Positions 1 to 64,000 of a DNA stretch of 64,000 bases are shown in pieces (the first letter of the stretch is position 1; each line of letters begins with the position of its first letter). Where the stretch lies: the NCBI RefSeq assembly GCF_026013645.1, contig NZ_CP110224.1, positions 3,720,001 to 3,784,000 on the forward strand, read 5' to 3'. Below the pieces are notes generated by a model. The model saw nothing but the letters and a program-made list of their open reading frames with translations. It did not search any database and had not been told where the DNA came from. Origin of the DNA: Virgibacillus natechei. GTDB lineage: Bacteria > Bacillota > Bacilli > Bacillales > Amphibacillaceae. The translations under genes were made by a program, and so were the position numbers.

Positions 1-1
1 A

Positions 2-418
2 TTGCCCCTGACATTGAATGCGGCAAGAAACATGGGTTTGTCAAAAAGTCTCTATGGATTCAGTCTGCCGCTGGGTGCAACGGTAAACATGGATGGAGCA
101 GCGATGCGTATTGCCGTATCGGCCGTATTTGCTGCCAACATTATTGGGGATCCATTGACTTTTGCGGAGATGCTACAAGTCGTATTGGTCGGAACATTGG
201 CTTCTATTGGAACAGCTGGCGTCCCGGGAGCAGGCATCGTTATGATTGCCACCGTATTCGTCCAGCTAGGCCTGCCAATGGAAGCAGTCGCCTTACTCAC
301 CGCAGTCGATGCACTGATTGGAATGGGTTGCACAGCCCTGAATATTACCGGCGACCTTACTGGTACATCGATTATTGATAAATCGGAAAGGAAGAAGGAG
401 CAGCGAAGTGTGAATTGA
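2..418 (+). CDS. Dicarboxylate/amino acid:cation symporter (DAACS), C-terminal part
   Basis: These are the last 138 residues of a membrane symporter of the DAACS (GltP/DctA/glutamate transporter) family, which moves acidic or neutral amino acids or dicarboxylates inward with Na+ or H+. The window begins inside the gene, so the apparent TTG start is not a real start. The conserved core is visible: LPLGATVNMDGAA near residue 22, GTAGVPGAG near residue 71, and NITGDLTGT near residue 114, the segments that form the substrate and cation sites in this family. Substrate cannot be decided from this part. The gene ends 20 bp before a strong terminator. Confidence 0.9.
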   Translation: MPLTLNAARNMGLSKSLYGFSLPLGATVNMDGAAMRIAVSAVFAANIIGDPLTFAEMLQVVLVGTLASIGTAGVPGAGIVMIATVFVQLGLPMEAVALLTAVDALIGMGCTALNITGDLTGTSIIDKSERKKEQRSVN

Positions 419-438
419 AGAGGTGTATCGAAGGTAAG

Positions 439-490
439 AAATAAGAACCCACTCTTTTCGGCCATCTGGGCGAATGAGGGGTTCTTATTT
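439..490. terminator. Bidirectional intrinsic terminator
   Basis: A 12-bp stem (AAATAAGAACCC paired with GGGTTCTTATTT) surrounds a 28-nt loop. It lies between the converging symporter gene and the minus-strand operon at 485-1414, with T-rich arms on both sides, so it can end transcription from both directions. Confidence 0.8.
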
Positions 491-790
491 CATAAGGCCT
501 AATGTTGCTGCTTCCTCTGAGGAATTTCTTTTCTTATATTCCTGAGTTAAGATCATTTCAGCTATTTCATCTGGAGAAAAAGTACCACCATATGGCTGAT
601 CAAGAAATGAACGTATTTCCCTATCGTATTTTGAAAGTAAATATTCAGCGTTATCATCAGCTTGCGATTGTGATCCAATATCATAATAAACATAAAGTTC
701 TTTTAAACTGTTTAGGATGAAACCTTCCATTTCTAAAAATTCTTTGTTTGTATGATTATTTCTTATTTGGGTCACCTCCGTTATTTCCAT
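485..790 (-). CDS. Hypothetical protein, third gene of protease operon
   Basis: This 101-residue soluble, acidic protein is not recognised. It is the last of three minus-strand genes that overlap one another. The ATG used here (790) lies inside the protease gene and has only a weak ribosome-binding site. A perfect GGAGGTGA sits 24 nt further on, with an ATA codon in frame at the right spacing (766-764), so the real start may be later and non-standard. No signal peptide or membrane segment is visible. The tight overlap suggests a job linked to the protease. Confidence 0.55.
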   Translation of the reverse strand: MEITEVTQIRNNHTNKEFLEMEGFILNSLKELYVYYDIGSQSQADDNAEYLLSKYDREIRSFLDQPYGGTFSPDEIAEMILTQEYKKRNSSEEAATLGLMK

Positions 791-1160
791 AAACCATCAT
801 CTTTCTTGTATCGATAACCAAGTTTGAATTACTGATAAAATCAAACCCCAGGATCCCGTCGATATCCATTCCATAGTCCATATTTCCAATTTCAACTTGA
901 AAGTTTTCTAAATTAAATCTTTCAAAATAAATCTTATCCAAATGCTTTGTATAAACATACTCTACTCCGCCTATTCCTCTTATTCTTTTAACAACATCGT
1001 TGCTTTCCGGAAAGACTCCAATCGACCTAACTATATCAGAATTAAATATTGATCCTGCTGAACCAGTATCCAAAAGAACATTATCCAAAAATAGTTCTTT
1101 TCCACTAAACTCTATTTTAATTTGTACAAAAGGAAGCCCATACCACATGTTTATTTTCAT
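756..1160 (-). CDS. Retropepsin-like aspartyl protease family protein
   Basis: The 134-residue protein carries the aspartic-protease signature LLDTGSAGS at residues 30-38, followed by hydrophobic strands and a GILGFDFI segment near residue 103 typical of single-domain retropepsin-like (clan AA) folds. Such proteins act as homodimers, each monomer giving one catalytic Asp; here that is Asp32. No signal peptide is seen, so it is probably cytoplasmic. Its start overlaps the stop of the upstream gene by four bases (ATGA), showing translational coupling. The substrate is unknown. Confidence 0.7.
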   Translation of the reverse strand: MKINMWYGLPFVQIKIEFSGKELFLDNVLLDTGSAGSIFNSDIVRSIGVFPESNDVVKRIRGIGGVEYVYTKHLDKIYFERFNLENFQVEIGNMDYGMDIDGILGFDFISNSNLVIDTRKMMVYGNNGGDPNKK

Positions 1161-1414
1161 CTAGGCCCTCTAATCCCTGCATACTTCTCCTCTGCAACAA
1201 GCTCTTCACGTGATGTATGGAAAAAGCAGTACTCTTTATGCGGATCTTCTTTGTGTAACGCTTCATACCGATGCATCGCGTTAATAGAATCTTGGAATCG
1301 GTCTACAACAATAACTTCATCAATATATCGTTTTCCTTGTTTTGAGTGTGCCTTGGTTGCTTCAAGCACAACCCACTCGTTAGGGAACCTCTCTTGCACT
1401 TCATCCCAGCGCAT
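1157..1414 (-). CDS. Hypothetical protein, first gene of protease operon
   Basis: An 85-residue protein (MRWDEVQERFPNEWVVLEA...) that is first in the minus-strand operon with the retropepsin-like gene, overlapping it by four bases. A GAGAGG ribosome-binding site lies upstream of the ATG. I recall similar small proteins beside retropepsin-like genes in Bacillaceae, but their function is not known to me. Probably a cytoplasmic partner or substrate of the protease; this is inference from coupling only. Confidence 0.65.
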   Translation of the reverse strand: MRWDEVQERFPNEWVVLEATKAHSKQGKRYIDEVIVVDRFQDSINAMHRYEALHKEDPHKEYCFFHTSREELVAEEKYAGIRGPR

Positions 1415-1516
1415 ATTATACCTCTCCTTTAGTCATAACCTACTATTATTTTACCATAGAAGTTTAAATATTTAAATTAGTTTAGTCCCATGCTCTATAC
1501 CCAATCCCTACTTTGT

Positions 1517-1665
1517 TCAACGCACTATACTGCATGCAAATTCTGTTTTCAGGCTTTTTTCGATGGAATATGATACAAAAAGGCAGAACCATTCCAACGG
1601 TTTCATTAAAAGATATACCATATCCGCAGAGCTCTTTGTTTTGATGTGCTTACTAATTGGATAGC
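1517..1665 (-). pseudogene. Decayed C-terminal fragment of a membrane protein
   Basis: The 340-bp gap between the protease operon and ypjP holds an open, protein-like frame without a start: it reads GYPISKHIKTKSSADMVYLL and then a hydrophobic segment ending at a stop at 1517. Composition and the membrane helix look like real coding sequence. It vaguely resembles the C-terminus of DUF6688-type proteins, but that is a weak memory-based match. An in-frame stop lies just upstream. Confidence 0.35.
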
Positions 1666-1723
1666 CCTATTTATCATAAATAGAGTCATGCTCATTTTTT
1701 CTTCCTCTAACGATAAAGTTACT

Positions 1724-1750
1724 AAAAAAGCACCAGCTACCTGGCGCTTT
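1724..1750 (-). terminator. Intrinsic terminator of ypjP
   Basis: On the minus strand AGCGCCAG and CTGGTGCT form a stem followed by six T, placed directly after the ypjP stop codon. Confidence 0.8.
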
Positions 1751-1756
1751 TCGCAT

Positions 1757-2353
1757 TCATGCCATCCACTTTGGTGGCATATTTTTATCCCAATAAATTT
1801 CCCCGATTAAGTGATGCTTTTCAAAGCTATCATCGCTTAAATGATAGTGAAAATTAAACCAGTACCCTTCCAATGGGCGATTCTCACGTCTAACGTGAAA
1901 TTTTGCAATATCTTGTTCCTTGTGATAATCGTGGATGTTAAAAATTCTTTCTCCCTCACCTGAAGCAGGGTGTTCTGTAATACCGTAATATTCAAGCTTG
2001 TCCTGTCCCGCTTCTGCAAGGATCCCCTCAAGTACTTCTTCCATTTTAGGTAAAATCATTTCTGTAAAATCATCATCTACTTGGTTTACAATTCGTGGTC
2101 CTAATTTAGTTAGCGTCTGTTCTTTTGCTTTTTCTGTCATCGCACGGATAAAGTAATCATCATCTGGTTCAAGTGTAACATCTATCTCATCAACTTCATC
2201 GGCTATTGAAACAGCGTTAGCAACACTTTCGTCGGAATCTTCACGCCCCTTATGTTCCTCTGTTTCGGTTGGCAAAAGGACGGAGGGTGTATACATTCCA
2301 AGTGTCATAATCGTAATAAGAACAACGGCTGTTTTCCTCATCCACATCTTCAT
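1757..2353 (-). CDS. ypjP: YpjP-like exported protein
   Basis: The 198-residue protein matches Bacillus subtilis YpjP in length (about 203 residues) and pattern: N-terminal MKMWMRKTAVV with a signal or anchor helix at residues 6-26, an acidic middle, and the conserved C-terminal stretch FHVRRENRPLEGYWFNFHYH followed by IYWDKNMPPKWM. The role of YpjP is unknown. GAGGGG lies nine bases upstream of the ATG. It is a single-gene unit with its own terminator. Confidence 0.85.
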   Translation of the reverse strand: MKMWMRKTAVVLITIMTLGMYTPSVLLPTETEEHKGREDSDESVANAVSIADEVDEIDVTLEPDDDYFIRAMTEKAKEQTLTKLGPRIVNQVDDDFTEMILPKMEEVLEGILAEAGQDKLEYYGITEHPASGEGERIFNIHDYHKEQDIAKFHVRRENRPLEGYWFNFHYHLSDDSFEKHHLIGEIYWDKNMPPKWMA

Positions 2354-2462
2354 AAAAATTTCCCCTCATCGTGTACTTATCTAAATTTTACCACGTTAAA
2401 GAAGAAAGTCTATAATTTTTCTAATTTTACATTAAGTTGTAACACAATGGTAATATTTTTGA

Positions 2463-2950
2463 AAAAAGGCTGTTTCCTAAAAGGTAGTTATTTTTGGCAC
2501 AAAATCTATAAAAGACGACGTAGTGACAATTCTTATGCAAACGCTGGTTGAGAGCAGGGATTCGCTCCGGAAATACATTCCGCTTTCCGCGGGCGGCTGA
2601 TGAGCCTCCTCGTGCTAACGCACTCAGGGGTCTCACCTAGGCCTTTCCTCCCGCTGGAGTCTCCATGTATTTCCTTCGCTGGTATTCCGGTTACTGCTGC
2701 TAAATTGCATTAGCAATCTATTCAAAACATCGAACCACCTCACCAGTTCGGGTGAGCGAAGGGCGGTGACTCCTGCGGGAACAGCACGTGTCCGAAGACC
2801 CCGCAGAGCGGTTTTCTCGAGGAGGCTGAGGCCGTGCCCGCGGAAAGCATCCGCCCAGAGCGATCCCGAACGGCGTTTATAGCAAATACTTATAGAAAAC
2901 AGTCACGTCGTCTTTTACATCAACTACGAATTTTTAAAAGCAACAATTGT
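2463..2950. repeat. Dispersed palindromic element A, copy 1
   Basis: A GC-rich intergenic element of about 490 bp. The ends carry inverted repeats (AAAGACGACGTAGTGAC near 2511 and GTCACGTCGTCTTTTA near 2903) and the interior has paired blocks such as CGCTTTCCGCGGGC at 2580 and GCCCGCGGAAAGC near 2838, so the whole can fold on itself. A second copy is at 14234-14855. No convincing gene lies in it. It looks like a non-autonomous mobile or fold-back element. Confidence 0.75.
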
Positions 2951-3008
2951 TTTCCGGTGGGACGAGTAACCGCAGTCCCAGTCCCAACGCTTACGAAAAG
3001 TGCCTGAA

Positions 3009-3052
3009 TAAAAAAAGAGCAGGAGATAATGATTATACGATCGCCCTACTCT
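3009..3052 (-). terminator. Intrinsic terminator of spoVR
   Basis: AGAGTAGG and CCTGCTCT pair on the minus strand (one mismatch) and are followed by seven T, directly after the spoVR stop. Confidence 0.7.
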
Positions 3053-3063
3053 AGCAAATCATT

Positions 3064-4479
3064 TTACGATTGCCGCCGATGTACCTTATCTCCGTTGCAT
3101 GTATAAACGACCTGCTTGCCCTCTACAACAGTTTCCATATGGACTTGGCGCCCCCATAATTGATGGAGATAGGGAAGTACGTTTTCTAAATAAGGAAGAT
3201 CAAGTTCTGTACCTTCATAGCCATGCGTTAAATAGAGCTCCCCGTTCCGCAAATAATCGCCATCCGCAACTGTTATATATGGAAATCCCCCATTCACCCG
3301 CATAGAAACAAGCTGATCTCTTACGTTTTCATAATCTTTATCGGAAACCTTATATTCCCTTCCTTGTTTTTCAAATAAATACATATCTTCCCGCTGCACC
3401 AGTTCTTTTGTTAAATAATTTCTGATAAATGAAATGTCTGACTCGATTTCTCGCACTTCAAATATTTTCTCCCTGCCTGAACCTGGCTTAACACCTAATT
3501 CTCGCATTTCTTTCGTTGGATTGTTGTAACGCTCCTCAATATCTTCATACATTTTTAATCCTAGATAGTATGGATTGATTTGCTGTTTGGAAGGCTGCAC
3601 AACACCTGAATTTAATTTTGCGAATTCGATCGTTTCATCAGATGTTAAATCAAGCTCCCTGACAATTTTTTGATGCCAATACGATGCCCAACCTTCGTTC
3701 ATGATTTTCGTCTCCAACTGTGGCCAGAAATACTGCATTTCCTCTCGCATCATCGTTAAGATATCACGTTGCCAATCTTCCAGTTCGCGACTGAACTCTT
3801 CTACAAATAATAAAAGGTCTTTCTCTGGAGATGGCGGGAATTTCTTGTTCTTTTTTTTCTTTTTCGGCTTTTTATCCGTAGGTGTTTCATCTAGTTCCCA
3901 TAAATCATCATATGGCGTTTTTACACTGGAAACTTTTTCCTCCTCCTCATCATCCTCTTGTTCATAGGCCGTTAACTTGGGCCTCACAATCGATGGGTCA
4001 ATATGTTCCTGAATAGCCAGAACAGCATCTAAAAAACGTTCCACTTCATCTTTTCCATATGTTTGCTCATATGTTGCTATTCGTTCTGCAGTTGCCGTCA
4101 TACTCTCCACCATGTCTCGCCTTGTATTGGAAAACCGAATATTACGTTTGAAAAAGTCACTATGGGCAAGCACGTGGGCAATAATTAGCTTGTTTTGGAT
4201 AAGACTATTTGTATCAAGTAAAAAAGCATAGCAAGGATTTGAATTAATAACAAGCTCATATATTTGACTCAATCCGAGGTCATAATGCAACTTCATTTTG
4301 TGAAACTGTTTTCCAAAACTCCAATGCGTAAACCGAGTCGGCATGCCATATGCACCGAACGTATAAACAATATCGGCCGGACATATTTCATAGCGCATCG
4401 GATAAAAATCAAGTCCAAATCCAGCTGCAATTTCCGTTATCTCGTCAATTGCATGGTTAAGTGCCTTTGTTTCCGACAA
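3064..4479 (-). CDS. spoVR: SpoVR family protein
   Basis: Stage V sporulation protein R, about 471 residues (468 in B. subtilis), implicated in spore cortex formation and, in the YeaG-YeaH-YcgB system of other bacteria, in a stress and stationary-phase kinase module. The conserved N-terminus ([20 protein letters not shown]), the HVLAHSDFF motif and NEGWASYWH block are all present. A lysine/glutamate-rich low-complexity insert lies near residues 177-216. The first ATG (4485) abuts GGAGGG with no spacing, whereas TTG at 4479 has six bases, so TTG is chosen. It is near yhbH and prkA, as in other Bacilli. Confidence 0.92.
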
Positions 4480-4679
4480 TTTCATCCCTCCATGTCTGCT
4501 TTTTATAGTTTATGAAGCAAATCGGCATTCATGAACCGAACGCAAACCGAACAGTGACAGGCACGCCCCGAGTGTTGCGCGCGGGTACCACCAAAACGAA
4601 TGGATTACCATTTTTTCCATTTCAAAGCGCTGTATGATTGCATAAGTAATGGAAACTTTAAGTAGGAGGAGGGATTATC

Positions 4680-5069
4680 ATGAAAGACGATTTCATATCC
4701 ATTGACAAATTCAATACACTCATACATCAGTGGAACGGTTATACGATTAAAATAACAAAACATGAACTGGATGACAGAGATCAAACGGTGATGGAGTTAC
4801 AAAATATATCTTATGCCACAAACCATCAACGTCTTGATGATTATCAACCAATGCACGTACTTTTACTGGATGGAAGAGGGGAAACCGAAACAACAACGAA
4901 TACCTTCCAACCTCTTCCTACTCCAACCTACGAAATTCCTATTCAAGATAATTCATTATATGAGTTTAACGGTTCCAGGTTTATCATCACAACAGAACGA
5001 GCAGTTTATAAGATTGAGCGCACAACGAATAGCGGTAAAAGCACTCCCTATTTTGATAAATATCTTTAA
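4680..5069 (+). CDS. Hypothetical protein between spoVR and yhbH
   Basis: A 129-residue protein with a perfect ribosome-binding site (AGGAGGAGGG, eight bases from the ATG). It is soluble, with no signal peptide, and rich in beta-prone and polar residues. The C-terminus ([19 protein letters not shown]) looks like a beta-strand pair. It is divergent from spoVR, and its stop overlaps the end of yhbH by four bases in convergent orientation. I do not recognise the family. The position within a sporulation cluster may be only incidental. Confidence 0.65.
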
Positions 5070-6235
5070 ACCGTAGCAGCTTGTTTCTTGAAAAAGCTCT
5101 TCATGGCATGGTAGACATCCTGTTTTTCTTTCAGGATATAATGGCGGAATTTTGGATCTTCGATATCTTTATATGCGCCCATTAAGGTGGACGGACGGTT
5201 ATATCCATTCACCTCTCCATAGCCAAACATGCTAGAAACATCCATAATTTGATCAACCAGCTTTAAACATTTTTTATTATCAGATGTTATATTCTCACCA
5301 TCTGAAAAGTGAAAAGGATAGATATTATAGCGCAGTGGATCATACTTCTCATCAATTAGCTCGAGCGCTTTGTAATAAGCCGATGAACATCTTGTTCCTC
5401 CGCTTTCTCCTTTTGAGAAAAAGGCTTCCTCCGTTACAACTTTCGCTTCTGTATGATGCGCAATAAATTCAATTTCCACCGTCTCGTATTTGGATCGCAG
5501 GAACTTTGTCATCCAGAAAAAGAAGCTCCTGGCGATATATTTTTCAAAATTACCCATGGAAGCACTGGTATCCATCATCGCAAGAACAACCGCTTTGGAT
5601 TCAGGTTTTCTCACATCATTCCACGTTTTAAATCGTAAATCATCATTATGAATGGGAGCTATTTTTGCTTTCCCATCTGTTGCATTTCTTTTTAATGCGC
5701 TTAAAATTGTTCGCTTTTTATCAATATTACCCATTAGACCCTTTTTGCGGACATCATTAAATTCTATATGTTCCGTTGTGATTTCTGCTTGTTCTTTTTG
5801 CTGTAAATTAGGTAGTTCCAACTCATTAAATAGAACTTTCTCTAACTCAGCTAATGATACCTCTTGCTCGTAATAATCACTACCAGGTTGATCGCCAGCT
5901 TCTTTGCCGCTTCCATCTCCGCTTTGTCCTTTTTGATCTGGTTCCCTAGCAACGACATCACCTACTTCACTATCCCCACTTCCTTGGCCAACATGCTTAG
6001 ATTTATCATAGTTATAACGAATTTTGTACTCATCGAGTGATCGAATGGGAATTTTGATTACATCGCGACCGTTTGACATAATAATATTCTCTTCACTAAC
6101 TAAATCGGGTAAATTATTTTTGATAGCATCCTTTACTTTATCTGAATGACGCTGTTGATCTTGGTAACCTTTACGATGGAGGGACCAGTTTTCCTTGGAG
6201 ACAACAAAATTTCTACTTTCTTCCTTATCCTGCAT
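5066..6235 (-). CDS. yhbH: Sporulation protein YhbH (DUF444)
   Basis: A 389-residue DUF444 protein, homologue of B. subtilis YhbH (392) and E. coli YeaH, needed for sporulation and acting in the same pathway as PrkA and SpoVR. The C-terminal half has a von Willebrand A-like fold with the metal site start MMDTSASMG at about residue 221 and the conserved [12 protein letters not shown] block near 285. A charged, Gly/Asp/Glu-rich linker occupies residues 95-135. It lies 110 bp downstream of prkA with an intergenic terminator between, so it probably gets read-through or has its own promoter. Confidence 0.93.
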
Positions 6236-6312
6236 TCCATCCCCACCTTTATCTTTTTCTTTATACTATGCAAGCTGCAAAGAGTAATTACCCCTAATTT
6301 AAGATATTAAAA

Positions 6313-6346
6313 TAACAAGGCTAACGAATTAGCCTTGTTATTTTTT
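6313..6346 (-). terminator. Terminator/attenuator between prkA and yhbH
   Basis: AACAAGGCTAA pairs with TTAGCCTTGTT around a four-base loop. T-rich tracts occur on both sides, so it can act on either strand. It directly follows the prkA stop and would lower yhbH expression relative to prkA. Confidence 0.75.
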
Positions 6347-8241
6347 TAGCGATTGAGTAAACTTCCAACATAGCGCAATAATTCGTTGGCCGAAATAGAG
6401 TTATACCCATATTCATCAATTAAGCGGGCAATCACTTCATTTACCTTCTTAAGCTGAGACTCGTCTGGTGTTTTGGATGTTGTGGTGATCTTCACAACAT
6501 CTTTTAAATCTGCAAATAGTTTACTTTGGATTGCTTCTCGCAAGCGCTCGTGCGAATTATAATCAAAACGCTTACCTTTTCTAGCATAGGCGGAAATACG
6601 AATAAGAATTTCTTCTCTAAAAGCCTTCTTGGCATTTTCCGAGATCCCGATTTGCTCCTCAATCGAACGCATCAATTTTTCGTCTGGGTTCAGTTCCTCA
6701 CCGGTTAATGGGTCTTTTAATTTGTTCTTATTACAATAAGCTTCAACATTATCAAGGTAGTTATCCATTAACGTTTTTGCTGACTCCTCATACGAATACA
6801 CGAATGCTTTTTGAACTTCTTTCTTCGCAATTTCATCATACTCTTTTCGTGCCACAGAAATATAGTTCATATAATTTTCCTTATCTTCCTGTGAAATAGA
6901 TGGATGTTGCTCCAGTCCATCTTTTAATGAACGTAATACATCTAGGGCATTGATCGAAGGAATATCTTTACTAATAATCGTCGATGAAATCCTGTTAATG
7001 ACATAACGCGGATCAATCCCATTCATCCCTTCATCAGGGAATTCATTCTTTAATTCTTCTACATCAACCTGGTTAAATTCTTCTATATTTTCCCCGTCAT
7101 ACATTCGCATTTTCTTGACGTTATCAATTCCTTGCTTCTTGGAATTCTCCAACCTGGTCAAAATGGAGAAAATAGCAGCTGCCCTAAGTGCATGTGGCGC
7201 AATATGAACATGACCCATATCACTTTCCCCGATCATTTTTTCATAAATGCGCTCTTCTTGACTGACCCTGAGGTTATAAGGAATTGGCATCACAATAATT
7301 CTGGAATGCAGTGCTTCATTCTTCTTATTTGCAATAAACGAACGATACTCTGTCTCATTCGTATGCGCTACAATTAGTTCATCAGCGGAAATAAGCGCAA
7401 ACCTGCCCGCCTTAAAATTACCCTCTTGCGTCAATGATAATAAATGCCAAAGAAACTTCTCATCACATTTAAGCATTTCCTGAAACTCCATCATCCCGCG
7501 ATTCGCCTTATTCAATTCACCATCAAATCGGTAGGCACGTGGATCCGATTCAGAACCATATTCAGCAATCGTCGAAAAGTCAATACTTCCCGTTAAATCA
7601 GCGATATCCTGCGATTTTGGATCAGACGGGGTAAACGTACCAATACCAACACGCCTATCTTCAGAGAAGAAAATACGTTCGACCTCTACATCTTCAATAC
7701 GCCCCCCATACTCCTGCTCAAGCCGCATTGCATTCAACGGTGACAAACTTCCCTCGATGCGAATCCCATATTCCTCGTAAAAATCATCACGCAAATGCTC
7801 AGGAATCAGATGTAGCGGATCTTCATGCATCGGGCATCCCTTAATAGCATAAACCGCCCCTTCATCTGTTCTGGAAAATTGCTCAAGGCCACGTTTTAAC
7901 ATGGTTACAATGGTTGATTTACCACCACTAACAGGACCCATTAATAATAAAATTCGCTTACGGACATCTAGTCGTCTTGCGGCAGGGTGAAAGTATTCCT
8001 CCACAAGTCTTTCAATTGCGTCTTCAAGCCCAAATATGTCGTCCCCAAAGAATGAGTACATTTTTTTCCCATCTTTTTCAATTAAACCGGAGTTTTTAAT
8101 CATATTATAAACGCGTGAATGGGCTGTTTGGGCAACTTCTGGCCTTTCCTTCACAATTCCTATAAAATCCGCAAATGTTCCTTCCCACTTTAAGCGTCCT
8201 TCTTCTTCCCGATGGTTTTTTACTTTATTTAATATATCCGT
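6346..8241 (-). CDS. prkA: PrkA family serine protein kinase, non-canonical start
   Basis: PrkA is an AAA+ P-loop protein with a C-terminal kinase-like domain, acting in sporulation and stationary phase. The Walker A segment is MGPVSGGKSTIV near residue 102 (full-length numbering). Homology to B. subtilis PrkA continues upstream of the first ordinary start codon (GTG at 8154) through NHREEEGRLKWEGTFADF to a DILNKV stretch equal to the B. subtilis N-terminus. No ATG, GTG or TTG exists there before an in-frame TAG. ACG (8241-8239) or ATT (8244-8242) follow a strong GGAGGG; starting at ACG gives 631 residues, the length I recall for B. subtilis. Confidence 0.9.
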   Translation of the reverse strand, partial: TDILNKVKNHREEEGRLKWEGTFADFIGIVKERPEVAQTAHSRVYNMIKNSGLIEKDGKKMYSFFGDDIFGLEDAIERLVEEYFHPAARRLDVRKRILLLMGPVSGGKSTIVTMLKRGLEQFSRTDEGAVYAIKGCPMHEDPLHLIPEHLRDDFYEEYGIRIEGSLSPLNAMRLEQEYGGRIEDVEVERIFFSEDRRVGIGTFTPSDPKSQDIADLTGSIDFSTIAEYGSESDPRAYRFDGELNKANRGMMEFQEMLKCDEKFLWHLLSLTQEGNFKAGRFALISADELIVAHTNETEYRSFIANKKNEALHSRIIVMPIPYNLRVSQEERIYEKMIGESDMGHVHIAPHALRAAAIFSILTRLENSKKQGIDNVKKMRMYDGENIEEFNQVDVEELKNEFPDEGMNGIDPRYVINRISSTIISKDIPSINALDVLRSLKDGLEQHPSISQEDKENYMNYISVARKEYDEIAKKEVQKAFVYSYEESAKTLMDNYLDNVEAYCNKNKLKDPLTGEELNPDEKLMRSIEEQIGISENAKKAFREEILIRISAYARKGKRFDYNSHERLREAIQSKLFADLKDVVKITTTSKTPDESQLKKVNEVIARLIDEYGYNSISANELLRYVGSLLNR

Positions 8242-8259
8242 AATACTCCCTCCATCCTA

Positions 8260-8617
8260 TCTCGCAATTTATACATATTATGCAAGGAGGGCGTTTAAAA
8301 TGCCCTTTCAGATTAGCTCATTTATTTCTTGCTTAAAAGAATTGAAGCTCCTGTAGTTTGTACATTGTTTTGTATTTAACGTAAATTCTTTTTTGCTGTA
8401 CCGTTTTACCTGATTTAAAATAAATGCAGCTATTTGTGAGTATTTATGTAAAAGAAGAGGCAATATAAAATAGAACTTCATGCAGTGTGAAATTAATTTA
8501 GCCCATTGTTGGTGAAATTGCATTCATAATTGGCTCCGGCGTTAACTGCAATAAAAATGAGACTGTATTAACGATAATTGTTGTTCTTAGAAACATATTA
8601 ATAAGGAGTAAATCGAT
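8260..8617. other. Intergenic region prkA/esterase
   Basis: About 350 bp between divergent genes. A weak hairpin (GGGCGTTT/AAATGCCC) lies near 8286-8304. A minus-strand open frame of 71 codons is present but lacks a ribosome-binding site and looks like chance. Nothing else is seen besides presumed promoters. Confidence 0.4.
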
Positions 8618-10282
8618 ATGGTACGTTCCCCAAAGCATGATAGACGACTCCATTTGTTCAAAGCTGGATTAGTTACCGCTAATGGGGTCTCCATCTTAAT
8701 TGGAATCATATATGTAACAACTTCCAACTCTCATAGCATGTGGAATATTTTTGGAGCACTTCTTTTATTAACCTTTTTAGGAAACGTGCTCGTGACCTTA
8801 GCAGCAAGTAAACAACATACAGTAGACTTTATCTATTTAATTCTAACCATCGTTAGCATGCTTATCATTCCGAATATGAATAGAGCGGTTTCTATTGATG
8901 TAACAAATATGCAGTCACGTAGTTTTCTTTCCATTTTCCTGATATTTTCCCTGCTCCTATTAGGTGGTGCTATAGCCATCCAAAAATTACGTTATCATGC
9001 AAGGCCAATATATTTACCTGATAACGAACATTTGCAGAAGATCAGCCGTTCAAAAACGGTGTGGAAGTTTATACTCGTGGGTTTATTATTGATCATTCTC
9101 TTACTGGGCATCTACCTTTCTAACCAGTTATTGGTTGGCAGAAGTAGAGATCTGGTTGAAATTTTCTTTCCACAGTACTCCCTGTTTTTCGGAATCATCT
9201 TTCTTACGGTAAGCATACTCATCGTAAAAATTTTCCCCAACAGTTCGAAAGTGATTAAGTTCTTTGTGATTGTTAGTGGCATTACGCTCTCGGCGATTTT
9301 AAGTTTGCCATTGTTAACGACACCATTCACTTATTACAATGCTAATTCTGCTTATATAGAGGCATTTGATTCAGATCCAAACGACTTCATACCTGAGGAG
9401 GAACAAAAACACTTCTTACAGACATCTTTTTCACTAGCCGATTACTTCTTTGGAGCTGCATCGGGAGCTTACAGGGTTGAAGAAGATATTCTTTATTACG
9501 AGGGGACGGTAGGTGTCGACCAAGGAATTTTGCTTCATTTTGATGCCTATATGCCACCTGCTGATCAAGGTAATTTACCAGGAAACAACGCTGTATTGGT
9601 GAGAATCCATGGGGGAGGCTGGACGGCTGGTGATAAAGGTTCCTCGAACGGTGCTCAGGTGAATAAATATTTTGCAAATCAGGGGTACGTTGTGTTTGAC
9701 GTTCAATATGGACTGAGTCACGAACAAAAGCTTTTTGAGTTTTCCAAGGTCCCCGAAAATATGGTTGCTGGTTTCACCATTGATGACATGGTTCGCCACC
9801 TCGGACTGTTTACAGACTATTTAGCTGAACATCGTACGGAATATGGTGCAAATTTAGATTCTGTATTTATTTCCGGCGGTTCTGCAGGTGGGCAATTAGC
9901 AACTGCAGTTGGACTAGGTTTAGCACATGGGGATTATGATTACTTAAATCCAGCGTTAAATGTGAAAGGGATCATTCCCATTTACCCTGCTAATGGATTG
10001 CCAGAAGTTGTTGAAATAGAAGGGTCAGATGAGCTCACGGATCCATCCCTTTTAGTAACAGAAGACAGCCCACCTGCTTTAATCTATCACGGCAAACACG
10101 ACGGGGTTGTCGATCAGTCCGTTGCAATCGCATTCGATCAAACCTATGAGGAACATGGAAACCCTCATTCAGCTTTAATACTTTTTCCTTTCGCTGGACA
10201 TTCCAGTAACGGCTATTTCCCAGGCTACTATAATCAAGTATTTATGTACTATATGGAACGGTTTATGTATCAATTTAAATAG
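8618..10282 (+). CDS. Membrane-anchored alpha/beta-hydrolase (esterase/lipase)
   Basis: The 554-residue protein has two parts. Residues 10-240 hold about six to seven hydrophobic segments. From about residue 290 there is an alpha/beta-hydrolase of the hormone-sensitive-lipase type: oxyanion motif RIHGGGWTAG near residue 330, nucleophile elbow SGGSAGG near 422, a GKHDGVVD aspartate near 493 and FPFAGHSS with the catalytic His near 528. AAGGAG lies well placed before the ATG. The fold suggests hydrolysis of a short acyl ester or lipid at the membrane. Its stop codon runs into a GGGTT repeat, and a truncated paralogue lies at 34300-34447. Confidence 0.85.
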   Translation: MVRSPKHDRRLHLFKAGLVTANGVSILIGIIYVTTSNSHSMWNIFGALLLLTFLGNVLVTLAASKQHTVDFIYLILTIVSMLIIPNMNRAVSIDVTNMQSRSFLSIFLIFSLLLLGGAIAIQKLRYHARPIYLPDNEHLQKISRSKTVWKFILVGLLLIILLLGIYLSNQLLVGRSRDLVEIFFPQYSLFFGIIFLTVSILIVKIFPNSSKVIKFFVIVSGITLSAILSLPLLTTPFTYYNANSAYIEAFDSDPNDFIPEEEQKHFLQTSFSLADYFFGAASGAYRVEEDILYYEGTVGVDQGILLHFDAYMPPADQGNLPGNNAVLVRIHGGGWTAGDKGSSNGAQVNKYFANQGYVVFDVQYGLSHEQKLFEFSKVPENMVAGFTIDDMVRHLGLFTDYLAEHRTEYGANLDSVFISGGSAGGQLATAVGLGLAHGDYDYLNPALNVKGIIPIYPANGLPEVVEIEGSDELTDPSLLVTEDSPPALIYHGKHDGVVDQSVAIAFDQTYEEHGNPHSALILFPFAGHSSNGYFPGYYNQVFMYYMERFMYQFK

Positions 10283-10386
10283 GGTTGGGTTGGGTTGGGT
10301 TGGGTTGGGTTGGGTTGGGTTGGGTTGGGTTGGGTTGGGTTGGGTTGGGTTGGGTTGGGTTGGGTTGGGTTGGGTTGGGTTGGGTT
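10282..10386 (+). repeat. (GGGTT)21 pentanucleotide tandem repeat
   Basis: Exactly 21 uninterrupted copies of GGGTT, beginning with the G of the esterase stop codon, followed by degenerate AGGTTAGGTT. The plus strand, and so the esterase mRNA 3' end, has runs of three G every five bases and can form several stacked G-quadruplexes. Perfect repetition indicates recent slippage and likely copy-number variation. The glycine-tryptophan open frame through it is not a gene. Confidence 0.97.
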
Positions 10387-10417
10387 AGGTTAGGTTCAGT
10401 AGTTAAGAAAAGAGGAA

Positions 10418-10444
10418 AACAGCAGGATAATGAAACCTGCTGTT
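10418..10444 (+). terminator. Hairpin downstream of esterase
   Basis: AACAGCAGG pairs with CCTGCTGTT around a nine-base loop, followed by a T-containing tract. It probably ends esterase transcription between the converging genes; the T run is imperfect. Confidence 0.55.
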
Positions 10445-10524
10445 ATGTGATTGTTTTTGAGGAGTTGTATATTCAGCTGTTCGTAACATTTTCAGCCTGT
10501 TGAAACCGGCTTATTAAGTCATCA

Positions 10525-11388
10525 TTACTCTTTTAAATATACAGACATATCCTCCATCAGCTGATCCATCTGTTTGGCATATTCGTTATACATTTTCTTG
10601 GCTTCTTTATTATCTGTTTGCAAGGAGAAATTAACTAAATTAGACTGAAGTTGTTTGATATTTGCTGCTAGTAATAGCTGGTCCTTTATTTTTGAACTTT
10701 TAATGTTATCATCATAAAGGTCCACATACACATTTCCCATTGAATCGATTTGAGCCAAAAAAACATCGGAGAAATCCGTTGCGCCTTGCTTTTTGACCTC
10801 TTCTAACAGCCATTCTTTTGTATAGCCATAGTCATTCATTGTTTTTTCTAATAAATTCCCATCTACTACCGTAATGCAAGGAGGACGTTCTGTTTGGACA
10901 TCCATACCTACATCTGTTGGCGTTAATGGCTCAAGCTCACGCCTCTTCATTACGGAAAGTTCTCCGTCTTTTTCCAAGATTGCTGACTCTATATCGGAAA
11001 TCTTAAAAAAACCTTGTCTTCTAAGAAGGACCATCAATTCATCAACTGTTAAGGTTTCCTTTTTTAAATTTTCTTCAAGAATTTTTCCATTCTTTATTAG
11101 GGTAACGGAATCACCTTCCATAAGATCCCGGAAACGATTCGATTTTAATTCCAGTTTAGAAAGAATGATCGGGATAATTGTCCAGATAAGCATCGCCAAA
11201 ATAAAATTAGACATTCTAACATGCGGATCAAATGTCATTTTTGCAGCAATACTACCAATACTAATTCCTACAATATAATCATAATAGGTAAGTTGGGTAA
11301 TGTGCCTTTTTCCCATCATTCTTGTTAAAACAAACATTAATACGAATGCGGATAAGCCTCTTATTAAAACATATACGGATTCGGCCAT
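10525..11388 (-). CDS. DUF421 (YetF-like) membrane protein
   Basis: A 287-residue member of the DUF421/YetF family. Three hydrophobic segments in residues 5-80 are followed by a soluble domain with the family core (MVLLRRQGFFKISDIESAIL) and GELSVMKR. The C-terminal 80 residues form a predicted coiled-coil or helical tail, making it longer than the usual 220-240. Function is uncertain; family members have been connected with envelope and spore membranes. It is divergent from a DUF4363 lipoprotein gene, a familiar pairing. A shorter paralogue is at 34561-35283. Confidence 0.85.
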   Translation of the reverse strand: MAESVYVLIRGLSAFVLMFVLTRMMGKRHITQLTYYDYIVGISIGSIAAKMTFDPHVRMSNFILAMLIWTIIPIILSKLELKSNRFRDLMEGDSVTLIKNGKILEENLKKETLTVDELMVLLRRQGFFKISDIESAILEKDGELSVMKRRELEPLTPTDVGMDVQTERPPCITVVDGNLLEKTMNDYGYTKEWLLEEVKKQGATDFSDVFLAQIDSMGNVYVDLYDDNIKSSKIKDQLLLAANIKQLQSNLVNFSLQTDNKEAKKMYNEYAKQMDQLMEDMSVYLKE

Positions 11389-11498
11389 GGTTTTCTCCCT
11401 CTACTATCATTAAAATATGTACTATTTATACATTATTGGGCAAACTTATGGTAACCCATACTCAATTGAAGAAAATACTTAAAAGGCGGGATGTTAAA

Positions 11499-11846
11499 AT
11501 GCCATTCAAATTCATTATGGCCTTACTCCTATTATTAATTACAAGTACTGGTTGTGATTTACTTAAAACTGAAAAAGATGATTTATTAATTCGTTCCGTT
11601 ACGGAGATTGAAGATCAAATCGACCAAGAAGAATGGGATAAAGCTATTTCTGATATTCATGATTTTCAAGAGCTGTATGATAGCCGTAAATGGAAATTAC
11701 AACTTTTAGGGGAACTTGAGGATTATAAACAAATTGAATTAGAAATCCTTGGTCTGCAACAAAGTCTAAAGGAAGAGGATTTCATGGAAGCCAAAATTGG
11801 TGTAGGTCATATTAAACACCGGCTAAACATGATTTATAACATGTGA
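11499..11846 (+). CDS. DUF4363 family lipoprotein
   Basis: A 115-residue exported protein with an N-terminal signal helix ending in a lipobox-like LITSTGC, so Cys19 would be lipidated. The rest is helical and acidic (a DUF4363-like pattern). The start at 11499 is chosen because it follows AAAAGGCGGG and begins the signal peptide; longer upstream reading is antisense to the DUF421 gene. It is divergent from DUF421, with which DUF4363 genes commonly co-occur, suggesting a joint envelope function. Confidence 0.75.
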   Translation: MPFKFIMALLLLLITSTGCDLLKTEKDDLLIRSVTEIEDQIDQEEWDKAISDIHDFQELYDSRKWKLQLLGELEDYKQIELEILGLQQSLKEEDFMEAKIGVGHIKHRLNMIYNM

Positions 11847-11867
11847 ATGACGGGCTGTGGACTATGT

Positions 11868-11900
11868 AAACCCAATGCTTATCTAATAAGCATTGGGCTC
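11868..11900. terminator. Bidirectional terminator
   Basis: CCCAATGCTTAT and ATAAGCATTGGG form a near-perfect stem around a short loop between the converging DUF4363 and serA genes. Confidence 0.8.
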
Positions 11901-11916
11901 AGCATTAACGTAAGAT

Positions 11917-13116
11917 CTATATAACTCTTACAGTAACAATATCTCGGGTCCGCTTAATTTCTTCCTCCAAGCTAGAAACAACCGCTTCATCTATTTCATT
12001 TTCAATATCAACCATCGTATACGCGTAATCTCCACGGCTTCTGTTAATCATATCCGCGATATTCAAGTTGTTATTCGAGATCGCAGTCGTAATTTGTCCA
12101 ACCATATGTGGAACATTGTAATGGAAAACGGTCACCCGGCGTTTCCCTGTGTAAGGAATAGAAGCATCCGGAAAATTCACAGCATTTTTGATGTTCCCCG
12201 TTTCAAGAAATTCCTTTACTTGGCGCGTTGCCATAATCGCACAATTTTCCTCCGATTCTTTCGTGGAGGCACCGAGATGCGGAATTGGAACTGTATTTTT
12301 CATATTCAACACATTCTCATTCGGAAAATCAGTAATATATTTACCAACACGCTCACTTTCTAAAGCCTCGGCCATATCTTGTTCATGGATAAGCCCATCT
12401 CTAGAAAAATTGAAAATATGAACGCCAGGTTTCATTAATTTAAACGTTTCCGCATGGAACATACCCCTCGTATCATCCGTTAAAGGAACATGTACGGTAA
12501 TATAATCAGCCTCTGCAAAAACCTCTTCCATCGACATGGCCCGCTCGATGTTACGAGACAGCTCCCAAGCTGTATTTATAGAAATAAATGGATCAAATCC
12601 AATAACATCCATATCCAGGTCAAGCGCATCGTTTGCTACAAGCGCACCAACAGCACCAAGACCAATGACACCTAATTTTTTCCCTTTTATTTCGCTTCCT
12701 ACTAATTGTTTCTTCCCTGCTTCTACAAGATTTGGAACTTGGTCTCCTTCCCCTTGTAATGTTTTCACCCATTCTACGCCGGAAAATAAATTACGTGATG
12801 ATGCCATTAATGACGTTATGACGAGTTCCTTGACAGCATTTGCATTGGCACCAGGCGTATTAAAAACTGCAATACCCCGTTCCGTGCATGTATCGACCGG
12901 AATATTATTCACACCTGCTCCAGCACGTGCAATTGCCTTTACATTTTCATGGATTTCCATCTCATGCATATTAAAACTACGAACCACAATCGCATCTGGA
13001 TGGTCACTGTCATTGTCAATCGTGTAATCATCTTTTTTAAATACAGCTAGCCCACTTTCTGCAATATGATTTAACGTTTTGATCGTTTTCACTTTGTCTA
13101 GCGTTAATGTGCTCAT
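11917..13116 (-). CDS. serA: D-3-phosphoglycerate dehydrogenase, ACT-domain short form
   Basis: Oxidises 3-phosphoglycerate to 3-phosphohydroxypyruvate, the first step of serine synthesis. At 399 residues it is the compact type without the intervening domain of the 525-residue form. The NAD-binding loop GVIGLGAVGALVAND lies near residue 155, the catalytic Arg in NFSRDGLI near 243, and the catalytic His in PHLGAST near 286. A C-terminal ACT domain (residues 325-399) probably senses an amino acid. It starts 15 bp after serC with AGAGGAG and forms one operon with it. Confidence 0.93.
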   Translation of the reverse strand: MSTLTLDKVKTIKTLNHIAESGLAVFKKDDYTIDNDSDHPDAIVVRSFNMHEMEIHENVKAIARAGAGVNNIPVDTCTERGIAVFNTPGANANAVKELVITSLMASSRNLFSGVEWVKTLQGEGDQVPNLVEAGKKQLVGSEIKGKKLGVIGLGAVGALVANDALDLDMDVIGFDPFISINTAWELSRNIERAMSMEEVFAEADYITVHVPLTDDTRGMFHAETFKLMKPGVHIFNFSRDGLIHEQDMAEALESERVGKYITDFPNENVLNMKNTVPIPHLGASTKESEENCAIMATRQVKEFLETGNIKNAVNFPDASIPYTGKRRVTVFHYNVPHMVGQITTAISNNNLNIADMINRSRGDYAYTMVDIENEIDEAVVSSLEEEIKRTRDIVTVRVI

Positions 13117-13131
13117 TCTTTCTCCTCTTTT

Positions 13132-14214
13132 CTATCTATGTTTATTTTCAAAATCTTTTATAAATGTAACCAACTCCTGAACACCTTCTACTGGCATGGC
13201 ATTATAAATGCTAGCACGCATGCCCCCAACAGAACGATGGCCTTTTAATGTCTCAAGTCCTCTCGCTTGTGCTTCCTTGATAAAAGCTGCATCTACATCA
13301 GCAGAATTGGAAAGAAAAGGAATATTCATCAATGAACGGCTATCTTTTCGTACTGGTGATTGAAATAGGTTAGATTCCTCAAGCGCATCATATAAAAGGT
13401 TTGCTTTTTCCCTATTTATTTTTTCCATTTCCCGCAAGCCCCCACGTTCCTTTAACCATTCAAATACGAGCTTCGCCATATATACCCCATATGTAGGCGG
13501 CGTATTATACAGTGAGCCACTTTCACTATGCGTTTTATAGTTAAGCATAGCGGGGCAATTTTCGGGTGCATGGCCAATTAAATCTTCTCGAATAATAACA
13601 AGTGTCAAGCCAGCGGGAGCGATATTCTTCTGAGCTCCAGCATAAATCAAACCAAATTTCGAAACATCGATTTCCTCAGATAATATATTGGAAGACATAT
13701 CTGCTACAAGTGGTACATCACCTGTATCCGGAATCTTTGCGTAGGTGGTTCCTTCAATTGTGTTATTTGTTGTGATATGCACATAATCCGCTTGCCTGTC
13801 AATCATGGTTCTGTCGACATCAGGAATAGAGGTGAAGTTCGCTTCTTCTGATGATGCAATGACACGAATATCACCGAATTTCTTCGCTTCTTTAATCGCT
13901 TTCTGTGACCAGGATCCGGTATTAACGTAGTCCGCTTTTCCACTTTTAGTCAGCAGATTCATCGGTATCATAGCAAATTGCTGCGATGCCCCTCCTTGAA
14001 GGAAAAGTACTTTATACTCTTTTGGAATCCCCATTAATTCGCGCAGCAACTGTTCTGCTTCTGTAATAATATCCATAAACAAACCTGACCGGTGACTTAA
14101 TTCCATCACAGACATTCCTGAATTTCTATAATTCACTAACTCTTCTTGAGCCTTCTCTAATACTTCAAGCGGAAGCATAGATGGCCCCGCAGAGAAATTA
14201 AACACTCTTTTCAC
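13132..14214 (-). CDS. serC: Phosphoserine aminotransferase
   Basis: PLP enzyme that transaminates 3-phosphohydroxypyruvate with glutamate to phosphoserine; it can also serve vitamin B6 synthesis. The 360-residue length and the N-terminus [11 protein letters not shown] are typical. [10 protein letters not shown] near residue 74 and the PLP-lysine region [12 protein letters not shown] near 190 are intact. The GTG start follows AAAGGATGTG. It is first in serC-serA. Upstream on the same strand lie element A copy 2, a glycine riboswitch and a ZTP riboswitch. Confidence 0.95.
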
Positions 14215-14233
14215 ATCATCACATCCTTTATTT

Positions 14234-14855
14234 TAGGCTGTTTTCTAAAAGATTGTTGTTTTGACACAAAGGATATAAAAGACGAAGCAGTGACAATTCC
14301 TTTGCAAACGCTGGTTGAGAGCAAGGATTCGCTCCGGAAACACATTTCGCTTTCCGCGGGCGGCTGGTGAGCCTCCTCGTGCTAACGCACTCCGGGGTCT
14401 CACCTAGGCCTTTCCTCCCGCGCCGAACAGGACGTTCAAGTGTCGGCGTTGGTCACAATGGTTTGCGGTGGGGCGAGCATTTACGCGCAGCCCCAGGACG
14501 TGACCACTCTTAGCCGACCAGGAGTCTTCATGTGTTTCCTCCGCTGGGTGTTCCGTTTACAAAATATAGAACCATCTCATCAGTTCGGTTGAGCGAAGGG
14601 CGGTGGCTCCTGCGCGAATAGCACGTGTCCGAAGGCCCCACAGCAATATTCCAAGGAAGGTCGACTAATACCGTTCTTTGCGAACAACGTCGACATACCC
14701 TTTGCCAGGGCAAGGCCGTGCCGGCGGAAAGCATCCGCCCGGAACGATCCCGAACGGCGATTATAGCAACTACTTATACAAATAGTAGTTACGTCGTCTT
14801 TTTATATCAACTCCGAAGATGTATAACCAACAATACTTATGAAAAAAGCCTTAAT
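14234..14855. repeat. Dispersed palindromic element A, copy 2, with extra inserts
   Basis: A diverged copy of the element at 2463-2950 with the same ends (AAAGACGAAGCAGTGAC and TTACGTCGTCTTTTTA) and core (GCTTTCCGCGGGCGGCTGG). It has two extra blocks: about 100 bp near 14420-14520 with its own inverted repeats (GGTCAC with GTGACC), and about 70 bp near 14642-14712. It occupies the leader between the riboswitches and serC. No gene is seen in it. Confidence 0.72.
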
Positions 14856-14882
14856 TTAAATCTTACTGACTACAACAGCTAT

Positions 14883-14916
14883 AAAAAAAGAGACTGGGCC
14901 CCAGGGCTCCAATCTC
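14883..14916 (-). terminator. Glycine riboswitch expression platform terminator
   Basis: On the minus strand GAGATTGGAGCCC pairs with GGGCCCAGTCTC, followed by seven T. It lies 40 nt after the glycine aptamer, with another hairpin (ATAACAAAT/ATTTGTTAT) in between, and fits a transcription-termination switch. Confidence 0.85.
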
Positions 14917-14955
14917 ATCAGCATTAAAAGATATAACAAATACACATTTGTTATT

Positions 14956-15022
14956 CTTCTGTCCTTTTGCCTGAGATTGTGAACCCGTCGGCGTTGCAAT
15001 GTGCTTGCATCCTCTCCAGAAG
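14956..15022 (-). ncRNA. Glycine riboswitch (single aptamer)
   Basis: The minus strand carries the hallmark glycine-aptamer blocks: GGAGAGGATGC at the 5' side and CTCAGGCAAAAGGAC at the 3' side, enclosed by a CTTCT/AGAAG P1 stem. Only one clear aptamer is present, so it is the singlet type. A terminator follows. In the family, glycine usually turns expression on. The only gene downstream on this strand is serC (730 nt on), across element A. Either it controls serC-serA or its original target was lost. Confidence 0.88.
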
Positions 15023-15121
15023 CTGCTCCTGTTATAGTGTTACCCACAACAATCATAGCTTTTTTCTATTCTATTTTTACATGTAAAATACGTTTGATTC
15101 CCAACTCATCGCCCCCCTAAT

Positions 15122-15232
15122 AACGCAAAGAGGCAAGGGGAATATACACCCCTTACCTCTGCCCAGGCGAACGACTATTGATACCATGTGCTCCCTCGCG
15201 GTTATTCCGCGTTCGCCAGTTACACATGGCCT
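15122..15232 (-). ncRNA. ZTP (pfl) riboswitch
   Basis: The minus strand reads a CCATGTG/CACATGG P1 stem enclosing AACTGGCGAA and a CGCGG/CCGCG hairpin, then after a linker the hallmark CGCCTGGGCA, all conserved elements of the ZTP (pfl) aptamer. A long stem (GAGGTAAGGGG with CCCCTTGCCTC, 15130-15159) with a weak T tract follows and may be the terminator. ZTP riboswitches sense low 10-formyl-tetrahydrofolate and raise expression of one-carbon and purine genes; serine synthesis fits, as serine is the main one-carbon donor. Confidence 0.82.
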
Positions 15233-15254
15233 TTATTGGTTAATATTCAATGTA

Positions 15255-15260
15255 ATTATA
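15255..15260 (-). promoter_or_regulatory. -10 element of the riboswitch leader
   Basis: A perfect TATAAT on the minus strand lies about 25 nt upstream of the ZTP aptamer. The -35 (near TTGAAG) is weak or badly spaced. It would place the transcript start near 15248. Confidence 0.5.
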
Positions 15261-15450
15261 GTAACAAAATCTTCGATAATCTTCAAGTGATAATGGTTGG
15301 TTTTTTAAAAGATGGCAAATGGAGCAGTTTTCTTTCCACAGAAGAGCTGAAAGGTGCTATAATGGCCTTCACGCAACATGAAACACACTGACAATAGCGA
15401 AATTTAGAAAACTTGATTGTCACCAAGCTTTTGGGTGACAACCAAAGCCC

Positions 15451-15493
15451 GCACTTATGCAGTAAGAAAGTATTTTATACTTTCTTATCTGCC
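15451..15493. repeat. Short dispersed hairpin repeat, member 1
   Basis: GCACTTATGCAG followed by AAGAAAGTA/TACTTTCTT hairpin. Very similar sequence occurs at 40081-40124 and the first block near 17990. It sits in the 5' region of the C45 hydrolase gene. Confidence 0.5.
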
Positions 15494-15511
15494 AAAAGAG
15501 GAATGAATAGA

Positions 15512-16555
15512 ATGAAACAATTTTACAGTGATGTCATCCAATATCGAGGTACCCATTATGAGTTCGGTTATTTTCAAGGTGAGCTTTTAAGAGATTCGCC
15601 TATTTTACCTAACCGTGAAAATCAATGGGGTCCAAAGAAAGACCGGCACTTTTTAATCGATCCCGAGAAGTATAAAAAGATCATGACAAAATTTGCGCCA
15701 GCGATACTAAATGAAATCCGTGGACTTGCCGATGCACTTAATATGGATATGGAAGAGGCGTTTCGTTTATTTGGTGGTTATTACCTGGAATATACCCGGA
15801 GCGGATGTTCCATTTTTGCCGACTCTAATTTCATGGTCCGTAATTACGATAGTCACCCTAAAGGATACGAAGGACGTTATATGCTATTTGAGCCGACAGA
15901 TCAAGGATATGCATTTATCGGACCGTCCATGCAAATCACTGGGCGAATTGATGGAATGAACGAAAAAGGCCTTGTGATGGGGTATAATTTCACGCATAGC
16001 AAAAAATCAGGAGATGGGTTTCTGTGCAATATGATTGGTCGCCTCATTTTAGAGACTTGCAGCAGCGCGAGTGAGGCAATTTCCTTACTTAAAGAAATTC
16101 CACACAGACATTCCTTTAGTTATGTTCTTTTAGATCCCACTGGAGAATCCTATGTAGTTGAAGCTTCTCCAAGAAAAGTCGAAGTACGGAAATCCAATGT
16201 ATGTACGAACCATTTTCATTTGCTGGACGCGGAAAATCGTTACCGTCAGGATGAAACACGTCATCGGGAAAAAAACATACAAAAGCAACAACAGCATGCT
16301 ACGAACCCTTATGAAGCTTTCAAAGTGATGAACGATCCTGATTACGGCGTTTTTTCAAATAAATACGATGCAGCATCCGGGACGATTCACACGTCAACTT
16401 ACTTTCCAAAAGAATTGAAAGCATGGTTCGTAATCGGTCCAGATCGGAAACCGGTAATTTTCGACTTTTCCAAGTGGCTTCGGGGTAACAATGTTAACAT
16501 CAAACGGATTAAAGGCGAACTTGATTATCCATTGCCGTTTGTAAATATGGAATAG
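15512..16555 (+). CDS. C45 family autoproteolytic acyltransferase/hydrolase
   Basis: A 347-residue Ntn-hydrolase of the acyl-CoA:6-aminopenicillanate acyltransferase (peptidase C45) family. The nucleophile is the Cys in RSGCSIFADS near residue 100, which in this family becomes an N-terminus after self-cleavage or after removal of a prosegment. FMVRNYDSHP near 110 and GRIDGMNEKGLVMG near 148 are family blocks. The start at 15512 has AGAGGA nine bases upstream; a longer frame exists but lacks a site. A TTGTCACC/GGTGACAA hairpin precedes it. Likely substrate is an N-acyl or peptide amide; undefined. Confidence 0.75.
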   Translation: MKQFYSDVIQYRGTHYEFGYFQGELLRDSPILPNRENQWGPKKDRHFLIDPEKYKKIMTKFAPAILNEIRGLADALNMDMEEAFRLFGGYYLEYTRSGCSIFADSNFMVRNYDSHPKGYEGRYMLFEPTDQGYAFIGPSMQITGRIDGMNEKGLVMGYNFTHSKKSGDGFLCNMIGRLILETCSSASEAISLLKEIPHRHSFSYVLLDPTGESYVVEASPRKVEVRKSNVCTNHFHLLDAENRYRQDETRHREKNIQKQQQHATNPYEAFKVMNDPDYGVFSNKYDAASGTIHTSTYFPKELKAWFVIGPDRKPVIFDFSKWLRGNNVNIKRIKGELDYPLPFVNME

Positions 16556-16647
16556 ACATAATCTTTCATTCATTGAGGAATTACACTTCTATATAAACGG
16601 ATTGGATAATTGTCCTTCTCCCCAGGTTCACGAAGCTCGTATTTGTA

Positions 16648-17223
16648 TTAAATAGTTGAAATTATATAAACCAGAAGGAAGAAAAATAATAAAAATCCGA
16701 GCACGACCCCTATAACGATAGATAGAAAATATGTCTTCCATGTGTAGCCTTTCAAATCGGACTCTGAGGTAGCCTTATCAACTTTCCTGAAGTGCAGGAG
16801 AAGACTGATGTTAACTACAATAATAGCAGTTATGGCAACAGTAAACATGAAAATATAATCTAATTGAAATACAACATCTTCCGAATTCCAATGTAAATAA
16901 TATTGCAAGAACATGAAAGCACTTAAGATAAAATTCCAAATATAGCCCGTTTTCCGCTGTTTGCGCCATTCTTTTCCCATTTTCTGTTTTTCATAGATTG
17001 CTACCTGTTCAAAAATAGAGATGAATCTTTTTGTGGATTCCCCCTTTAACAAACCTATAACTGCTTGCAACAGTAGAAAAACCCCAAGAAACAGAAATAG
17101 AACGGAAAGTGATACATCAAAAATAAGAATGATAAAGAAGAAGAGTATTAGAAATAGTAGTACCAGACCATTTGTAATAACTATTTGATTCGTTCTCATT
17201 CTTTTTAAAGCAATCGGCTCCAT
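16648..17223 (-). CDS. Hypothetical membrane protein
   Basis: A 191-residue protein with about five hydrophobic segments (residues 17-35, 37-55, 100-118, 123-148, 165-188) and a charged loop between the second and third. The ATG at 17223 lies eight bases after GGAGGGA, better than the upstream codon. It follows a small membrane protein gene on the same strand by 45 bp, probably an operon. Family not recognised. Confidence 0.65.
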   Translation of the reverse strand: MEPIALKRMRTNQIVITNGLVLLFLILFFFIILIFDVSLSVLFLFLGVFLLLQAVIGLLKGESTKRFISIFEQVAIYEKQKMGKEWRKQRKTGYIWNFILSAFMFLQYYLHWNSEDVVFQLDYIFMFTVAITAIIVVNISLLLHFRKVDKATSESDLKGYTWKTYFLSIVIGVVLGFLLFFFLLVYIISTI

Positions 17224-17267
17224 ATACTTCTCCCTCCTGTTTATACGCATCATTATAGTGAATTAAT

Positions 17268-17531
17268 TTATTTAATACTGTTGCTGTGTTTTGTGAATTT
17301 TTTTGGAATAAAATAAGCAATTGTGGCAGAAAGAAAAGCAATAAATAATGTATAAAAAAAGGAGCTACTTGAACTTCCTTGCATAACAACTTCGTCAGGT
17401 AAATTAGCGCTCATATTCCAGACCTCTTCTATATCTGGAGTATATGTAATTGTAAGAATAATTCCGGATAAAACTTGGAATAGTGAAAATAGTAATACAA
17501 AACTAATGGCAAAAATAATATAACTTTTCAT
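17268..17531 (-). CDS. Small hypothetical membrane protein
   Basis: An 87-residue protein with two membrane segments (residues 3-27 and 57-77), the second ending in a positively charged tail. AAGGGG lies eight bases before the ATG at 17531. It precedes the 191-residue membrane protein gene. No known family recognised. Confidence 0.6.
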   Translation of the reverse strand: MKSYIIFAISFVLLFSLFQVLSGIILTITYTPDIEEVWNMSANLPDEVVMQGSSSSSFFYTLFIAFLSATIAYFIPKKFTKHSNSIK

Positions 17532-17825
17532 TGTTAACACCCCTTGTTATTCTTTACGTTTGATTATCTTTTCTTCCATTACCCTGCTGCGCTGAACAAG
17601 CCCTGTTTTTCAAGAAGATCATTCCAATAATTTTGAGTCAGCTTCTGTTACGTATATCCATCGAATCTTAAAAAGAAGTACCATCATAATAGAATTTCCC
17701 TTAGAAATTATGTGGTTGCCATTTTACTGCAAAGTCAGACTCAGAGCAATATAATTTCTAGGTAATTCATTTCCCACCATTGTATTTCTCTGTATCTAAA
17801 AAAGACCTTTGGAGGATGATTATAA

Positions 17826-17911
17826 TTAAAGATCAAACTTTTCATTTTCACACATGCGACGAATAGTTTGTTCACTTAATCCTAATCTTTTTGCAACTTC
17901 ATTAGGCTTGT
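17826..17911 (-). pseudogene. Remnant of a helix-turn-helix DNA-binding gene
   Basis: The 1.1-kb gap before ahpC holds a short minus-strand frame reading NEVAKRLGLSEQTIRRMCEN and ending at a stop. This is a typical MerR/excisionase-like helix-turn-helix. A stop lies just upstream and no start is available, so it is a fragment. Confidence 0.5.
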
Positions 17912-17981
17912 AGTATTATTTTTTACCACGTTCAATGCTAACAATGGGCTGTATAGGTTCTCTGCTTTGTTAGGCAGCTAA

Positions 17982-18048
17982 TTCTTACTGCATCAGTGCA
18001 ACTAAGTCTATCGCCATAAAACGATTGGCGATAAGCCAAGTTTTCTAA
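17982..18048. repeat. Short dispersed hairpin repeat, member 2
   Basis: CTGCATCAGTGCAACTAAG, a TATCGCC/GGCGATA stem and GCCAAGTTTTCTAA. The same framing blocks with a different stem occur at 40034-40099. The remaining gap up to 18490 shows no gene. Confidence 0.5.
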
Positions 18049-18499
18049 AAACCCTTATACTCTAAAGTGCAAGTCTTTGTGTAAAATAGTAGAAAGCAGC
18101 TTATAAAATATGCTAAGATAAAGAAATTCGCATAATTATACATACGTCAGTTGTTAGATGGGATTTGGAATTCCTATATAAGGAAATTCACACATGTCGG
18201 GCTATTGGGTTACATTTTTCGAATTGCTCCACATAGCAAGTCTGTCTTCCTCTGTAATTGTTCTGTCCGTCTGGTTGCAACACTACCATCTTCAGGAATC
18301 CCCTAGTGACCTCCATCGGTTTATAAATCACAATTCTGATTATACTTTATATTTCAAAGATAATGACTAATTGATAATATAAATAGTAATTGAGAATTAA
18401 ACGTACCCTTTAATCCTTTTTTAAAATTTACCAATGTAACATTTGATCAAGCATGTCATAACAACTTTTCAAAAACAAAACAAAATGAAACAGCTATTC

Positions 18500-18553
18500 T
18501 TGACAATAATCATATTCCATGTGATTATTAGTATTGGATTAGAATTATTATAA
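18500..18553 (+). promoter_or_regulatory. ahpC promoter with PerR box
   Basis: TTGACA at 18500-18505, a 17-bp spacer and GATTAT at 18523-18528 form a sigma-A promoter. TTAGAATTATTATAA at 18539-18553 matches the PerR consensus at 14 of 15 positions and covers the start of transcription. Peroxide should relieve PerR repression of ahpCF. Confidence 0.85.
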
Positions 18554-18647
18554 TTAGCCACAAAACGTAAAGTGTTATAAGTGGAGACGGTATGGTCAAA
18601 CTAATTATGTATAAGTTCTAAAAAACCACTTAGGAGGAAGATTAATT

Positions 18648-19217
18648 ATGTCTCAAATTGGAAAAGAATTACAACCATTTAAAGCACAAGCTTACAATAG
18701 CGGTAACGGTGAGTTTATCGAGATTACCGACGAATACTTAAAAGGACAGTGGAATATCGTTTGCTTTTACCCTGCAGACTTTTCATTCGTGTGTCCTACT
18801 GAACTTGAAGATCTTCAAAAACAATACGCAACCCTGAAAGACCTTGGCGTTGAAGTGTATTCCGTTTCAACAGATACACATTTCGTCCATAAGGCATGGC
18901 ACGATCACTCAGATGCTATTAGCACTCTCGAATATATTATGATCGGTGACCCTTCACAAACAATTACCCGTAATTTCGATGTACTGGATGAAGAAGCAGG
19001 TCTTGCACAACGCGGTACATTCATCATTGATCCGGATGGTGTTATACAAGCAGCTGAGATTAATGCAGACGGCATCGGCCGTGATGCAAGTACACTTGTC
19101 GGCAAGGTTAAAGCGGCACAGTATGTACGCGAGAACCCAGGCGAAGTTTGCCCAGCAAATTGGGAAGAAGGTTCCGAAACACTTAAACCAAGCCTTGATC
19201 TTGTAGGTAAAATTTAA
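18648..19217 (+). CDS. ahpC: Alkyl hydroperoxide reductase subunit C (peroxiredoxin)
   Basis: A 189-residue 2-Cys peroxiredoxin that reduces hydrogen peroxide and organic hydroperoxides. The peroxidatic Cys is in [13 protein letters not shown] near residue 49 and the resolving Cys in GEVCPANW near residue 168. Length and motifs fit the typical AhpC. AGGAGGAAG precedes the ATG. It is first in an operon with ahpF, 14 bp apart, under a PerR-type promoter. Confidence 0.97.
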
Positions 19218-19231
19218 GGAGTGAATCAATC

Positions 19232-20782
19232 ATGCTAGATAAAGAATTGAAGGCACAATTAGAGCAATATCTTCAAATGATGGAAGGCGATGTGCTACTC
19301 AAAGTAAGTGCTGGGTCTGACGATGTTTCCCGTGACATGACGGAACTAGTAGATGAGCTAGCTAGCATGTCATCTAAAATTAAGGTGGAGACTACTGAGC
19401 TTGAAAGAACACCGAGCTTTAGTGTAAATCGAGTCGGAGAAGACACTGGAGTAACTTTTGCTGGTATCCCGCTTGGACATGAATTCACTTCATTAGTATT
19501 GGCTCTCTTGCAAGTAAGTGGTAGACCGCCTAAAGTTGACCAGAAGTTAATCGACCAAATTAAAAACCTGGAAGGTAAACATCACTTTGAATCTTATATC
19601 AGCCTGACTTGCCAGAACTGTCCGGAAGTTGTACAGGCACTGAATATCATGAGTGTTTTAAACCCTAACATTTCACATACAATGATTGACGGTGCGGCAT
19701 TTAAAGAAGAGGCAGAAAGCAAAAACATCATGGCAGTACCGACTGTGTTCCTGAATGGGGAATCATTTGGCGGCGGCCGAATGACAACAGAAGAAATCCT
19801 TGCCAAGATGGGCAGTGGACCAGATGCTTCCGAGTTTAAAGATAAAGATCCGTATGATGTACTCGTTATCGGAGGCGGACCAGCGAGCGCAAGTGCTGCA
19901 ATCTATGCAGCTCGTAAAGGCATTCGTACAGGCATTGTTGCTGAGCGCTTCGGCGGTCAAGTCAACGACACAGCAGGTATTGAAAACTTTATCAGTGTCA
20001 AGCGTACCGAAGGCCCTAAATTCGTAGCAAGCCTTGAGGAACATGTGAAAGACTATGACATTGACGTGATGAACTTGCAGCGCGCCAAGCGTATAGAGAA
20101 AAAGGATATGGTCGAAATTGAACTGGAAAACGGTGCCGTTCTAAAAGGAAAATCCGTTATCCTTTCAACAGGTGCTCGTTGGCGTCAAATTGGCGTTCCT
20201 GGTGAGGAAGAATTCAGGAATAAAGGTGTAGCATACTGTCCGCACTGTGATGGACCGTTGTTTGAAGGAAAAGACGTCTCTGTTATTGGTGGAGGAAATT
20301 CAGGTATTGAGGCAGCAATTGACCTTGCAGGAATTGTAAAGCATGTAACCGTTCTTGAATTTGCGTCAGAGTTAAAAGCTGACTCTGTACTGCAGGACCG
20401 CCTTTTCAGTCTACCGAATGTCACTGTCCTGACAAATGCACAGACAAAAGAAATTACCGGAAAAGACAACGTAAATGGTATCACTTATACAGAGCGTGAT
20501 ACAGGAACAGAACACCATATTGAATTACAAGGCGTATTTGTCCAGATCGGCCTTCTGCCAAATACAAGTTGGTTAGGCGACACCGTTGAACGAAACAAAT
20601 TCGGTGAGATCATTGTCGATAAAAATGGCGCAACAAACGTGCCTGGCGTGTTTGCTGCAGGAGACTGTACCGATGATCCGAACAAACAGATCATTATTTC
20701 TATGGGATCCGGCGCAAATGCAGCTCTAAGTTCATTCGATTACCTCATCCGAAATCAAGTGAAAGAACCAAGCTTAACCTAA
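19232..20782 (+). CDS. ahpF: Alkyl hydroperoxide reductase subunit F
   Basis: A 516-residue FAD-dependent disulfide reductase that passes electrons from NADH to AhpC. The N-terminal double thioredoxin-like domain has the CQNC centre near residue 128. The second half has an FAD-binding VIGGGPASASAAIYAA loop near 210, an NAD loop VIGGGNSGIEAA near 352, and the redox centre YCPHCDGP near 335. All active cysteines are present. AAGGAGTG precedes the start. A terminator follows. Confidence 0.97.
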   Translation: MLDKELKAQLEQYLQMMEGDVLLKVSAGSDDVSRDMTELVDELASMSSKIKVETTELERTPSFSVNRVGEDTGVTFAGIPLGHEFTSLVLALLQVSGRPPKVDQKLIDQIKNLEGKHHFESYISLTCQNCPEVVQALNIMSVLNPNISHTMIDGAAFKEEAESKNIMAVPTVFLNGESFGGGRMTTEEILAKMGSGPDASEFKDKDPYDVLVIGGGPASASAAIYAARKGIRTGIVAERFGGQVNDTAGIENFISVKRTEGPKFVASLEEHVKDYDIDVMNLQRAKRIEKKDMVEIELENGAVLKGKSVILSTGARWRQIGVPGEEEFRNKGVAYCPHCDGPLFEGKDVSVIGGGNSGIEAAIDLAGIVKHVTVLEFASELKADSVLQDRLFSLPNVTVLTNAQTKEITGKDNVNGITYTERDTGTEHHIELQGVFVQIGLLPNTSWLGDTVERNKFGEIIVDKNGATNVPGVFAAGDCTDDPNKQIIISMGSGANAALSSFDYLIRNQVKEPSLT

Positions 20783-20798
20783 TACGAAGAATGTTTGA

Positions 20799-20838
20799 AA
20801 GTCACTGCGGTCCCTTACTGGTAGCGCAGTGACTTTTT
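20799..20838 (+). terminator. ahpCF terminator
   Basis: AAGTCACTGCG pairs with CGCAGTGACTT around a 15-base loop and ends in five T. Confidence 0.85.
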
Positions 20839-21197
20839 ATATAGATTTATTTTATCCAATGACGAAGAATACACCCTTTACAACTGCAGAGCTTATACAC
20901 TATACCAGACACCATCCGCCTATAGATCGTTCACTTTTATTACAGCGTTACGTCTGCAGCAAATTCCCAAAAGAATTAACACAAATCAAGGCTCCACCTG
21001 CACTGGTGATTCCACTTGGGAAGGTGGTTGAACAGCTAATCTTCAAGCTAGCCGAAGAACGGAAGCTGCCCAATCATACTTATTTAACTGGTTTCCCCCA
21101 TCCGTCCGGAGCAAATGTACATCGCGTAAAGCAATTCCAGCAACAAAAGCAGCAGCTTCGTGAAAAAGTGAAGGTGTGGGGTGATGGGAGAGAATGA
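20829..21197 (+). pseudogene. C-terminal fragment of a uracil-DNA glycosylase-like protein
   Basis: The frame has no proper start: it opens inside the ahpF terminator. From about 20870 it reads a protein with PALVIPLGKVVEQLI and TGFPHPSGANVHR, the latter matching the C-terminal DNA-binding/active loop of the uracil-DNA glycosylase superfamily. The N-terminal half with the water-activating residues is missing, so this is most likely a 5'-truncated remnant. Confidence 0.6.
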
Positions 21198-21308
21198 AAA
21201 TTGCTGGGCTAGGCAAATATGTTTGCCCCCTTCATTGATCGCATCAGATTCTGGTGCCTGGCCCAAGCAAAACCTTTTTCATAATTCTGCGGGCTTCATA
21301 GGTGAAAA

Positions 21309-22310
21309 TTATTTCTTTAAATTATTATTTTTGATATATCTCTCAAAATCACCATCATCTGTATTTTTCTCTATTCGATGTTGATTAAATGTTTCATAAT
21401 CCTGAATGGCTATCTTCTCAGCAACAGATTTCGAAACCTTTCCAGGATTACGAAGGATTTCACGTTCATCGAAATCTAAGAACGCATCAATTCTTTCCTT
21501 CCAGTCTTTCATATACATTGGCCTTTTTCGTTCTGCTTGATCTTCTGCATAGTCTAAATACCTTGTAACAATACGATTGAGAGACCTTAGTTCCTTTTCA
21601 GTTAGGTAATTTTTGGCGGTAGTTACATCGCTTTTACGTAGTTTATCACCCTTCCAAGATGTGAGTCCCATATTTTTATCTTCTGCATTTGCTCTATCTG
21701 CTATAAGCTCAGCAGCGGTTTGACCATGTATTGCGAAGTGAAGTTTATTTTGAACAGTAGCAAAAAAATCCCCAGTGATTTCTGCTTTTGAATCATAGTC
21801 TACGGCAGTCGCATATATGCCAGTAATCTTTTGATAGAACCGCTTCTCTGATGCGCGAATATCACGAATTCGCTCAAGTAATTCGTCGAAGTAATCTTGT
21901 CCGAAGTTCCTCATTTCTTTCAAACGGTTATCATCCATTGTAAACCCTTTAATAAGATATTCATTCAAACGGTCGGTAGCCCACTGACGAAACTGTGTAC
22001 CCCGGTGAGAACGAACTCGGTAGCCGATTGCGATAATCATTTCGAGGTTGTAAAATGACACTTCGCGTTCAATCTCTCTTTTGCCTTCCGTTTGAACTAT
22101 TCGGTTTTTCCGAATAGATGCCGATTCATGAAGTTCACCTTCTGCATATATATTTTTAATATGCTCGTTAATCGTATTTACTCCCTTTTGAAACAACTCC
22201 GCAATGGCCTTTTGTGTCATCCAAACTGTTTCATTTTCTAAACGAACATCTATTTTTGTATTTCCATCTTCTGTTTGATAGATTAAGATGTCTGTTTCAT
22301 TTTGCATCAC
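21309..22310 (-). CDS. RhuM family protein
   Basis: A 333-residue RhuM-type protein. The N-terminal part (TEDGNTKIDVRLENETVWMT and FQKGVNTINEHIKNI) is the RhuM signature, followed by FYNLEMIIAIGYRVRS and a helical C-terminal domain. RhuM proteins were named from a Salmonella pathogenicity island; their biochemical role is unclear, and they often travel in defence or toxin-like islands. A GGAG site precedes a GTG/ATG pair; GTG at 22310 is used. It sits next to an XRE/ImmA pair, typical of an accessory spot. Confidence 0.85.
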   Translation of the reverse strand: MMQNETDILIYQTEDGNTKIDVRLENETVWMTQKAIAELFQKGVNTINEHIKNIYAEGELHESASIRKNRIVQTEGKREIEREVSFYNLEMIIAIGYRVRSHRGTQFRQWATDRLNEYLIKGFTMDDNRLKEMRNFGQDYFDELLERIRDIRASEKRFYQKITGIYATAVDYDSKAEITGDFFATVQNKLHFAIHGQTAAELIADRANAEDKNMGLTSWKGDKLRKSDVTTAKNYLTEKELRSLNRIVTRYLDYAEDQAERKRPMYMKDWKERIDAFLDFDEREILRNPGKVSKSVAEKIAIQDYETFNQHRIEKNTDDGDFERYIKNNNLKK

Positions 22311-22548
22311 ATAATCGCTCCTTAGGCACTTATTTGTCTATGATTATACCATGTTATAAACTTTAGTAGCATCTAAACTTGCCACTTCATCATTCAAAAC
22401 CTTATGATAGAGAAACAGACAACTTTAAAGGCCTTTCTATGAAAAAACAAATTGACTTATACTTGTTTGCTCGTTAGCAAAATAATTTATTCTCGGCCAG
22501 ATGAAGAAAATAAATAAACTTTCTATTTTAGATAAGGGGGGGAGCGTT

Positions 22549-22782
22549 ATGTTTATTGGTGAAAACTTAACTAACCTTCGCATCATGAAAGGGCTTTCGC
22601 GAAAACAACTCTCTGAGAAGTTAGGTATAACAGAACAGGCGATTTGGCAATACGAAAATAATTATACATCACCCAAAATGGAAATTGTTAATGAACTAAA
22701 ATCTATCTTTCAAGTGAAAGCCAAATATTTTTATAAAAAAGACGTACTTCATCGATATTTAACACAGAAAATATACCAGTAA
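22549..22782 (+). CDS. XRE-family transcriptional regulator
   Basis: A 77-residue helix-turn-helix repressor of the Cro/CI type (LRIMKGLSRKQLSEKLGITE, then WQYENNYTSPKMEIV). The ATG at 22549 lies after AAGGGGGGGA; an upstream ATG in frame has no site. It overlaps the ImmA/IrrE gene by one base (TAATG). Such pairs act as repressor and anti-repressor protease, as in ICEBs1 ImmR/ImmA. Confidence 0.85.
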   Translation: MFIGENLTNLRIMKGLSRKQLSEKLGITEQAIWQYENNYTSPKMEIVNELKSIFQVKAKYFYKKDVLHRYLTQKIYQ

Positions 22783-23414
22783 TGAACATTGCATATCGTT
22801 CAAAAGTAATGAATGTTATCTCTAAAACCCAAGCGGAAGCTAAGCATATAGCGTTTCTAGATAGCTTTGTTAACTATGTAACGGCTAAAGTTGCTTATCC
22901 TACACAAAAAATTATTCAACTAAGAAATGAAGTAATTAATTACCTAAATACTTCTAATAAAAATAGAGAAACGCAAATAAAGGAAGTAGCAAAGCTAGCA
23001 CGTCGGGAATTAAACTTTCATAATGATACAAATGATGAGCTTATGTTTTTAGTCGAAAAAAGTGGTGTGTTTATTTTTGAAAAGGCAATCGGTGAGGAAA
23101 TTGATGCTTACAGTTTGTGGACGAAACAGGAGCGACCGTATATCATTTTAGGGAACTTGAAACAATCAGCGGTACGGAGAAATTTTGATATTGCACATGA
23201 ACTCGGCCACCTGTTGCTTCATTACCTAGTTGAATTTACCAGTTTGGATAAAAAGGAACATAAGGAGATTGAGAATGAAGCCAATCAGTTCACAAGCGCA
23301 TTCCTTCTGCCTGAAGAATCATTTTTAACCGATATGCAAACTGTTGCCCGTATAACGAATCCAGATGCATATATGGATCTAAAACAGAAATGGAAAACAT
23401 CATTGCAAGTTTAG
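22782..23414 (+). CDS. ImmA/IrrE family metallo-endopeptidase, shortened
   Basis: A 210-residue zinc protease with the HELGH motif (FDIAHELGHLLLHY) near residue 140 and a downstream Glu-rich helix (EIENEANQFTSAFLLP) that supplies the third ligand. In the family it cleaves the partner XRE repressor in response to a signal. Translation is coupled to the XRE gene. After the LKQKWKTSLQV end, the family usually continues another 100 or more residues. A stop at 23412 and an alternative frame just after suggest loss of the C-terminal regulatory region. Confidence 0.8.
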   Translation: MNIAYRSKVMNVISKTQAEAKHIAFLDSFVNYVTAKVAYPTQKIIQLRNEVINYLNTSNKNRETQIKEVAKLARRELNFHNDTNDELMFLVEKSGVFIFEKAIGEEIDAYSLWTKQERPYIILGNLKQSAVRRNFDIAHELGHLLLHYLVEFTSLDKKEHKEIENEANQFTSAFLLPEESFLTDMQTVARITNPDAYMDLKQKWKTSLQV

Positions 23415-23775
23415 CTATGCGCGAAGCAACAGCCTTACGTTATAGCAAATCAATGCTTGGATATTTTACGTGACAAAGCCTTTTTCTTGTCACAACCCTA
23501 TATATCCAGTTTTCAAAGAACAACTTGTACAATATTACTCGCCTAAAAACGATAAAATCTTCTCCTGGGCTTTATTTGGACTAGAAGTTGGTTTCTTGTT
23601 GTAACCTGCAATATCTATTAAATTTACACGATGAGATAAAGCCTTATGAATATTAATTTCTCCACTAATCCCACGTCACACAGCTATACACACACCTACT
23701 AAACACCATTCTTGCTCAAACTTTACTATTTTGATAGGATTAATTCATCTACGACATGAAAAGGGTGATAGCCTC
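23415..23775 (+). other. Intergenic region before abgT-like gene
   Basis: About 360 bp. It starts with a short open frame (MENIIASLAMREATALRYSK) in another frame than the protease, perhaps the tail of a deleted gene. AAGGGTGA before 23776 is the ribosome-binding site of the transporter. Nothing else was recognised. Confidence 0.35.
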
Positions 23776-25299
23776 ATGACCACACAAACCGATACGGCAA
23801 AAAATACAAAGCTTACCAAGTTTTTAAACGGAATTGAAAAGGTCGGGAATAAACTTCCGGATCCGTTTATGCTTTTCATCGTTTTAGCCGTTATAGTCAT
23901 CATTGCATCCTGGATTATATCTTCGTTTGGTGTTTCCTTTATTCAGCCAGGAGAGAATGAAGAGATTGCCATAAACAGTCTTGTTTCAGCAGAAGGCCTG
24001 CAATATATGCTCACATCCATGATCGACAACTTTGTTGGGTTCACGCCACTCGGAATCGTGCTCACCATGATGTTGGGGATAGGACTGGCAAATAAAGTTG
24101 GTTTATTGGAGACGTTTATCAAAAATACAATTCTACAGGCACCGAAGCAACTTGTAACCTATGCTGTTATTTTTACAGGGATCTTGGGGAATCTTGCTGC
24201 TGATGCGGCTTTTATTATCGTTCCGCCACTTGCTGCAATGGTGTTTTACAATGTAGGGCGTCACCCGTTGGCAGGGCTTGCTGCAGGTTTTGCCGGAGTC
24301 GGTTCGGGGTTTACCGCTAATATCATCGTGACCAATACAGATGCGGTACTATCCGGTATCTCAGCAGAAGTAATGGGAGCATTAAACACGAATGTGACCG
24401 TTACACCGGTTGATAACTATTTTTTCATGATTGCTTCCACCCTTTTATTAACCGTAACAGGCGCATTGATTACGGAAAAAATCGTGGAACCACGACTCGG
24501 AAAATACCAAGGAAATGTAGATAAAGAATTTGAGCCTACAAAACCAATTGAAAAGCGGGCATTACGAAATGCCGCGATTGCAGCGATCGGTTATATTAGT
24601 CTCTTGTTACTTGTTCTCTTTTTACCATCTTCACCACTCCGAAGTGAAGATGGTGGGATGATCCCTTCACCATTTCTAGATGGGATTGTGCCAATTATTA
24701 TGCTGTTTTTTGTTAGCACCGCCGTGGCCTACGGGATCACCACGAAAAAAATTGAAAACTCCCGCTCCATTGCTAAAATGATGGGCGAGGCAATCAAGGA
24801 TATGTCCGGCTTTATCGTGCTAGTTTTTGCAGTGGCACAATTTATTGCGTATTTCGAATGGACAAATATCGGCTCATGGCTTGCCGTGAGCGGGGCGGCA
24901 TTTCTAGAATCTGCCGACATGACAGGACTTGGTATTGTTATTGCATTTATCTTGTTGACCGCTCTTTTGAATTTACTTATTTTTAGCGGATCAGCTCTAT
25001 GGGCAATAGAAGCACCTGTTTTCCTACAGATGTTTTATTTTCTAGGTTACCACCCAGCCTTCATTCAGGCAGCTTACCGGGTTGCTGATTCATCAACCAG
25101 TGTTATTACGCCGATGAACCCTTATTTTATTATTGTCCTAGCTTTTATGCAGGAATACGATAAAAAAGCAGGTTTAGGAACATTAATGGCTTTAATGCTG
25201 CCATACAGCCTCGCGTTTCTTACGGTATGGATTTTGTTACTGTTGGCATTTGTATTCCTGGGAATCCCGTTTGGGCCGGGAATTGGCGTTTATTTATAA
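23776..25299 (+). CDS. AbgT family transporter
   Basis: A 507-residue integral membrane protein of the AbgT family, which imports p-aminobenzoyl-glutamate in E. coli or exports antimetabolites such as sulfonamides in others, driven by a cation gradient. Hallmarks: ILGNLAADAAFIIVPPLAA near residue 140, AGFAGVGSGFTANI near 175 and DSSTSVITPMNPYF near 440. About 11-12 hydrophobic segments. The ATG at 23776 has AAGGGTGA upstream. A terminator follows immediately. Confidence 0.9.
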   Translation: MTTQTDTAKNTKLTKFLNGIEKVGNKLPDPFMLFIVLAVIVIIASWIISSFGVSFIQPGENEEIAINSLVSAEGLQYMLTSMIDNFVGFTPLGIVLTMMLGIGLANKVGLLETFIKNTILQAPKQLVTYAVIFTGILGNLAADAAFIIVPPLAAMVFYNVGRHPLAGLAAGFAGVGSGFTANIIVTNTDAVLSGISAEVMGALNTNVTVTPVDNYFFMIASTLLLTVTGALITEKIVEPRLGKYQGNVDKEFEPTKPIEKRALRNAAIAAIGYISLLLLVLFLPSSPLRSEDGGMIPSPFLDGIVPIIMLFFVSTAVAYGITTKKIENSRSIAKMMGEAIKDMSGFIVLVFAVAQFIAYFEWTNIGSWLAVSGAAFLESADMTGLGIVIAFILLTALLNLLIFSGSALWAIEAPVFLQMFYFLGYHPAFIQAAYRVADSSTSVITPMNPYFIIVLAFMQEYDKKAGLGTLMALMLPYSLAFLTVWILLLLAFVFLGIPFGPGIGVYL

Positions 25300-25310
25300 A
25301 GGACTTGGAA

Positions 25311-25344
25311 AAGCCTCCTCAACTGAGGAAGGCTTTTTGTTTTT
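25311..25344 (+). terminator. Terminator of abgT-like gene
   Basis: AAGCCTCCTC pairs with GAGGAAGGCTT (one bulge), followed by a T-rich tract. Confidence 0.8.
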
Positions 25345-25385
25345 GGATTCGGCGTTTGGTGGTGCTTTCTCCTAAGTTGGTGACG

Positions 25386-26102
25386 CTGTCGCTCGATTTG
25401 GACTACTCTGTCGCTCGAGTGGGGCATCCTCCCGCTCGTTCGAGCACCAGCACTCCTAACTCGAGCGAGAGGATGGCCAGGTCGAGCGCCACCTCTCTGA
25501 GTTCGAGCACCAACCTTCAAAATTGTCACTACCGCTCGAGTGATGCACCCGCTCGCTCGAGTAGAAGCTTCTGCCGCTCGAGTGATGCAATCTCCCACTC
25601 GCTCGAGCACAAGCACTCCTAAGTCGAGCGAGAGGATGGCCAAGTCGAGCGCCACCTCTCTGAGTTCGAGCACCAACCTTCAAAATTGTCACTACCGCTC
25701 GAGTGGGGCACCCGCTCGCTCGAGTAGAAGCTTTTGCCGCTCGAGTGATGCAATCTCCCACTCGCTCGAGCACCAGCACTCCTAAGTCGAGCGAGAGGAT
25801 GGCCAGGTCGAGCGCCACCTCTCTGAGTTCGAGCACCAACCTTTAAAATTGTCACTACCGCTCGAGTGATGCACCCGCTCGCTCGAGTAGAAGCTTCTGC
25901 CGCTCGAGTGAGGCAATCTCCCACTCGCTCGAGCACCAGCACTCCTAAGTCGAGCGAGAGGATGGCCAGGTCGAGCGCCACCTCTCTGAGTTCGAGCACC
26001 AACCTTTAAAATTGTCACTACCGCTCGAGTGATGCACCCGCTCGCTCGAGTAGAAGCTTCTGCCGCTCGAGTGAGGCAATCTCCCACTCGCTCGAGCACC
26101 AT
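25386..26102. repeat. 163-bp tandem repeat array rich in CTCGAG
   Basis: Three complete 163-bp units start at 25531, 25694 and 25857, with an 83-bp partial unit at 26020-26102 and a degenerate one before 25531. Units differ by only a few bases. Each has four CTCGAG palindromes, usually as CGCTCGAG, plus related GTCGAGCG and TTCGAGCAC sites, and is far richer in GC than its surroundings. Long stop-free frames on both strands are a by-product of the repeat and have no start or ribosome-binding site. It lies between a terminator and hprK. It does not have spacer variation, so it is not a CRISPR. Confidence 0.95.
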
Positions 26103-26169
26103 TTTGCGATATACTGTTTCAATTCTTGATCATATCGTCTACTTATTGATCAAATACAGCTAGCTGACT

Positions 26170-27084
26170 TCATTCATCCGACTCTTCAATCCTATTCATA
26201 AATTCCTCCGCGGCGCTGTACCCCTGCTGCTGTAGGTACCAGTTGTTTGCTGCCGCTTCAATCAGGCCAGCCACATCCCTGCCTGGTTGGAGTTGAATTT
26301 CAATATGAGGAATAGGGACACCCATATAATCCGTATTTTCCGTTTCCATCTCCAACTCATTATTCAAGGAATGCTTCTCCCATTTCGTCAGTTCGATATC
26401 CAGGGCAATCCTCGTCTCTTCCTGAAAAGCCTTCCTTCCATACATTCGGGAAACATTTAATAATCCAATGCTTCGTAGCGCAAGAAACTCCTTGTTTTTC
26501 TCATTATGCGTACCAAGGACCGTTTGATGGCTCAGCTTTTTCAAAACAACAATGTCATCTGCTACAAGCCGATGTCCTCTCCCAATTAAGGTATGAGCTG
26601 TTTCACTTTTCCCCACACCAGACTCGCCGCGCAGGAGTATTCCGATTCCATACACATTCAGGCAGACGCCATGTACGGCAATTTCCGGCGCCAAGGACCT
26701 TGTTAAATAGCCATCGACCTTAGCAATAAAATCCGTTGTCGTTTCAGCTGTTCGTAGCAAAGGAATCTTTTCTTTTGTACAATATTGTTTCAAATAGGTC
26801 AGGCCCTTCTGTCCGCCTGTTACGATAAAACAAGGCGGATGATAATGGACAACATTACCAATTCTCTGCTCCCGCTCCTCAGGACCTAGCTGATGCAAAT
26901 AATTAATTTCCTTTTTCCCGAGTATTTGAACACGTTCCATTGGGAAAAAATCAAAATAGCCAATGAACTCCAGACCGGGCCGATGTGTCTTTAGTTTCGT
27001 AATCGGTCGATCCAATTGATCTTCCCCAGCCAAAATTTCTAAAGAAAATTCACGTACTAAATCCGCAACCTGATTTGATTTCAC
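26170..27084 (-). CDS. hprK: HPr kinase/phosphorylase, divergent paralogue
   Basis: About 304 residues. HprK phosphorylates and dephosphorylates Ser46 of HPr to control carbon catabolite repression. The P-loop GESGVGKSETA near residue 153, GHRLVADD near 170, and the C-terminal PGRDVAGLIEAAANNW near 266 are conserved. Much else differs from the usual Bacillus HprK, for example LRSIGLLNVSRMYG where RGLGIINVMTLFG is common. The usual neighbours (uvrA, lgt) are absent, so this is likely a second copy. The GTG at 27084 aligns with the B. subtilis start; a TTG at 27117 is also possible. Confidence 0.8.
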   Translation of the reverse strand: MKSNQVADLVREFSLEILAGEDQLDRPITKLKTHRPGLEFIGYFDFFPMERVQILGKKEINYLHQLGPEEREQRIGNVVHYHPPCFIVTGGQKGLTYLKQYCTKEKIPLLRTAETTTDFIAKVDGYLTRSLAPEIAVHGVCLNVYGIGILLRGESGVGKSETAHTLIGRGHRLVADDIVVLKKLSHQTVLGTHNEKNKEFLALRSIGLLNVSRMYGRKAFQEETRIALDIELTKWEKHSLNNELEMETENTDYMGVPIPHIEIQLQPGRDVAGLIEAAANNWYLQQQGYSAAEEFMNRIEESDE

Positions 27085-27354
27085 TTCACCTACACTCCAT
27101 CTCCCATTGTATTCCAATCCTCAAGGCGAACCTGTATAGGGATTCACATGTGTAACATGTATAACAAACATATGGGTACGTTTCTTCTAGTGTAACAAAA
27201 GCAACGGCCAGCATATACTATTAATGCTTTTGCTATAAATAACTCGAGTTGCAATGCTAATCATTCAAAGATTACACAAAATGTAAATCAACTTGAAGGG
27301 TGGTTTTTTCTTTAGGACAATTTTTTACGGAATCTCTTTTTGAATGATTAATTA

Positions 27355-27363
27355 TGATATACT
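27355..27363 (+). promoter_or_regulatory. Extended -10 promoter of type I toxin
   Basis: TGATATACT has the TG dinucleotide and a TATACT box, 63 nt before the toxin ATG. The -35 region is poor, as allowed for extended -10 promoters. Confidence 0.55.
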
Positions 27364-27425
27364 TAAGTAAGTGTATAAGGCTTTCATGGGTGGTGGCTCA
27401 CTCCCTGTAAAGGGGGTGATAAGAT

Positions 27426-27506
27426 ATGACGGTATTTGAAACAATGTTGATTACGATTTCTTTTGGAAGTCTAGTCGTTGCAATTCTGTCAAATCAAAAA
27501 AAATAA
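27426..27506 (+). CDS. Type I toxin, holin-like small membrane peptide
   Basis: A 26-residue peptide (MTVFETMLITISFGSLVVAI and a LSNQKK tail) with one membrane helix and a basic tail, the pattern of TxpA/BsrG-type toxins often labelled putative holin-like toxin in Bacillaceae. AAAGGGGGTGAT lies before the ATG. A convergent antisense RNA overlaps its 3' end. Overproduction of such peptides damages the membrane. It is too short for usual gene finders. Confidence 0.8.
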   Translation: MTVFETMLITISFGSLVVAILSNQKK

Positions 27507-27656
27507 CCCACCCATAGCCTGACAAGCATTTTTGGGTTGGTTACTTTTTCTGTAATTACTCTGATAAATGTGAGTCGCCCCCTTGAAGGGCTATTACACT
27601 AAGGCTGAATGGTGTTACTAGCACCGTTCAGCCTTTATTTATTTTATGTGCTTCTA
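27500..27656 (-). ncRNA. Antisense antitoxin RNA
   Basis: A good minus-strand promoter (TTTACA at 27685-27690, 16-bp spacer, TATACT at 27663-27668) points toward the toxin. The RNA would end at a hairpin (TAACCAACCC/GGGTGGGTTA) with eight T at about 27498-27505. The toxin mRNA itself would end at AAGGCTGAATGGTG/CACCGTTCAGCCTT (27601-27635). The two transcripts thus overlap by about 130 nt at their 3' ends, as in txpA-RatA. Confidence 0.7.
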
Positions 27657-27793
27657 TTCATAAGTATACCCGATTTTTGAGAAATGTAAAATACTTTAAT
27701 CAATCCAAGCACTGGTGATGTTATCAAGAGGGATATTCTTCTCCTCAATAGATACAAATTGATTCAACACATCGTTCTTTTTAAGGTGATTCT

Positions 27794-28070
27794 GTGAACG
27801 AGGAATTGAAGCAACTTGCACAAGATTTCATCTTCCTTCCTTTTGTATTAAAGGTGTTCCAAAAGGGTGAAAAATAATTTAATGAATTTAAAACATCCAA
27901 CGTTTATATTCGTTATGTTAGATGCAGTTACTGAAAGTATACAAAAAGACATAATAGCCACAAAATAGCAGTTTAACACAACGTATCATTTAGATCTTAA
28001 AAAACACGGAACTTCTGTAATAGCTGATAAAACAACCCCTTATACTTCATATCAAGTAGACCAGCAATGA
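27794..28070 (+). pseudogene. Decayed YhjD-like gene
   Basis: Protein-like segments follow in shifting frames: VNEELKQLAQDFIFLPFVLK then a stop at 27877, DAVTESIQKDIIATK then a stop, and LKKHGTSVIADKTTPYTSYQ ending at 28070. The order and wording recall the YhjD family of Bacillus, unknown in function. At least one frameshift and two stops show decay. The family assignment is from memory and uncertain. Confidence 0.45.
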
Positions 28071-28122
28071 AAAAGAGGATCATCATAATTACAATTGGTT
28101 TCTTTTTAGAAATCTGCTTCAC
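27997..28122 (-). CDS. Small single-helix membrane peptide (41 aa)
   Basis: GTG start with a near-ideal ATGGAGGTGACC site seven bases away. The peptide begins MKQISKKKPIVIMMILFFIA and has one hydrophobic helix (residues 9-24) after a basic N-terminus, then a polar tail. It runs antisense to the decayed YhjD-like gene. The ribosome-binding site is better than chance would give, but there is no homology evidence. Confidence 0.4.
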   Translation of the reverse strand: MKQISKKKPIVIMMILFFIAGLLDMKYKGLFYQLLQKFRVF

Positions 28123-28430
28123 AAGGTCACCTCCATTTCTCTATTAGGGACAAAAGAGCGACAACCTTTCATTCATTTGTACTACAAATAAGATAGCATT
28201 AGTACGTTTATCAACTCTAATACGTATTAGTATAGCAATACAAATTCCCTAAATCATTTATTACCTCAATTAAATGATGTCGTCCATGGTTACTCTTTCT
28301 TAAGAAATAAAATAAGAAAATTAATAAAATTTCCATTTTATCTACTCATATGAGATAATAATGATGGTAAAGGCATTTTGTAAATAGACTTAGGATCATT
28401 AGCTTAACAAACGAAAGGAAGCTGATATCA

Positions 28431-28661
28431 ATGGGAAAAATTACAAAAGTAGTCGGTGTAGCCGGAGCAGTTGCCGGAGCGGCATATCTGTCGAAAAGCG
28501 AGAATCGTCAGAAGGTAAAAGGGCAATTAGATAAAACAGTGAAGAAGGTCAATTCATCCTATGCTAAAAATTCAGGGAAGCCTTCGGACATAGATGACGC
28601 CAAAATGGTGGATGAAGGCGCCATGACAAGTGTACAGTATTATAATAGAAAACAGGAATAA
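28431..28661 (+). CDS. Small YtxH-like or general-stress-type protein
   Basis: A 76-residue protein: short hydrophobic Gly/Ala-rich segment (TKVVGVAGAVAGAAYL) at residues 4-19, then a basic and a polar helical region. It resembles small YtxH-type proteins with a glycine-zipper-like segment, but I cannot assign it firmly. GAAAGGAAG precedes the ATG. Single gene with a terminator shared with the converging gene. Confidence 0.6.
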   Translation: MGKITKVVGVAGAVAGAAYLSKSENRQKVKGQLDKTVKKVNSSYAKNSGKPSDIDDAKMVDEGAMTSVQYYNRKQE

Positions 28662-28747
28662 TCACAGACAAAATAATGACATTTTTACCGCTAGTGAACC
28701 GTGTAATGGTTTGCTGGTGGTTTGCCTTTTTTAATGAAAGAAGGAGA

Positions 28748-28783
28748 AAAAGACTAGCAACCTAGCCGCTAGTCTTTTTCTAT
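28748..28783. terminator. Bidirectional terminator
   Basis: AAAAGACTAGC pairs with GCTAGTCTTTT around a nine-base loop, with A/T tracts on both sides, between converging genes. Confidence 0.85.
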
Positions 28784-28790
28784 TTGTTTA

Positions 28791-30149
28791 TTACACTGTA
28801 TGTTTACCTGTCGCCAGCTTATGCTCTTCGATGAAACCTTTTAATGTATCGCCTAAATTCGGGCCGTCCATTTCATCTAAATCATAGTATACACGCGTAC
28901 TCGGTTTATTAATGGAAATGACGCGCGTTAGGTCGATTGGTGTTCCAATAATGACAGCATCGCAGTCCGCGTTATTAATCGTTTCTTCCAGATCCTTTAA
29001 TTGCTGTTCGCCATATCCCATTGCTGGAAGGACATTACCAATATGGTTGTATTTATTAAATGTCTCTTTCAGTGTTCCAACTGCAAATGGTCGTGGATCA
29101 ATGATTTCCCCAGCATTCAAACGTTCTGCTGCAACGGTACCTGCACCAAGCTTCATTTCGCCATGTGTCAGCGTCGGTCCATCTTCAACGACTAACACGC
29201 GCTTTCCAGCAATAAGCTCGGAATCATCAACGGTAATCTCTGATTCAGCTTTAATAATCGTGCTTGTTGGATTTGCAGATTTTATATTATCTTCTACAAT
29301 TTGAACAGCTTCCTCTTTTGCACTATCTATCTTGTTAATGATAGACACATCGGTTGTTCGTAAGCACACTTCCCCGGGATAGTATTTCAGCTCATGACCT
29401 GGGCGATGCGGGTCCAAGACAGTAACAGCTAAATCCGGCTCGACGAATGAGAAATCATTATTTCCCCCGTCCCATAAAATCACGTCACAGCCATCGGGAT
29501 CATTTTCAGCCGCCGCTAGGATTTCTGCATAATCAACTCCTGCATACACAATGTTTCCTCTTGATACATGCGGTTCATATTCTTCCATTTCTTCAATCGT
29601 ACACTGATGTTTCTTTAAATCTTCCACTGTCGCAAAGCGCTGCACACGTTGCGCATTTAAGTCTCCGTAAGGCATCGGATGTCTCAATACAATGACTTTT
29701 AAGTTATGCTCTAATAGTGTTTCGATAATTTTTCGTGATGTTTGGCTTTTTCCCGTTCCCGTTCGTACAGCAGTAACAGAAATGACGGGCTTCTTACTTT
29801 TTAACATCGTGCTCTTCGGTCCAAGCAATGTGAAGTTAGCACCCGCTGCATTCACAATCGCCCCGATGCCCATCACATCTTCGTAACTAAGATCACTAAA
29901 TGCAAAAACACACTCATCCACGTCTAATTCTTTAATCAACTCCGGTAATTGGTCCTGTGAATAAATCGGAATCCCATTTGGATAGAGTTCACCAGCTAAT
30001 TCACTTGGATATTTACGTCCATCAATATCCGGAATTTGCGCTGCTGTAAATGCAACAACATTATATGCTTCATTGTCACGATAATACGTATTAAAGTTAT
30101 GAAAATCTCTTCCGGCCGCACCCATAATGATAATGTTTTTTCTCTTCAT
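28791..30149 (-). CDS. COG2403 GTPase / cyclic 2,3-diphosphoglycerate synthetase-like protein
   Basis: A 452-residue protein. The N-terminal Rossmann-like part (IIMGAAGRDFHNFN) is followed by a P-loop VRTGTGKSQTSRKI near residue 130, a VLRHPMPYGDL block and DVILWDGGNNDF near 225. This is the layout of COG2403 proteins, annotated as cyclic 2,3-diphosphoglycerate synthetase because of the methanogen enzyme. The role in bacteria is not established to my knowledge; a solute-synthesis role would suit a halotolerant host but is speculative. The ATG at 30149 follows GGGAGAGAG; an upstream ATG is less suitable. Confidence 0.75.
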   Translation of the reverse strand: MKRKNIIIMGAAGRDFHNFNTYYRDNEAYNVVAFTAAQIPDIDGRKYPSELAGELYPNGIPIYSQDQLPELIKELDVDECVFAFSDLSYEDVMGIGAIVNAAGANFTLLGPKSTMLKSKKPVISVTAVRTGTGKSQTSRKIIETLLEHNLKVIVLRHPMPYGDLNAQRVQRFATVEDLKKHQCTIEEMEEYEPHVSRGNIVYAGVDYAEILAAAENDPDGCDVILWDGGNNDFSFVEPDLAVTVLDPHRPGHELKYYPGEVCLRTTDVSIINKIDSAKEEAVQIVEDNIKSANPTSTIIKAESEITVDDSELIAGKRVLVVEDGPTLTHGEMKLGAGTVAAERLNAGEIIDPRPFAVGTLKETFNKYNHIGNVLPAMGYGEQQLKDLEETINNADCDAVIIGTPIDLTRVISINKPSTRVYYDLDEMDGPNLGDTLKGFIEEHKLATGKHTV

Positions 30150-30317
30150 AGCACTCTCTCCCATAATTGTAACAAGTTATTTATAATTATAACTATCAAT
30201 GTATATTTATGCAAGTATATTTAAAAAAAATTCTAAGAAATAATGAATGGAAACTTCGAATACAGTGTAGAACAAACGTCATGTAAAGCGGGAGAGGTGC
30301 TTTCCCTCCATTTTTAC

Positions 30318-31007
30318 TTAAGATAAGTACACTGGAAGGGCTTTATCCAGCACCAATTCATCTTCTGTAACAATCGAATCATAGGCCAAAATCTGCACCC
30401 CTTGTCGTGATGCCTCTAATAAAGCATCCGCAAAAGGTGCATCCATTTCTCTATGAGGAACAAAGGCGTGACAGCCTTTCATTTGTACGACAAACAAGAT
30501 TACACCTGTGCATCCTTCCAGAACAGCGTTTGCCATCTCTACTACATGCTTCGTTCCCCTAGAAGTCGGCGCATCCGGGAATAAGGCAATTCCATCCTTC
30601 TCAAGGGTTACACCTTTTACCTCTATAAAGCCTTTTATACCATCCTGTTCAAAATAAAGATCAAATCGAGAAGCACCGAAAGTAACTTCCCTTTTTACCA
30701 AATTTACCGTTCCCAACTCCGTTATTTTTCCTTCCTTAAGTGCTTCAAAAACAACTCTATTCGGAGCTTGCGAATCAATATTTACCCAACTGCCATTTTT
30801 AGCTGCAGCAATTAACGAAAACCTGGTCTTCCTGTTGGGATTTCCACTCCGTTCCAAAAGAACATCAGTACCTGACCTGAGAAGTTCTGTCAGGCGGCCG
30901 GTATTTTTTACATGGACCTGTTCTTTTATCCCGTCTATGAAAACCTCGGCTATGAATCTGTTTATTCGTTTGTTCAGCCGTCCATGTACAATTTCCTCGT
31001 ATTTCAT
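30318..31007 (-). CDS. sfsA: Sugar fermentation stimulation protein homologue SfsA
   Basis: A 229-residue SfsA protein. Conserved blocks: VHVKNTGRLTELL near residue 31, GFIEVKGVTLEKDGIALFPD near 122 and TSRGTKHV. The FIEVKG part belongs to a PD-(D/E)XK nuclease-like fold with an OB-like N-terminal DNA-binding domain. In E. coli it affects maltose metabolism; the exact role is unclear. Start at 31007 chosen for GGAAGTGA spacing and family length. It lies just downstream of the LiaF-like gene in reading direction. Confidence 0.88.
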   Translation of the reverse strand: MKYEEIVHGRLNKRINRFIAEVFIDGIKEQVHVKNTGRLTELLRSGTDVLLERSGNPNRKTRFSLIAAAKNGSWVNIDSQAPNRVVFEALKEGKITELGTVNLVKREVTFGASRFDLYFEQDGIKGFIEVKGVTLEKDGIALFPDAPTSRGTKHVVEMANAVLEGCTGVILFVVQMKGCHAFVPHREMDAPFADALLEASRQGVQILAYDSIVTEDELVLDKALPVYLS

Positions 31008-31089
31008 GTAGTCACTTCCACGTATAATTTTACTTGCACCTAAATGATCCTCATCACGCTTAGCCTGCATGTGAGGGAATCATCTATTC

Positions 31090-31746
31090 TTAATTCCTAA
31101 TCTCTGCCCCACCAAGAATCGTAAGGCAATTCAGTTTCAATACGACAACTTCATCATCTTCCCTAGGTTTCCTTGTGGTGTTTTCCCATCCACCTAATAT
31201 CGGGATACCAGACACTTCAACGTGAACATTTTCTGGGAGCATGATGCTCGCTCCTCCCATGACCGTGGTTAAGTCAATTGTAGCTCCATCTGCAATCACC
31301 GCATCACGGAGATCAATTTCCGCACCACCGAATACCGTCGTAACACTCCCACCACGGAAGTTTTTCGATTGACTCTTAATCTCTGCACCTGAAAACAGTG
31401 CAAATGTGTTCAAATCGCTATTTGTATGAGGTGTTTTTTCACGATTGACTCGGGTGAAAATAATGATGAAACCGATAAAAATGAAAATAAGTGGAAATAA
31501 ATAAGAAGCTAAATTCAAGTCAAAGCTTTGATTGACGAAAAAAAAGAGCCCCACAAATAAAAACAAGAAACCTGAGACTTTAGAAGATTGCATGCGGCTG
31601 ATTAGCTGCACAATACCGATGATAATTAGAATAAGTGGCCACCACGTTGACAGCACTTGCCCGAAGTCAATGATAGCCGCTTGATGCAAGAGAAAACCGA
31701 TACCAAACACAAGAAAAAACAGACCTAGCCAGACTCTTCCAGACAT
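31090..31746 (-). CDS. LiaF-like membrane protein (cell-wall stress type)
   Basis: A 218-residue protein with about four membrane segments (residues 3-100), then the LiaF/YvqF-type beta-helical C-terminal domain with repeating FGGAEIDL and MGGASIML motifs. LiaF inhibits the LiaRS two-component system that senses cell-wall antibiotics in Bacillus. No LiaRS-type pair is next to it, so it may act alone or on remote partners. GGAGGT lies six bases before the ATG at 31746. Confidence 0.8.
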   Translation of the reverse strand: MSGRVWLGLFFLVFGIGFLLHQAAIIDFGQVLSTWWPLILIIIGIVQLISRMQSSKVSGFLFLFVGLFFFVNQSFDLNLASYLFPLIFIFIGFIIIFTRVNREKTPHTNSDLNTFALFSGAEIKSQSKNFRGGSVTTVFGGAEIDLRDAVIADGATIDLTTVMGGASIMLPENVHVEVSGIPILGGWENTTRKPREDDEVVVLKLNCLTILGGAEIRN

Positions 31747-31911
31747 TGACATACCTCCCTAAAACACGTTGTATCGTAGTGTTTTAATACTAATTTTAAA
31801 AATATGACACTGATCTAATTATTCACAAAATTATGGGATATGTCAATACGGAACAAAAATTTTGTGCAAATTCTGGCTCTGCTTCCAACTTTTTTTGAAT
31901 TCTAACTAAAA

Positions 31912-31957
31912 AAGGATATGATTCCCATCCTCAATTCGGAAATCATATCTTTTTGAA
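31912..31957. terminator. Intrinsic terminator
   Basis: GATATGATT pairs with AAATCATATC, with A and T tracts outside, following the small protein gene at 32017-32220. Confidence 0.7.
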
Positions 31958-32016
31958 CTTTTTCAGTGGTCCCATTTGGAAGGGGCTTCTCGTTCGTGAA
32001 GTGACTAGCACCGTCC

Positions 32017-32220
32017 TTATTCGTCCAAATTCTGCCATGTCTTGCCGTCTATATTATCTCGGGCTACCTCCTGTATTGGGTGAAGGGAGTGGTTCCTTTC
32101 ACGTTTTTCATCTTTGTACTGCTCCAAATCAGTACTCATGACATCCTTTAAAATAGCAGGATTGTCGGTTTCATTTTGCACATTTTTAAAATGCTTTTTA
32201 TTCCGTTCGTTATTGCCCAT
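32017..32220 (-). CDS. Small hydrophilic protein (67 aa)
   Basis: A highly charged 67-residue protein (MGNNERNKKHFKNVQNETDN...) without hydrophobic segments, with AGAGGTGA correctly placed before the ATG. Composition suits small spore or stress proteins of Bacilli, but I do not recognise the family. Own terminator. Confidence 0.6.
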   Translation of the reverse strand: MGNNERNKKHFKNVQNETDNPAILKDVMSTDLEQYKDEKRERNHSLHPIQEVARDNIDGKTWQNLDE

Positions 32221-32427
32221 TGTAGTCACCTCTAACCTTCATGCATTTTACCAATAGCATTTCCGGTTTTTTAGTAACTATGCAACAAGAACAAAGTACC
32301 TCTCCCTCTATTTCGCCCTATACATGATGATTGTTGGTACGCTGATATCCTCCAGAAAAACGACTAATTCATAGGCTTTTCGGTCTTTACCTTATCCATA
32401 CCCACAAACCGCGATCCATTCAAAAGA

Positions 32428-33930
32428 TCAACTATATTCCAATTCTTTCTCGCTTAAACCTAGCGTCTGTTCCATGGAAGCTTGAATTTCTTGATAAAGC
32501 GCTGGGTTTTCGGATAGGGACACGCCATAAGAAGGAATCATTTCCTTGATTTTTGGCTCCCACGCTTCCAATTGCTCAGGGAAGCACCTTTCCATGATCT
32601 CAAGCATGACATGAACGGCAGTAGAAGCACCTGGAGACGCACCCAATAATGCAGCAATGGATCCATCTTGCGCATTCACAATTTCCGTGCCAAATTGAAG
32701 TGTTCCTTTGCCGCCGTCTTTAGTATCTTTGATTACTTGTACACGTTGGCCAGCCACGACAATATCCCAGTCTTCACTTTTCGCGTTCGGAATAAATTCT
32801 CGTAATTCTTCCATCCGCTTTTCATTCGATAAAACAACTTGCTGAATGAGGTATTTTGTTAGCGGCAACTCTTTGACACCTGCTGATAACATTGTTAAAA
32901 GATTATCTGATTTTACGGAAGTTACTAAATCAAGCAGTGAACCCGTTTTTAAGAACTTCGGTGAAAAGCCTGCAAACGGGCCAAATAGCAAGGATTTCTT
33001 ACCATCGATAAAACGTGTATCCAAATGGGGCACCGACATTGGTGGTGCACCAACTTTCGCTTTCCCGTAAATTTTTGCATCATGCTGCTCAATTACCTCT
33101 GGATTATTACATACCATAAATTGTCCGCTTACAGGGAATCCTCCAATGTGTTTTGCTTCCGGAATGCCGGTTTTTTGGAGTAAATGCAGACTTCCGCCTC
33201 CCCCACCGATAAAGACGAATTTTGCCGTATGGTATTCAATTTTCCCATCCTGCATGTCATGCACTTTCACTTCCCATAATCCTTCACTAGTACGCTTAAT
33301 ATCCTCCACACTGTGCTTGTAGTTCACATCAACGTCTGTGCTCTGCAAGTGGTCAAACAAGATACGCGATAAAGCTCCAAAGTTTACATCGGTACCAGCA
33401 TCCATTTTCGTTGCAGCAATCGGTTCATCTGACGCGCGCCCTTTCATAATGAGTGGCATCCATTCGTTCAGTTTTTCCTCTTCATCGGAAAATTCCATTC
33501 CCTCAAATAGTGGATTATTTGATAGCGCTTTAAAGCGATTTTTTAAAAACGTTACATTGGTTTCTCCTTGTACTAAACTCATATGTGGTAAGGCTCTGAT
33601 AAAGTCTTCCGGATTACGAATGACATTACGATCCACCAGATAAGACCAAAACTGTCTGGAAAGCTGAAACTGTTCATTGATTTTTACAGCTTTATCTATA
33701 TCGATCGATCCGTCCGGTTTTTCGGATGTATAATTCAGCTCACACAATGCAGAATGGCCCGTACCCGCATTATTCCATTCGTTCGAGCTCTCTTCTCCTG
33801 CGTTTGCGAGCTTCTCAAAGACCCTGATGTCCCATTCTGGTGCTAACTCTTGTAGCAATGATCCCAACGTGGCACTCATAACCCCAGCACCAATTAAGAT
33901 AACGTCTGCTTGCGTATGTTTGTTACTCAT
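32428..33930 (-). CDS. mqo: Malate:quinone oxidoreductase
   Basis: A 500-residue FAD enzyme at the membrane that oxidises malate to oxaloacetate and passes electrons to menaquinone. FAD loop [17 protein letters not shown] at residues 10-26, [17 protein letters not shown] near 50, and [17 protein letters not shown] near 430 are typical. AAGGAAGG precedes the ATG. It is a stand-alone gene; the 370-bp region upstream shows no other gene except a REP half-site at 34276. Confidence 0.95.
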
Positions 33931-34275
33931 TTAATCCTTCCTTGTCTATTGGGTTTTATTTGCGTGAAAATATGTAGATGAGTTTGCTTTGAAATTATAT
34001 AAAGCTAGCATATTTAGATAAATAGATAGATAGTCCCTTATCTCCTTATTATAAACCTATTCTGTGGATTTGTGAATGTGTAGAGGAGAGAATAAGTCAT
34101 TCTTGTTATTAAAATACGAGGTAAAACTGGATTATGTAATAAAAGGTTCTACCACGTTGAACTTTCTTAATGTCCCAATTATGTCCCTATTCTTGTCTCT
34201 ATTTGAAGATGAATAAATATATTTGTACCCGCCGTCTGTAATAAAGCAAATTATAATCCGGAAATGGATCGGAAC

Positions 34276-34299
34276 TCAGGGTCAGTCCCCCAGTGTGCT
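34276..34299 (+). repeat. REP-like left half-site (junction with broken esterase)
   Basis: CTCAGGGTCAGTCCCCC and AGTGTGCT, the left half of the palindrome seen complete at 38398-38448. The next base begins sequence homologous to the esterase gene, so the half-site marks the truncation point. Confidence 0.75.
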
Positions 34300-34447
34300 C
34301 GATCAAACTAACGAGGAGCAAGGAAATTCTAATTCAGCATTAATCCTTTTCCCATTTGCTGGACATTCCAGTAATGCCTACTTCCCGGGCTACTATAACC
34401 AAGTATTCATGTATTATATGGAGGGATTTATCTACCAATTTAAATAA
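34300..34447 (+). pseudogene. C-terminal fragment of esterase paralogue
   Basis: The last 48 codons equal the C-terminus of the esterase at 8618-10282: DQTNEEQGNSNSALILFPFA, GHSSNAYFPGYYNQVF and the QFK end, about 85 percent identical. Everything before is missing and replaced by the REP half-site. As with the full gene, a DUF421 gene follows. Confidence 0.85.
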
Positions 34448-34560
34448 CGTTACGCATCCCAGTCCTCCCTTTACTCGCAAGACCTTTGCATGTATTTATG
34501 TGGCACAACACGGTAAAAATGGGAATAACTAAAATACATGTAATGGAAAGAAGGGCATGA

Positions 34561-35283
34561 ATGATTGAATTGTTGAAAGAAATACTCGTGGTTTTAGGTC
34601 GAATCCTTACTATTTTACCCTTGTTATTGGTGATAACTCTATTTATGGGAAAGCGCGCAATCGGGGAATTTCCAATCTTTGACTTTTTAATAATCGTCAC
34701 ATTGGCCTCCATTGTTGGTGCTGATATTGCAGATCCCTCTGTTGACCATATCCCAACAGCAATTGCTGTCATTGCAATTGGAATCTTTCAAAAGATTATT
34801 ACGAAGTGGAAAATAGCTAATCGAAAAATAGGGAAATTACTTACCTTTGAGCCAACCGTTGTTATTCAAGAAGGGAAATTCGTAGATAAGAATCTAAAAC
34901 AAATGCGTTATTCGATTGACAATATACTTCAAATGCTTAGAGAGAAGGATGTATTTGATATGAGTGAGGTTGAGACTGCGATTATTGAAGCAAACGGAGA
35001 ATTAAGCGTGTTAAAAACACCACAAAAGCATCCCATTACAGTAGAGGATATGCAAATTTCAAAAACAACATCTCCTATCTCCTTCCCTGTTATTGTAGAA
35101 GGGGCAACTTACACCACTGTACTAAAGGAATTTAGTGTAGATGAAGCATGGTTGCAACAGCAATTATCGGATCAAGGGGTAACCGATATAGAGCATGTAT
35201 TTTTTGCCTCAATCAATCGTCAGTTGGCGTTACATATCTCGTTAAAAAATGAACATATAAGCATCCCTACCATAAGACATTAA
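34561..35283 (+). CDS. DUF421 (YetF-like) membrane protein
   Basis: A 240-residue DUF421 protein: three hydrophobic segments (residues 8-30, 37-57, 62-82) and a soluble domain with VIQEGKFVDKNLKQMRYS and MLREKDVFDMSEVETAI. It is shorter than the paralogue at 10525 and lacks its helical tail. GAAGGG lies five bases before the ATG. It follows the broken esterase gene by 113 bp, repeating the esterase-DUF421 neighbourhood. Confidence 0.85.
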   Translation: MIELLKEILVVLGRILTILPLLLVITLFMGKRAIGEFPIFDFLIIVTLASIVGADIADPSVDHIPTAIAVIAIGIFQKIITKWKIANRKIGKLLTFEPTVVIQEGKFVDKNLKQMRYSIDNILQMLREKDVFDMSEVETAIIEANGELSVLKTPQKHPITVEDMQISKTTSPISFPVIVEGATYTTVLKEFSVDEAWLQQQLSDQGVTDIEHVFFASINRQLALHISLKNEHISIPTIRH

Positions 35284-35312
35284 ATTAGGATGGTAGGAAT
35301 TCTGCCTTTTAG

Positions 35313-36275
35313 TTACTCACATACGATGACTTCACGAGTTAGCGTGAATAACTTTTTCTTAATGACCGCTCTATCGACAATCTCGAACCCCGCGGTATTG
35401 AGGATCTCATCAATCGGTTCAACCGTTACCATGACTACCTTTTTTGCAAACTTACGTGCACGTTGAAGCATTTCCAGCTGTTCTTCATGCGTGATGACCG
35501 AACACAGATTGTAGGGCAAATCAATAATCGCCACATCATAATCACTCGTGATATCTCGTATATCTGCAAGGTTCACTTCTCCCGTAAGTCCAAAGTGCGC
35601 GATGTTTTCTCGTGCTCCATTGAGGACGAGAGGATTTCGGTCACTTCCAACGATATCAATTCCCATGGATTGGGCTTCAACTAGTACTGTACCGATTCCA
35701 CAGCATGGATCAATCACCTTCATTCCACTTGAATTTGGAACTGCGATATTGACAACCGCTCGCGCAACACGAGTGCTGAGCGCTGTGGAGTAAACATGAG
35801 GCTTCTTCTTATGTTGAAACCAAACAGGCTCACTTTTGGCATAGTCGCCAAATAGCCACCTTCCGTTTACATGCATGACGCCAAATAATCGATTGGGATT
35901 ATCAAGGTCAGGTTCCCCGTTAACATGTAATCCAACCTCTTTTTCAACGGTTCGACGTTTCTCGAAACCTTCTTTTTCCATATTGGCAAGGCCCATATTC
36001 TGAACATACGTAACTTTGAACGTTTCCCTCGTTAATTGTAAATCTTTTACGCGGTTGACGAGATCCTGGAATTTTTCCTCCTCGTAAAGCACATGAAGTC
36101 TTTCCTTTATAAACGGGCTTCGAGTAGGATCAACTTCTACAGTGCTTTCCAACACTTTGGTTTTAGACTCCTTCCCGAAAAAAGAACGCATTTCTAGAGC
36201 GCACAATGATGTTTCTTCATCAGGATGGGAGTATGTATATACGTATGATGATGTTTTTTGCTTCGTACTATCCAC
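35313..36275 (-). CDS. Putative RNA methyltransferase (TRM11/THUMP-like)
   Basis: A 320-residue S-adenosylmethionine-dependent methyltransferase. Residues 1-140 form a THUMP-like RNA-binding part; the catalytic domain has motif I VIDPCCGIGTVLVEA near residue 190 and motif IV IIDLPYNLCS near 257, a DPPY-like variant used for amino-group methylation. Family relatives modify a guanine in tRNA or rRNA. The GTG start follows AAGGATGAG. Exact target is unknown. Confidence 0.75.
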   Translation of the reverse strand: MDSTKQKTSSYVYTYSHPDEETSLCALEMRSFFGKESKTKVLESTVEVDPTRSPFIKERLHVLYEEEKFQDLVNRVKDLQLTRETFKVTYVQNMGLANMEKEGFEKRRTVEKEVGLHVNGEPDLDNPNRLFGVMHVNGRWLFGDYAKSEPVWFQHKKKPHVYSTALSTRVARAVVNIAVPNSSGMKVIDPCCGIGTVLVEAQSMGIDIVGSDRNPLVLNGARENIAHFGLTGEVNLADIRDITSDYDVAIIDLPYNLCSVITHEEQLEMLQRARKFAKKVVMVTVEPIDEILNTAGFEIVDRAVIKKKLFTLTREVIVCE

Positions 36276-36410
36276 TTTATCTCATCCTTAAATTCTCACA
36301 ATTTCACCTTCACATTAGGATACCAGTTACCTATATCATGATCCAATGATTTCCCTCTCATTCCTTTTATACTTTCATATAGAGGCATGTAACGCCTTTT
36401 AACTTATAGC

Positions 36411-36446
36411 AAAAGCCCCACCTCAAAAATTGGCGGGGCTTGTTTC
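36411..36446. terminator. Intrinsic terminator hairpin
   Basis: AAGCCCCACC pairs with GGCGGGGCTT around a nine-base loop. On the minus strand it ends in TTTT and lies 30 bp downstream of the stop of the truncated gene at 36474. Confidence 0.75.
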
Positions 36447-36473
36447 AGCACGCAGTATTATGCTTCGATACGT

Positions 36474-36612
36474 TTACTTATAAAAAGCTTTATCTACATT
36501 ATATTTTGCTTTGCCTTCATTAATAGCATGCGTTTCATAGATCTCTCTATGAACAGGGCTTTTAACAACACAAACCTCAATTTTACTAATTTCCTCTCGA
36601 TGCAATTTAGAA
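36474..36612 (-). pseudogene. C-terminal fragment of an unidentified gene, cut by IS insertion
   Basis: About 45 codons (EEISKIEVCVVKSPVHREIY and AINEGKAKYNVDKAFYK) with a proper stop and terminator but no start. The frame runs into the REP/IS junction at 36613-36625. The protein is not recognised. The missing 5' part was not found on the other side of the IS. Confidence 0.55.
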
Positions 36613-36663
36613 ACTCAGGGTCAGTAAGCGTACCCCTGTCAAGTAGACACTAATAGGCGAGGG

Positions 36664-37278
36664 TCAAGCTGCTATTGTATGTTTATAGTTGGTAGGCGCT
36701 TGACCGCCTAATTTCTTCTGGCGCCGGCGGTGATTATAGAGATCCATATAATCATCAATTACCCGGCGTATTTCTTGTTTTGTTTTTGGTTTATGTATGC
36801 GCATAGATTCTTCCTTCAAACGTCCAAAAAAACTCTCAATTGGGGCGTTATCCCAACAGTTAGCTTTTCGTGACATGCTCTTAACCATATCGTTTTCTTC
36901 TAGAAGGTTTGTGTAGGCGTGAGACGTATATTGATGTCCCTGGTCACTATGAATCATCGTTCCATCTACACTACCTTTTTCTAAAGCTTTGTTAAGGGTT
37001 TGGACCACAAGGTCATTATCATTATGTTCACTGACATGATAGCTCACGACTTCTTTTGTACAAAGGTCTAAAATGGTTGAAAGATACAATCGTGTGATAC
37101 CTGTTGATAAATATGTGATATCCGTTACCCATTTCTCAAATGGCTTCTTCGCTCGGAAATCCCGATTTAATACATTCTGGGCTTTATATCCTTCATGCTT
37201 ATACCGTACCTTTTTCTTAAATATTTGAGCTTGAATGCCTAGTTGTTTTTGTAATCGATAGACACGTTTATGATTCAC
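36664..37278 (-). CDS. IS3-family transposase OrfB
   Basis: The catalytic DDE domain: VTDITYL (first Asp), IHSDQGHQYTS (second Asp) and NAPIESFFGRLKEE (Glu), ending in a NHRRRQKKLGG motif near the C-terminus. The open frame actually extends upstream to 37563 without an ATG, because OrfB is made as a fusion after a -1 frameshift at A-AAA-AAG (37563-37569). Complete and probably active. Confidence 0.92.
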   Translation of the reverse strand: MNHKRVYRLQKQLGIQAQIFKKKVRYKHEGYKAQNVLNRDFRAKKPFEKWVTDITYLSTGITRLYLSTILDLCTKEVVSYHVSEHNDNDLVVQTLNKALEKGSVDGTMIHSDQGHQYTSHAYTNLLEENDMVKSMSRKANCWDNAPIESFFGRLKEESMRIHKPKTKQEIRRVIDDYMDLYNHRRRQKKLGGQAPTNYKHTIAA

Positions 37279-37529
37279 TTTTTTAAAATGAATATCATTT
37301 ATTTCTTCCGTTAATCGTGGATAGCCGTATGTGTGATTAAATAAATGATCAAAATGAACGATTAAATCTTTTATATGTTCATCTTCCTTCTGTTTCCTCG
37401 TAAGAGATTGGTTTTGCCTGTTCCGCCATTTATAAAAACCACTTCTTGATACAGAAGCGATGATACAAAGGCCTGTAACACTGAAAGTGGATGTTAGTTC
37501 TTCAATGATCTCATAACGTTGATTCTTTT

Positions 37530-37877
37530 TTAATCGGAATCCCCCTTCCTTAAGGCAATTAACTTTTTTAAATAAGCATTCTCCGCTTCTAAGAAAGCAA
37601 TTCGTTCATTGCTTTCCTGCGGATCTTCCCACCGATCTGTAGAGATTTCGTTCGTTTTTCTTTTTGTGTTCTTCTTTTTGGTATTCGTGTTTTTAGGTAT
37701 AGGTGTAAAGGCTTCATCACCTCTTGATTGCTTTTCTTTCACCCAACGTCTAACGCTCTCATCAGAAGAAATATCAAAGAATCTCGCCAGGCTAAGATAA
37801 CCGAGTCCAGGGTTATCATTGTAATATTGAACTACTTTATTTTTAAATTCTTTGGAATACCGTTTTTGTTTAGTCAC
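37530..37877 (-). CDS. IS3-family transposase OrfA
   Basis: A 115-residue protein with an N-terminal helix-turn-helix (SLARFFDISSDESVRRWVKE), a basic Lys/Asn middle and a leucine-zipper-like C-terminus (IAFLEAENAYLKKLIAL). It binds the IS ends. Near its end, A-AAA-AAG at 37563-37569 allows -1 slippage into orfB. Confidence 0.92.
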   Translation of the reverse strand: MTKQKRYSKEFKNKVVQYYNDNPGLGYLSLARFFDISSDESVRRWVKEKQSRGDEAFTPIPKNTNTKKKNTKRKTNEISTDRWEDPQESNERIAFLEAENAYLKKLIALRKGDSD

Positions 37878-37947
37878 GATTCATCACTCCTATAGGCAAC
37901 GTAACACCCTCATTTTCAGTGTGTCTACTATAAGGGGATAATCTCAC

Positions 37948-37994
37948 AGTCCCCCCCAGTGTGCTAAAGCATTAACGCAGCGGCGGACTGACCC
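37948..37994. repeat. REP-like palindrome interrupted by IS copy 1
   Basis: CAGTCCCCCCCAGTGTGC, TAAAGCATTAACGCAG and CGGCGGACTGACCCT make a degenerate copy of the family palindrome; its outer end (CTCAGGGTCAG) is on the far side of the IS at 36614-36624. Confidence 0.75.
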
Positions 37995-38009
37995 TAATTC
38001 CTATGATTT

Positions 38010-38246
38010 TTAAATAATGATGTTAAAAAATATAATCAAAAAACCAATCAATCCTGATACGAAGAAGCTTATTAAACCCAATTTTCTTATCTTTTTGTCA
38101 ATACCCGCTTTAACTTCTAGTAAATTTATATATCTAGCCACGATTACACTAAGAATAAAAATAGGAATAACAATTAATAAATTATCCCCATCAATCCACA
38201 ATCCCAATATAAAAATTATCACAAATCCCAATGATAGGTTACCCAA
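38010..38246 (-). CDS. Small hypothetical membrane protein
   Basis: About 78 residues with three hydrophobic segments. The only usual start codon is TTG at 38246, but it has no ribosome-binding site. The frame stays open and protein-like upstream (INNKIYTV), close after AAAAGGAGTGATT, so the true start may be a non-standard ATC or ATT codon near 38270. Not recognised. It lies between an IS and a DnaD fragment. Confidence 0.5.
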   Translation of the reverse strand: MGNLSLGFVIIFILGLWIDGDNLLIVIPIFILSVIVARYINLLEVKAGIDKKIRKLGLISFFVSGLIGFLIIFFNIII

Positions 38247-38331
38247 GACTGTATAAATTTTATTATTGATTGATAATCACTCCTTTTACTTTGAAAATAA
38301 TATTATCACAAAAATTTTCGAAAACAAACAT

Positions 38332-38386
38332 ATGACACCCAGAACCAGACGCCTGCCCATCTGAAAGCAACGAGATCATTTCATAA
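38332..38386 (-). pseudogene. DnaD gene fragment
   Basis: About 55 bp nearly identical to the middle of the DnaD-like gene at 39527-39577 (coding YELISLLSDGQTSGSGCH). It ends 11 bp before a complete REP-like element. It shows that a further copy of the DnaD gene once lay here. Confidence 0.8.
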
Positions 38387-38397
38387 GGACGCTATTG

Positions 38398-38448
38398 GGT
38401 CAGTCCCCCAGTGTGCTAAAGTGTTAACGCAACGGGGGACTGACCCTG
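38398..38448. repeat. REP-like palindrome, complete reference copy
   Basis: GGGTCAGTCCCCCAGTGTGC, then TAAAGTGTTAACGCAAC and GGGGGACTGACCCT. The outer 13-14 bp are perfectly inverted, so the element folds into a hairpin. Other full copies: 37948-37994, 45682-45732, 48918-48968. Half copies: 34276, 40771, 44717, 45206. Confidence 0.9.
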
Positions 38449-38460
38449 ACATTCTCTTTA

Positions 38461-38620
38461 TCAGGCTAAGCATTTCTCATAGGCATCCCACACCGCAACT
38501 AAACCCTTTATGTAAAACTCTTGACGCGGATCGCTAATGATTTAGTCTGTGAATCTGGTAGTGAATCCTTCTTTCATTCTGCTTGAAAATCTCTTCAAAT
38601 GTGATGTTGTCCCTACCCAT
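38461..38620 (-). pseudogene. Decayed sigma-like gene (N-terminal part)
   Basis: From ATG at 38620 (GAGGTGAGA upstream) the frame reads MGRDNITFEEIFKQNERRIH and YQIHRL, clearly homologous to the sigma-like proteins at 60802 and 61817, then hits a stop; the homology goes on in another frame (GVGCL for AMWEAY). A pseudogene of the sigma/DnaD cassette. Confidence 0.75.
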
Positions 38621-38906
38621 TTATAAATTCTCACCTCGTCCAAAAACGCTGCTACTTTATAGAACATCCCTTTTACTATCGTGTCGAAAATTGATTTGGT
38701 AGCATAAAAATAATTTCATGCGACCTTCTGCAAGTCAAGTTCATAATACGCTACCGCATCATCGGACCTCCCACACAAGGAAAACCAAAAGAAAGACACC
38801 TCCAAACTATTCGGATACAATCACACGGAAGACAGAAAAAACCTGCATTCTAAACATCATTCCCATTCGACAAAACCCGGTAAGTAACAGCACCTCCCCA
38901 CCTACC

Positions 38907-39833
38907 CTATCCAACCCTAGAAACCTTCTTCTTACTTAGTTCAGCAACCATCTTCGCAAGTTCTTCCCGCTCAGCTTTGAGATCAAATTTCGGTTGCACG
39001 GGTATTTCCTTCTCCTTTTTCCGTTTCTCTTCCCGCTTCTGCTCCTTAAACCAATCCGGAACAATTTCACGCGACTCTTCCCTAAAAATACCGCCGCCCC
39101 GCTTCTTTGCCTGCTGCTCCCAGCGAAATGCTGTTTCTTCTGCAGATGCTTGGTCAACGGTGGTGATGCCTTTTTTAACCCAGGCTTGTAGGATGCCTTT
39201 GACGTATCCCCAATTTGCTTTTCCTCGCTCAAGGGTTCGTTTCATGGCATTCAAAATAAGGGGTTCGCCTAAATCGGTTACCCAGTTAATTAGCTCATCA
39301 GCAACGTACGGGCTGATCAATCCGAAATTGTCCTGATAAAATGCAATCGCGTCTGTTGTTGTTGCTACTGTATTGTTTTGTTTCTTTTTTGTTTTAGTTC
39401 GTTTAAATAATGCGTCAACACTGCAGTCCGGATTGCCGCTCAAACTGTCGCTCACCTTGTGGGTCGAACTGTCGTCAACACTGCCGTCATCCGTTTCCGT
39501 GTCGCTCGTATTGTCGTCCATATGACACCCAGAACCAGACGTCTGCCCATCTGAAAGCAACGAGATCAGTTCATAACATGCTGCCTTATTTCCACCTCGC
39601 GAGTGAAAATGAATATAACCCTTATCCTGCAGTTCCGCTCGTGCTCTTTTAAATGTACTCTCGGTTAAAGCAGATTTCGCACACAGTAGCGATACGGCTA
39701 CCGTGAATTCCTTCAACCAACCAGCCCTGTTATTCACATGCATGAGCACATGCCATAGATTTGCTGCTGATGCTGAAAGTGGATTTGTTTCCTGTTGATT
39801 GTGAAACGCATTCAATTCTTTTATGTAATTCAT
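38907..39833 (-). CDS. DnaD-domain replication protein
   Basis: A 308-residue protein like the replication initiators of phages and mobile elements. The N-terminal winged-helix part (MNYIKELNAFHNQQETNPLS, LTESTFKRARAELQDKGYIH) is followed by an acidic linker (residues 75-125) and a DnaD domain (DAIAFYQDNFGLISPYVADE to WGYVKGILQAWVKKGI, residues 150-230), then a basic tail. In the family it loads the helicase through DnaB/DnaI. Start at 39833 because of GGGTTGGGGG and agreement with the copy at 62190. The only intact DnaD copy of the window. Confidence 0.85.
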   Translation of the reverse strand: MNYIKELNAFHNQQETNPLSASAANLWHVLMHVNNRAGWLKEFTVAVSLLCAKSALTESTFKRARAELQDKGYIHFHSRGGNKAACYELISLLSDGQTSGSGCHMDDNTSDTETDDGSVDDSSTHKVSDSLSGNPDCSVDALFKRTKTKKKQNNTVATTTDAIAFYQDNFGLISPYVADELINWVTDLGEPLILNAMKRTLERGKANWGYVKGILQAWVKKGITTVDQASAEETAFRWEQQAKKRGGGIFREESREIVPDWFKEQKREEKRKKEKEIPVQPKFDLKAEREELAKMVAELSKKKVSRVG

Positions 39834-40033
39834 TTTCCCCCAACCCTTTCCTTCTCCTAAATTTTCACACGTCAAACGCCCGCTTCTAAAAAGCGCCTTT
39901 TCCTCAGAGAAAGACGCCCAACCATAGATCTTCAAAACCATTTTCTATCCCATAACGCTATCAAATGAACACGGATAACCGAATCGACATCGGCATACGT
40001 TGAATCCATAGCCGCTTCAGCTTGCTGTATTTT

Positions 40034-40124
40034 CTTAGAAAACTTGGCATCCGCGAAGCCTTTAATGGCGGATGGCTTAATTGCACTTATGCAGTTAAGA
40101 AAGTAGTTATACTTTCTTAACTGA
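40034..40124. repeat. Short dispersed hairpin repeat, member 3
   Basis: Two hairpins: CCATCCGCC/GGCGGATGG-like and AAGAAAGTA/TACTTTCTT joined by TTGCACTTATGCAG. Parts recur at 15451-15493 and 17982-18048. The 71-codon open frame through it is not believed to be a gene. Confidence 0.5.
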
Positions 40125-40289
40125 CTGCCAGTAATAAAACAGCGCATAAATACCCTCTACATAAAGTGAAACTTCATTCAGTGGGGGGTTTGTTCTTTTC
40201 CCACTGAATGTTAGTTGAACCAATCGGGCTTGTACGAGCAGTTATCCCCCACCTAAATTTTTTCGTCCTACTTCTTTTTTGAGGTGGGG

Positions 40290-40423
40290 GATTTACTGCC
40301 CGTCAAACTGCGAAAAAATTCATTTTGCGGATCTTTTATATCCAAATCGTGGATATGATAATGAATACGGTGCTTATGTTACTTGAAAAAAGCTTCAAAT
40401 GATTCCTCCTCTGTTCGATTCAT
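40290..40423 (-). pseudogene. Decayed sigma-like gene (N-terminal part)
   Basis: ATG at 40423 starts MNRTEEESFEAFFK, then a stop, then HKHRIHYHIHDLDIKDPQNE, which matches the region-2 start of the sigma-like proteins at 60802 and 61817. It lies just upstream of the intact DnaD gene, as in the 61.8-62.4 kb cassette. Confidence 0.75.
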
Positions 40424-40510
40424 AACCTATCTCTTTTCTGAAAAACCGGCTTTTCGAATGTAGTCATCCCTACAATCGAAAAGCAATCCTGTCCGGTAGT
40501 AAACAAAAAT

Positions 40511-40770
40511 ACACTAGATGGCTTCCTGATAGATTATCCGTTATCAGGAATCAGCGTTTTTAAAAAGTCCCCTCATCTAAAAGTGGCGCTCGGAATAATT
40601 ATATTGTTTCCCTCTACTCCTATAATCGAAAGAAGTACCCGCTTAGGTGTCTTCTTTTGTAAAAAAATTCTAGATCCTTGTAAAATTCACTACAAAAAAA
40701 GAGCTGCTCGTACAAATGGCATACAGACCATTCATACGAGCAGCTCATCTAGTACACTTACATACTATCC
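40511..40770. repeat. 260-bp direct repeat B, copy 1
   Basis: Very similar to 44889-45147. It contains a minus-strand terminator (GAGCTGCTCGTA/TACGAGCAGCTC, 40701-40746, followed by seven T) and, at its right end, the last codons (DSM, stop) of a sigma-like gene. It ends at a REP right half-site (40771-40792). Confidence 0.85.
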
Positions 40771-40792
40771 AACGCAACGGGGGACTGACCCT
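40771..40792 (+). repeat. REP-like right half-site
   Basis: AACGCAACGGGGGACTGACC and CT, the right half of the family palindrome, replacing the coding sequence of the sigma-like gene whose last codons precede it. Confidence 0.75.
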
Positions 40793-40896
40793 AAAATTCA
40801 TGACAAATGTCATTTTCATTTCGTGACATTATCCACTAATCAGTTTTTTTTAAGATATTACAATAGAATTATAACCAAATGGAGGGGTGAAAATAA

Positions 40897-41778
40897 ATGG
40901 CTTTTATAGAGGTAAGTGAAATTACAAAGAAATTTGGAGAAAAAATTGCCCTTGATCATTTTTCAATGAAATTAAAAGAAAATGAAGTGTTGGGTGTCAT
41001 TGGTCATAATGGAGCGGGTAAAACGACATTATTTAAATTGCTTCTAGAAATGTACGCACCAGATCAAGGAGAAATCAAGTTTAATGAAAAGAACTTTCAT
41101 ATAAAAAATGATATCGGTTATTTACCAGAACAAAGAGGGTTATATGGAAAAACAGCCGTCTACGCACAGTTATTTGCTTTTGGCTATCTGAAAGGAAAAA
41201 GTAAAGCAGAACTTCAACCGAATATTGATTTTTGGATGAAATTTTTTAAGGTCGAAGAAAACAGAAACGACATCTTAGCTAACCTATCGAAAGGAAATCA
41301 ACAAAAAGTACAATTTATTACTGCGGTTATACATAACCCTAAGTTTCTAATTTTAGATGAACCATTTAGTGGTTTAGATCCGATTAATGTTGATATGTTT
41401 ATGAATGCTATTCAAATCATGCAGAGGAATGGCAGTACAATTATATATTCCAGTCATAAATTAGATAGTATTGAACATTTATCGACTAGACTTCTTTTTT
41501 TGAAAGATGGCAGGAAAGTCTATCTGGACGATATTGGAAATATTCAAAAGCAGTACGGATACAGATTAAAAATAAAGAATGATTCGCTTACGGAAAAAAT
41601 ATTGTTAGAACATGGATTTCGATTTGAAGTTAAAAATGGAATATTTGAAGTTATATTGCAAGATAAAAAAGATGCAGAATATGTTGCATCTCTTTTAACA
41701 AACACCTATTCTGAAATGTTTTTAGTAGAACAACGAAGTATTGAAGAAATTTTTAAACTTATTAATAATGGAGGTTGA
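40897..41778 (+). CDS. ABC transporter ATP-binding protein
   Basis: A 293-residue ABC ATPase with Walker A GHNGAGKTTLFKLL near residue 38, a Q-loop YLPEQRG, signature LSKGNQQKVQF near 131, and Walker B FLILDEPFSGLDP near 151. The C-terminal extension of about 70 residues is seen in NatA/YhaQ/BcrA-like exporters. GGAGGGGTG precedes the ATG. It overlaps or abuts the permease gene and is followed by a DesKR-like two-component pair, suggesting regulated export of a membrane-active compound or Na+. Confidence 0.9.
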   Translation: MAFIEVSEITKKFGEKIALDHFSMKLKENEVLGVIGHNGAGKTTLFKLLLEMYAPDQGEIKFNEKNFHIKNDIGYLPEQRGLYGKTAVYAQLFAFGYLKGKSKAELQPNIDFWMKFFKVEENRNDILANLSKGNQQKVQFITAVIHNPKFLILDEPFSGLDPINVDMFMNAIQIMQRNGSTIIYSSHKLDSIEHLSTRLLFLKDGRKVYLDDIGNIQKQYGYRLKIKNDSLTEKILLEHGFRFEVKNGIFEVILQDKKDAEYVASLLTNTYSEMFLVEQRSIEEIFKLINNGG

Positions 41779-41780
41779 GG

Positions 41781-42707
41781 ATGATTATGAAGAGCAAATA
41801 TATGGCATATGCCTACCTTTCCACCAAGACATTATTACTAAACAAGTCCTTACTATTTGGCTTTTTATTCAATTTAATTATAGCTTTGATTGTGATGGCA
41901 TATTTGATCATTTTCCAGCCCGAAATACCATTTTTAAATTTTAGTGCTATTTCATATGACTTCAGCAATGCATTAGGAATGTTGAATGTCATCGTAATCG
42001 GTGTAGTAATATTTTTATTTAGTAGTGTTGCCGCAATCATGCAGAGTGTTATAGATGATCGAGACAGTAAAGTGTCTGAAATAATTAATACCAGCATTTC
42101 GGAAAAACATTACCTGTTCGGTAAATTAGTAACTTCATTTGCCTTAATTGTAGTTACAATTCTAAGCACTTTAACAGCGATAATTATAGCCCTTATTGTA
42201 TTTTCCATTTTTAACCCCTATGATTTTAGGATATATTCAGATATTGTAAAGCCTTTTTTTACAACAATAAATGTTGACACGATGATGTTTTTTATAGGTT
42301 GTCTCGGAATATGTATGTTGATGTTAATTACTTCCATTTTGTTCGCTCTTAGTATTTCTATAAAAGCAAATACTGCAATTGATGCATTTCCGGTCTCACT
42401 TCTCGTTTTAACACCATATTTTCTAGTATTTGGGTTGTTGATTTTCTTGCCAACCAATAGTACTGAACTATGGCTGACTATTGCAGCAACAATAAGCTTT
42501 GTACCAGTGTTTTCACCACTATTTATACTAATTTATGTTTTATTAAACGGATTCTCTATCTTGGCTTATTTAGCTGTCATCCTATCCATCATTTATTTGA
42601 TCCTATTGTTTAAAGGTGTGGCTAATATTTATAGCTATGCATTTTATGTAAGTGAAAAACTCTCTCTAAAGCAATTGCTGAAATTATCTGTAAAAAGTAC
42701 TATATGA
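41781..42707 (+). CDS. ABC transporter permease (ABC-2 type)
   Basis: About 308 residues with an N-terminal membrane segment, a soluble loop, then five more segments, the usual ABC-2/NatB-like shape. GGAGGT at the end of the ATPase gene lies five bases before the ATG at 41781; TTG at 41775 would overlap. Partner of the ATPase at 40897. Probably an exporter; substrate unknown. Confidence 0.8.
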   Translation: MIMKSKYMAYAYLSTKTLLLNKSLLFGFLFNLIIALIVMAYLIIFQPEIPFLNFSAISYDFSNALGMLNVIVIGVVIFLFSSVAAIMQSVIDDRDSKVSEIINTSISEKHYLFGKLVTSFALIVVTILSTLTAIIIALIVFSIFNPYDFRIYSDIVKPFFTTINVDTMMFFIGCLGICMLMLITSILFALSISIKANTAIDAFPVSLLVLTPYFLVFGLLIFLPTNSTELWLTIAATISFVPVFSPLFILIYVLLNGFSILAYLAVILSIIYLILLFKGVANIYSYAFYVSEKLSLKQLLKLSVKSTI

Positions 42708-42740
42708 ACGGGCATCTTCATGGTATTATCTATACTAAAG

Positions 42741-42945
42741 AGGATGTTCAAAAAGTCCGGTAAAAATGACACTTCGAATTTCTTCGTTGGCTTGTTTCTC
42801 CGCTACTCATGTATCTAAATGCATACATTCCGTTCCTTGGAAAAGGAAAACCACTTTTCCTGCGTGCAAGATCGTTTGCTCGAAACTACGCCGCCTCGAA
42901 CTTCTCGGTCCTTTTTATCCTCCTTTTTGAACGCACTTAAAGGGA
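42741..42945. repeat. Dispersed fold-back element (about 200 bp)
   Basis: The ends GTTCAAAAAG and CTTTTTGAAC are inverted, and next to them TCCGGTAAAAA and TTTTTATCC partly pair. It has no coding frame. I remember similar sequence as a frequent intergenic repeat in Bacillales. It lies between the permease and kinase genes. Confidence 0.6.
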
Positions 42946-42961
42946 ATGCGGGGGTGACTAC

Positions 42962-44092
42962 GTGTCTATGAGGAAAAGAAGTTTTCGGATTTTTCCAGAA
43001 ATATATGGGTATTTTCCTTATGTTTTTCTTATTTACTTGTTCCTGCCTGCATATTTTATTGCAGTTGAAAGCGGCTTGAAAATGTTTATTGGATGGGGAT
43101 TGTTACTTCTATTCCTTGTCAGCTACAGGCAACTTTATGCCTTTGAGTCGAAAACTTTTACATATTGGCTTATCGTCCAGTTAGGAATTATTTTTATTTT
43201 CACCATTAATTATGATTTAAATAATGTATTCCTTGGTTTTTTTACCTCTTATTTTCTTGGCTGGTATAGGTATAATAAGTCATTTTTGCCACCATATATA
43301 TTGTTTGCGCTATCACTTTCCTTGCCTATAATCTTTAAATACGAAGGTCTTATCAATTCTGGCTCTTATTATTATTTAATCTATCTCATTGTTATGTTAA
43401 TCGTTCCATTTGGCATTAAGTCCATGAATAGTCGAATAGAGCTGGAGAAGGAGTTAACGGAAGCAAATGAAAAGATTGAAGAACTGGTAAAACGGGACGA
43501 GCGAATGCGGATTGCCCGTGATTTACATGACACGCTTGGACATACACTATCTCTGATAACACTGAAATCACAGCTTGTATCAAAGCTAGTAAAAAAAGAT
43601 GCAGAACGAGCAGGCTTAGAAGCAAAGGAAATTGAAAGAACATCTCGGATAGCATTAACACAAGTGAGAGAGTTAGTATCTGATATGAGATCCGTTTCGA
43701 TTACAGAAGTATTGGTAGAATCAGAATCTATATTGGAGTCTGCCGGCATCTCCTATCATTTTGATGGTGAGATAAATACGAAAAATATATCAGCTATTCC
43801 TCAAAATATACTTAGTATGTGCTTAAAAGAAGCAGTAACAAATGTCGTAAAGCATAGTGAGGCCAAAAATTGCTATGTAATGCTGGAACAAATTGTTGGA
43901 AAAATACAGCTTATTATCGAGGACGACGGGATAGGTTTCCCTGAAAATAAAGATAATGGTAATGGATTACATGGAATATCAGAAAGATTACAACTCGTTG
44001 ATGGTAAGCTGGAGATTAGAGCAGAGAAAGGAACAAAACTGGTATTTACTGTACCGTTGGTAATTAAGGATGGGGAGGTAGGGGTTTCATAA
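42962..44092 (+). CDS. DesK-like sensor histidine kinase
   Basis: A 376-residue kinase: about five membrane segments (residues 14-155), a coiled-coil linker, the HisKA_3 box RMRIARDLHDTLGHTLSLI with the phosphorylated His near residue 189, and an HATPase domain (CLKEAVTNVVKHSEA, DDGIGF, GNGLHGISERL). Similarity to B. subtilis DesK, a thermosensor of membrane fluidity, is clear along the whole protein. GTG start with GGGGGTGA. It overlaps the response regulator gene by one base. Confidence 0.9.
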   Translation: MSMRKRSFRIFPEIYGYFPYVFLIYLFLPAYFIAVESGLKMFIGWGLLLLFLVSYRQLYAFESKTFTYWLIVQLGIIFIFTINYDLNNVFLGFFTSYFLGWYRYNKSFLPPYILFALSLSLPIIFKYEGLINSGSYYYLIYLIVMLIVPFGIKSMNSRIELEKELTEANEKIEELVKRDERMRIARDLHDTLGHTLSLITLKSQLVSKLVKKDAERAGLEAKEIERTSRIALTQVRELVSDMRSVSITEVLVESESILESAGISYHFDGEINTKNISAIPQNILSMCLKEAVTNVVKHSEAKNCYVMLEQIVGKIQLIIEDDGIGFPENKDNGNGLHGISERLQLVDGKLEIRAEKGTKLVFTVPLVIKDGEVGVS

Positions 44093-44694
44093 TGATTAAA
44101 ATAGTAATTGCAGAAGATCAGCGATTGTTACGCGGAGCCCTCGGTTCCCTGTTGGATTTGGAAGATGACCTGGAAGTCATTGGGCAAGCAGAAAATGGAG
44201 AAGAAGCATTAGATAAAATTTTTAAATTAAATCCAGATATTTGCCTTTTGGACATTGAGATGCCGCTGTTAAATGGTCTCGATACTGCAGAAGAAATCAA
44301 ACATCGGAATTCTTCTTGTAAGGTGATTATTTTAACTACCTTTGCGAGATCAGGTTACTTTGAACGAGCTATAAAACTAGGAGTTAACGGGTACTTACTA
44401 AAAGATGGATCCACTGATGACCTTGCAGACTCTATTCGCAGGATCATGAAAGGGAAAAATGAATTTTCCCCGGAATTAATTTTTGGAAGTTTAAAAGATA
44501 AAAACCCTTTGACACAAAGAGAACAAGAAGTGTTGCGTTTAGTAGCAGAAGGAAAATCGATAAAGGAAACCTCTATGCAACTATACCTGTCGTCAGGAAC
44601 GGTACGTAATTATATGTCAGAAATTATCAATAAACTGGAAGTAAATAATCGAATAGCAGCTATTTCCATTGCAGAAGAAAAAGGATGGATTTGA
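44092..44694 (+). CDS. DesR-like response regulator
   Basis: A 200-residue NarL/FixJ-type regulator. The receiver domain has acidic IAEDQ, phosphorylated Asp in CLLDIEMP near residue 54, ILTTFARSGY and LLKDG. The C-terminal LuxR-type helix-turn-helix starts at NPLTQREQEVLRLV. It resembles B. subtilis DesR closely. Here the pair sits behind an ABC exporter, not a desaturase gene, so it probably controls that exporter. Confidence 0.9.
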   Translation: MIKIVIAEDQRLLRGALGSLLDLEDDLEVIGQAENGEEALDKIFKLNPDICLLDIEMPLLNGLDTAEEIKHRNSSCKVIILTTFARSGYFERAIKLGVNGYLLKDGSTDDLADSIRRIMKGKNEFSPELIFGSLKDKNPLTQREQEVLRLVAEGKSIKETSMQLYLSSGTVRNYMSEIINKLEVNNRIAAISIAEEKGWI

Positions 44695-44716
44695 TAGATA
44701 AATTGCATTCTGGGAA

Positions 44717-44740
44717 CTCAGGGTCAGTCCCCCAGTGTGC
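44717..44740 (+). repeat. REP-like left half-site
   Basis: CTCAGGGTCAGTCCCCC and AGTGTGC directly joined to a truncated sigma-like gene on the minus strand (44745-44854). Confidence 0.75.
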
Positions 44741-44744
44741 TTGG

Positions 44745-44854
44745 TAAAATTCCTGATGCGGGTCTTGAATACGCAGTTGACGGAGATGGTACTGAACCCG
44801 TCTTTCATTTTGCTTAAAAATCTCCTCAAAACTAAATTGTTTTTTCTTATTCAT
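44745..44854 (-). pseudogene. Truncated sigma-like gene (N-terminal part)
   Basis: MNKKKQFSFEEIFKQNERRV then QYHLRQLRIQDPHQEFYQ, nearly the same as the start of the 81-residue protein at 61817. The frame is intact but is cut at a REP half-site after 37 codons. Its leader is direct repeat B copy 2. Confidence 0.85.
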
Positions 44855-44888
44855 TTTTCTCCTCTTTCTCGATACACCACTTTTACAC

Positions 44889-45147
44889 TATACACCAGGC
44901 TTCCTGGTAGATTATCCGTTATCAGGAATCAGAGTCTTTAAAAATCTCCTCAATCAAAAGTGGCGCTCGGAATAGTTATATTGTTTCCCTCTACTCCTAT
45001 AATCGAAAGAAGTCCCCGCTTAGATGTCTTCTTTTGTAAAAAAATTCTAGATCCATGTAAAATTCACTACAAAAAAGAGCTGCTCGTACAAATGGCATAC
45101 AGACCATTCATACGAGCAGCTCATCTAGTAAACTTACATACTATACC
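44889..45147. repeat. 260-bp direct repeat B, copy 2
   Basis: Matches 40511-40770, with the same minus-strand terminator (45077-45122). The two copies flank the ABC/two-component genes in direct orientation, so recombination between them would remove 40.8-45.1 kb. Confidence 0.85.
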
Positions 45148-45203
45148 AGCACCAAGTTTTTAAGCTCCTTATTCATCAATCTTCTCTTTGTTAGTCTTGC
45201 CCT
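45141..45203 (-). pseudogene. C-terminal remnant of a sigma-like gene
   Basis: The minus strand reads RARLTKRRLMNKELKNLVLV and stop, matching the end of the sigma-like protein at 61362 (WARQTKKKLMNEPIKEMI...). It is truncated at a REP left half-site (45206-45222) and followed by its terminator. Confidence 0.65.
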
Positions 45204-45329
45204 TAACAGGGTCAGTCCCCCAGAGCTAAGAAGTATAAAATCTTTACGTAAATTAATCGTTTAATACAGAACATACTTTCCCTTTGTAATATAATGCAAG
45301 TATCCCCCAACAGAAAGGGGGTGTTAAAT

Positions 45330-45446
45330 ATGGAGACCGTGGCATTAGTCACAGCTATTGTTGGATTAACCACAGCGTTGGTTAATTTGACTGTCACGTT
45401 ACTCGACATCAAGAGAAAAAAAGACCATCGCTCTGGCCAGCGATAG
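45330..45446 (+). CDS. Small membrane peptide, candidate type I toxin (38 aa)
   Basis: METVALVTAIVGLTTALVNL followed by TVTLLDIKRKK and a polar tail: one membrane helix and a basic end. AGAAAGGGGGTG lies correctly before the ATG, and TATAAT at 45290-45295 gives a promoter -10. A short antisense RNA gene overlaps its 3' end, the arrangement of type I toxin-antitoxin loci. It is not similar in sequence to the toxin at 27426 beyond general shape. Confidence 0.65.
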   Translation: METVALVTAIVGLTTALVNLTVTLLDIKRKKDHRSGQR

Positions 45447-45482
45447 TCTGTGATCTAGCTAGCAAGGAGAGTTTCCTTGCTT
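45412..45482 (-). ncRNA. Candidate antisense antitoxin RNA (about 70 nt)
   Basis: A strong minus-strand promoter (TTGTTT at 45512-45517, 17-bp spacer, perfect TATAAT at 45489-45494) starts an RNA that folds into AGCAAGGA/TCCTTGCT and ends at AGACTATCGCT/AGCGATGGTCT plus seven T (45416-45448). It covers the last codons of the 38-residue peptide. Confidence 0.62.
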
Positions 45483-45534
45483 CTCCATATTATAATGGGC
45501 TTATACATAAAAAACAAGAAAGATGGGATGAATG

Positions 45535-45630
45535 ATGACAACATGGATTATTATATTGTCCGTTTCAGCCATTATCATTTCGCTGGTTTCTCTGTTTATT
45601 ACTCTCAAAAGCAACACAAAAAAACATTAA
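45535..45630 (+). CDS. Second small membrane peptide (31 aa)
   Basis: MTTWIIILSVSAIIISLVSL plus FITLKSNTKKH: one hydrophobic helix with a basic tail. GATGGGATGA is a moderate ribosome-binding site. It starts 88 bp after the 38-residue peptide and just upstream of the antisense promoter. It may be a second toxin-like peptide; there is no further support. Confidence 0.45.
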   Translation: MTTWIIILSVSAIIISLVSLFITLKSNTKKH

Positions 45631-45681
45631 CCATTGCCAAGGCATGTAATAGTCTGTCTCAATTGCATAACTAGTAACTTA

Positions 45682-45732
45682 AGGTCAGTTCCCCAGTATG
45701 CTAAAGCGTTAACGCAATGAGGGACTGGCCCC
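45682..45732. repeat. REP-like palindrome, degenerate complete copy
   Basis: GGTCAGTTCCCCAGTATGC, TAAAGCGTTAACGCAATG, AGGGACTGGCC. Adjacent on its right is another sigma C-terminal remnant. Confidence 0.75.
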
Positions 45733-45745
45733 AATTTCATTACAC

Positions 45746-45814
45746 TTACATACTATCCAGCACCAAATCCTTAAACCCCGTATTCATCAATCTTCTCTTT
45801 GCCAGTCTTGCCCT
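45746..45814 (-). pseudogene. C-terminal remnant of a sigma-like gene
   Basis: Reads RARLAKRRLMNTGFKDLVLD and SM, stop. It parallels the remnant at 45141-45203 and the last residues of the sigma-like protein at 61362. The stretch on to 46167 shows no gene. Confidence 0.65.
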
Positions 45815-46167
45815 GAAATTCTAAGCACCTTTTAAAAAATTGTTGGTGGTAATTAGGTATGCTTTCATCTCTTTTAACTCGAGGGACTTCTATGTTTTTA
45901 AGCAAAGTGAGAAAGGTTCTCCTCGTTTATTATTTCTTAATGTCCCAATTTTGCCTCTATTTTACGCTTGCCTCTGTTCCGGTTTCACTTTCAGCCTATC
46001 AAGTAGTTTTTTTGTACATTGAATGAGCATGACTGATTCTCCTTTGGCAGTTCTTAACCATTATACCAATTTGATGGCCGGAGTAATAATTGTCATTGAC
46101 GCTGTTCCATCATTTATCATTTGTATACATCACCTTTTTGTATATGATGTATATGAGGTGATTATCC

Positions 46168-46434
46168 ATGGACGATAAACGAAAAGTCAGGAAACAAATT
46201 TATCTCGAACCTGACCAAAATAAACAAATAAAACAACTATCAGCACGTGAAAGAAAGACGGAAGCCGAGGTCATTAGAGATGCCGTCAATAATTACCTGA
46301 CAAATAACGAAGTAAATAAAGACCCATTATCTCAACTTATTGGCATGGTAAAAGACGGTGATAGGCAAGGCTCCACAAAACATGATCTTGATATTTATTT
46401 AAGTGAGAAGAGTGAAACACATGAAAAGGAATAA
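46168..46434 (+). CDS. Ribbon-helix-helix antitoxin
   Basis: An 88-residue CopG/RHH-type protein (VRKQIYLEPDQNKQIKQLSA then EAEVIRDAVNNYL) that binds DNA as a dimer through its first strand and neutralises a PIN toxin with its C-terminus. GAGGTGA precedes the ATG. Its stop overlaps the start of the broken PIN toxin gene. The reading frame is intact. Confidence 0.8.
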   Translation: MDDKRKVRKQIYLEPDQNKQIKQLSARERKTEAEVIRDAVNNYLTNNEVNKDPLSQLIGMVKDGDRQGSTKHDLDIYLSEKSETHEKE

Positions 46435-46677
46435 GTTATTCATAGATATTGAGCATGGATTGCGTTAATGTTGGAGACTGATCAATATCATGAAAAGGCC
46501 CGCTATCTCTTTGAAAGCCTCGATTTATCAGTTACACGCACCACCTCAAGTTTTGTCATTGCGGAGACTTATACCTGGCTGCGATATAGAGAAGGGTATA
46601 AATATGCTCACCTTTTTCTTGAAATAGTTAATCATTCCAAAGCAAGCAAAGCTTTGGATGTTGCCTGGATGAAGTAA
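46421..46677 (+). pseudogene. Broken PIN-domain toxin (VapC-like)
   Basis: ATG at 46421 starts MKRNKLFID, the first acidic strand of a PIN nuclease, overlapping the antitoxin by 14 bp. One base is missing around 46450: TGGATTGCGTTAATG continues the family pattern (AWIALMLETDQYHEKA) only in the next frame. Later VIAETYTWLRYREGY is PIN-like, and the frame stops early at 46677. The nuclease is most likely dead. Confidence 0.75.
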
Positions 46678-46782
46678 AAAAATTGGAAAAGGAATATAAG
46701 GAACCACAGAGGAGAGCGTAGAAATACGCTTTCTTTTTTGTAAATCATCACAAGCGATGACGCTACTATATATTATCGTCAC

Positions 46783-47020
46783 TCACAGTGTTACAGCCCC
46801 GCAGCATTTCTTATATTTCTTCCCGCTCCCGAACGGGCATGGATCATTTCGTTTTGGAGTTGGCGACTGGACAGGTTGCCTTTCTTTCCTGTTCGCTTGT
46901 ATAGTTTCCTTTCCAGCAAATTTCATGTCTTCATAGCTTTGAAGCCCTCCTCCTCTCCATAAAGTACCATGCGCTCAGAAAGCCGAATAGGGTTTTTTCA
47001 ATTCCATTTCAAATTCGTAC
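46783..47020 (-). pseudogene. SEC-C motif protein, C-terminal remnant
   Basis: The minus strand reads [17 protein letters not shown], the zinc-binding SEC-C motif found at the end of SecA and of YecA-like proteins, preceded by a Lys/Gln-rich linker ([15 protein letters not shown]). A frameshift near 46970 and lack of a start show it is a remnant. It lies between the broken PIN gene and the sigma gene. Confidence 0.65.
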
Positions 47021-47133
47021 AAATGATAGCCGTCACAACTTCGCGTCTTTTGTATTTTCAAACCAAGAAGGCATTACAAATACAGTTACCGTTCTCTAGT
47101 AAAGTAGTTGTTGGTTGTGTTTATTTATAAAAT

Positions 47134-48255
47134 TTATTCTAAAAAGTCCTTCAACCATTTACTCCGACTTGGATGCCGGAGTTTGCGTAATGCTTTGGAT
47201 TCGATTTGACGAATTCTCTCCCGCGTTATATCAAAAACTCGACCAACTTCTTCAAGGGTACGCGAATGATCATCATCAAGTCCGAAGCGAAGTCGTAATA
47301 CATTCTCTTCCCGATCCGTTAGTGTATCCAATATCGTTTCCAATTGTTCTTTTAATGATGCATAAGTGGCTTGATCAGATGGAGAGGGTGTTTCTTGATC
47401 TTCAATAAAGTCACCTAAATAGGAACCCTCTTCCTCTCCTATTGGCTTCTCAAGTGAAACAGTGTCTTGCGTAAGCCTTAAAACGTGATACACTTTTTCA
47501 AGTGGAAGATCCATTTCTTTTGCAATCTCTTCAGGAGTAGGTTCGTGACCAAGCTTTAGCAACAATTCACGCTGCACGCGAGTCAATTTATTAATGGTTT
47601 CCACCATATGGACAGGTTTACGTATGGTTTTTGATTGATCCGCAATAGCCCGTGTTATTGATTGACGTATCCACCAAGTAGCATACGTACTGAATTTAAA
47701 ACCTTTACGGTAGTCATATTTCTCCACTGCCTTCATGAGCCCTGTATTGCCCTCCTGAATTAAATCCAAAAACTGCAAGCCTCTCCCCGTGTAATGCTTC
47801 GCCAGGCTGACAACAAGACGAAGATTGGCTTCTGTCAGCCGCTCTTTAGCTACGTGATCTCCTTCCTCAATCCGACGGGCTAAATGGACTTCTTCATCAG
47901 CCGACAATAAATCAGTCCTGCCAATTTCTTTCAAATACATACGAACGGTGTCATTGGTTTCCATCCCTGTCAGGTTACTTAAATCAGCCGCATCATGTTC
48001 CACTTCTTTTGCAGTCTCTTGAGATTCAGGGTCTTCTTCAACATTTACAACCACCTCAATACCTTGATTATCCAGGTACTCATACCATTCATCTATCTGG
48101 TCAGATTCCAATTCAAAATCCGATAACCAGCGGGCCACTTCTTCGTACGTAAGCGCGCCCTGCTTCTTTCCTAAGTCAAGCAATTTATCTTTAACCTGTT
48201 CAAGTGCTACTTCCCTTTGATTGTCCTTTTCTTGAACGGCGTTATTTCCAGTCAT
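47134..48255 (-). CDS. RNA polymerase sigma factor RpoD/SigA-type, divergent paralogue
   Basis: A 373-residue group 1/2 sigma-70 factor with all regions: 1.1 ([20 protein letters not shown]), 1.2 ([20 protein letters not shown]), 2 ([40 protein letters not shown]), 3 and 4 ([39 protein letters not shown]). It differs from SigA at sites almost invariant in Bacilli, for instance RKPVHM for [15 protein letters not shown] for KRYVGRGML, and EGNTGL for EGNMGL. dnaG is not upstream. ATG at 48255 is chosen for its AAGGAAGG spacing. Confidence 0.9.
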
Positions 48256-48297
48256 GAGCATCCTTCCTTTTATCTATTAACTCTATATTCGCAAGTC

Positions 48298-48352
48298 AAG
48301 CAGAAAGGGACTAACCACACGATTGCCAATCATGTAATAAATCCCTTTCTGC
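48298..48352 (-). promoter_or_regulatory. Leader hairpin upstream of the sigma factor gene
   Basis: GGCAGAAAGGGA pairs with TCCCTTTCTGC, enclosing a smaller GATTG/CAATC hairpin, about 45 bp before the start codon. There is no T run, so it may act in mRNA stability or regulation instead of termination. Confidence 0.45.
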
Positions 48353-48705
48353 CTACGTCTAACCAGATCCACGTCATTTTTAGTAATACCTGTTTTGCAT
48401 ATATGTGACTGATTTAACTTGAAGGTATAGTCCGTCTGTTTGCCTCTTGAAGACTTACCCTACACACATATATAGGAATCGTAATTATAACAGCTCTCTA
48501 AAATAGAAAGCAAGAAAATAAAATGAATCGTATTAGTAATGTTATAGTGATTTGCCTTTTTCTTCTTTATTTATCTTTCGTGAACCTTCACAAAAACGAA
48601 TATAACAGAAAGTCTCCATGTAAGATAACCAGTAAAATAAGCCAACAAATGTTTAAAAGTGCAGCTTTACTTACAATAATCTTCAAAGCCCACCGCTCCA
48701 TACAG

Positions 48706-48906
48706 CTAGAATCCAATCCCATTCACTTCCCAACACCCGATGCCACCTCTAAATACATGGATTAAAAATGCCTTCAATAGAATTCCAACACTATCAAATG
48801 CAACATCCAGCAAATGGCCATCCCTGGTGAAATAGGGCTGAATCAGCTCTGGGACCAAAGCAAGTCCCAACGTGATCCAAACAGTCGCCTTTAACCATTT
48901 GATAGC
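48706..48906 (-). pseudogene. VanZ-like protein, C-terminal fragment
   Basis: Minus-strand frame: TVWITLGLALVPELIQPYF, then DGHLLDVAFDSVGILLKAFL, then a stop. The ELIQ and DxxFDxxG pattern is that of VanZ-like membrane proteins. No start; it is cut by the REP-like element at 48918. The rest of the 48.3-48.7 kb gap shows no gene. Confidence 0.6.
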
Positions 48907-48917
48907 AAAGTGTCACT

Positions 48918-48967
48918 CAGGGTCACAGTCCCCCAGTGTGCTAAAGCGTTAACGCAACAGGGGACTG
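48918..48967. repeat. REP-like palindrome interrupted by IS copy 2
   Basis: CAGGGTCACAGTCCCCCAG, TGTGCTAAAGCGTTAACGC, AACAGGGGACTG, then the IS. The other end (CTGACCCTGAC) follows the IS at 50290. Confidence 0.8.
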
Positions 48968-49036
48968 TGAGATTATCCCCTTATAGTAGACACACTGAAA
49001 ATGAGGGTGTTACGTTGCCTATAGGAGTGATGAATC

Positions 49037-49384
49037 GTGACTAAACAAAAACGGTATTCCAAAGAATTTAAAAATAAAGTAGTTCAATATTACAATGATA
49101 ACCCTGGACTCGGTTATCTTAGCCTGGCGAGATTCTTTGATATTTCTTCTGATGAGAGCGTTAGACGTTGGGTGAAAGAAAAGCAATCAAGAGGTGATGA
49201 AGCCTTTACACCTATACCTAAAAACACGAATACCAAAAAGAAGAACACAAAAAGAAAAACGAACGAAATCTCTACAGATCGGTGGGAAGATCCGCAGGAA
49301 AGCAATGAACGAATTGCTTTCTTAGAAGCGGAGAATGCTTATTTAAAAAAGTTAATTGCCTTAAGGAAGGGGGATTCCGATTAA
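49037..49384 (+). CDS. IS3-family transposase OrfA
   Basis: Identical to the OrfA of copy 1 (115 residues, helix-turn-helix and leucine zipper). The slippery heptamer A-AAA-AAG is at 49345-49351 in the zero frame TTA AAA AAG. Confidence 0.92.
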   Translation: MTKQKRYSKEFKNKVVQYYNDNPGLGYLSLARFFDISSDESVRRWVKEKQSRGDEAFTPIPKNTNTKKKNTKRKTNEISTDRWEDPQESNERIAFLEAENAYLKKLIALRKGDSD

Positions 49385-49635
49385 AAAAGAATCAACGTTA
49401 TGAGATCATTGAAGAACTAACATCCACTTTCAGTGTTACAGGCCTTTGTATCATCGCTTCTGTATCAAGAAGTGGTTTTTATAAATGGCGGAACAGGCAA
49501 AACCAATCTCTTACGAGGAAACAGAAGGAAGATGAACATATAAAAGATTTAATCGTTCATTTTGATCATTTATTTAATCACACATACGGCTATCCACGAT
49601 TAACGGAAGAAATAAATGATATTCATTTTAAAAAA

Positions 49636-50250
49636 GTGAATCATAAACGTGTCTATCGATTACAAAAACAACTAGGCATTCAAGCTCAAATATTTAAGAA
49701 AAAGGTACGGTATAAGCATGAAGGATATAAAGCCCAGAATGTATTAAATCGGGATTTCCGAGCGAAGAAGCCATTTGAGAAATGGGTAACGGATATCACA
49801 TATTTATCAACAGGTATCACACGATTGTATCTTTCAACCATTTTAGACCTTTGTACAAAAGAAGTCGTGAGCTATCATGTCAGTGAACATAATGATAATG
49901 ACCTTGTGGTCCAAACCCTTAACAAAGCTTTAGAAAAAGGTAGTGTAGATGGAACGATGATTCATAGTGACCAGGGACATCAATATACGTCTCACGCCTA
50001 CACAAACCTTCTAGAAGAAAACGATATGGTTAAGAGCATGTCACGAAAAGCTAACTGTTGGGATAACGCCCCAATTGAGAGTTTTTTTGGACGTTTGAAG
50101 GAAGAATCTATGCGCATACATAAACCAAAAACAAAACAAGAAATACGCCGGGTAATTGATGATTATATGGATCTCTATAATCACCGCCGGCGCCAGAAGA
50201 AATTAGGCGGTCAAGCGCCTACCAACTATAAACATACAATAGCAGCTTGA
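49636..50250 (+). CDS. IS3-family transposase OrfB
   Basis: Identical to the OrfB of copy 1, with the full DDE triad. The frame is open from 49351 without an ATG, so the product is an OrfAB fusion of about 400 residues after -1 slippage; an internal GTG at 49636 is the first ordinary start. Confidence 0.92.
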   Translation: MNHKRVYRLQKQLGIQAQIFKKKVRYKHEGYKAQNVLNRDFRAKKPFEKWVTDITYLSTGITRLYLSTILDLCTKEVVSYHVSEHNDNDLVVQTLNKALEKGSVDGTMIHSDQGHQYTSHAYTNLLEENDMVKSMSRKANCWDNAPIESFFGRLKEESMRIHKPKTKQEIRRVIDDYMDLYNHRRRQKKLGGQAPTNYKHTIAA

Positions 50251-50328
50251 CCCTCGCCTATTAGTGTCTACTTGACAGGGGTACGCTTACTGACCCTGAC
50301 ATTTATAATCAGGTAAAGCTGTTCCTTA

Positions 50329-52584
50329 TTATTTCCTGATTTCAATGCCTTGCTCTAGATGAATTTCTTCTTCTCTATGTTGAATAGTTAGATTGTTACC
50401 TTCTACAAGCGTATAGCAAACAATGTCATTTTCCATTTTAATTTGGATCACTCTTCCGCGAAACCGTAAATGAAACTCTAGAGCGTTCCATTGTTTTGGA
50501 AGTCTTGGGTGCATAGACAGACCGCTTTCCTTCACACGAAGACCAGCGAACCCATATACAATAGCTAACCAGGCTCCTCCCATATTTGCCATATGAAGCC
50601 CATCTTTAGTATTACCATGCCTATTTTCTAGATCGAGTCTTGCAGTTTTATTAAAATAAGAATATGCTTTTTTCTCGTAACCTAACTTTGAAGCCATGAT
50701 ACTAAATACACAATATGATAACGAAGAATCATGTGTAGTTATTGCTTCATAATAATCATAAGATTGTCTAATCGTATCAATATCAGCTTCATCTTCCAAT
50801 AAGAAATGCCCCAATACTGTATCTGCTTGTTTACATACCTGGTATCGATATAAAGTAAGTGGATGGTAATGTAATAATAATGGAAAGTTTTCCTTATTTG
50901 TATTTTCCAAGTTCCATCGCGCTTTTTTCAAGAAACTATCATCTTGTGCGTGGATACCTAAATTTTCATCATATGGAAGGAACATTTTTTCTCCCGCTTC
51001 TTCCCATAATTCTACTTCATCAGCATTTAAATTTAGTTGGTTACTTAGCTCCTCAATCTTGTTTGTTTCTTTCAAATGACGAAACACCTTTACAGCCCAC
51101 AATAAGTTATGTTTTGCCATCACATTGGTATAGTAATTATTATTAACGATACAGGTGTATTCATCAGGTCCAGTAACATCATCGATTCGGAATTGACCAT
51201 CTTTGAAATGACCAGTATCTATCCAAAGCCTTGCCGTTTCAACTAGTACTTCTACCATATAGTCTTTTAAGAATTCTTCATCTCTTGTAACGAGATAATA
51301 TTGTATATAACTATATGCAATATCAGCATTGATATGATATTGTGCAGTTCCAGCGGGGAAAAATGCAGAGCTTTCACCACCAGTTATCGTACGCCATGGA
51401 AAAAGTGCTCCATTTTCATGTCCCATTTCTCTAGCGCGTTCTCTGGCACTATTTAGAAGTGAATAACGATGCAATAAAAGGTTTTTCGCAATTGCTGGAT
51501 TGGTCATTAAAAATACAGGGAGCATATAAATTTCAGTATCCCAGAAATAATGTCCCTCGTATCCCTCACCGGAAAGCCCTTTGGAAGCAATGTTACTTAT
51601 CGGGTCTTTCCCTACAGACTGTAAAAGTTGATAAAGATTAAAGCGTATCCCTTCTTGGAGAGACTTGTCACCATCAATCTTCACGTCCGTTAACTTCCAA
51701 AAATTATCTAGGTACTCCTTTTGCTCACTCATAAGTTCCTCAAATGATAAGTTTGCAAGACGATGCTGTATTTTAATTCCTTCTTCTAATACATTCTCAC
51801 CATAACGAAGGCTATCAGTATATACATTATATTTCGAAAACCGAACTGGTCCCTTTACTTTATATTCCTCTTCAATCACGCTATCTGATATATAATTATT
51901 ATAACTACCTTCCTTATCTACACAAGTAGAAGTAATACAAGTAACATCGAGCTGGGTTTCAAAAGTTGTATCTTTAATAGCTGTGAAACCTTCTGTCATT
52001 TTAGCTTCAGATACAAACAACCGTTTAGCATGTCCTGAAGCAACTCGGGGATCATTTTCATCTGTGAAATTAGAAACATCTCCATCCACTCTAGATATAA
52101 TTTTCAACTCATTAACATCATTTAAAGGCTCAATTTTAATATCAATCGCAAATAGTTCACGAGTTACGAAAGAAACAAGCCTTCTAAACTCCATTTGAAC
52201 CTCCTTACCATTTGGAGATTTCCAGTGAATCTTACGCTCAGAATAACCTTTATCTAAATGCAGCGTTCTTTCAAAGGATACAATTTCTCCACTAAACAAA
52301 GAAAATCGATCCCCATCAACATAAATTTGAACTGTCTGTGCATCAATAACATTTAAAAGCTTTTGCTGTTTATCAGGAAAAGCATACTGCTTCTCACCAT
52401 ATGTAATTTCAGTTTCATCATGAAAAGCGTTAATATATGTTCCCCTTATTGATTGAAAGTCACTGTCATAACCTTCCTCAAAGTTACCCCGCACCCCAAG
52501 ATAACCATTACCCAGGGACAGGAGACTCTCATTTATTAGTAGATTTTTATGATCTAATTCTGATTTTGTTATTGCCCAAGCCAT
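50329..52584 (-). CDS. Glycoside hydrolase family 65 disaccharide phosphorylase
   Basis: A 751-residue GH65 enzyme that splits an alpha-glucobiose with phosphate into glucose and beta-glucose 1-phosphate, inverting the anomer. The (alpha/alpha)6 barrel has GEGYEGHYFWDTEIYMLP near residue 335, the general acid in DDVTGPDEYTCIVNNNYYTN near 470 and HDSSLSYCVFS near 605. Length fits maltose or kojibiose phosphorylases. It is the last gene of the operon, after lacI. The specificity (maltose, kojibiose, nigerose or trehalose) cannot be settled by eye. Confidence 0.88.
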   Translation of the reverse strand: MAWAITKSELDHKNLLINESLLSLGNGYLGVRGNFEEGYDSDFQSIRGTYINAFHDETEITYGEKQYAFPDKQQKLLNVIDAQTVQIYVDGDRFSLFSGEIVSFERTLHLDKGYSERKIHWKSPNGKEVQMEFRRLVSFVTRELFAIDIKIEPLNDVNELKIISRVDGDVSNFTDENDPRVASGHAKRLFVSEAKMTEGFTAIKDTTFETQLDVTCITSTCVDKEGSYNNYISDSVIEEEYKVKGPVRFSKYNVYTDSLRYGENVLEEGIKIQHRLANLSFEELMSEQKEYLDNFWKLTDVKIDGDKSLQEGIRFNLYQLLQSVGKDPISNIASKGLSGEGYEGHYFWDTEIYMLPVFLMTNPAIAKNLLLHRYSLLNSARERAREMGHENGALFPWRTITGGESSAFFPAGTAQYHINADIAYSYIQYYLVTRDEEFLKDYMVEVLVETARLWIDTGHFKDGQFRIDDVTGPDEYTCIVNNNYYTNVMAKHNLLWAVKVFRHLKETNKIEELSNQLNLNADEVELWEEAGEKMFLPYDENLGIHAQDDSFLKKARWNLENTNKENFPLLLHYHPLTLYRYQVCKQADTVLGHFLLEDEADIDTIRQSYDYYEAITTHDSSLSYCVFSIMASKLGYEKKAYSYFNKTARLDLENRHGNTKDGLHMANMGGAWLAIVYGFAGLRVKESGLSMHPRLPKQWNALEFHLRFRGRVIQIKMENDIVCYTLVEGNNLTIQHREEEIHLEQGIEIRK

Positions 52585-52683
52585 GTACTACACCCCATTT
52601 CTCTAACATCATCGCTTTAAAAAAACTTTATGTTTGAAGAAAAGCACTCCGCTCTGCTAAATCTCCCGGGTGCTTTCCTTCCG

Positions 52684-53712
52684 TTACTTTGCTAAACTCC
52701 GGACACTTTCTCTCTCTATAATCTGATGCTTAACATTTCGTTTTGTTTCTACTTTTTTCTTTTCCATTAACTGTTCCAATAATAAGGCTGCCTGACTGCC
52801 AATTTCATAAAAATCTTGTTTAACAGTAGTAAGTGTTGGCTGGATATATTCATTAATCACCAATCCATCAAAGCCAGTTATCGATATATTAGATGGAATT
52901 TCTAACTCTGCTTCTTTTATGGCTTTCATGGTTCCATATGCCATTAAATCACTAAAGCAAAGCATTGCAGTAGGAATGTTATTAGCATTTTCCAGATATT
53001 CTTTTGTTTTTCTATAAGATTCTTCTTCTGAGAAGTTACCATATAGAATAGATTCTTCCGTTAATTCTAAACCGTATTCTTCAAAAGCCCTCTCTACACC
53101 TTTTAATCGCTGAATGTTAACATCAGCTGATTTGGCACCCGCAACAACGACTATATTTCTATGGTTATGCTTTAATAAGTAAGTGGCAATATCAAAGCTT
53201 GCCTGAATATTATCAGTGGAAACACTTCCGATATTATCATAATGCTTTTTGGTATTTATATCGACAAGAACACATGGAATATCGGTGTCCAGTAATTCTT
53301 CAAAAAATGGGTCATCTACTCGCATGCCCATTAAAACCGCTCCACCTATATTCCGTTCTTGACAAAACTTTGCATAGCTTTTTTGTTTTTGTTTAAGCGT
53401 GTCTGTAAAATAGATAGCGAGTTCATATTGGTTTTCTTCTGCGGCTGTATATACACCCCTAAACAAATCAAATGAGTTACTATTATCCTTTCCTTCAGAA
53501 TTAAGAAATCCAGAAGTAATCAACCCGATTGTTTTTTGTTTTTTGGAAGATAGATTCTTAGCAACAACATTTGGTGTATAGTTCATTTCCTTAGCTAATT
53601 CAATTATTCTTTTCTTTGTCTTATCACTAACATCTGGATAATTGTTTAATGCCTTAGAAACAATAGCAATTGAGACCCCTGCTTTTTTTGCCACATCCTT
53701 AATTGTCGTCAA
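52684..53712 (-). CDS. LacI-family transcriptional regulator
   Basis: A 342-residue repressor with an N-terminal helix-turn-helix (TIKDVAKKAGVSIAIVSKAL), hinge NVVAKNLSSKKQKTIGLI and a periplasmic-binding-like sugar domain. The TTG start has AAGGGAGAAAG upstream. It lies inside the operon it most likely controls; the GAAAACGTTTTA palindromes before the first GH65 gene are fitting operators. Confidence 0.9.
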   Translation of the reverse strand: MTTIKDVAKKAGVSIAIVSKALNNYPDVSDKTKKRIIELAKEMNYTPNVVAKNLSSKKQKTIGLITSGFLNSEGKDNSNSFDLFRGVYTAAEENQYELAIYFTDTLKQKQKSYAKFCQERNIGGAVLMGMRVDDPFFEELLDTDIPCVLVDINTKKHYDNIGSVSTDNIQASFDIATYLLKHNHRNIVVVAGAKSADVNIQRLKGVERAFEEYGLELTEESILYGNFSEEESYRKTKEYLENANNIPTAMLCFSDLMAYGTMKAIKEAELEIPSNISITGFDGLVINEYIQPTLTTVKQDFYEIGSQAALLLEQLMEKKKVETKRNVKHQIIERESVRSLAK

Positions 53713-53738
53713 TGGCTTTCTCCCTTTCTAATATCAAT

Positions 53739-54413
53739 TTAAGAAATTGTTTGTTTAAATGAATGTAATAAACCAGAGAATTCTAATTCCCCTGTATGCT
53801 TATATATCAAATCCGCCCCTGCTTTCTCCATAACTTCTTCTGTTCCTACCCCAACAGCAAACATATTAGCATCTTTAATTGCAGTAATTCCAGATTCGGA
53901 ATCTTCAATTCCAATACAGTCTTCTGGCTTGACACCTAACTCTTCAGCAGCACTAAGAAAAATATCTGGAGCTGGTTTACCATTTTCAATTAATGCAGGG
54001 TTCACAACCGTATCAAAATAATGGTTGATTTCCAATTTGTCTAGTATTCTCGGTCCATTTTTGCTTGAAGAAGTTAAACCAATTTTTATTTCTTCCATTT
54101 TTAATGTATCTAATAATTCTTTGATACCAGGATAAATAGCATCAGGTTTTAACTCACTTAGTAATTCTACATACTCAGCATTTTTGGAATTTGCCAAAGC
54201 CATTTTTTGATTATCCGAGTATTTTTCCAAAACACCACCGTACTTTAATATTTTATTCAAACTATCTATACGGCTAATTCCCTTTAATCCTTCATTAAAT
54301 TCACGGTCAAAATCTATATCAATGGAGTTTGCCATACTTTTCCATGCCTGAAAATGGAATTCTGCAGTGTCTGTAATTACGCCATCCAAATCAAATAGAA
54401 CTGCTTTTAACAT
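53739..54413 (-). CDS. pgmB: Beta-phosphoglucomutase
   Basis: A 224-residue HAD-type phosphatase-fold mutase that converts beta-glucose 1-phosphate to glucose 6-phosphate. Motif I VLFDLDGVITDTAEFHFQAW has the nucleophile Asp and the acid/base Asp; GLTSSSKNGPRIL and GIEDSESGITAI are motifs II-IV. Start at 54413 (ATG after AAGGAGGT) and not the upstream TTG. Its product is exactly what the GH65 enzymes in this operon make. Confidence 0.93.
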   Translation of the reverse strand: MLKAVLFDLDGVITDTAEFHFQAWKSMANSIDIDFDREFNEGLKGISRIDSLNKILKYGGVLEKYSDNQKMALANSKNAEYVELLSELKPDAIYPGIKELLDTLKMEEIKIGLTSSSKNGPRILDKLEINHYFDTVVNPALIENGKPAPDIFLSAAEELGVKPEDCIGIEDSESGITAIKDANMFAVGVGTEEVMEKAGADLIYKHTGELEFSGLLHSFKQTIS

Positions 54414-54431
54414 AACTTTTACCTCCTTCAA

Positions 54432-55259
54432 CTACTTCACACCTGTGGTTTTATCATTACTTTGAATGAAATATTTATTTAAGATAATGTAAATGATAAA
54501 TATAGGAATTATGGAGAAAATTGCACCTGCCATAATTACATCCCAGGCTGTAGCGTTCATGAACTGTTTCGAAAGAGCATTTAAACCTTGAGTCAGCATA
54601 TATTTATCAGGGCTTGTGATAAATAGCAATGGTTTCATAAATTCATTCCAGATTGCCATGAAGACGAAAATAGCTTGTGTTGCTATAGCTGGCAAAGCAT
54701 TTGGAATTACTATTCTAAAGAATGTTCCTATTTTAGATAAACCATCAACAGCTGCTGCTTCTTCTACATCTCTTGGAAAATTGATAAAGAACTGTCTCAT
54801 CATAAAAATATAAGCAATATTGATCATCGTCGTTAAAACTAAGGACATGTGCGTGTTAACTAAACCAAGATCAGAGATAACTATATATGATGGAATCATT
54901 GTTACCTGTGTTGGAACCATAATCAACATCAGCATAGCACTGTATACCAATGTACGCCCTTTAAATTGGATTCTTGCAAAAGCATATCCTGCCATTGTAT
55001 TAAAAATTAAATTCAATATCGTAACGACTAAAGAGACGATAACAGAATTCAACACCCAGGTAGGGTATTGAGATTCAAAAATAGTTTTATAACCACCTAA
55101 ACTCCAAGTTTCAGGGAAGATGGTTCCTCCACCCGCAATTTCCGCTGTGGTTTTAAATGAAGTCAAAACACTCCAGCCAAATGGCAAAAGGGTCAATAAA
55201 CTATAAGCTATTAAAATTGTATATACTATTATTCTCAGGGTTATATTATTTTTTTTCAT
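54432..55259 (-). CDS. Sugar ABC transporter permease (MalG type)
   Basis: A 275-residue inner-membrane permease with six segments and the EAA loop EEAAAVDGLSKIGTFFRIVI near residue 190 that contacts the ATPase. ATG at 55259 follows GGGTGAT; a longer start overlaps the preceding permease. Pairs with the permease at 55264. No ATPase gene is in the operon, so a shared MsmX-type ATPase elsewhere is presumed. Confidence 0.92.
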   Translation of the reverse strand: MKKNNITLRIIVYTILIAYSLLTLLPFGWSVLTSFKTTAEIAGGGTIFPETWSLGGYKTIFESQYPTWVLNSVIVSLVVTILNLIFNTMAGYAFARIQFKGRTLVYSAMLMLIMVPTQVTMIPSYIVISDLGLVNTHMSLVLTTMINIAYIFMMRQFFINFPRDVEEAAAVDGLSKIGTFFRIVIPNALPAIATQAIFVFMAIWNEFMKPLLFITSPDKYMLTQGLNALSKQFMNATAWDVIMAGAIFSIIPIFIIYIILNKYFIQSNDKTTGVK

Positions 55260-55263
55260 ATGA

Positions 55264-56145
55264 TCACCCATTCACTTCGTCTGCTTTAAGTGTTTTATTT
55301 ACAATCGCTGTGACTGCAAAAATGATTAAACCAAGTATAAACGCTAATGCTGTTGCTCTTCCCATATCATTGCTAGTGAAAGCTAGCTGATAAATATAGA
55401 GCGTAAAAGTCAATGTCGAGTTTTGCGGGCCGCCTGTACCATCAGATATAATAAAAGCCTGGTCAAAAATTTGGAAACATCCAATTAACCCCATTGTTAT
55501 AACGTAAAATGAAATTGGCATTAATTGTGGTACGGTTACATTGAAGAACTGCTTCACCTTATTTGCGCCATCAATTGCTGCTGCTTCATATAGATTTTGG
55601 GGAATATCCTGCAATCCTGCTAAAAATACAATCATAAAATGAGGAACCGTTGAAAAGATATTCATAGCCATGATAACCGTCAGCGCTAGATCCGGATTGG
55701 TCAAAAATTGCATTTTTACTCCAAATAAAGAATCTATTAAATTGACTACTAGTCCATTATTATTAAATAACCACATAAAAATTAATGTCATTGCTGACGA
55801 GGATGTTAATGTTGGTATAAACATAATGGTTAAGAAAGCCCTATTGAACTTAACCTTACTATTCAATAATGCTGCTAAAACCATTGCTATTGTTGTTTGA
55901 ATTGGCACAACAACTATCACATATTTGAATGTATTTTCAAAAGCCGCCCAGAATTTTGGATCACTGAATATCTCCGTGAAATTTCCCAATCCAACGAACG
56001 TTCTTTCTCCCGACAACATATCTACTTGAAAAAACATCAGAAAAAACGCATATGCAATAGGTGTTAATATAAATGCCACAATGGCAATGATTGCTGGAAA
56101 TAAAAATGTATATCCAGCCAAATTAGAATAACGTTTTCCGCCCAT
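55264..56145 (-). CDS. Sugar ABC transporter permease (MalF type)
   Basis: A 293-residue permease of the carbohydrate uptake class 1 family, with six membrane segments and EAA loop YEAAAIDGANKVKQFFNVTV near residue 200. AAGAGGTG precedes the ATG. It follows the binding-protein gene by 146 bp with a hairpin between. Confidence 0.92.
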   Translation of the reverse strand: MGGKRYSNLAGYTFLFPAIIAIVAFILTPIAYAFFLMFFQVDMLSGERTFVGLGNFTEIFSDPKFWAAFENTFKYVIVVVPIQTTIAMVLAALLNSKVKFNRAFLTIMFIPTLTSSSAMTLIFMWLFNNNGLVVNLIDSLFGVKMQFLTNPDLALTVIMAMNIFSTVPHFMIVFLAGLQDIPQNLYEAAAIDGANKVKQFFNVTVPQLMPISFYVITMGLIGCFQIFDQAFIISDGTGGPQNSTLTFTLYIYQLAFTSNDMGRATALAFILGLIIFAVTAIVNKTLKADEVNG

Positions 56146-56238
56146 ACTATTTCACCTCTTATTAGCTATCGTTGGACGCTCACTTATAATTACAATAAAA
56201 ATATTCTCACTCTCTAGACAATGACTAATTGATTATAC

Positions 56239-56266
56239 CCCAGCACCTTCATGTGAGGGTGCTGGA
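56239..56266 (-). terminator. Intercistronic hairpin after the binding-protein gene
   Basis: CCAGCACC and GGTGCTGG pair (extended by TCA/TGA) just after the binding-protein stop. Such stems often partly stop transcription or protect the upstream mRNA, giving more binding protein than permease. Confidence 0.65.
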
Positions 56267-56291
56267 GGTTAAATTAAATAGTTTTCTACTT

Positions 56292-57545
56292 TTATTGTTG
56301 CCTTTCAATTTCTGCGTTTGCTTCATCTTCTGCCGCTTGCATAGCTTCTTCAACGGTCATATCTCCATTTAATGCTGCTGAAAAATAATTATCAAAAGAA
56401 GTTGCAATAGTTGGAAGGTTAACCCCTGAAGACCATACAGTAGCATACTCTGCAGCATTAACATGTGGAGCAATGTTTTCGTTTTCAGTCAAGTTCATTT
56501 CTTCTGCTACAGATTCTCTTGGCGGTAAAGTTCCAGAGATTTCACTCCATTGCTGGAGCCCTTCCCCTGTCATGTAATTAACAAACTCTACTGATGCATC
56601 TTTATTTGCTGTGTCTTTTGAAATCGCATATCCAACGTTAAATGATATAGATTGTTCCTCCCCATTTATAGTTGGAGCTGATAATACTTCATAAGAAACA
56701 TCTGAATAATTTTGGTTTAAAGCACTAATTACCCAATTCCCTTCAATCATGATAGCTGCTTGATTTGTACCAAATGCAGCCCCTGCAGAATCTATACCTA
56801 AATCAATTTTAGGATTTTTAAGATAACCGGCATCCTGTCCATCTACTATGCTTTGTAAATATTCATTAGCTTCATTACTTGAAGTGAAATCAGCTTGATT
56901 ATCTTCTGTGACAGGGTCAAGGCCGCTGGCTAATAAACCACTGAGATGTCTCGCCATTGTACTATCAAATATCATTGAGGCTTGACCGTCATCTAGATTG
57001 CTTTGAAGCTCTTCAGAAAACTGCAATAACTCATCCCACTCATTTGGTACATCTTCTACACTATAACCAGCTTCATTCAACATGTCTTCATTAACATACA
57101 TAGCTAATGTAGAATAGTCTTTTGGTACAGCAAATAAATTACCTTCATCATCTTTAAATGCATCTATTTGTGGTTGATAAAAATCCTCTTGATTGTTAAT
57201 ATCACCAGAAATGTCTGCAAGCACACCACTTTCAATAAAACTTGGGGCAACATAGGATTCAAGATAAAATACGTCAGGAGCATTATCAGCCGCAAACCGT
57301 GCTGTCAGTGCATCTTGGAAGTTATCTTGTATAACTTCTATTTGAACATCAATACCTTTCGCTTCTTCAAAACTGGTAACAGTCTCTTCTAAAGCCTCCG
57401 ACTCTGCTGGTGAGGAACCCCAAACTGCTAGCGTAATAGAATCCTCCCCAGATTCAGAAGCCCCCCCTCCTTCTCCAGAAGATCCGCATGCAGCCAGAAA
57501 TATAACTAGCATAAATATAGTGAATGAAACAGCTATTTTCCTCAT
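56292..57545 (-). CDS. Sugar ABC transporter substrate-binding lipoprotein
   Basis: A 417-residue solute-binding protein of cluster 1. Signal peptide with lipobox LAACGSS, so Cys19 or Cys20 is lipid-anchored, then a Gly/Ser/Glu linker. The family signature ADNAPDVFYLESYVAPSFIE lies near residue 92, with aromatic sugar contacts later. AGGAGG precedes the ATG. It is the second gene of the operon, after the 790-residue GH65 gene, and would bind the disaccharide. Confidence 0.92.
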   Translation of the reverse strand: MRKIAVSFTIFMLVIFLAACGSSGEGGGASESGEDSITLAVWGSSPAESEALEETVTSFEEAKGIDVQIEVIQDNFQDALTARFAADNAPDVFYLESYVAPSFIESGVLADISGDINNQEDFYQPQIDAFKDDEGNLFAVPKDYSTLAMYVNEDMLNEAGYSVEDVPNEWDELLQFSEELQSNLDDGQASMIFDSTMARHLSGLLASGLDPVTEDNQADFTSSNEANEYLQSIVDGQDAGYLKNPKIDLGIDSAGAAFGTNQAAIMIEGNWVISALNQNYSDVSYEVLSAPTINGEEQSISFNVGYAISKDTANKDASVEFVNYMTGEGLQQWSEISGTLPPRESVAEEMNLTENENIAPHVNAAEYATVWSSGVNLPTIATSFDNYFSAALNGDMTVEEAMQAAEDEANAEIERQQ

Positions 57546-57557
57546 CAGATTTTCCTC

Positions 57558-59930
57558 CTAAAATGTTATAGTTTGCGAACTTCCAAGCTTTATTTCCATT
57601 TGTTTATTCGTCTCATAGTCTTCGCCAAAGACTTCAAAAATAATCTTTTTATCATGCAACGGAATTATAGTTAACTTAGCATTTGTAATGGTTATTGATA
57701 TCGGCTGGCCTTTCCAATTAATAGTAAATTTCATATTTTTCCAGTGTTTAGGTAGACTAGGATTTATCTTTAACTTACCTTCTATCAAACGGATTCCGGC
57801 GAACCCAAATACTGCAGCTTGCCATATACCGCCAATTGATGCGGCATGAATGCCCTCATCAGAAGAATTCATTGTTGGTCCAAGGTCAATTTCTGATGCC
57901 TTTCTAAATAAAGAATAAGCAAGTTCACTTTTTCCAAGATCATTAGCCATAATGGCATGAGTCGATAAACTTAGTGACGAGTCATGAGTGGTTTTCGGCT
58001 CGTAATAATCAAAATTTGCCTTTTTAATTTCTTTTGAAAATACATTTTCTGTTTGTTCTAACAAGTACAGCAAAATCATAACATCAGCCTGTTTTGTAAT
58101 TTGCATTTGATTAACTTGTTCTAAATTATATTCACTGAATAAAGTGCCTACTTTATCTGCCTGTTTATATTTTGTTAAATCAAGCTTTTTTAGTTGCAAG
58201 TAACTATCATCCTGCGGAATAACACTGTCTTCTTCACGTGGCTTCGGCAAATAGATTTGAGTTAGTTTTGATTTCCATTTCTTATACGCTTTTTCTAAAT
58301 CTAATAGATCCCTCAGTTCTTCTAATAATTTTGGGTTTTCTGTTTTCAACTTATCATAATAAAAGATTGCCAATTTAATATTGAAATGAGCCATATAGTT
58401 TGTAAAAGCATTATTATTAACATGCTCTTTATACTCATCAGGTCCGATTACATCATTGATATGATATTCTTGTTTTTCTTCATCCCACTCTAAACGGCTT
58501 ATCCAAAATCTTGCTGTGTCAAATACCATTTCGTACCCGTATTTATCCATAAAATCCTGATCACCAGTTACTTTATAGTATTGGTACACCGCAAAGGCAA
58601 TATCTGATGAAATATGTTGTTCAATAAAACCGGACCATATTTTTGTTTGTTCTCCAGTAATAATGTCTACAGCCCCCCAGACTGGTGTTACTTCACCATC
58701 TGTAGGCCACGCCGCTTCCCATGGATACATTGCACCTTCATAACCACTAGCTGTTGCTTTTTTTCTAGCTCCTGCAAGGCCATGATAACGATATTTCAAC
58801 AAAGATTTAGCTACTTTCGGATTCGAATACGTAAAGAATGGTAGTATAAATAGTTCCGTGTCCCAGAAGGAATGACCTTTATATCCTTCTCCGCTTAATG
58901 CTTTAGCAGCGATTCCCATTCTCTCATCATGAGCTGGTGTCATAGCTGTCAGATGATACAATGCAAAACGTAAAGATAGCTGGTCAAATGGATCCTCACT
59001 ATTTACTTCGAAATCATATACATCCCAAACTTTCTTTTTCCATGCTCCTTTATGCGACTGGAAAAGTGCTTCATAGCCTTTTTCGAAACTCCTTTTCAAC
59101 TCATTTAATGAGTGTTTACGCAAATTATCCAGAGTGTAGTCCGGTTTATCAAATTCTTTATCACGACTTGTATAGACTGTGGATAATTTCTCCACTTCTA
59201 AATGATCGTTTGGCCGAAGCGTAAAATCATGTGTAACCCAAACTTTACGACGTTCCATATTCATCACTGGTTCTTCTTTTACATCAATACCGTTAATTTT
59301 TATTTGGTGCATTGTATTTAGAACAACATCGATATTAGATTCAATAGTACTCTGGACTAACTGTATATACCGCTTATTAAATATCCGCTTTTCTCCTTCA
59401 TGAAAATGCTGGGAGCCGGTATTGGTTAACTGAGCATTGATTCCCGAATCAAAAGAAATTTGAACATCGTCTGTTAAACTCTCTACATTTATTTTCATAC
59501 CAATTAAATGCATGTCATCAAGCGATACAAATCTTCTGAAGTGGAAGCGTAGTTTCTTTCCACTAGGAGAAGTCCAATCAAACGTTCTGATCAATTCTGC
59601 AGTTTGTAAATTCAATTGTTTTTTATATTGTTCAACCTTGCCCAATTCCAAACTGAAGTGTTCCCCGTCCACACGAATATCCAATCTAGTTATGTCAGCT
59701 ACATTTGGCAATTCAGTAACTTCCTCTTCGCTGAATTTATTAAATGTACCGCTGACTAACAAATTCCTGGTTTCATTTAGATAAGGCTCTTCTGTCGTTG
59801 AACGCAAGCCCATGTAGCCATTTCCTAAATACATAATAGATTCCGTCTTCCCTAAAGTATCAGGTGAGAATGCGGTATCAGAGACTACCCAATTCTCTAG
59901 ATCACCTTTACCTAATGAATAATTCATCAT
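57558..59930 (-). CDS. Glycoside hydrolase family 65 phosphorylase, first gene of operon
   Basis: A 790-residue GH65 protein, longer than the paralogue at 50329 and only moderately similar. Barrel motifs: GEGYKGHSFWDTELFILPFF near residue 345, the acid in DVIGPDEYKEHVNNNAFTN near 485, ITKQADVMILL near 605 and HDSSLSLSTHAI near 645. It has an added segment around TDGEVTPVWGAVDIITGEQT. It is the promoter-proximal gene, after GGAGGGGG and a pair of operators. Two GH65 enzymes may serve two linkages. Confidence 0.88.
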   Translation of the reverse strand: MMNYSLGKGDLENWVVSDTAFSPDTLGKTESIMYLGNGYMGLRSTTEEPYLNETRNLLVSGTFNKFSEEEVTELPNVADITRLDIRVDGEHFSLELGKVEQYKKQLNLQTAELIRTFDWTSPSGKKLRFHFRRFVSLDDMHLIGMKINVESLTDDVQISFDSGINAQLTNTGSQHFHEGEKRIFNKRYIQLVQSTIESNIDVVLNTMHQIKINGIDVKEEPVMNMERRKVWVTHDFTLRPNDHLEVEKLSTVYTSRDKEFDKPDYTLDNLRKHSLNELKRSFEKGYEALFQSHKGAWKKKVWDVYDFEVNSEDPFDQLSLRFALYHLTAMTPAHDERMGIAAKALSGEGYKGHSFWDTELFILPFFTYSNPKVAKSLLKYRYHGLAGARKKATASGYEGAMYPWEAAWPTDGEVTPVWGAVDIITGEQTKIWSGFIEQHISSDIAFAVYQYYKVTGDQDFMDKYGYEMVFDTARFWISRLEWDEEKQEYHINDVIGPDEYKEHVNNNAFTNYMAHFNIKLAIFYYDKLKTENPKLLEELRDLLDLEKAYKKWKSKLTQIYLPKPREEDSVIPQDDSYLQLKKLDLTKYKQADKVGTLFSEYNLEQVNQMQITKQADVMILLYLLEQTENVFSKEIKKANFDYYEPKTTHDSSLSLSTHAIMANDLGKSELAYSLFRKASEIDLGPTMNSSDEGIHAASIGGIWQAAVFGFAGIRLIEGKLKINPSLPKHWKNMKFTINWKGQPISITITNAKLTIIPLHDKKIIFEVFGEDYETNKQMEIKLGSSQTITF

Positions 59931-59944
59931 AAAAAGTCCCCCTC

Positions 59945-60022
59945 CGAAAACGTTTTAATAAATGAGTAAAAATAATGCGCCTTCATAAAAAGAGTAAACG
60001 AAATTTTTACGAAAACGTTTTA
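59945..60022 (-). promoter_or_regulatory. Operon promoter with two LacI/CcpA-type operators
   Basis: CGAAAACGTTTTA occurs at 59945-59957 and 60010-60022, 65 bp apart, both palindromic GAAAACGTTTT cores. Between them on the minus strand lies a plausible TTTACT-17-TTATTT promoter. The spacing would suit DNA looping by a tetrameric or paired LacI-type repressor; CcpA binding is also possible. Confidence 0.65.
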
Positions 60023-60072
60023 GTTTTACTCGAAAAAAATATATATCATCTACACTGTACCACTAACTTAAT

Positions 60073-60360
60073 AATTCCTGATTTCATTTAGATAAGGTTC
60101 TTCTCTCGCTGAACGCAAGCCCATGTAGCCATTCCCTAAACAAATATAGATTCCGTTTTTCCTAAATATCAGGTGAGAATGCGGTATCAGAGACTACCTA
60201 TTCTCTATTCTAGACCACCTTTGCCTAATGAATAATTCATCATAAAAAACCCCCTCCGAAAACGTTTTAGTAAATGATTAAAAATAATGCGCTTTCATAA
60301 AAAGAGAAAACGATATTTTCACGAAAACGTTTTAGTATTATTGGAAAAAATATATATTAT
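60073..60360 (-). repeat. Decayed duplicate of the GH65 5' end and promoter
   Basis: Parallel to 59770-60060: it repeats the start of the GH65 gene (MMNYSLGKGDLE and following) with deletions and frameshifts, then the same leader with CGAAAACGTTTTA at 60257-60269 and 60322-60334. The spacing of the two operators is again 65 bp. A tandem duplication has therefore doubled the operators and promoter while the coding part decayed. Confidence 0.85.
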
Positions 60361-60789
60361 CTACAGTACAAGTATATCGATATATAGTTAAGGTGTCAAC
60401 ACAAAATTATTTTTTAATTTTACTTTTTCCCCATAAAACAGAATCACTTCACCTTAGACTTCATGAACACAATAAAACATAACCAATGTACTGATCACGA
60501 TGACATTCACATACTTAAGGATTCAGGAACTTATAATAAAATAGTCAAGCTTTATCAACTCTTTGAAATGAATCTAGATCAGTAGCAGCCTTAACAATGT
60601 TATGCAGGCTAGAGTTCGATCATAAATAAGTGAGTTTCCAACGAAAGAATGTGTAGTGGAATTCAGAAATCAAAGGTGTCAATAATTATGATGTGTTCAT
60701 TAAACTGTAACATTTTATTGTGCAATTTTTTGAAAAGTATAAGATAATAGACCTATACTATAGTAATACTTGAAAAGCTAGCTTTTGGA
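60361..60789. other. Intergenic region before the sigma-like gene
   Basis: About 430 bp, AT-rich. A short open frame ending near 60583 (ILKDSGTYNKIVKLYQLFEM) looks protein-like but has no start. No other gene or RNA is seen. Confidence 0.35.
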
Positions 60790-60801
60790 ATGGAGCCACA
60801 A

Positions 60802-61362
60802 TTGAAGCAACCGTATTTAAACTTAACTTTTGATGAGGTAGTTGTCCAACACGAAGCGATGATTTACTACCATCTCCACAAATTATGTATTATCGATAAT
60901 CAGGAGGATTTTTACCAAGAAGGCCTATGCGCCATGTGGGAAGCTTATCAAAAATATCGGCCTGACAAAGGTTTACTTGGTACATACTTCAATTCAATAA
61001 TCCGCAATCGTCTGATTGATTTGATTCGAAAAAGAACCCGCGATAAACACAACAACAACATTTTTTACCACGAAGAAAGTAAACTCCAGGAGAGCGGAAA
61101 TCGCTGTCGCAATGGAAAGCTGCCTATTTCTAGTCTTACAGATAGCCCAATAAAGGATACCTATGTATGGGAACAAGTGAAGTCCAAGCTTACAATAAAT
61201 CAGTGGAAATGGATTCAATTCCATATTGTGATGGACATGCCAATTAAGGAAATAGCGATGCAGGAAGGTGTTACTATTGATGCCGTGAAGAGCTGGGCTA
61301 GACAGACGAAGAAGAAATTGATGAACGAACCAATTAAGGAAATGATAATGGATAGCTTATAA
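60802..61362 (+). CDS. Sigma-70-like factor with regions 2 and 4
   Basis: About 186 residues. Region 2: MIYYHLHKLCIIDNQEDFYQ, then LGTYFNSIIRNRLIDLIRKR; a linker of about 40 residues; region 4: IKEIAMQEGVTIDAVKSWAR as the helix-turn-helix. It resembles ComX/SigH-like or phage-type factors. TTG at 60802 lies six bases after TGGAG; ATG at 60790 has no spacing. A terminator follows, then a region-2-only relative and a DnaD fragment. Fragments of the same family lie at 38.4-45.8 kb. Confidence 0.8.
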   Translation: MKQPYLNLTFDEVVVQHEAMIYYHLHKLCIIDNQEDFYQEGLCAMWEAYQKYRPDKGLLGTYFNSIIRNRLIDLIRKRTRDKHNNNIFYHEESKLQESGNRCRNGKLPISSLTDSPIKDTYVWEQVKSKLTINQWKWIQFHIVMDMPIKEIAMQEGVTIDAVKSWARQTKKKLMNEPIKEMIMDSL

Positions 61363-61371
61363 AGATTTTTA

Positions 61372-61424
61372 TGGGAGCCTTCGTTCTAAGTGGGTCTTAC
61401 CATAAAGCGAAGGCCCTTTTTTAT
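61372..61424 (+). terminator. Terminator of the sigma-like gene
   Basis: GGGAGCCTTCG pairs with CGAAGGCCC around a long loop and ends with six T. Downstream (61473-61560) the sequence resembles the spacer of direct repeat B. Confidence 0.75.
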
Positions 61425-61816
61425 GTACCTTTGGTGAGCTTATACAGAAAAATAGAATTTTTTTAAAAGATGACACCTAACAAGGGACTTATTTCGATTA
61501 TAGGAGTAAAGGGAACTATATAAAAAATCCCCGAAAGCCACTTTAGATAAAGGAACTCGTTTAAACGGAATGGCCGTTGTAAGCAATTCGTCTCCAGGAT
61601 TATTTATGCTTATAACGTCATTAAATCCCCTTTTCCCTTCTACGTTATTATCCGCATACTTTTCATTAATTTATCCCGCAGAAAAACGATACATCCTAAT
61701 TATTTTCAACAAATTAATATAACGTGTTGTTTTCTGGATCTGTTAAATGGGTGCAATAATAGTAGTAGAAAATTACTGTATAGTTTAAAAGTGTCTTATC
61801 GAGAAAGAGGAAAAAA

Positions 61817-62062
61817 ATGAATAAGAATGAACAGGTAAGTTTTGAGGAGATTTTCAAGCAGAATGAAAGAAGGGTATATTACCATATCCACCAATTGCGT
61901 ATTCAAGACCCTCTCCAGGAATTTTACCGGGAAGGCCTTATTGCGATGTGGAAGACTTATGGGACATACCACCCCGATGAAGGCCCCTTTGCCACATATT
62001 TCAACTTTATTATTCGTAATCGTTTGATCAAATTTTTGCGAAAAAAGCAGAATGACCTTTGA
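61817..62062 (+). CDS. Region-2-only sigma-like protein (81 aa)
   Basis: Residues 7-75 match region 2 of the neighbouring sigma-like protein (SFEEIFKQNERRVYYHIHQL, FATYFNFIIRNRLIKFLRKK), then the frame stops, so region 4 is absent. GAGAAAGAGG precedes the ATG. It may be a truncated pseudogene or, as with the co-sigma RsoA of B. subtilis, a working region-2 subunit. The clean start, short intact frame and lack of frameshifts leave both open. Confidence 0.65.
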   Translation: MNKNEQVSFEEIFKQNERRVYYHIHQLRIQDPLQEFYREGLIAMWKTYGTYHPDEGPFATYFNFIIRNRLIKFLRKKQNDL

Positions 62063-62189
62063 TAGTTCCTAATGAAGTTTTTACCCATTGAAAATTAGAA
62101 CTGAATAATGGTAAGCGTTACACATAGTTGAGCGTCTTTTTTTGAGGAAAGGCGCTTCTTTAAAAATATTATTAGGAAGGGTTGGAAAG

Positions 62190-62417
62190 ATGAATTATAT
62201 AAAAGAATTGAATGCGTTTCATAATCGTTTGGAGACTAATCCGTTGTCAGCTTCAGCAGCAAATCTATGGCATGTGCTAATGCATGTCAACAATAAACCC
62301 GGCTGGCTAAAAGAGTTCACCGTGGCGGTATCCGTACTTTGTGCGAAAGCGGCATTAACTGAAAGCACATTTAAGCGAGCGCGGGCAGAACTGGACGAAA
62401 AGGGCTATATCCGTTGA
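62190..62417 (+). pseudogene. DnaD-like gene, truncated N-terminal part
   Basis: 75 codons (MNYIKELNAFHNRLETNPLS to ARAELDEKGYIR) almost identical to the start of the DnaD protein at 39833, with the same AGGAAGGG site, then an early stop. The DnaD domain is lost. It keeps the order sigma-short then DnaD. Confidence 0.8.
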
Positions 62418-62429
62418 TATAATATTTAA

Positions 62430-62555
62430 GTGAAACCTGAGAAACGAAGGATTTACTTAAATAATCATAATAAAAAAATCGTTATTGTAGATGATTCGCC
62501 AGATGAAAGAAACGCCGAGGCGATTCAATTGTTCTATGTGTCTTTACTAGAATAA
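62430..62555 (+). CDS. Short open frame of unknown nature (41 aa)
   Basis: GTG start; MKPEKRRIYLNNHNKKIVIV then DDSPDERNAEAIQLFYVSLL. It is protein-like and charged, but no ribosome-binding site is evident and the start follows the broken DnaD gene directly, so it is probably the tail of a deleted gene. Not recognised. Confidence 0.35.
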   Translation: MKPEKRRIYLNNHNKKIVIVDDSPDERNAEAIQLFYVSLLE

Positions 62556-63104
62556 CCTTTTTCAACTTATGATATGATTCTCCGTTCCTCATTCACTAGT
62601 AAAACATTGTCAAATACATCGAAGAAGATCGGAAGAATATTATTTTCCTCCTCAAACCCAAGAGTTATTAACTAAACGCGTTTTATTGTCTGCAATATCA
62701 TTCAACCTACCAAATTCTTTTAAAATCCTGTAACACCAAGCCCAAACCAATATTAAAAGAAGCTGAATAGTTATTAATATAAACTTCGTATTCTGCCATC
62801 GATCTTTCATTTTCTAATTTTTCCCTCTTTAATAGCACATTGCTGACCAATGTGCTAAGCACAACTAAACCAGTATCTTTTTTAATTTTTTTAGTACCTG
62901 CAAGCTATATCTTCCAATTCAAGGCCAGTTTCCACTTCATATTTATCAACCGATTCATTAAATAAAGGTTATTCCATTAAAGGTTATTATTAAATCCCAG
63001 CAGTGCTTCTTCATTACCAATATCAATTTGTATAAAGAGTATTATTTATAATAATTACTTGACAGCCTGGGCACTGTTCGCCATAGGTGGCGCCAATATA
63101 ACGC
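62556..63104. other. Region with decayed coding sequence
   Basis: About 550 bp without an intact gene. On the minus strand near 62715-62832 a protein-like segment (KLENERSMAEYEVYINNYSA, SFNIGLGLVLQDF) is flanked by stops and has no start. The rest is AT-rich and unassigned. Confidence 0.35.
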
Positions 63105-64000
63105 TTATAAGTAAAAATTTATGACCTCTCGAATATCTAAATATTCTTCGGAAATCACTAAACTTTGATTAGACTTATTAAATCTTGGATCCATTTTAAA
63201 GTGAATTTTACTACTACGACTTTCTGATGGAAGAAGAAGTGCAGAATACGTGTTAGAAAATTTAGGGGTATTATTTATATCTTCACGATATTCATTTAAA
63301 AATAAGTAGTAAGCTATTTGTTTGTAGTCCATTCCTCGGGTATTTGTATAATACTTTGCATCAAATATTAATTGCGTATCTCCCTCGCCATAATAATAAT
63401 CTGGTGTAAAGTAATGATCTTTATTAGCAATATTTGGGCGAAATGAAACTTTAGAAAACTCGATTTGATTTAAATTCTCTTCATCAAAAACAATTTTTTC
63501 ATTTTTTATTTCTTTATAGTTCGATTTTAAATAGCTCATCACCATGTCTTCCCAAATAGAAGAGAATGAATAATGTTTAAAATAATAACTACCGCCTTCA
63601 TTCAGATCCGCAAAGAAATTGATTAAATGATCAATTAATTCTAGGAGACTATCTTTGAATGTCTGTTGGCGCAACGAAAAAAGGTTTTCCAATACTATTT
63701 CCTTCTCACCAAGAAAATTAAAATTAGGAAACGCCTTTCCCGTTTTATTTAAATCGATAAACACACCAAATTTATCAATTGTATAATCAATGGCAAAAAT
63801 CATACATTCCGTTAAAAACTCTGAAAAGTAGTACTTCTTCTCATAGTAAATGGGAAATAAGTTCAGTTTCCCATTTGAAATATACTTGTTTGAAAGCCGG
63901 ACTGTTTCCTTCCAATTTACTTTCCCACCGATATTTGGTTTAATATGAATCTTATCTTCAAAATACAAACCATACTTATCGAGGTAATCGTAAATACCAA
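63105..64000 (-). CDS. Putative LlaJI-type / PD-(D/E)XK restriction endonuclease, partial
   Basis: At least 297 codons; the frame runs off the window upstream (YDYLDKYG before the TTG at 63968), so the start is not seen. ISNGKLNLFPIYYEKKYYFS and SIWEDMVMSYL in the middle are followed by a nuclease-like core: TPDYYYGEGD, LIFDAKYY (PD...DAK) and a conserved Gln in YKQIAYYLF. This resembles LlaJI-family or McrC-like restriction nucleases. A McrB-like GTPase or methylase would be expected upstream, beyond the window. Confidence 0.6.
   Translation of the reverse strand, partial: GIYDYLDKYGLYFEDKIHIKPNIGGKVNWKETVRLSNKYISNGKLNLFPIYYEKKYYFSEFLTECMIFAIDYTIDKFGVFIDLNKTGKAFPNFNFLGEKEIVLENLFSLRQQTFKDSLLELIDHLINFFADLNEGGSYYFKHYSFSSIWEDMVMSYLKSNYKEIKNEKIVFDEENLNQIEFSKVSFRPNIANKDHYFTPDYYYGEGDTQLIFDAKYYTNTRGMDYKQIAYYLFLNEYREDINNTPKFSNTYSALLLPSESRSSKIHFKMDPRFNKSNQSLVISEEYLDIREVINFYL

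Follow-up and report, generated by a model that had tools for sequence, protein, structure and literature searches.

The closest described systems are the ZTP/glycine tandems of PMC9481103 (RNA Biol 2022), where the passages on such pairs report five examples from Bacillus and Oceanobacillus, located before the gene that starts serine synthesis, and predict an ON then OFF logic for them. For glycine riboswitches generally, the accessible parts of PMC6944388 have genomic context predicting ON or OFF action. No other description of the tandem was found in the portions of the literature searched, which included PMC7266159, PMC13273304, PMC9295807, PMC6944388 and PMC5829553.

We analysed a locus of this kind in Virgibacillus natechei (GCF_026013645.1), whose genome is a single contig of 3.87 Mb. 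The window, that is, the whole 64,000-nt stretch of DNA under analysis, covers positions 3,720,001-3,784,000 of NZ_CP110224.1, and coordinates below are those of the window. An initial annotation had placed a ZTP aptamer at 15160-15230 and a single glycine aptamer at 14956-15022, both on the minus strand, each with a terminator-like stem and with serC-serA as the downstream genes. Both aptamers scored above the Rfam gathering thresholds and were thereby upheld: the ZTP/ZMP (pfl) model RF01750 matched 15154-15233 on the minus strand at 60.5 bits (gathering 39), and the glycine model RF00504 matched 14949-15029 on the same strand at 43.2 bits (gathering 32), with a P1 (15022-15017 paired with 14961-14956) whose end-to-end span is exactly the one annotated. 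A hairpin follows each aptamer, at 15160-15129 after ZTP and at 14916-14890 after glycine. Scanning the window with all Rfam models (cmscan) gave three matches over the gathering score, namely ZTP, glycine and a distant BsrG-like RNA, and no second glycine match over gathering within the window. Across the whole genome ZTP matched once, at this locus, and the only other glycine matches listed were two overlapping ones at 2,066,754-2,066,965, the second just under gathering. Neither a T box nor a further known sensor was found in Rfam at E values up to 1 within 14150-15400, and a CsrC match in the leader (12.8 bits, gathering 61) was discarded as chance. The BsrG-like RNA, at 27369-27629 on the plus strand (90.5 bits), contains a 26-codon frame at 27426-27506 and presumably resembles a type I toxin-antitoxin system with a small membrane peptide.

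The first downstream gene is securely serC, encoding phosphoserine transaminase with a GTG start (13132-14214, minus strand; NF003764, 572.6 bits against a cut-off of 253). It is followed by a gene for a 399-aa 2-hydroxyacid dehydrogenase (11917-13116, minus strand), which is likely serA: the protein matched PF02826 and PF00389 over their cut-offs, an ACT domain at 26.1 bits, just under the cut-off of 27, and, as its best NCBIfam model, TIGR01327 (3-phosphoglycerate dehydrogenase) at 238.3 bits, under the cut-off of 454. Besides serC, no minus-strand frame over 68 codons was present in 14214-15300.

We assessed how widely this arrangement occurs by searching 159 genomes of the family with RF01750, using stricter filters with which weak matches may be lost, and obtained 66 sites in 53 positive genomes. 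A tblastn search with the SerC and SerA proteins of the window found serC and/or serA downstream, within the stretch fetched, in 59 of the 66 sites (both genes in 11, serC alone in 27 and serA alone in 21), which suggests serine supply as the main target of ZTP control in this family. The remaining seven sites precede three FolD-like genes, three sodium:alanine symporter genes and one methyltransferase-like gene, where the FolD and methyltransferase names come from reading the sequences and not from a family search. In two genomes (L064:2837-3915 and L096:2248-3310) the serC match falls in two pieces, from a frameshift, an assembly error or decay. According to the Rfam scan, a glycine aptamer lies just downstream on the same strand in 11 of the 66 sites.

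An exact pattern comprising the 3' part of the glycine aptamer and its terminator was also run over a collection of named genomes from 84,980 species and returned nine loci, in six Oceanobacillus, Cytobacillus depressus and two Bacillus sp.; every one had ZTP upstream and serC or serA downstream (9/9 for both). A pattern search in 397 genomes of the order recovered the genome itself and G075 only, an exact pattern over a sample that does not bound the distribution. Combining the named-genome loci with those of the window's genus (G000, G153 and G154) gave 12 distinct leaders, five of the nine named loci probably being the same as family genomes, and in each leader the pair stands ahead of serC-serA, serC or serA. 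Both aptamers, both hairpins, their order and their joint conservation are thus established by sequence and models. Mapped onto a 36-row SerA tree, the tandem requires two changes of state, with one clade of nine tandem genomes (support 99/94) and another of three from Bacillus/Cytobacillus (100/99), between which branch ZTP-only genomes that share a genus code with the Oceanobacillus loci. This topology is compatible with the tandem having been gained twice, with a transfer of the leader, and with a single gain followed by losses.

Upstream of the ZTP aptamer a leader promoter is predicted at 15258-15286 on the minus strand, with TTGAAG (15286-15281), a 17-nt spacer and an extended -10 element, TGnTACTAT (TACTAT, 15263-15258). 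Promoter-like site scoring, applied to the upstream stretch without a shuffle control, gave TTGNAN, 17 nt and a TG before the -10 as the best site in 10 of the 12 tandem leaders; the scoring listed an equal-scoring TTGCCA-17-CATTAT in place of the TTGAAG site for the window, and O. damuensis had a different best promoter-like site. The ZTP expression platform (15119-15160, minus strand) consists of a 12-bp hairpin, AGAGGTAAGGGG/CCCCTTGCCTCT (15160-15129), followed by an interrupted U tract, TTGCGTTATT. This tract is weak, with four T in the first eight bases versus a family median of five, and the hairpin was absent from those listed by a terminator consensus scan; a stem of at least 9 bp follows 63 of the 66 ZTP aptamers of the family. 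A motif scan of the family ZTP loci further identified a G-rich, Shine-Dalgarno-like motif directly after the hairpin (AGGGGGGCGAT, 15108-15118, minus strand), and G-rich motifs of this AGGRGG-like form are present in 11/11 ZTP-glycine loci compared to 17/55 other ZTP loci. In the predicted fold of the window the motif pairs with the CGCC strand of an aptamer. A leader peptide after the ZTP hairpin was considered and rejected, as start codons and short frames seem unconserved among the leaders when compared by eye, uncounted.

The glycine aptamer core reads GGAGAG, CGCCGA and CUCAGGCAAAAGGAC, matching the glycine consensus, with CGCCGAC in the window and G153 and CGCCGAA in the other ten leaders. 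Immediately 5' is a hairpin (15030-15051, minus strand; TGTTGTG 15051-15045 with TATAACA 15036-15030), possibly a ghost aptamer, which is paired in 100% of cells in the 12 leaders, three of its seven pairs varying on one side and none on both. Judged from its conservation, this hairpin may make the glycine switch a type-2 singlet. A conserved spacer hairpin (14933-14954, minus strand) separates the aptamer from the terminator, with 93.2% of cells paired in the 12 leaders and three of nine pairs changed on both sides. The intrinsic terminator itself (14883-14916, minus strand) is formed by GAGATTGG (14916-14909) and CCAGTCTC (14897-14890), followed by seven T at 14889-14883. Over the 12 leaders the glycine-unit structure as named here forms in 98.3% of cells, and its four two-sided pair changes (one in P2, three in the spacer hairpin) were equalled in 1 of 500 shuffles.

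The 5' arm of this terminator, GAGAUUGG, is invariant in 12/12 leaders and can pair with the glycine aptamer core, a pairing favoured by the folds in all 12. In the window, AATCTC at 14973-14978 (minus strand) is the proposed antiterminator strand and would pair with GAGATT at 14916-14911; by sequence, the terminator and antiterminator pairings are mutually exclusive. In every leader the fifth base of the arm is a U that makes a U-G wobble in the terminator but pairs fully with a core A in the putative antiterminator, which is what dual use of the arm would require. When the RNA was folded only up to the arm, the free energy equalled that of the forced antiterminator to 0.1 kcal/mol in 12/12 leaders. 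At the stage where the 3' arm has yet to be transcribed, the antiterminator fold is more stable than the aptamer fold by 3.8 to 15.7 kcal/mol (12.8 in the window), ligand and tertiary contacts being uncounted in these energies, and the model therefore needs the ligand to bind while transcription is under way. Once the terminator is complete, the two states lie close together, and the antiterminator is the lower one in 4 of the 12 leaders (the window, G153, G154 and B299); in the window, where GGGUUC/GAGCCC pairs are added to it, the antiterminator is favoured over the terminator fold by 6.5 kcal/mol.

Controls for this pairing gave mixed results. Contiguous Watson-Crick complementarity between arm and aptamer exceeded that of shuffled arms in 11 of the 12 leaders (p ≤ 0.05; O. 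massiliensis, p = 0.13) and, with G-U pairs allowed, in only 3/12 (p < 0.05). In folding, between 4 and 37 of the 200 shuffled arms made for each leader performed equally well. In the proposed antiterminator register 88% of cells are paired, and no more than 56% once that register is shifted. The antiterminator showed no covariation in the 12 leaders, where five of its seven pairs are constant and another forms in just 2/12; covariation thus failed as a proof, the strands being too conserved. The leaders share kinship, such that the complementarity and folding tests are not independent, and the shuffle controls support the OFF model only moderately. Our reading of the glycine switch as OFF leans less on these statistics than on the arm's position and invariance and on its match to the published prediction.

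Taken together, we think it probable that serC-serA are controlled by two transcription checkpoints in series, a ZTP ON switch followed by a glycine OFF switch. A single transcript would begin near 15251 and cross both switches. When 10-formyl-THF is short, ZMP/ZTP would bind the ZTP aptamer and prevent the 15160-15129 terminator. If glycine is absent, the core AAUCUC (14978-14973) would then capture the arm GAGAUU (14916-14911), allowing transcription to continue; if glycine is bound before the arm is made, the core would be held in the binding pocket, leaving the arm free for the 14916-14890 terminator to form. The output would be expression of serC-serA when ZTP is present and glycine is absent. 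Ligand binding, the direction of each switch, the single transcript and its passage through an inserted repeat (see below) are what we infer here. The two-input control of serine synthesis put forward as plausible in the initial annotation is retained, because the aptamers pass their models, the glycine platform is best read as OFF and the ZTP platform is of the usual ON type. Serine donates one-carbon units to folate, leaving glycine, and the leader appears to read a shortage signal together with a by-product, which would make it a compact and chemically sensible gate. To our knowledge, RNA gates with two inputs are scarce in nature and for the most part predicted, and the 12 leaders with a named antiterminator offer a direct test case for two riboswitches in series.

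Between the glycine terminator and serC lies a mosaic insert of a high-copy interspersed repeat, about 620 nt long (14233-14857). The matches listed for it within this genome comprised 137 stretches, the insert itself among them, and those for its central 233 nt comprised 50; the best places of four matching records in a plasmid collection all fell at 14346-14405, inside the repeat. Matches to Bacillaceae-1 RNA (RF01690) in the insert, at 14424-14529 on the minus strand (31.7 bits) and 14649-14710 on the plus strand (26.1 bits), were below the gathering score of 35. With the insert, serC starts 676 nt past the last stem base of the glycine terminator, and the distance from the ZTP aptamer to serC is 940 nt compared to 306 nt in the sister genome G153. 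The insert could uncouple serC from the leader by providing a start site below both switches, and it contains a candidate, a promoter-like TTGATA-17-TACTAT at 14782-14810 on the minus strand that matches 9/12 consensus positions. If this promoter drove serC-serA mostly independently of both switches, the leader would be partly vestigial. We regard this as unlikely: the count of promoter-like sites in 14200-15400, three over the two strands, is no better than chance (1.7 in shuffles, sd 1.7), the leader of the window is not decayed and keeps both platforms as in relatives without the insert, and O. massiliensis likewise keeps its leader despite an insert that looks similar by eye.

The two switches might also belong to separate transcripts, with a promoter between them feeding the glycine switch, such that glycine would exert the control and ZTP act as a booster. 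TTGATA/TTGATT-17-TATTGT does recur downstream of the ZTP hairpin and ahead of the glycine unit in three Bacillus/Cytobacillus leaders (L139, L140 and L142), but it is the best inter-switch site in those three only, and the best site between ZTP and glycine beat shuffles in 0 of the 12 leaders (p 0.22 to 0.96), making this arrangement improbable. That the glycine switch is instead ON, as before glycine-cleavage genes, with glycine and ZTP jointly activating serC-serA, is harder still to credit, although glycine riboswitches may be either ON or OFF by context (available text of PMC6944388) and a bit score gives no direction: the terminator arm is complementary to the very core that bound glycine would occupy, and activation of serine synthesis by its own downstream product would make little sense. 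A change of ligand in the glycine-like aptamer, as in glycine-GGAnGA variants, seems far-fetched, since RF03166 matches 14955-15060 at only 43.1 bits compared to a gathering score of 110 and the core retains the glycine consensus.

Two further arrangements around ZTP were found among the 66 family sites. In three of these, from three genomes sharing one genus code, Rfam placed a glycine riboswitch with two aptamers after ZTP, ahead of a sodium:alanine symporter gene (L111:3725-4084, L113:3804-4179 and L123:4096-4471, minus strand); the gene of L111 matched PF01235 at 514.7 bits, and those of L113 and L123 look very similar to it by eye. With P1 of the second aptamer forced, the ribosome-binding site lies within a hairpin in 3/3 symporter leaders; when the fold is left free, this hairpin gives way to other structure in two of the three (not L111), yet parts of the site pair elsewhere. 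Translational OFF control by glycine is therefore only a suggestion from these folds. The word "alanine" is absent from the main text of PMC9481103, and the arrangement is possibly unreported.

The second arrangement, in five of the 66 sites, has a purine aptamer (RF00167, 71.3 to 77.8 bits) and then ZTP on the same strand, 107 to 179 nt apart, ahead of serA (L072:2802-3157, L080:2783-3115 and L124:3124-3447 on the plus strand; L083:3506-3866 and L126:3448-3736 on the minus strand). The aptamer core, GACTA, has a C at what we take to be the position where guanine-type aptamers carry C. By eye, a hairpin and a following T-rich stretch can be made out in every gap, L072 showing the weakest example; the gap of L083 is also spanned by a stop-to-stop frame. 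Going by this layout, two-input control is possible for these leaders, and the purine/ZTP pair is absent from Table 2 of PMC9481103 and from its passages on guanine. We tentatively propose, as a generalization that may or may not hold, that leaders for serine supply in this family combine riboswitches around ZTP and that ZTP-glycine control arose at least two times with different mechanics: an ON/OFF terminator on serine synthesis in which the empty core captures the arm, and a symporter leader that apparently hides its ribosome-binding site. In a third combination, ZTP-serA would be preceded by a purine aptamer that has a terminator to itself. If true, the recurrent rule would be to make or import one-carbon donors at a ZTP-signalled shortage unless glycine or purine is plentiful.

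In relation to the known systems, the two-input idea is already in print in PMC9481103, and the present locus is a further member of the class it describes and may be among its five examples. It carries ZTP and then glycine on a single strand, both equipped with a platform of their own, ahead of serC and then the probable serA, and it shares with the published ZTP/glycine tandems the riboswitch classes, their order, the genus range, the kind of target and the predicted ON/OFF logic; it differs in that the corresponding passages of PMC9481103 give no expression-platform model and describe no repeat insertion. The named antiterminator model is thus sharper than those passages, and what is added to them is the set of 12 leaders, this model, the repeat insertion here and two side arrangements absent from the main text. 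In the same paper's account, the glycine/T-box(Ser) tandem before serC, serA and serS likewise puts a glycine OFF element on serine synthesis, but its glycine part has two full aptamers, and a T box stands where this locus has ZTP. The ZTP/THF-I tandem likewise joins a ZTP ON switch to another switch with OFF action, although there the second sensor is for THF and the targets are folate genes (passages in PMC9481103). Type-2 singlet glycine riboswitches, as presented in the accessible parts of PMC6944388, similarly consist of a single full aptamer preceded by a conserved hairpin, but 90% of those precede transport genes, whereas the glycine switch here precedes genes of serine synthesis.
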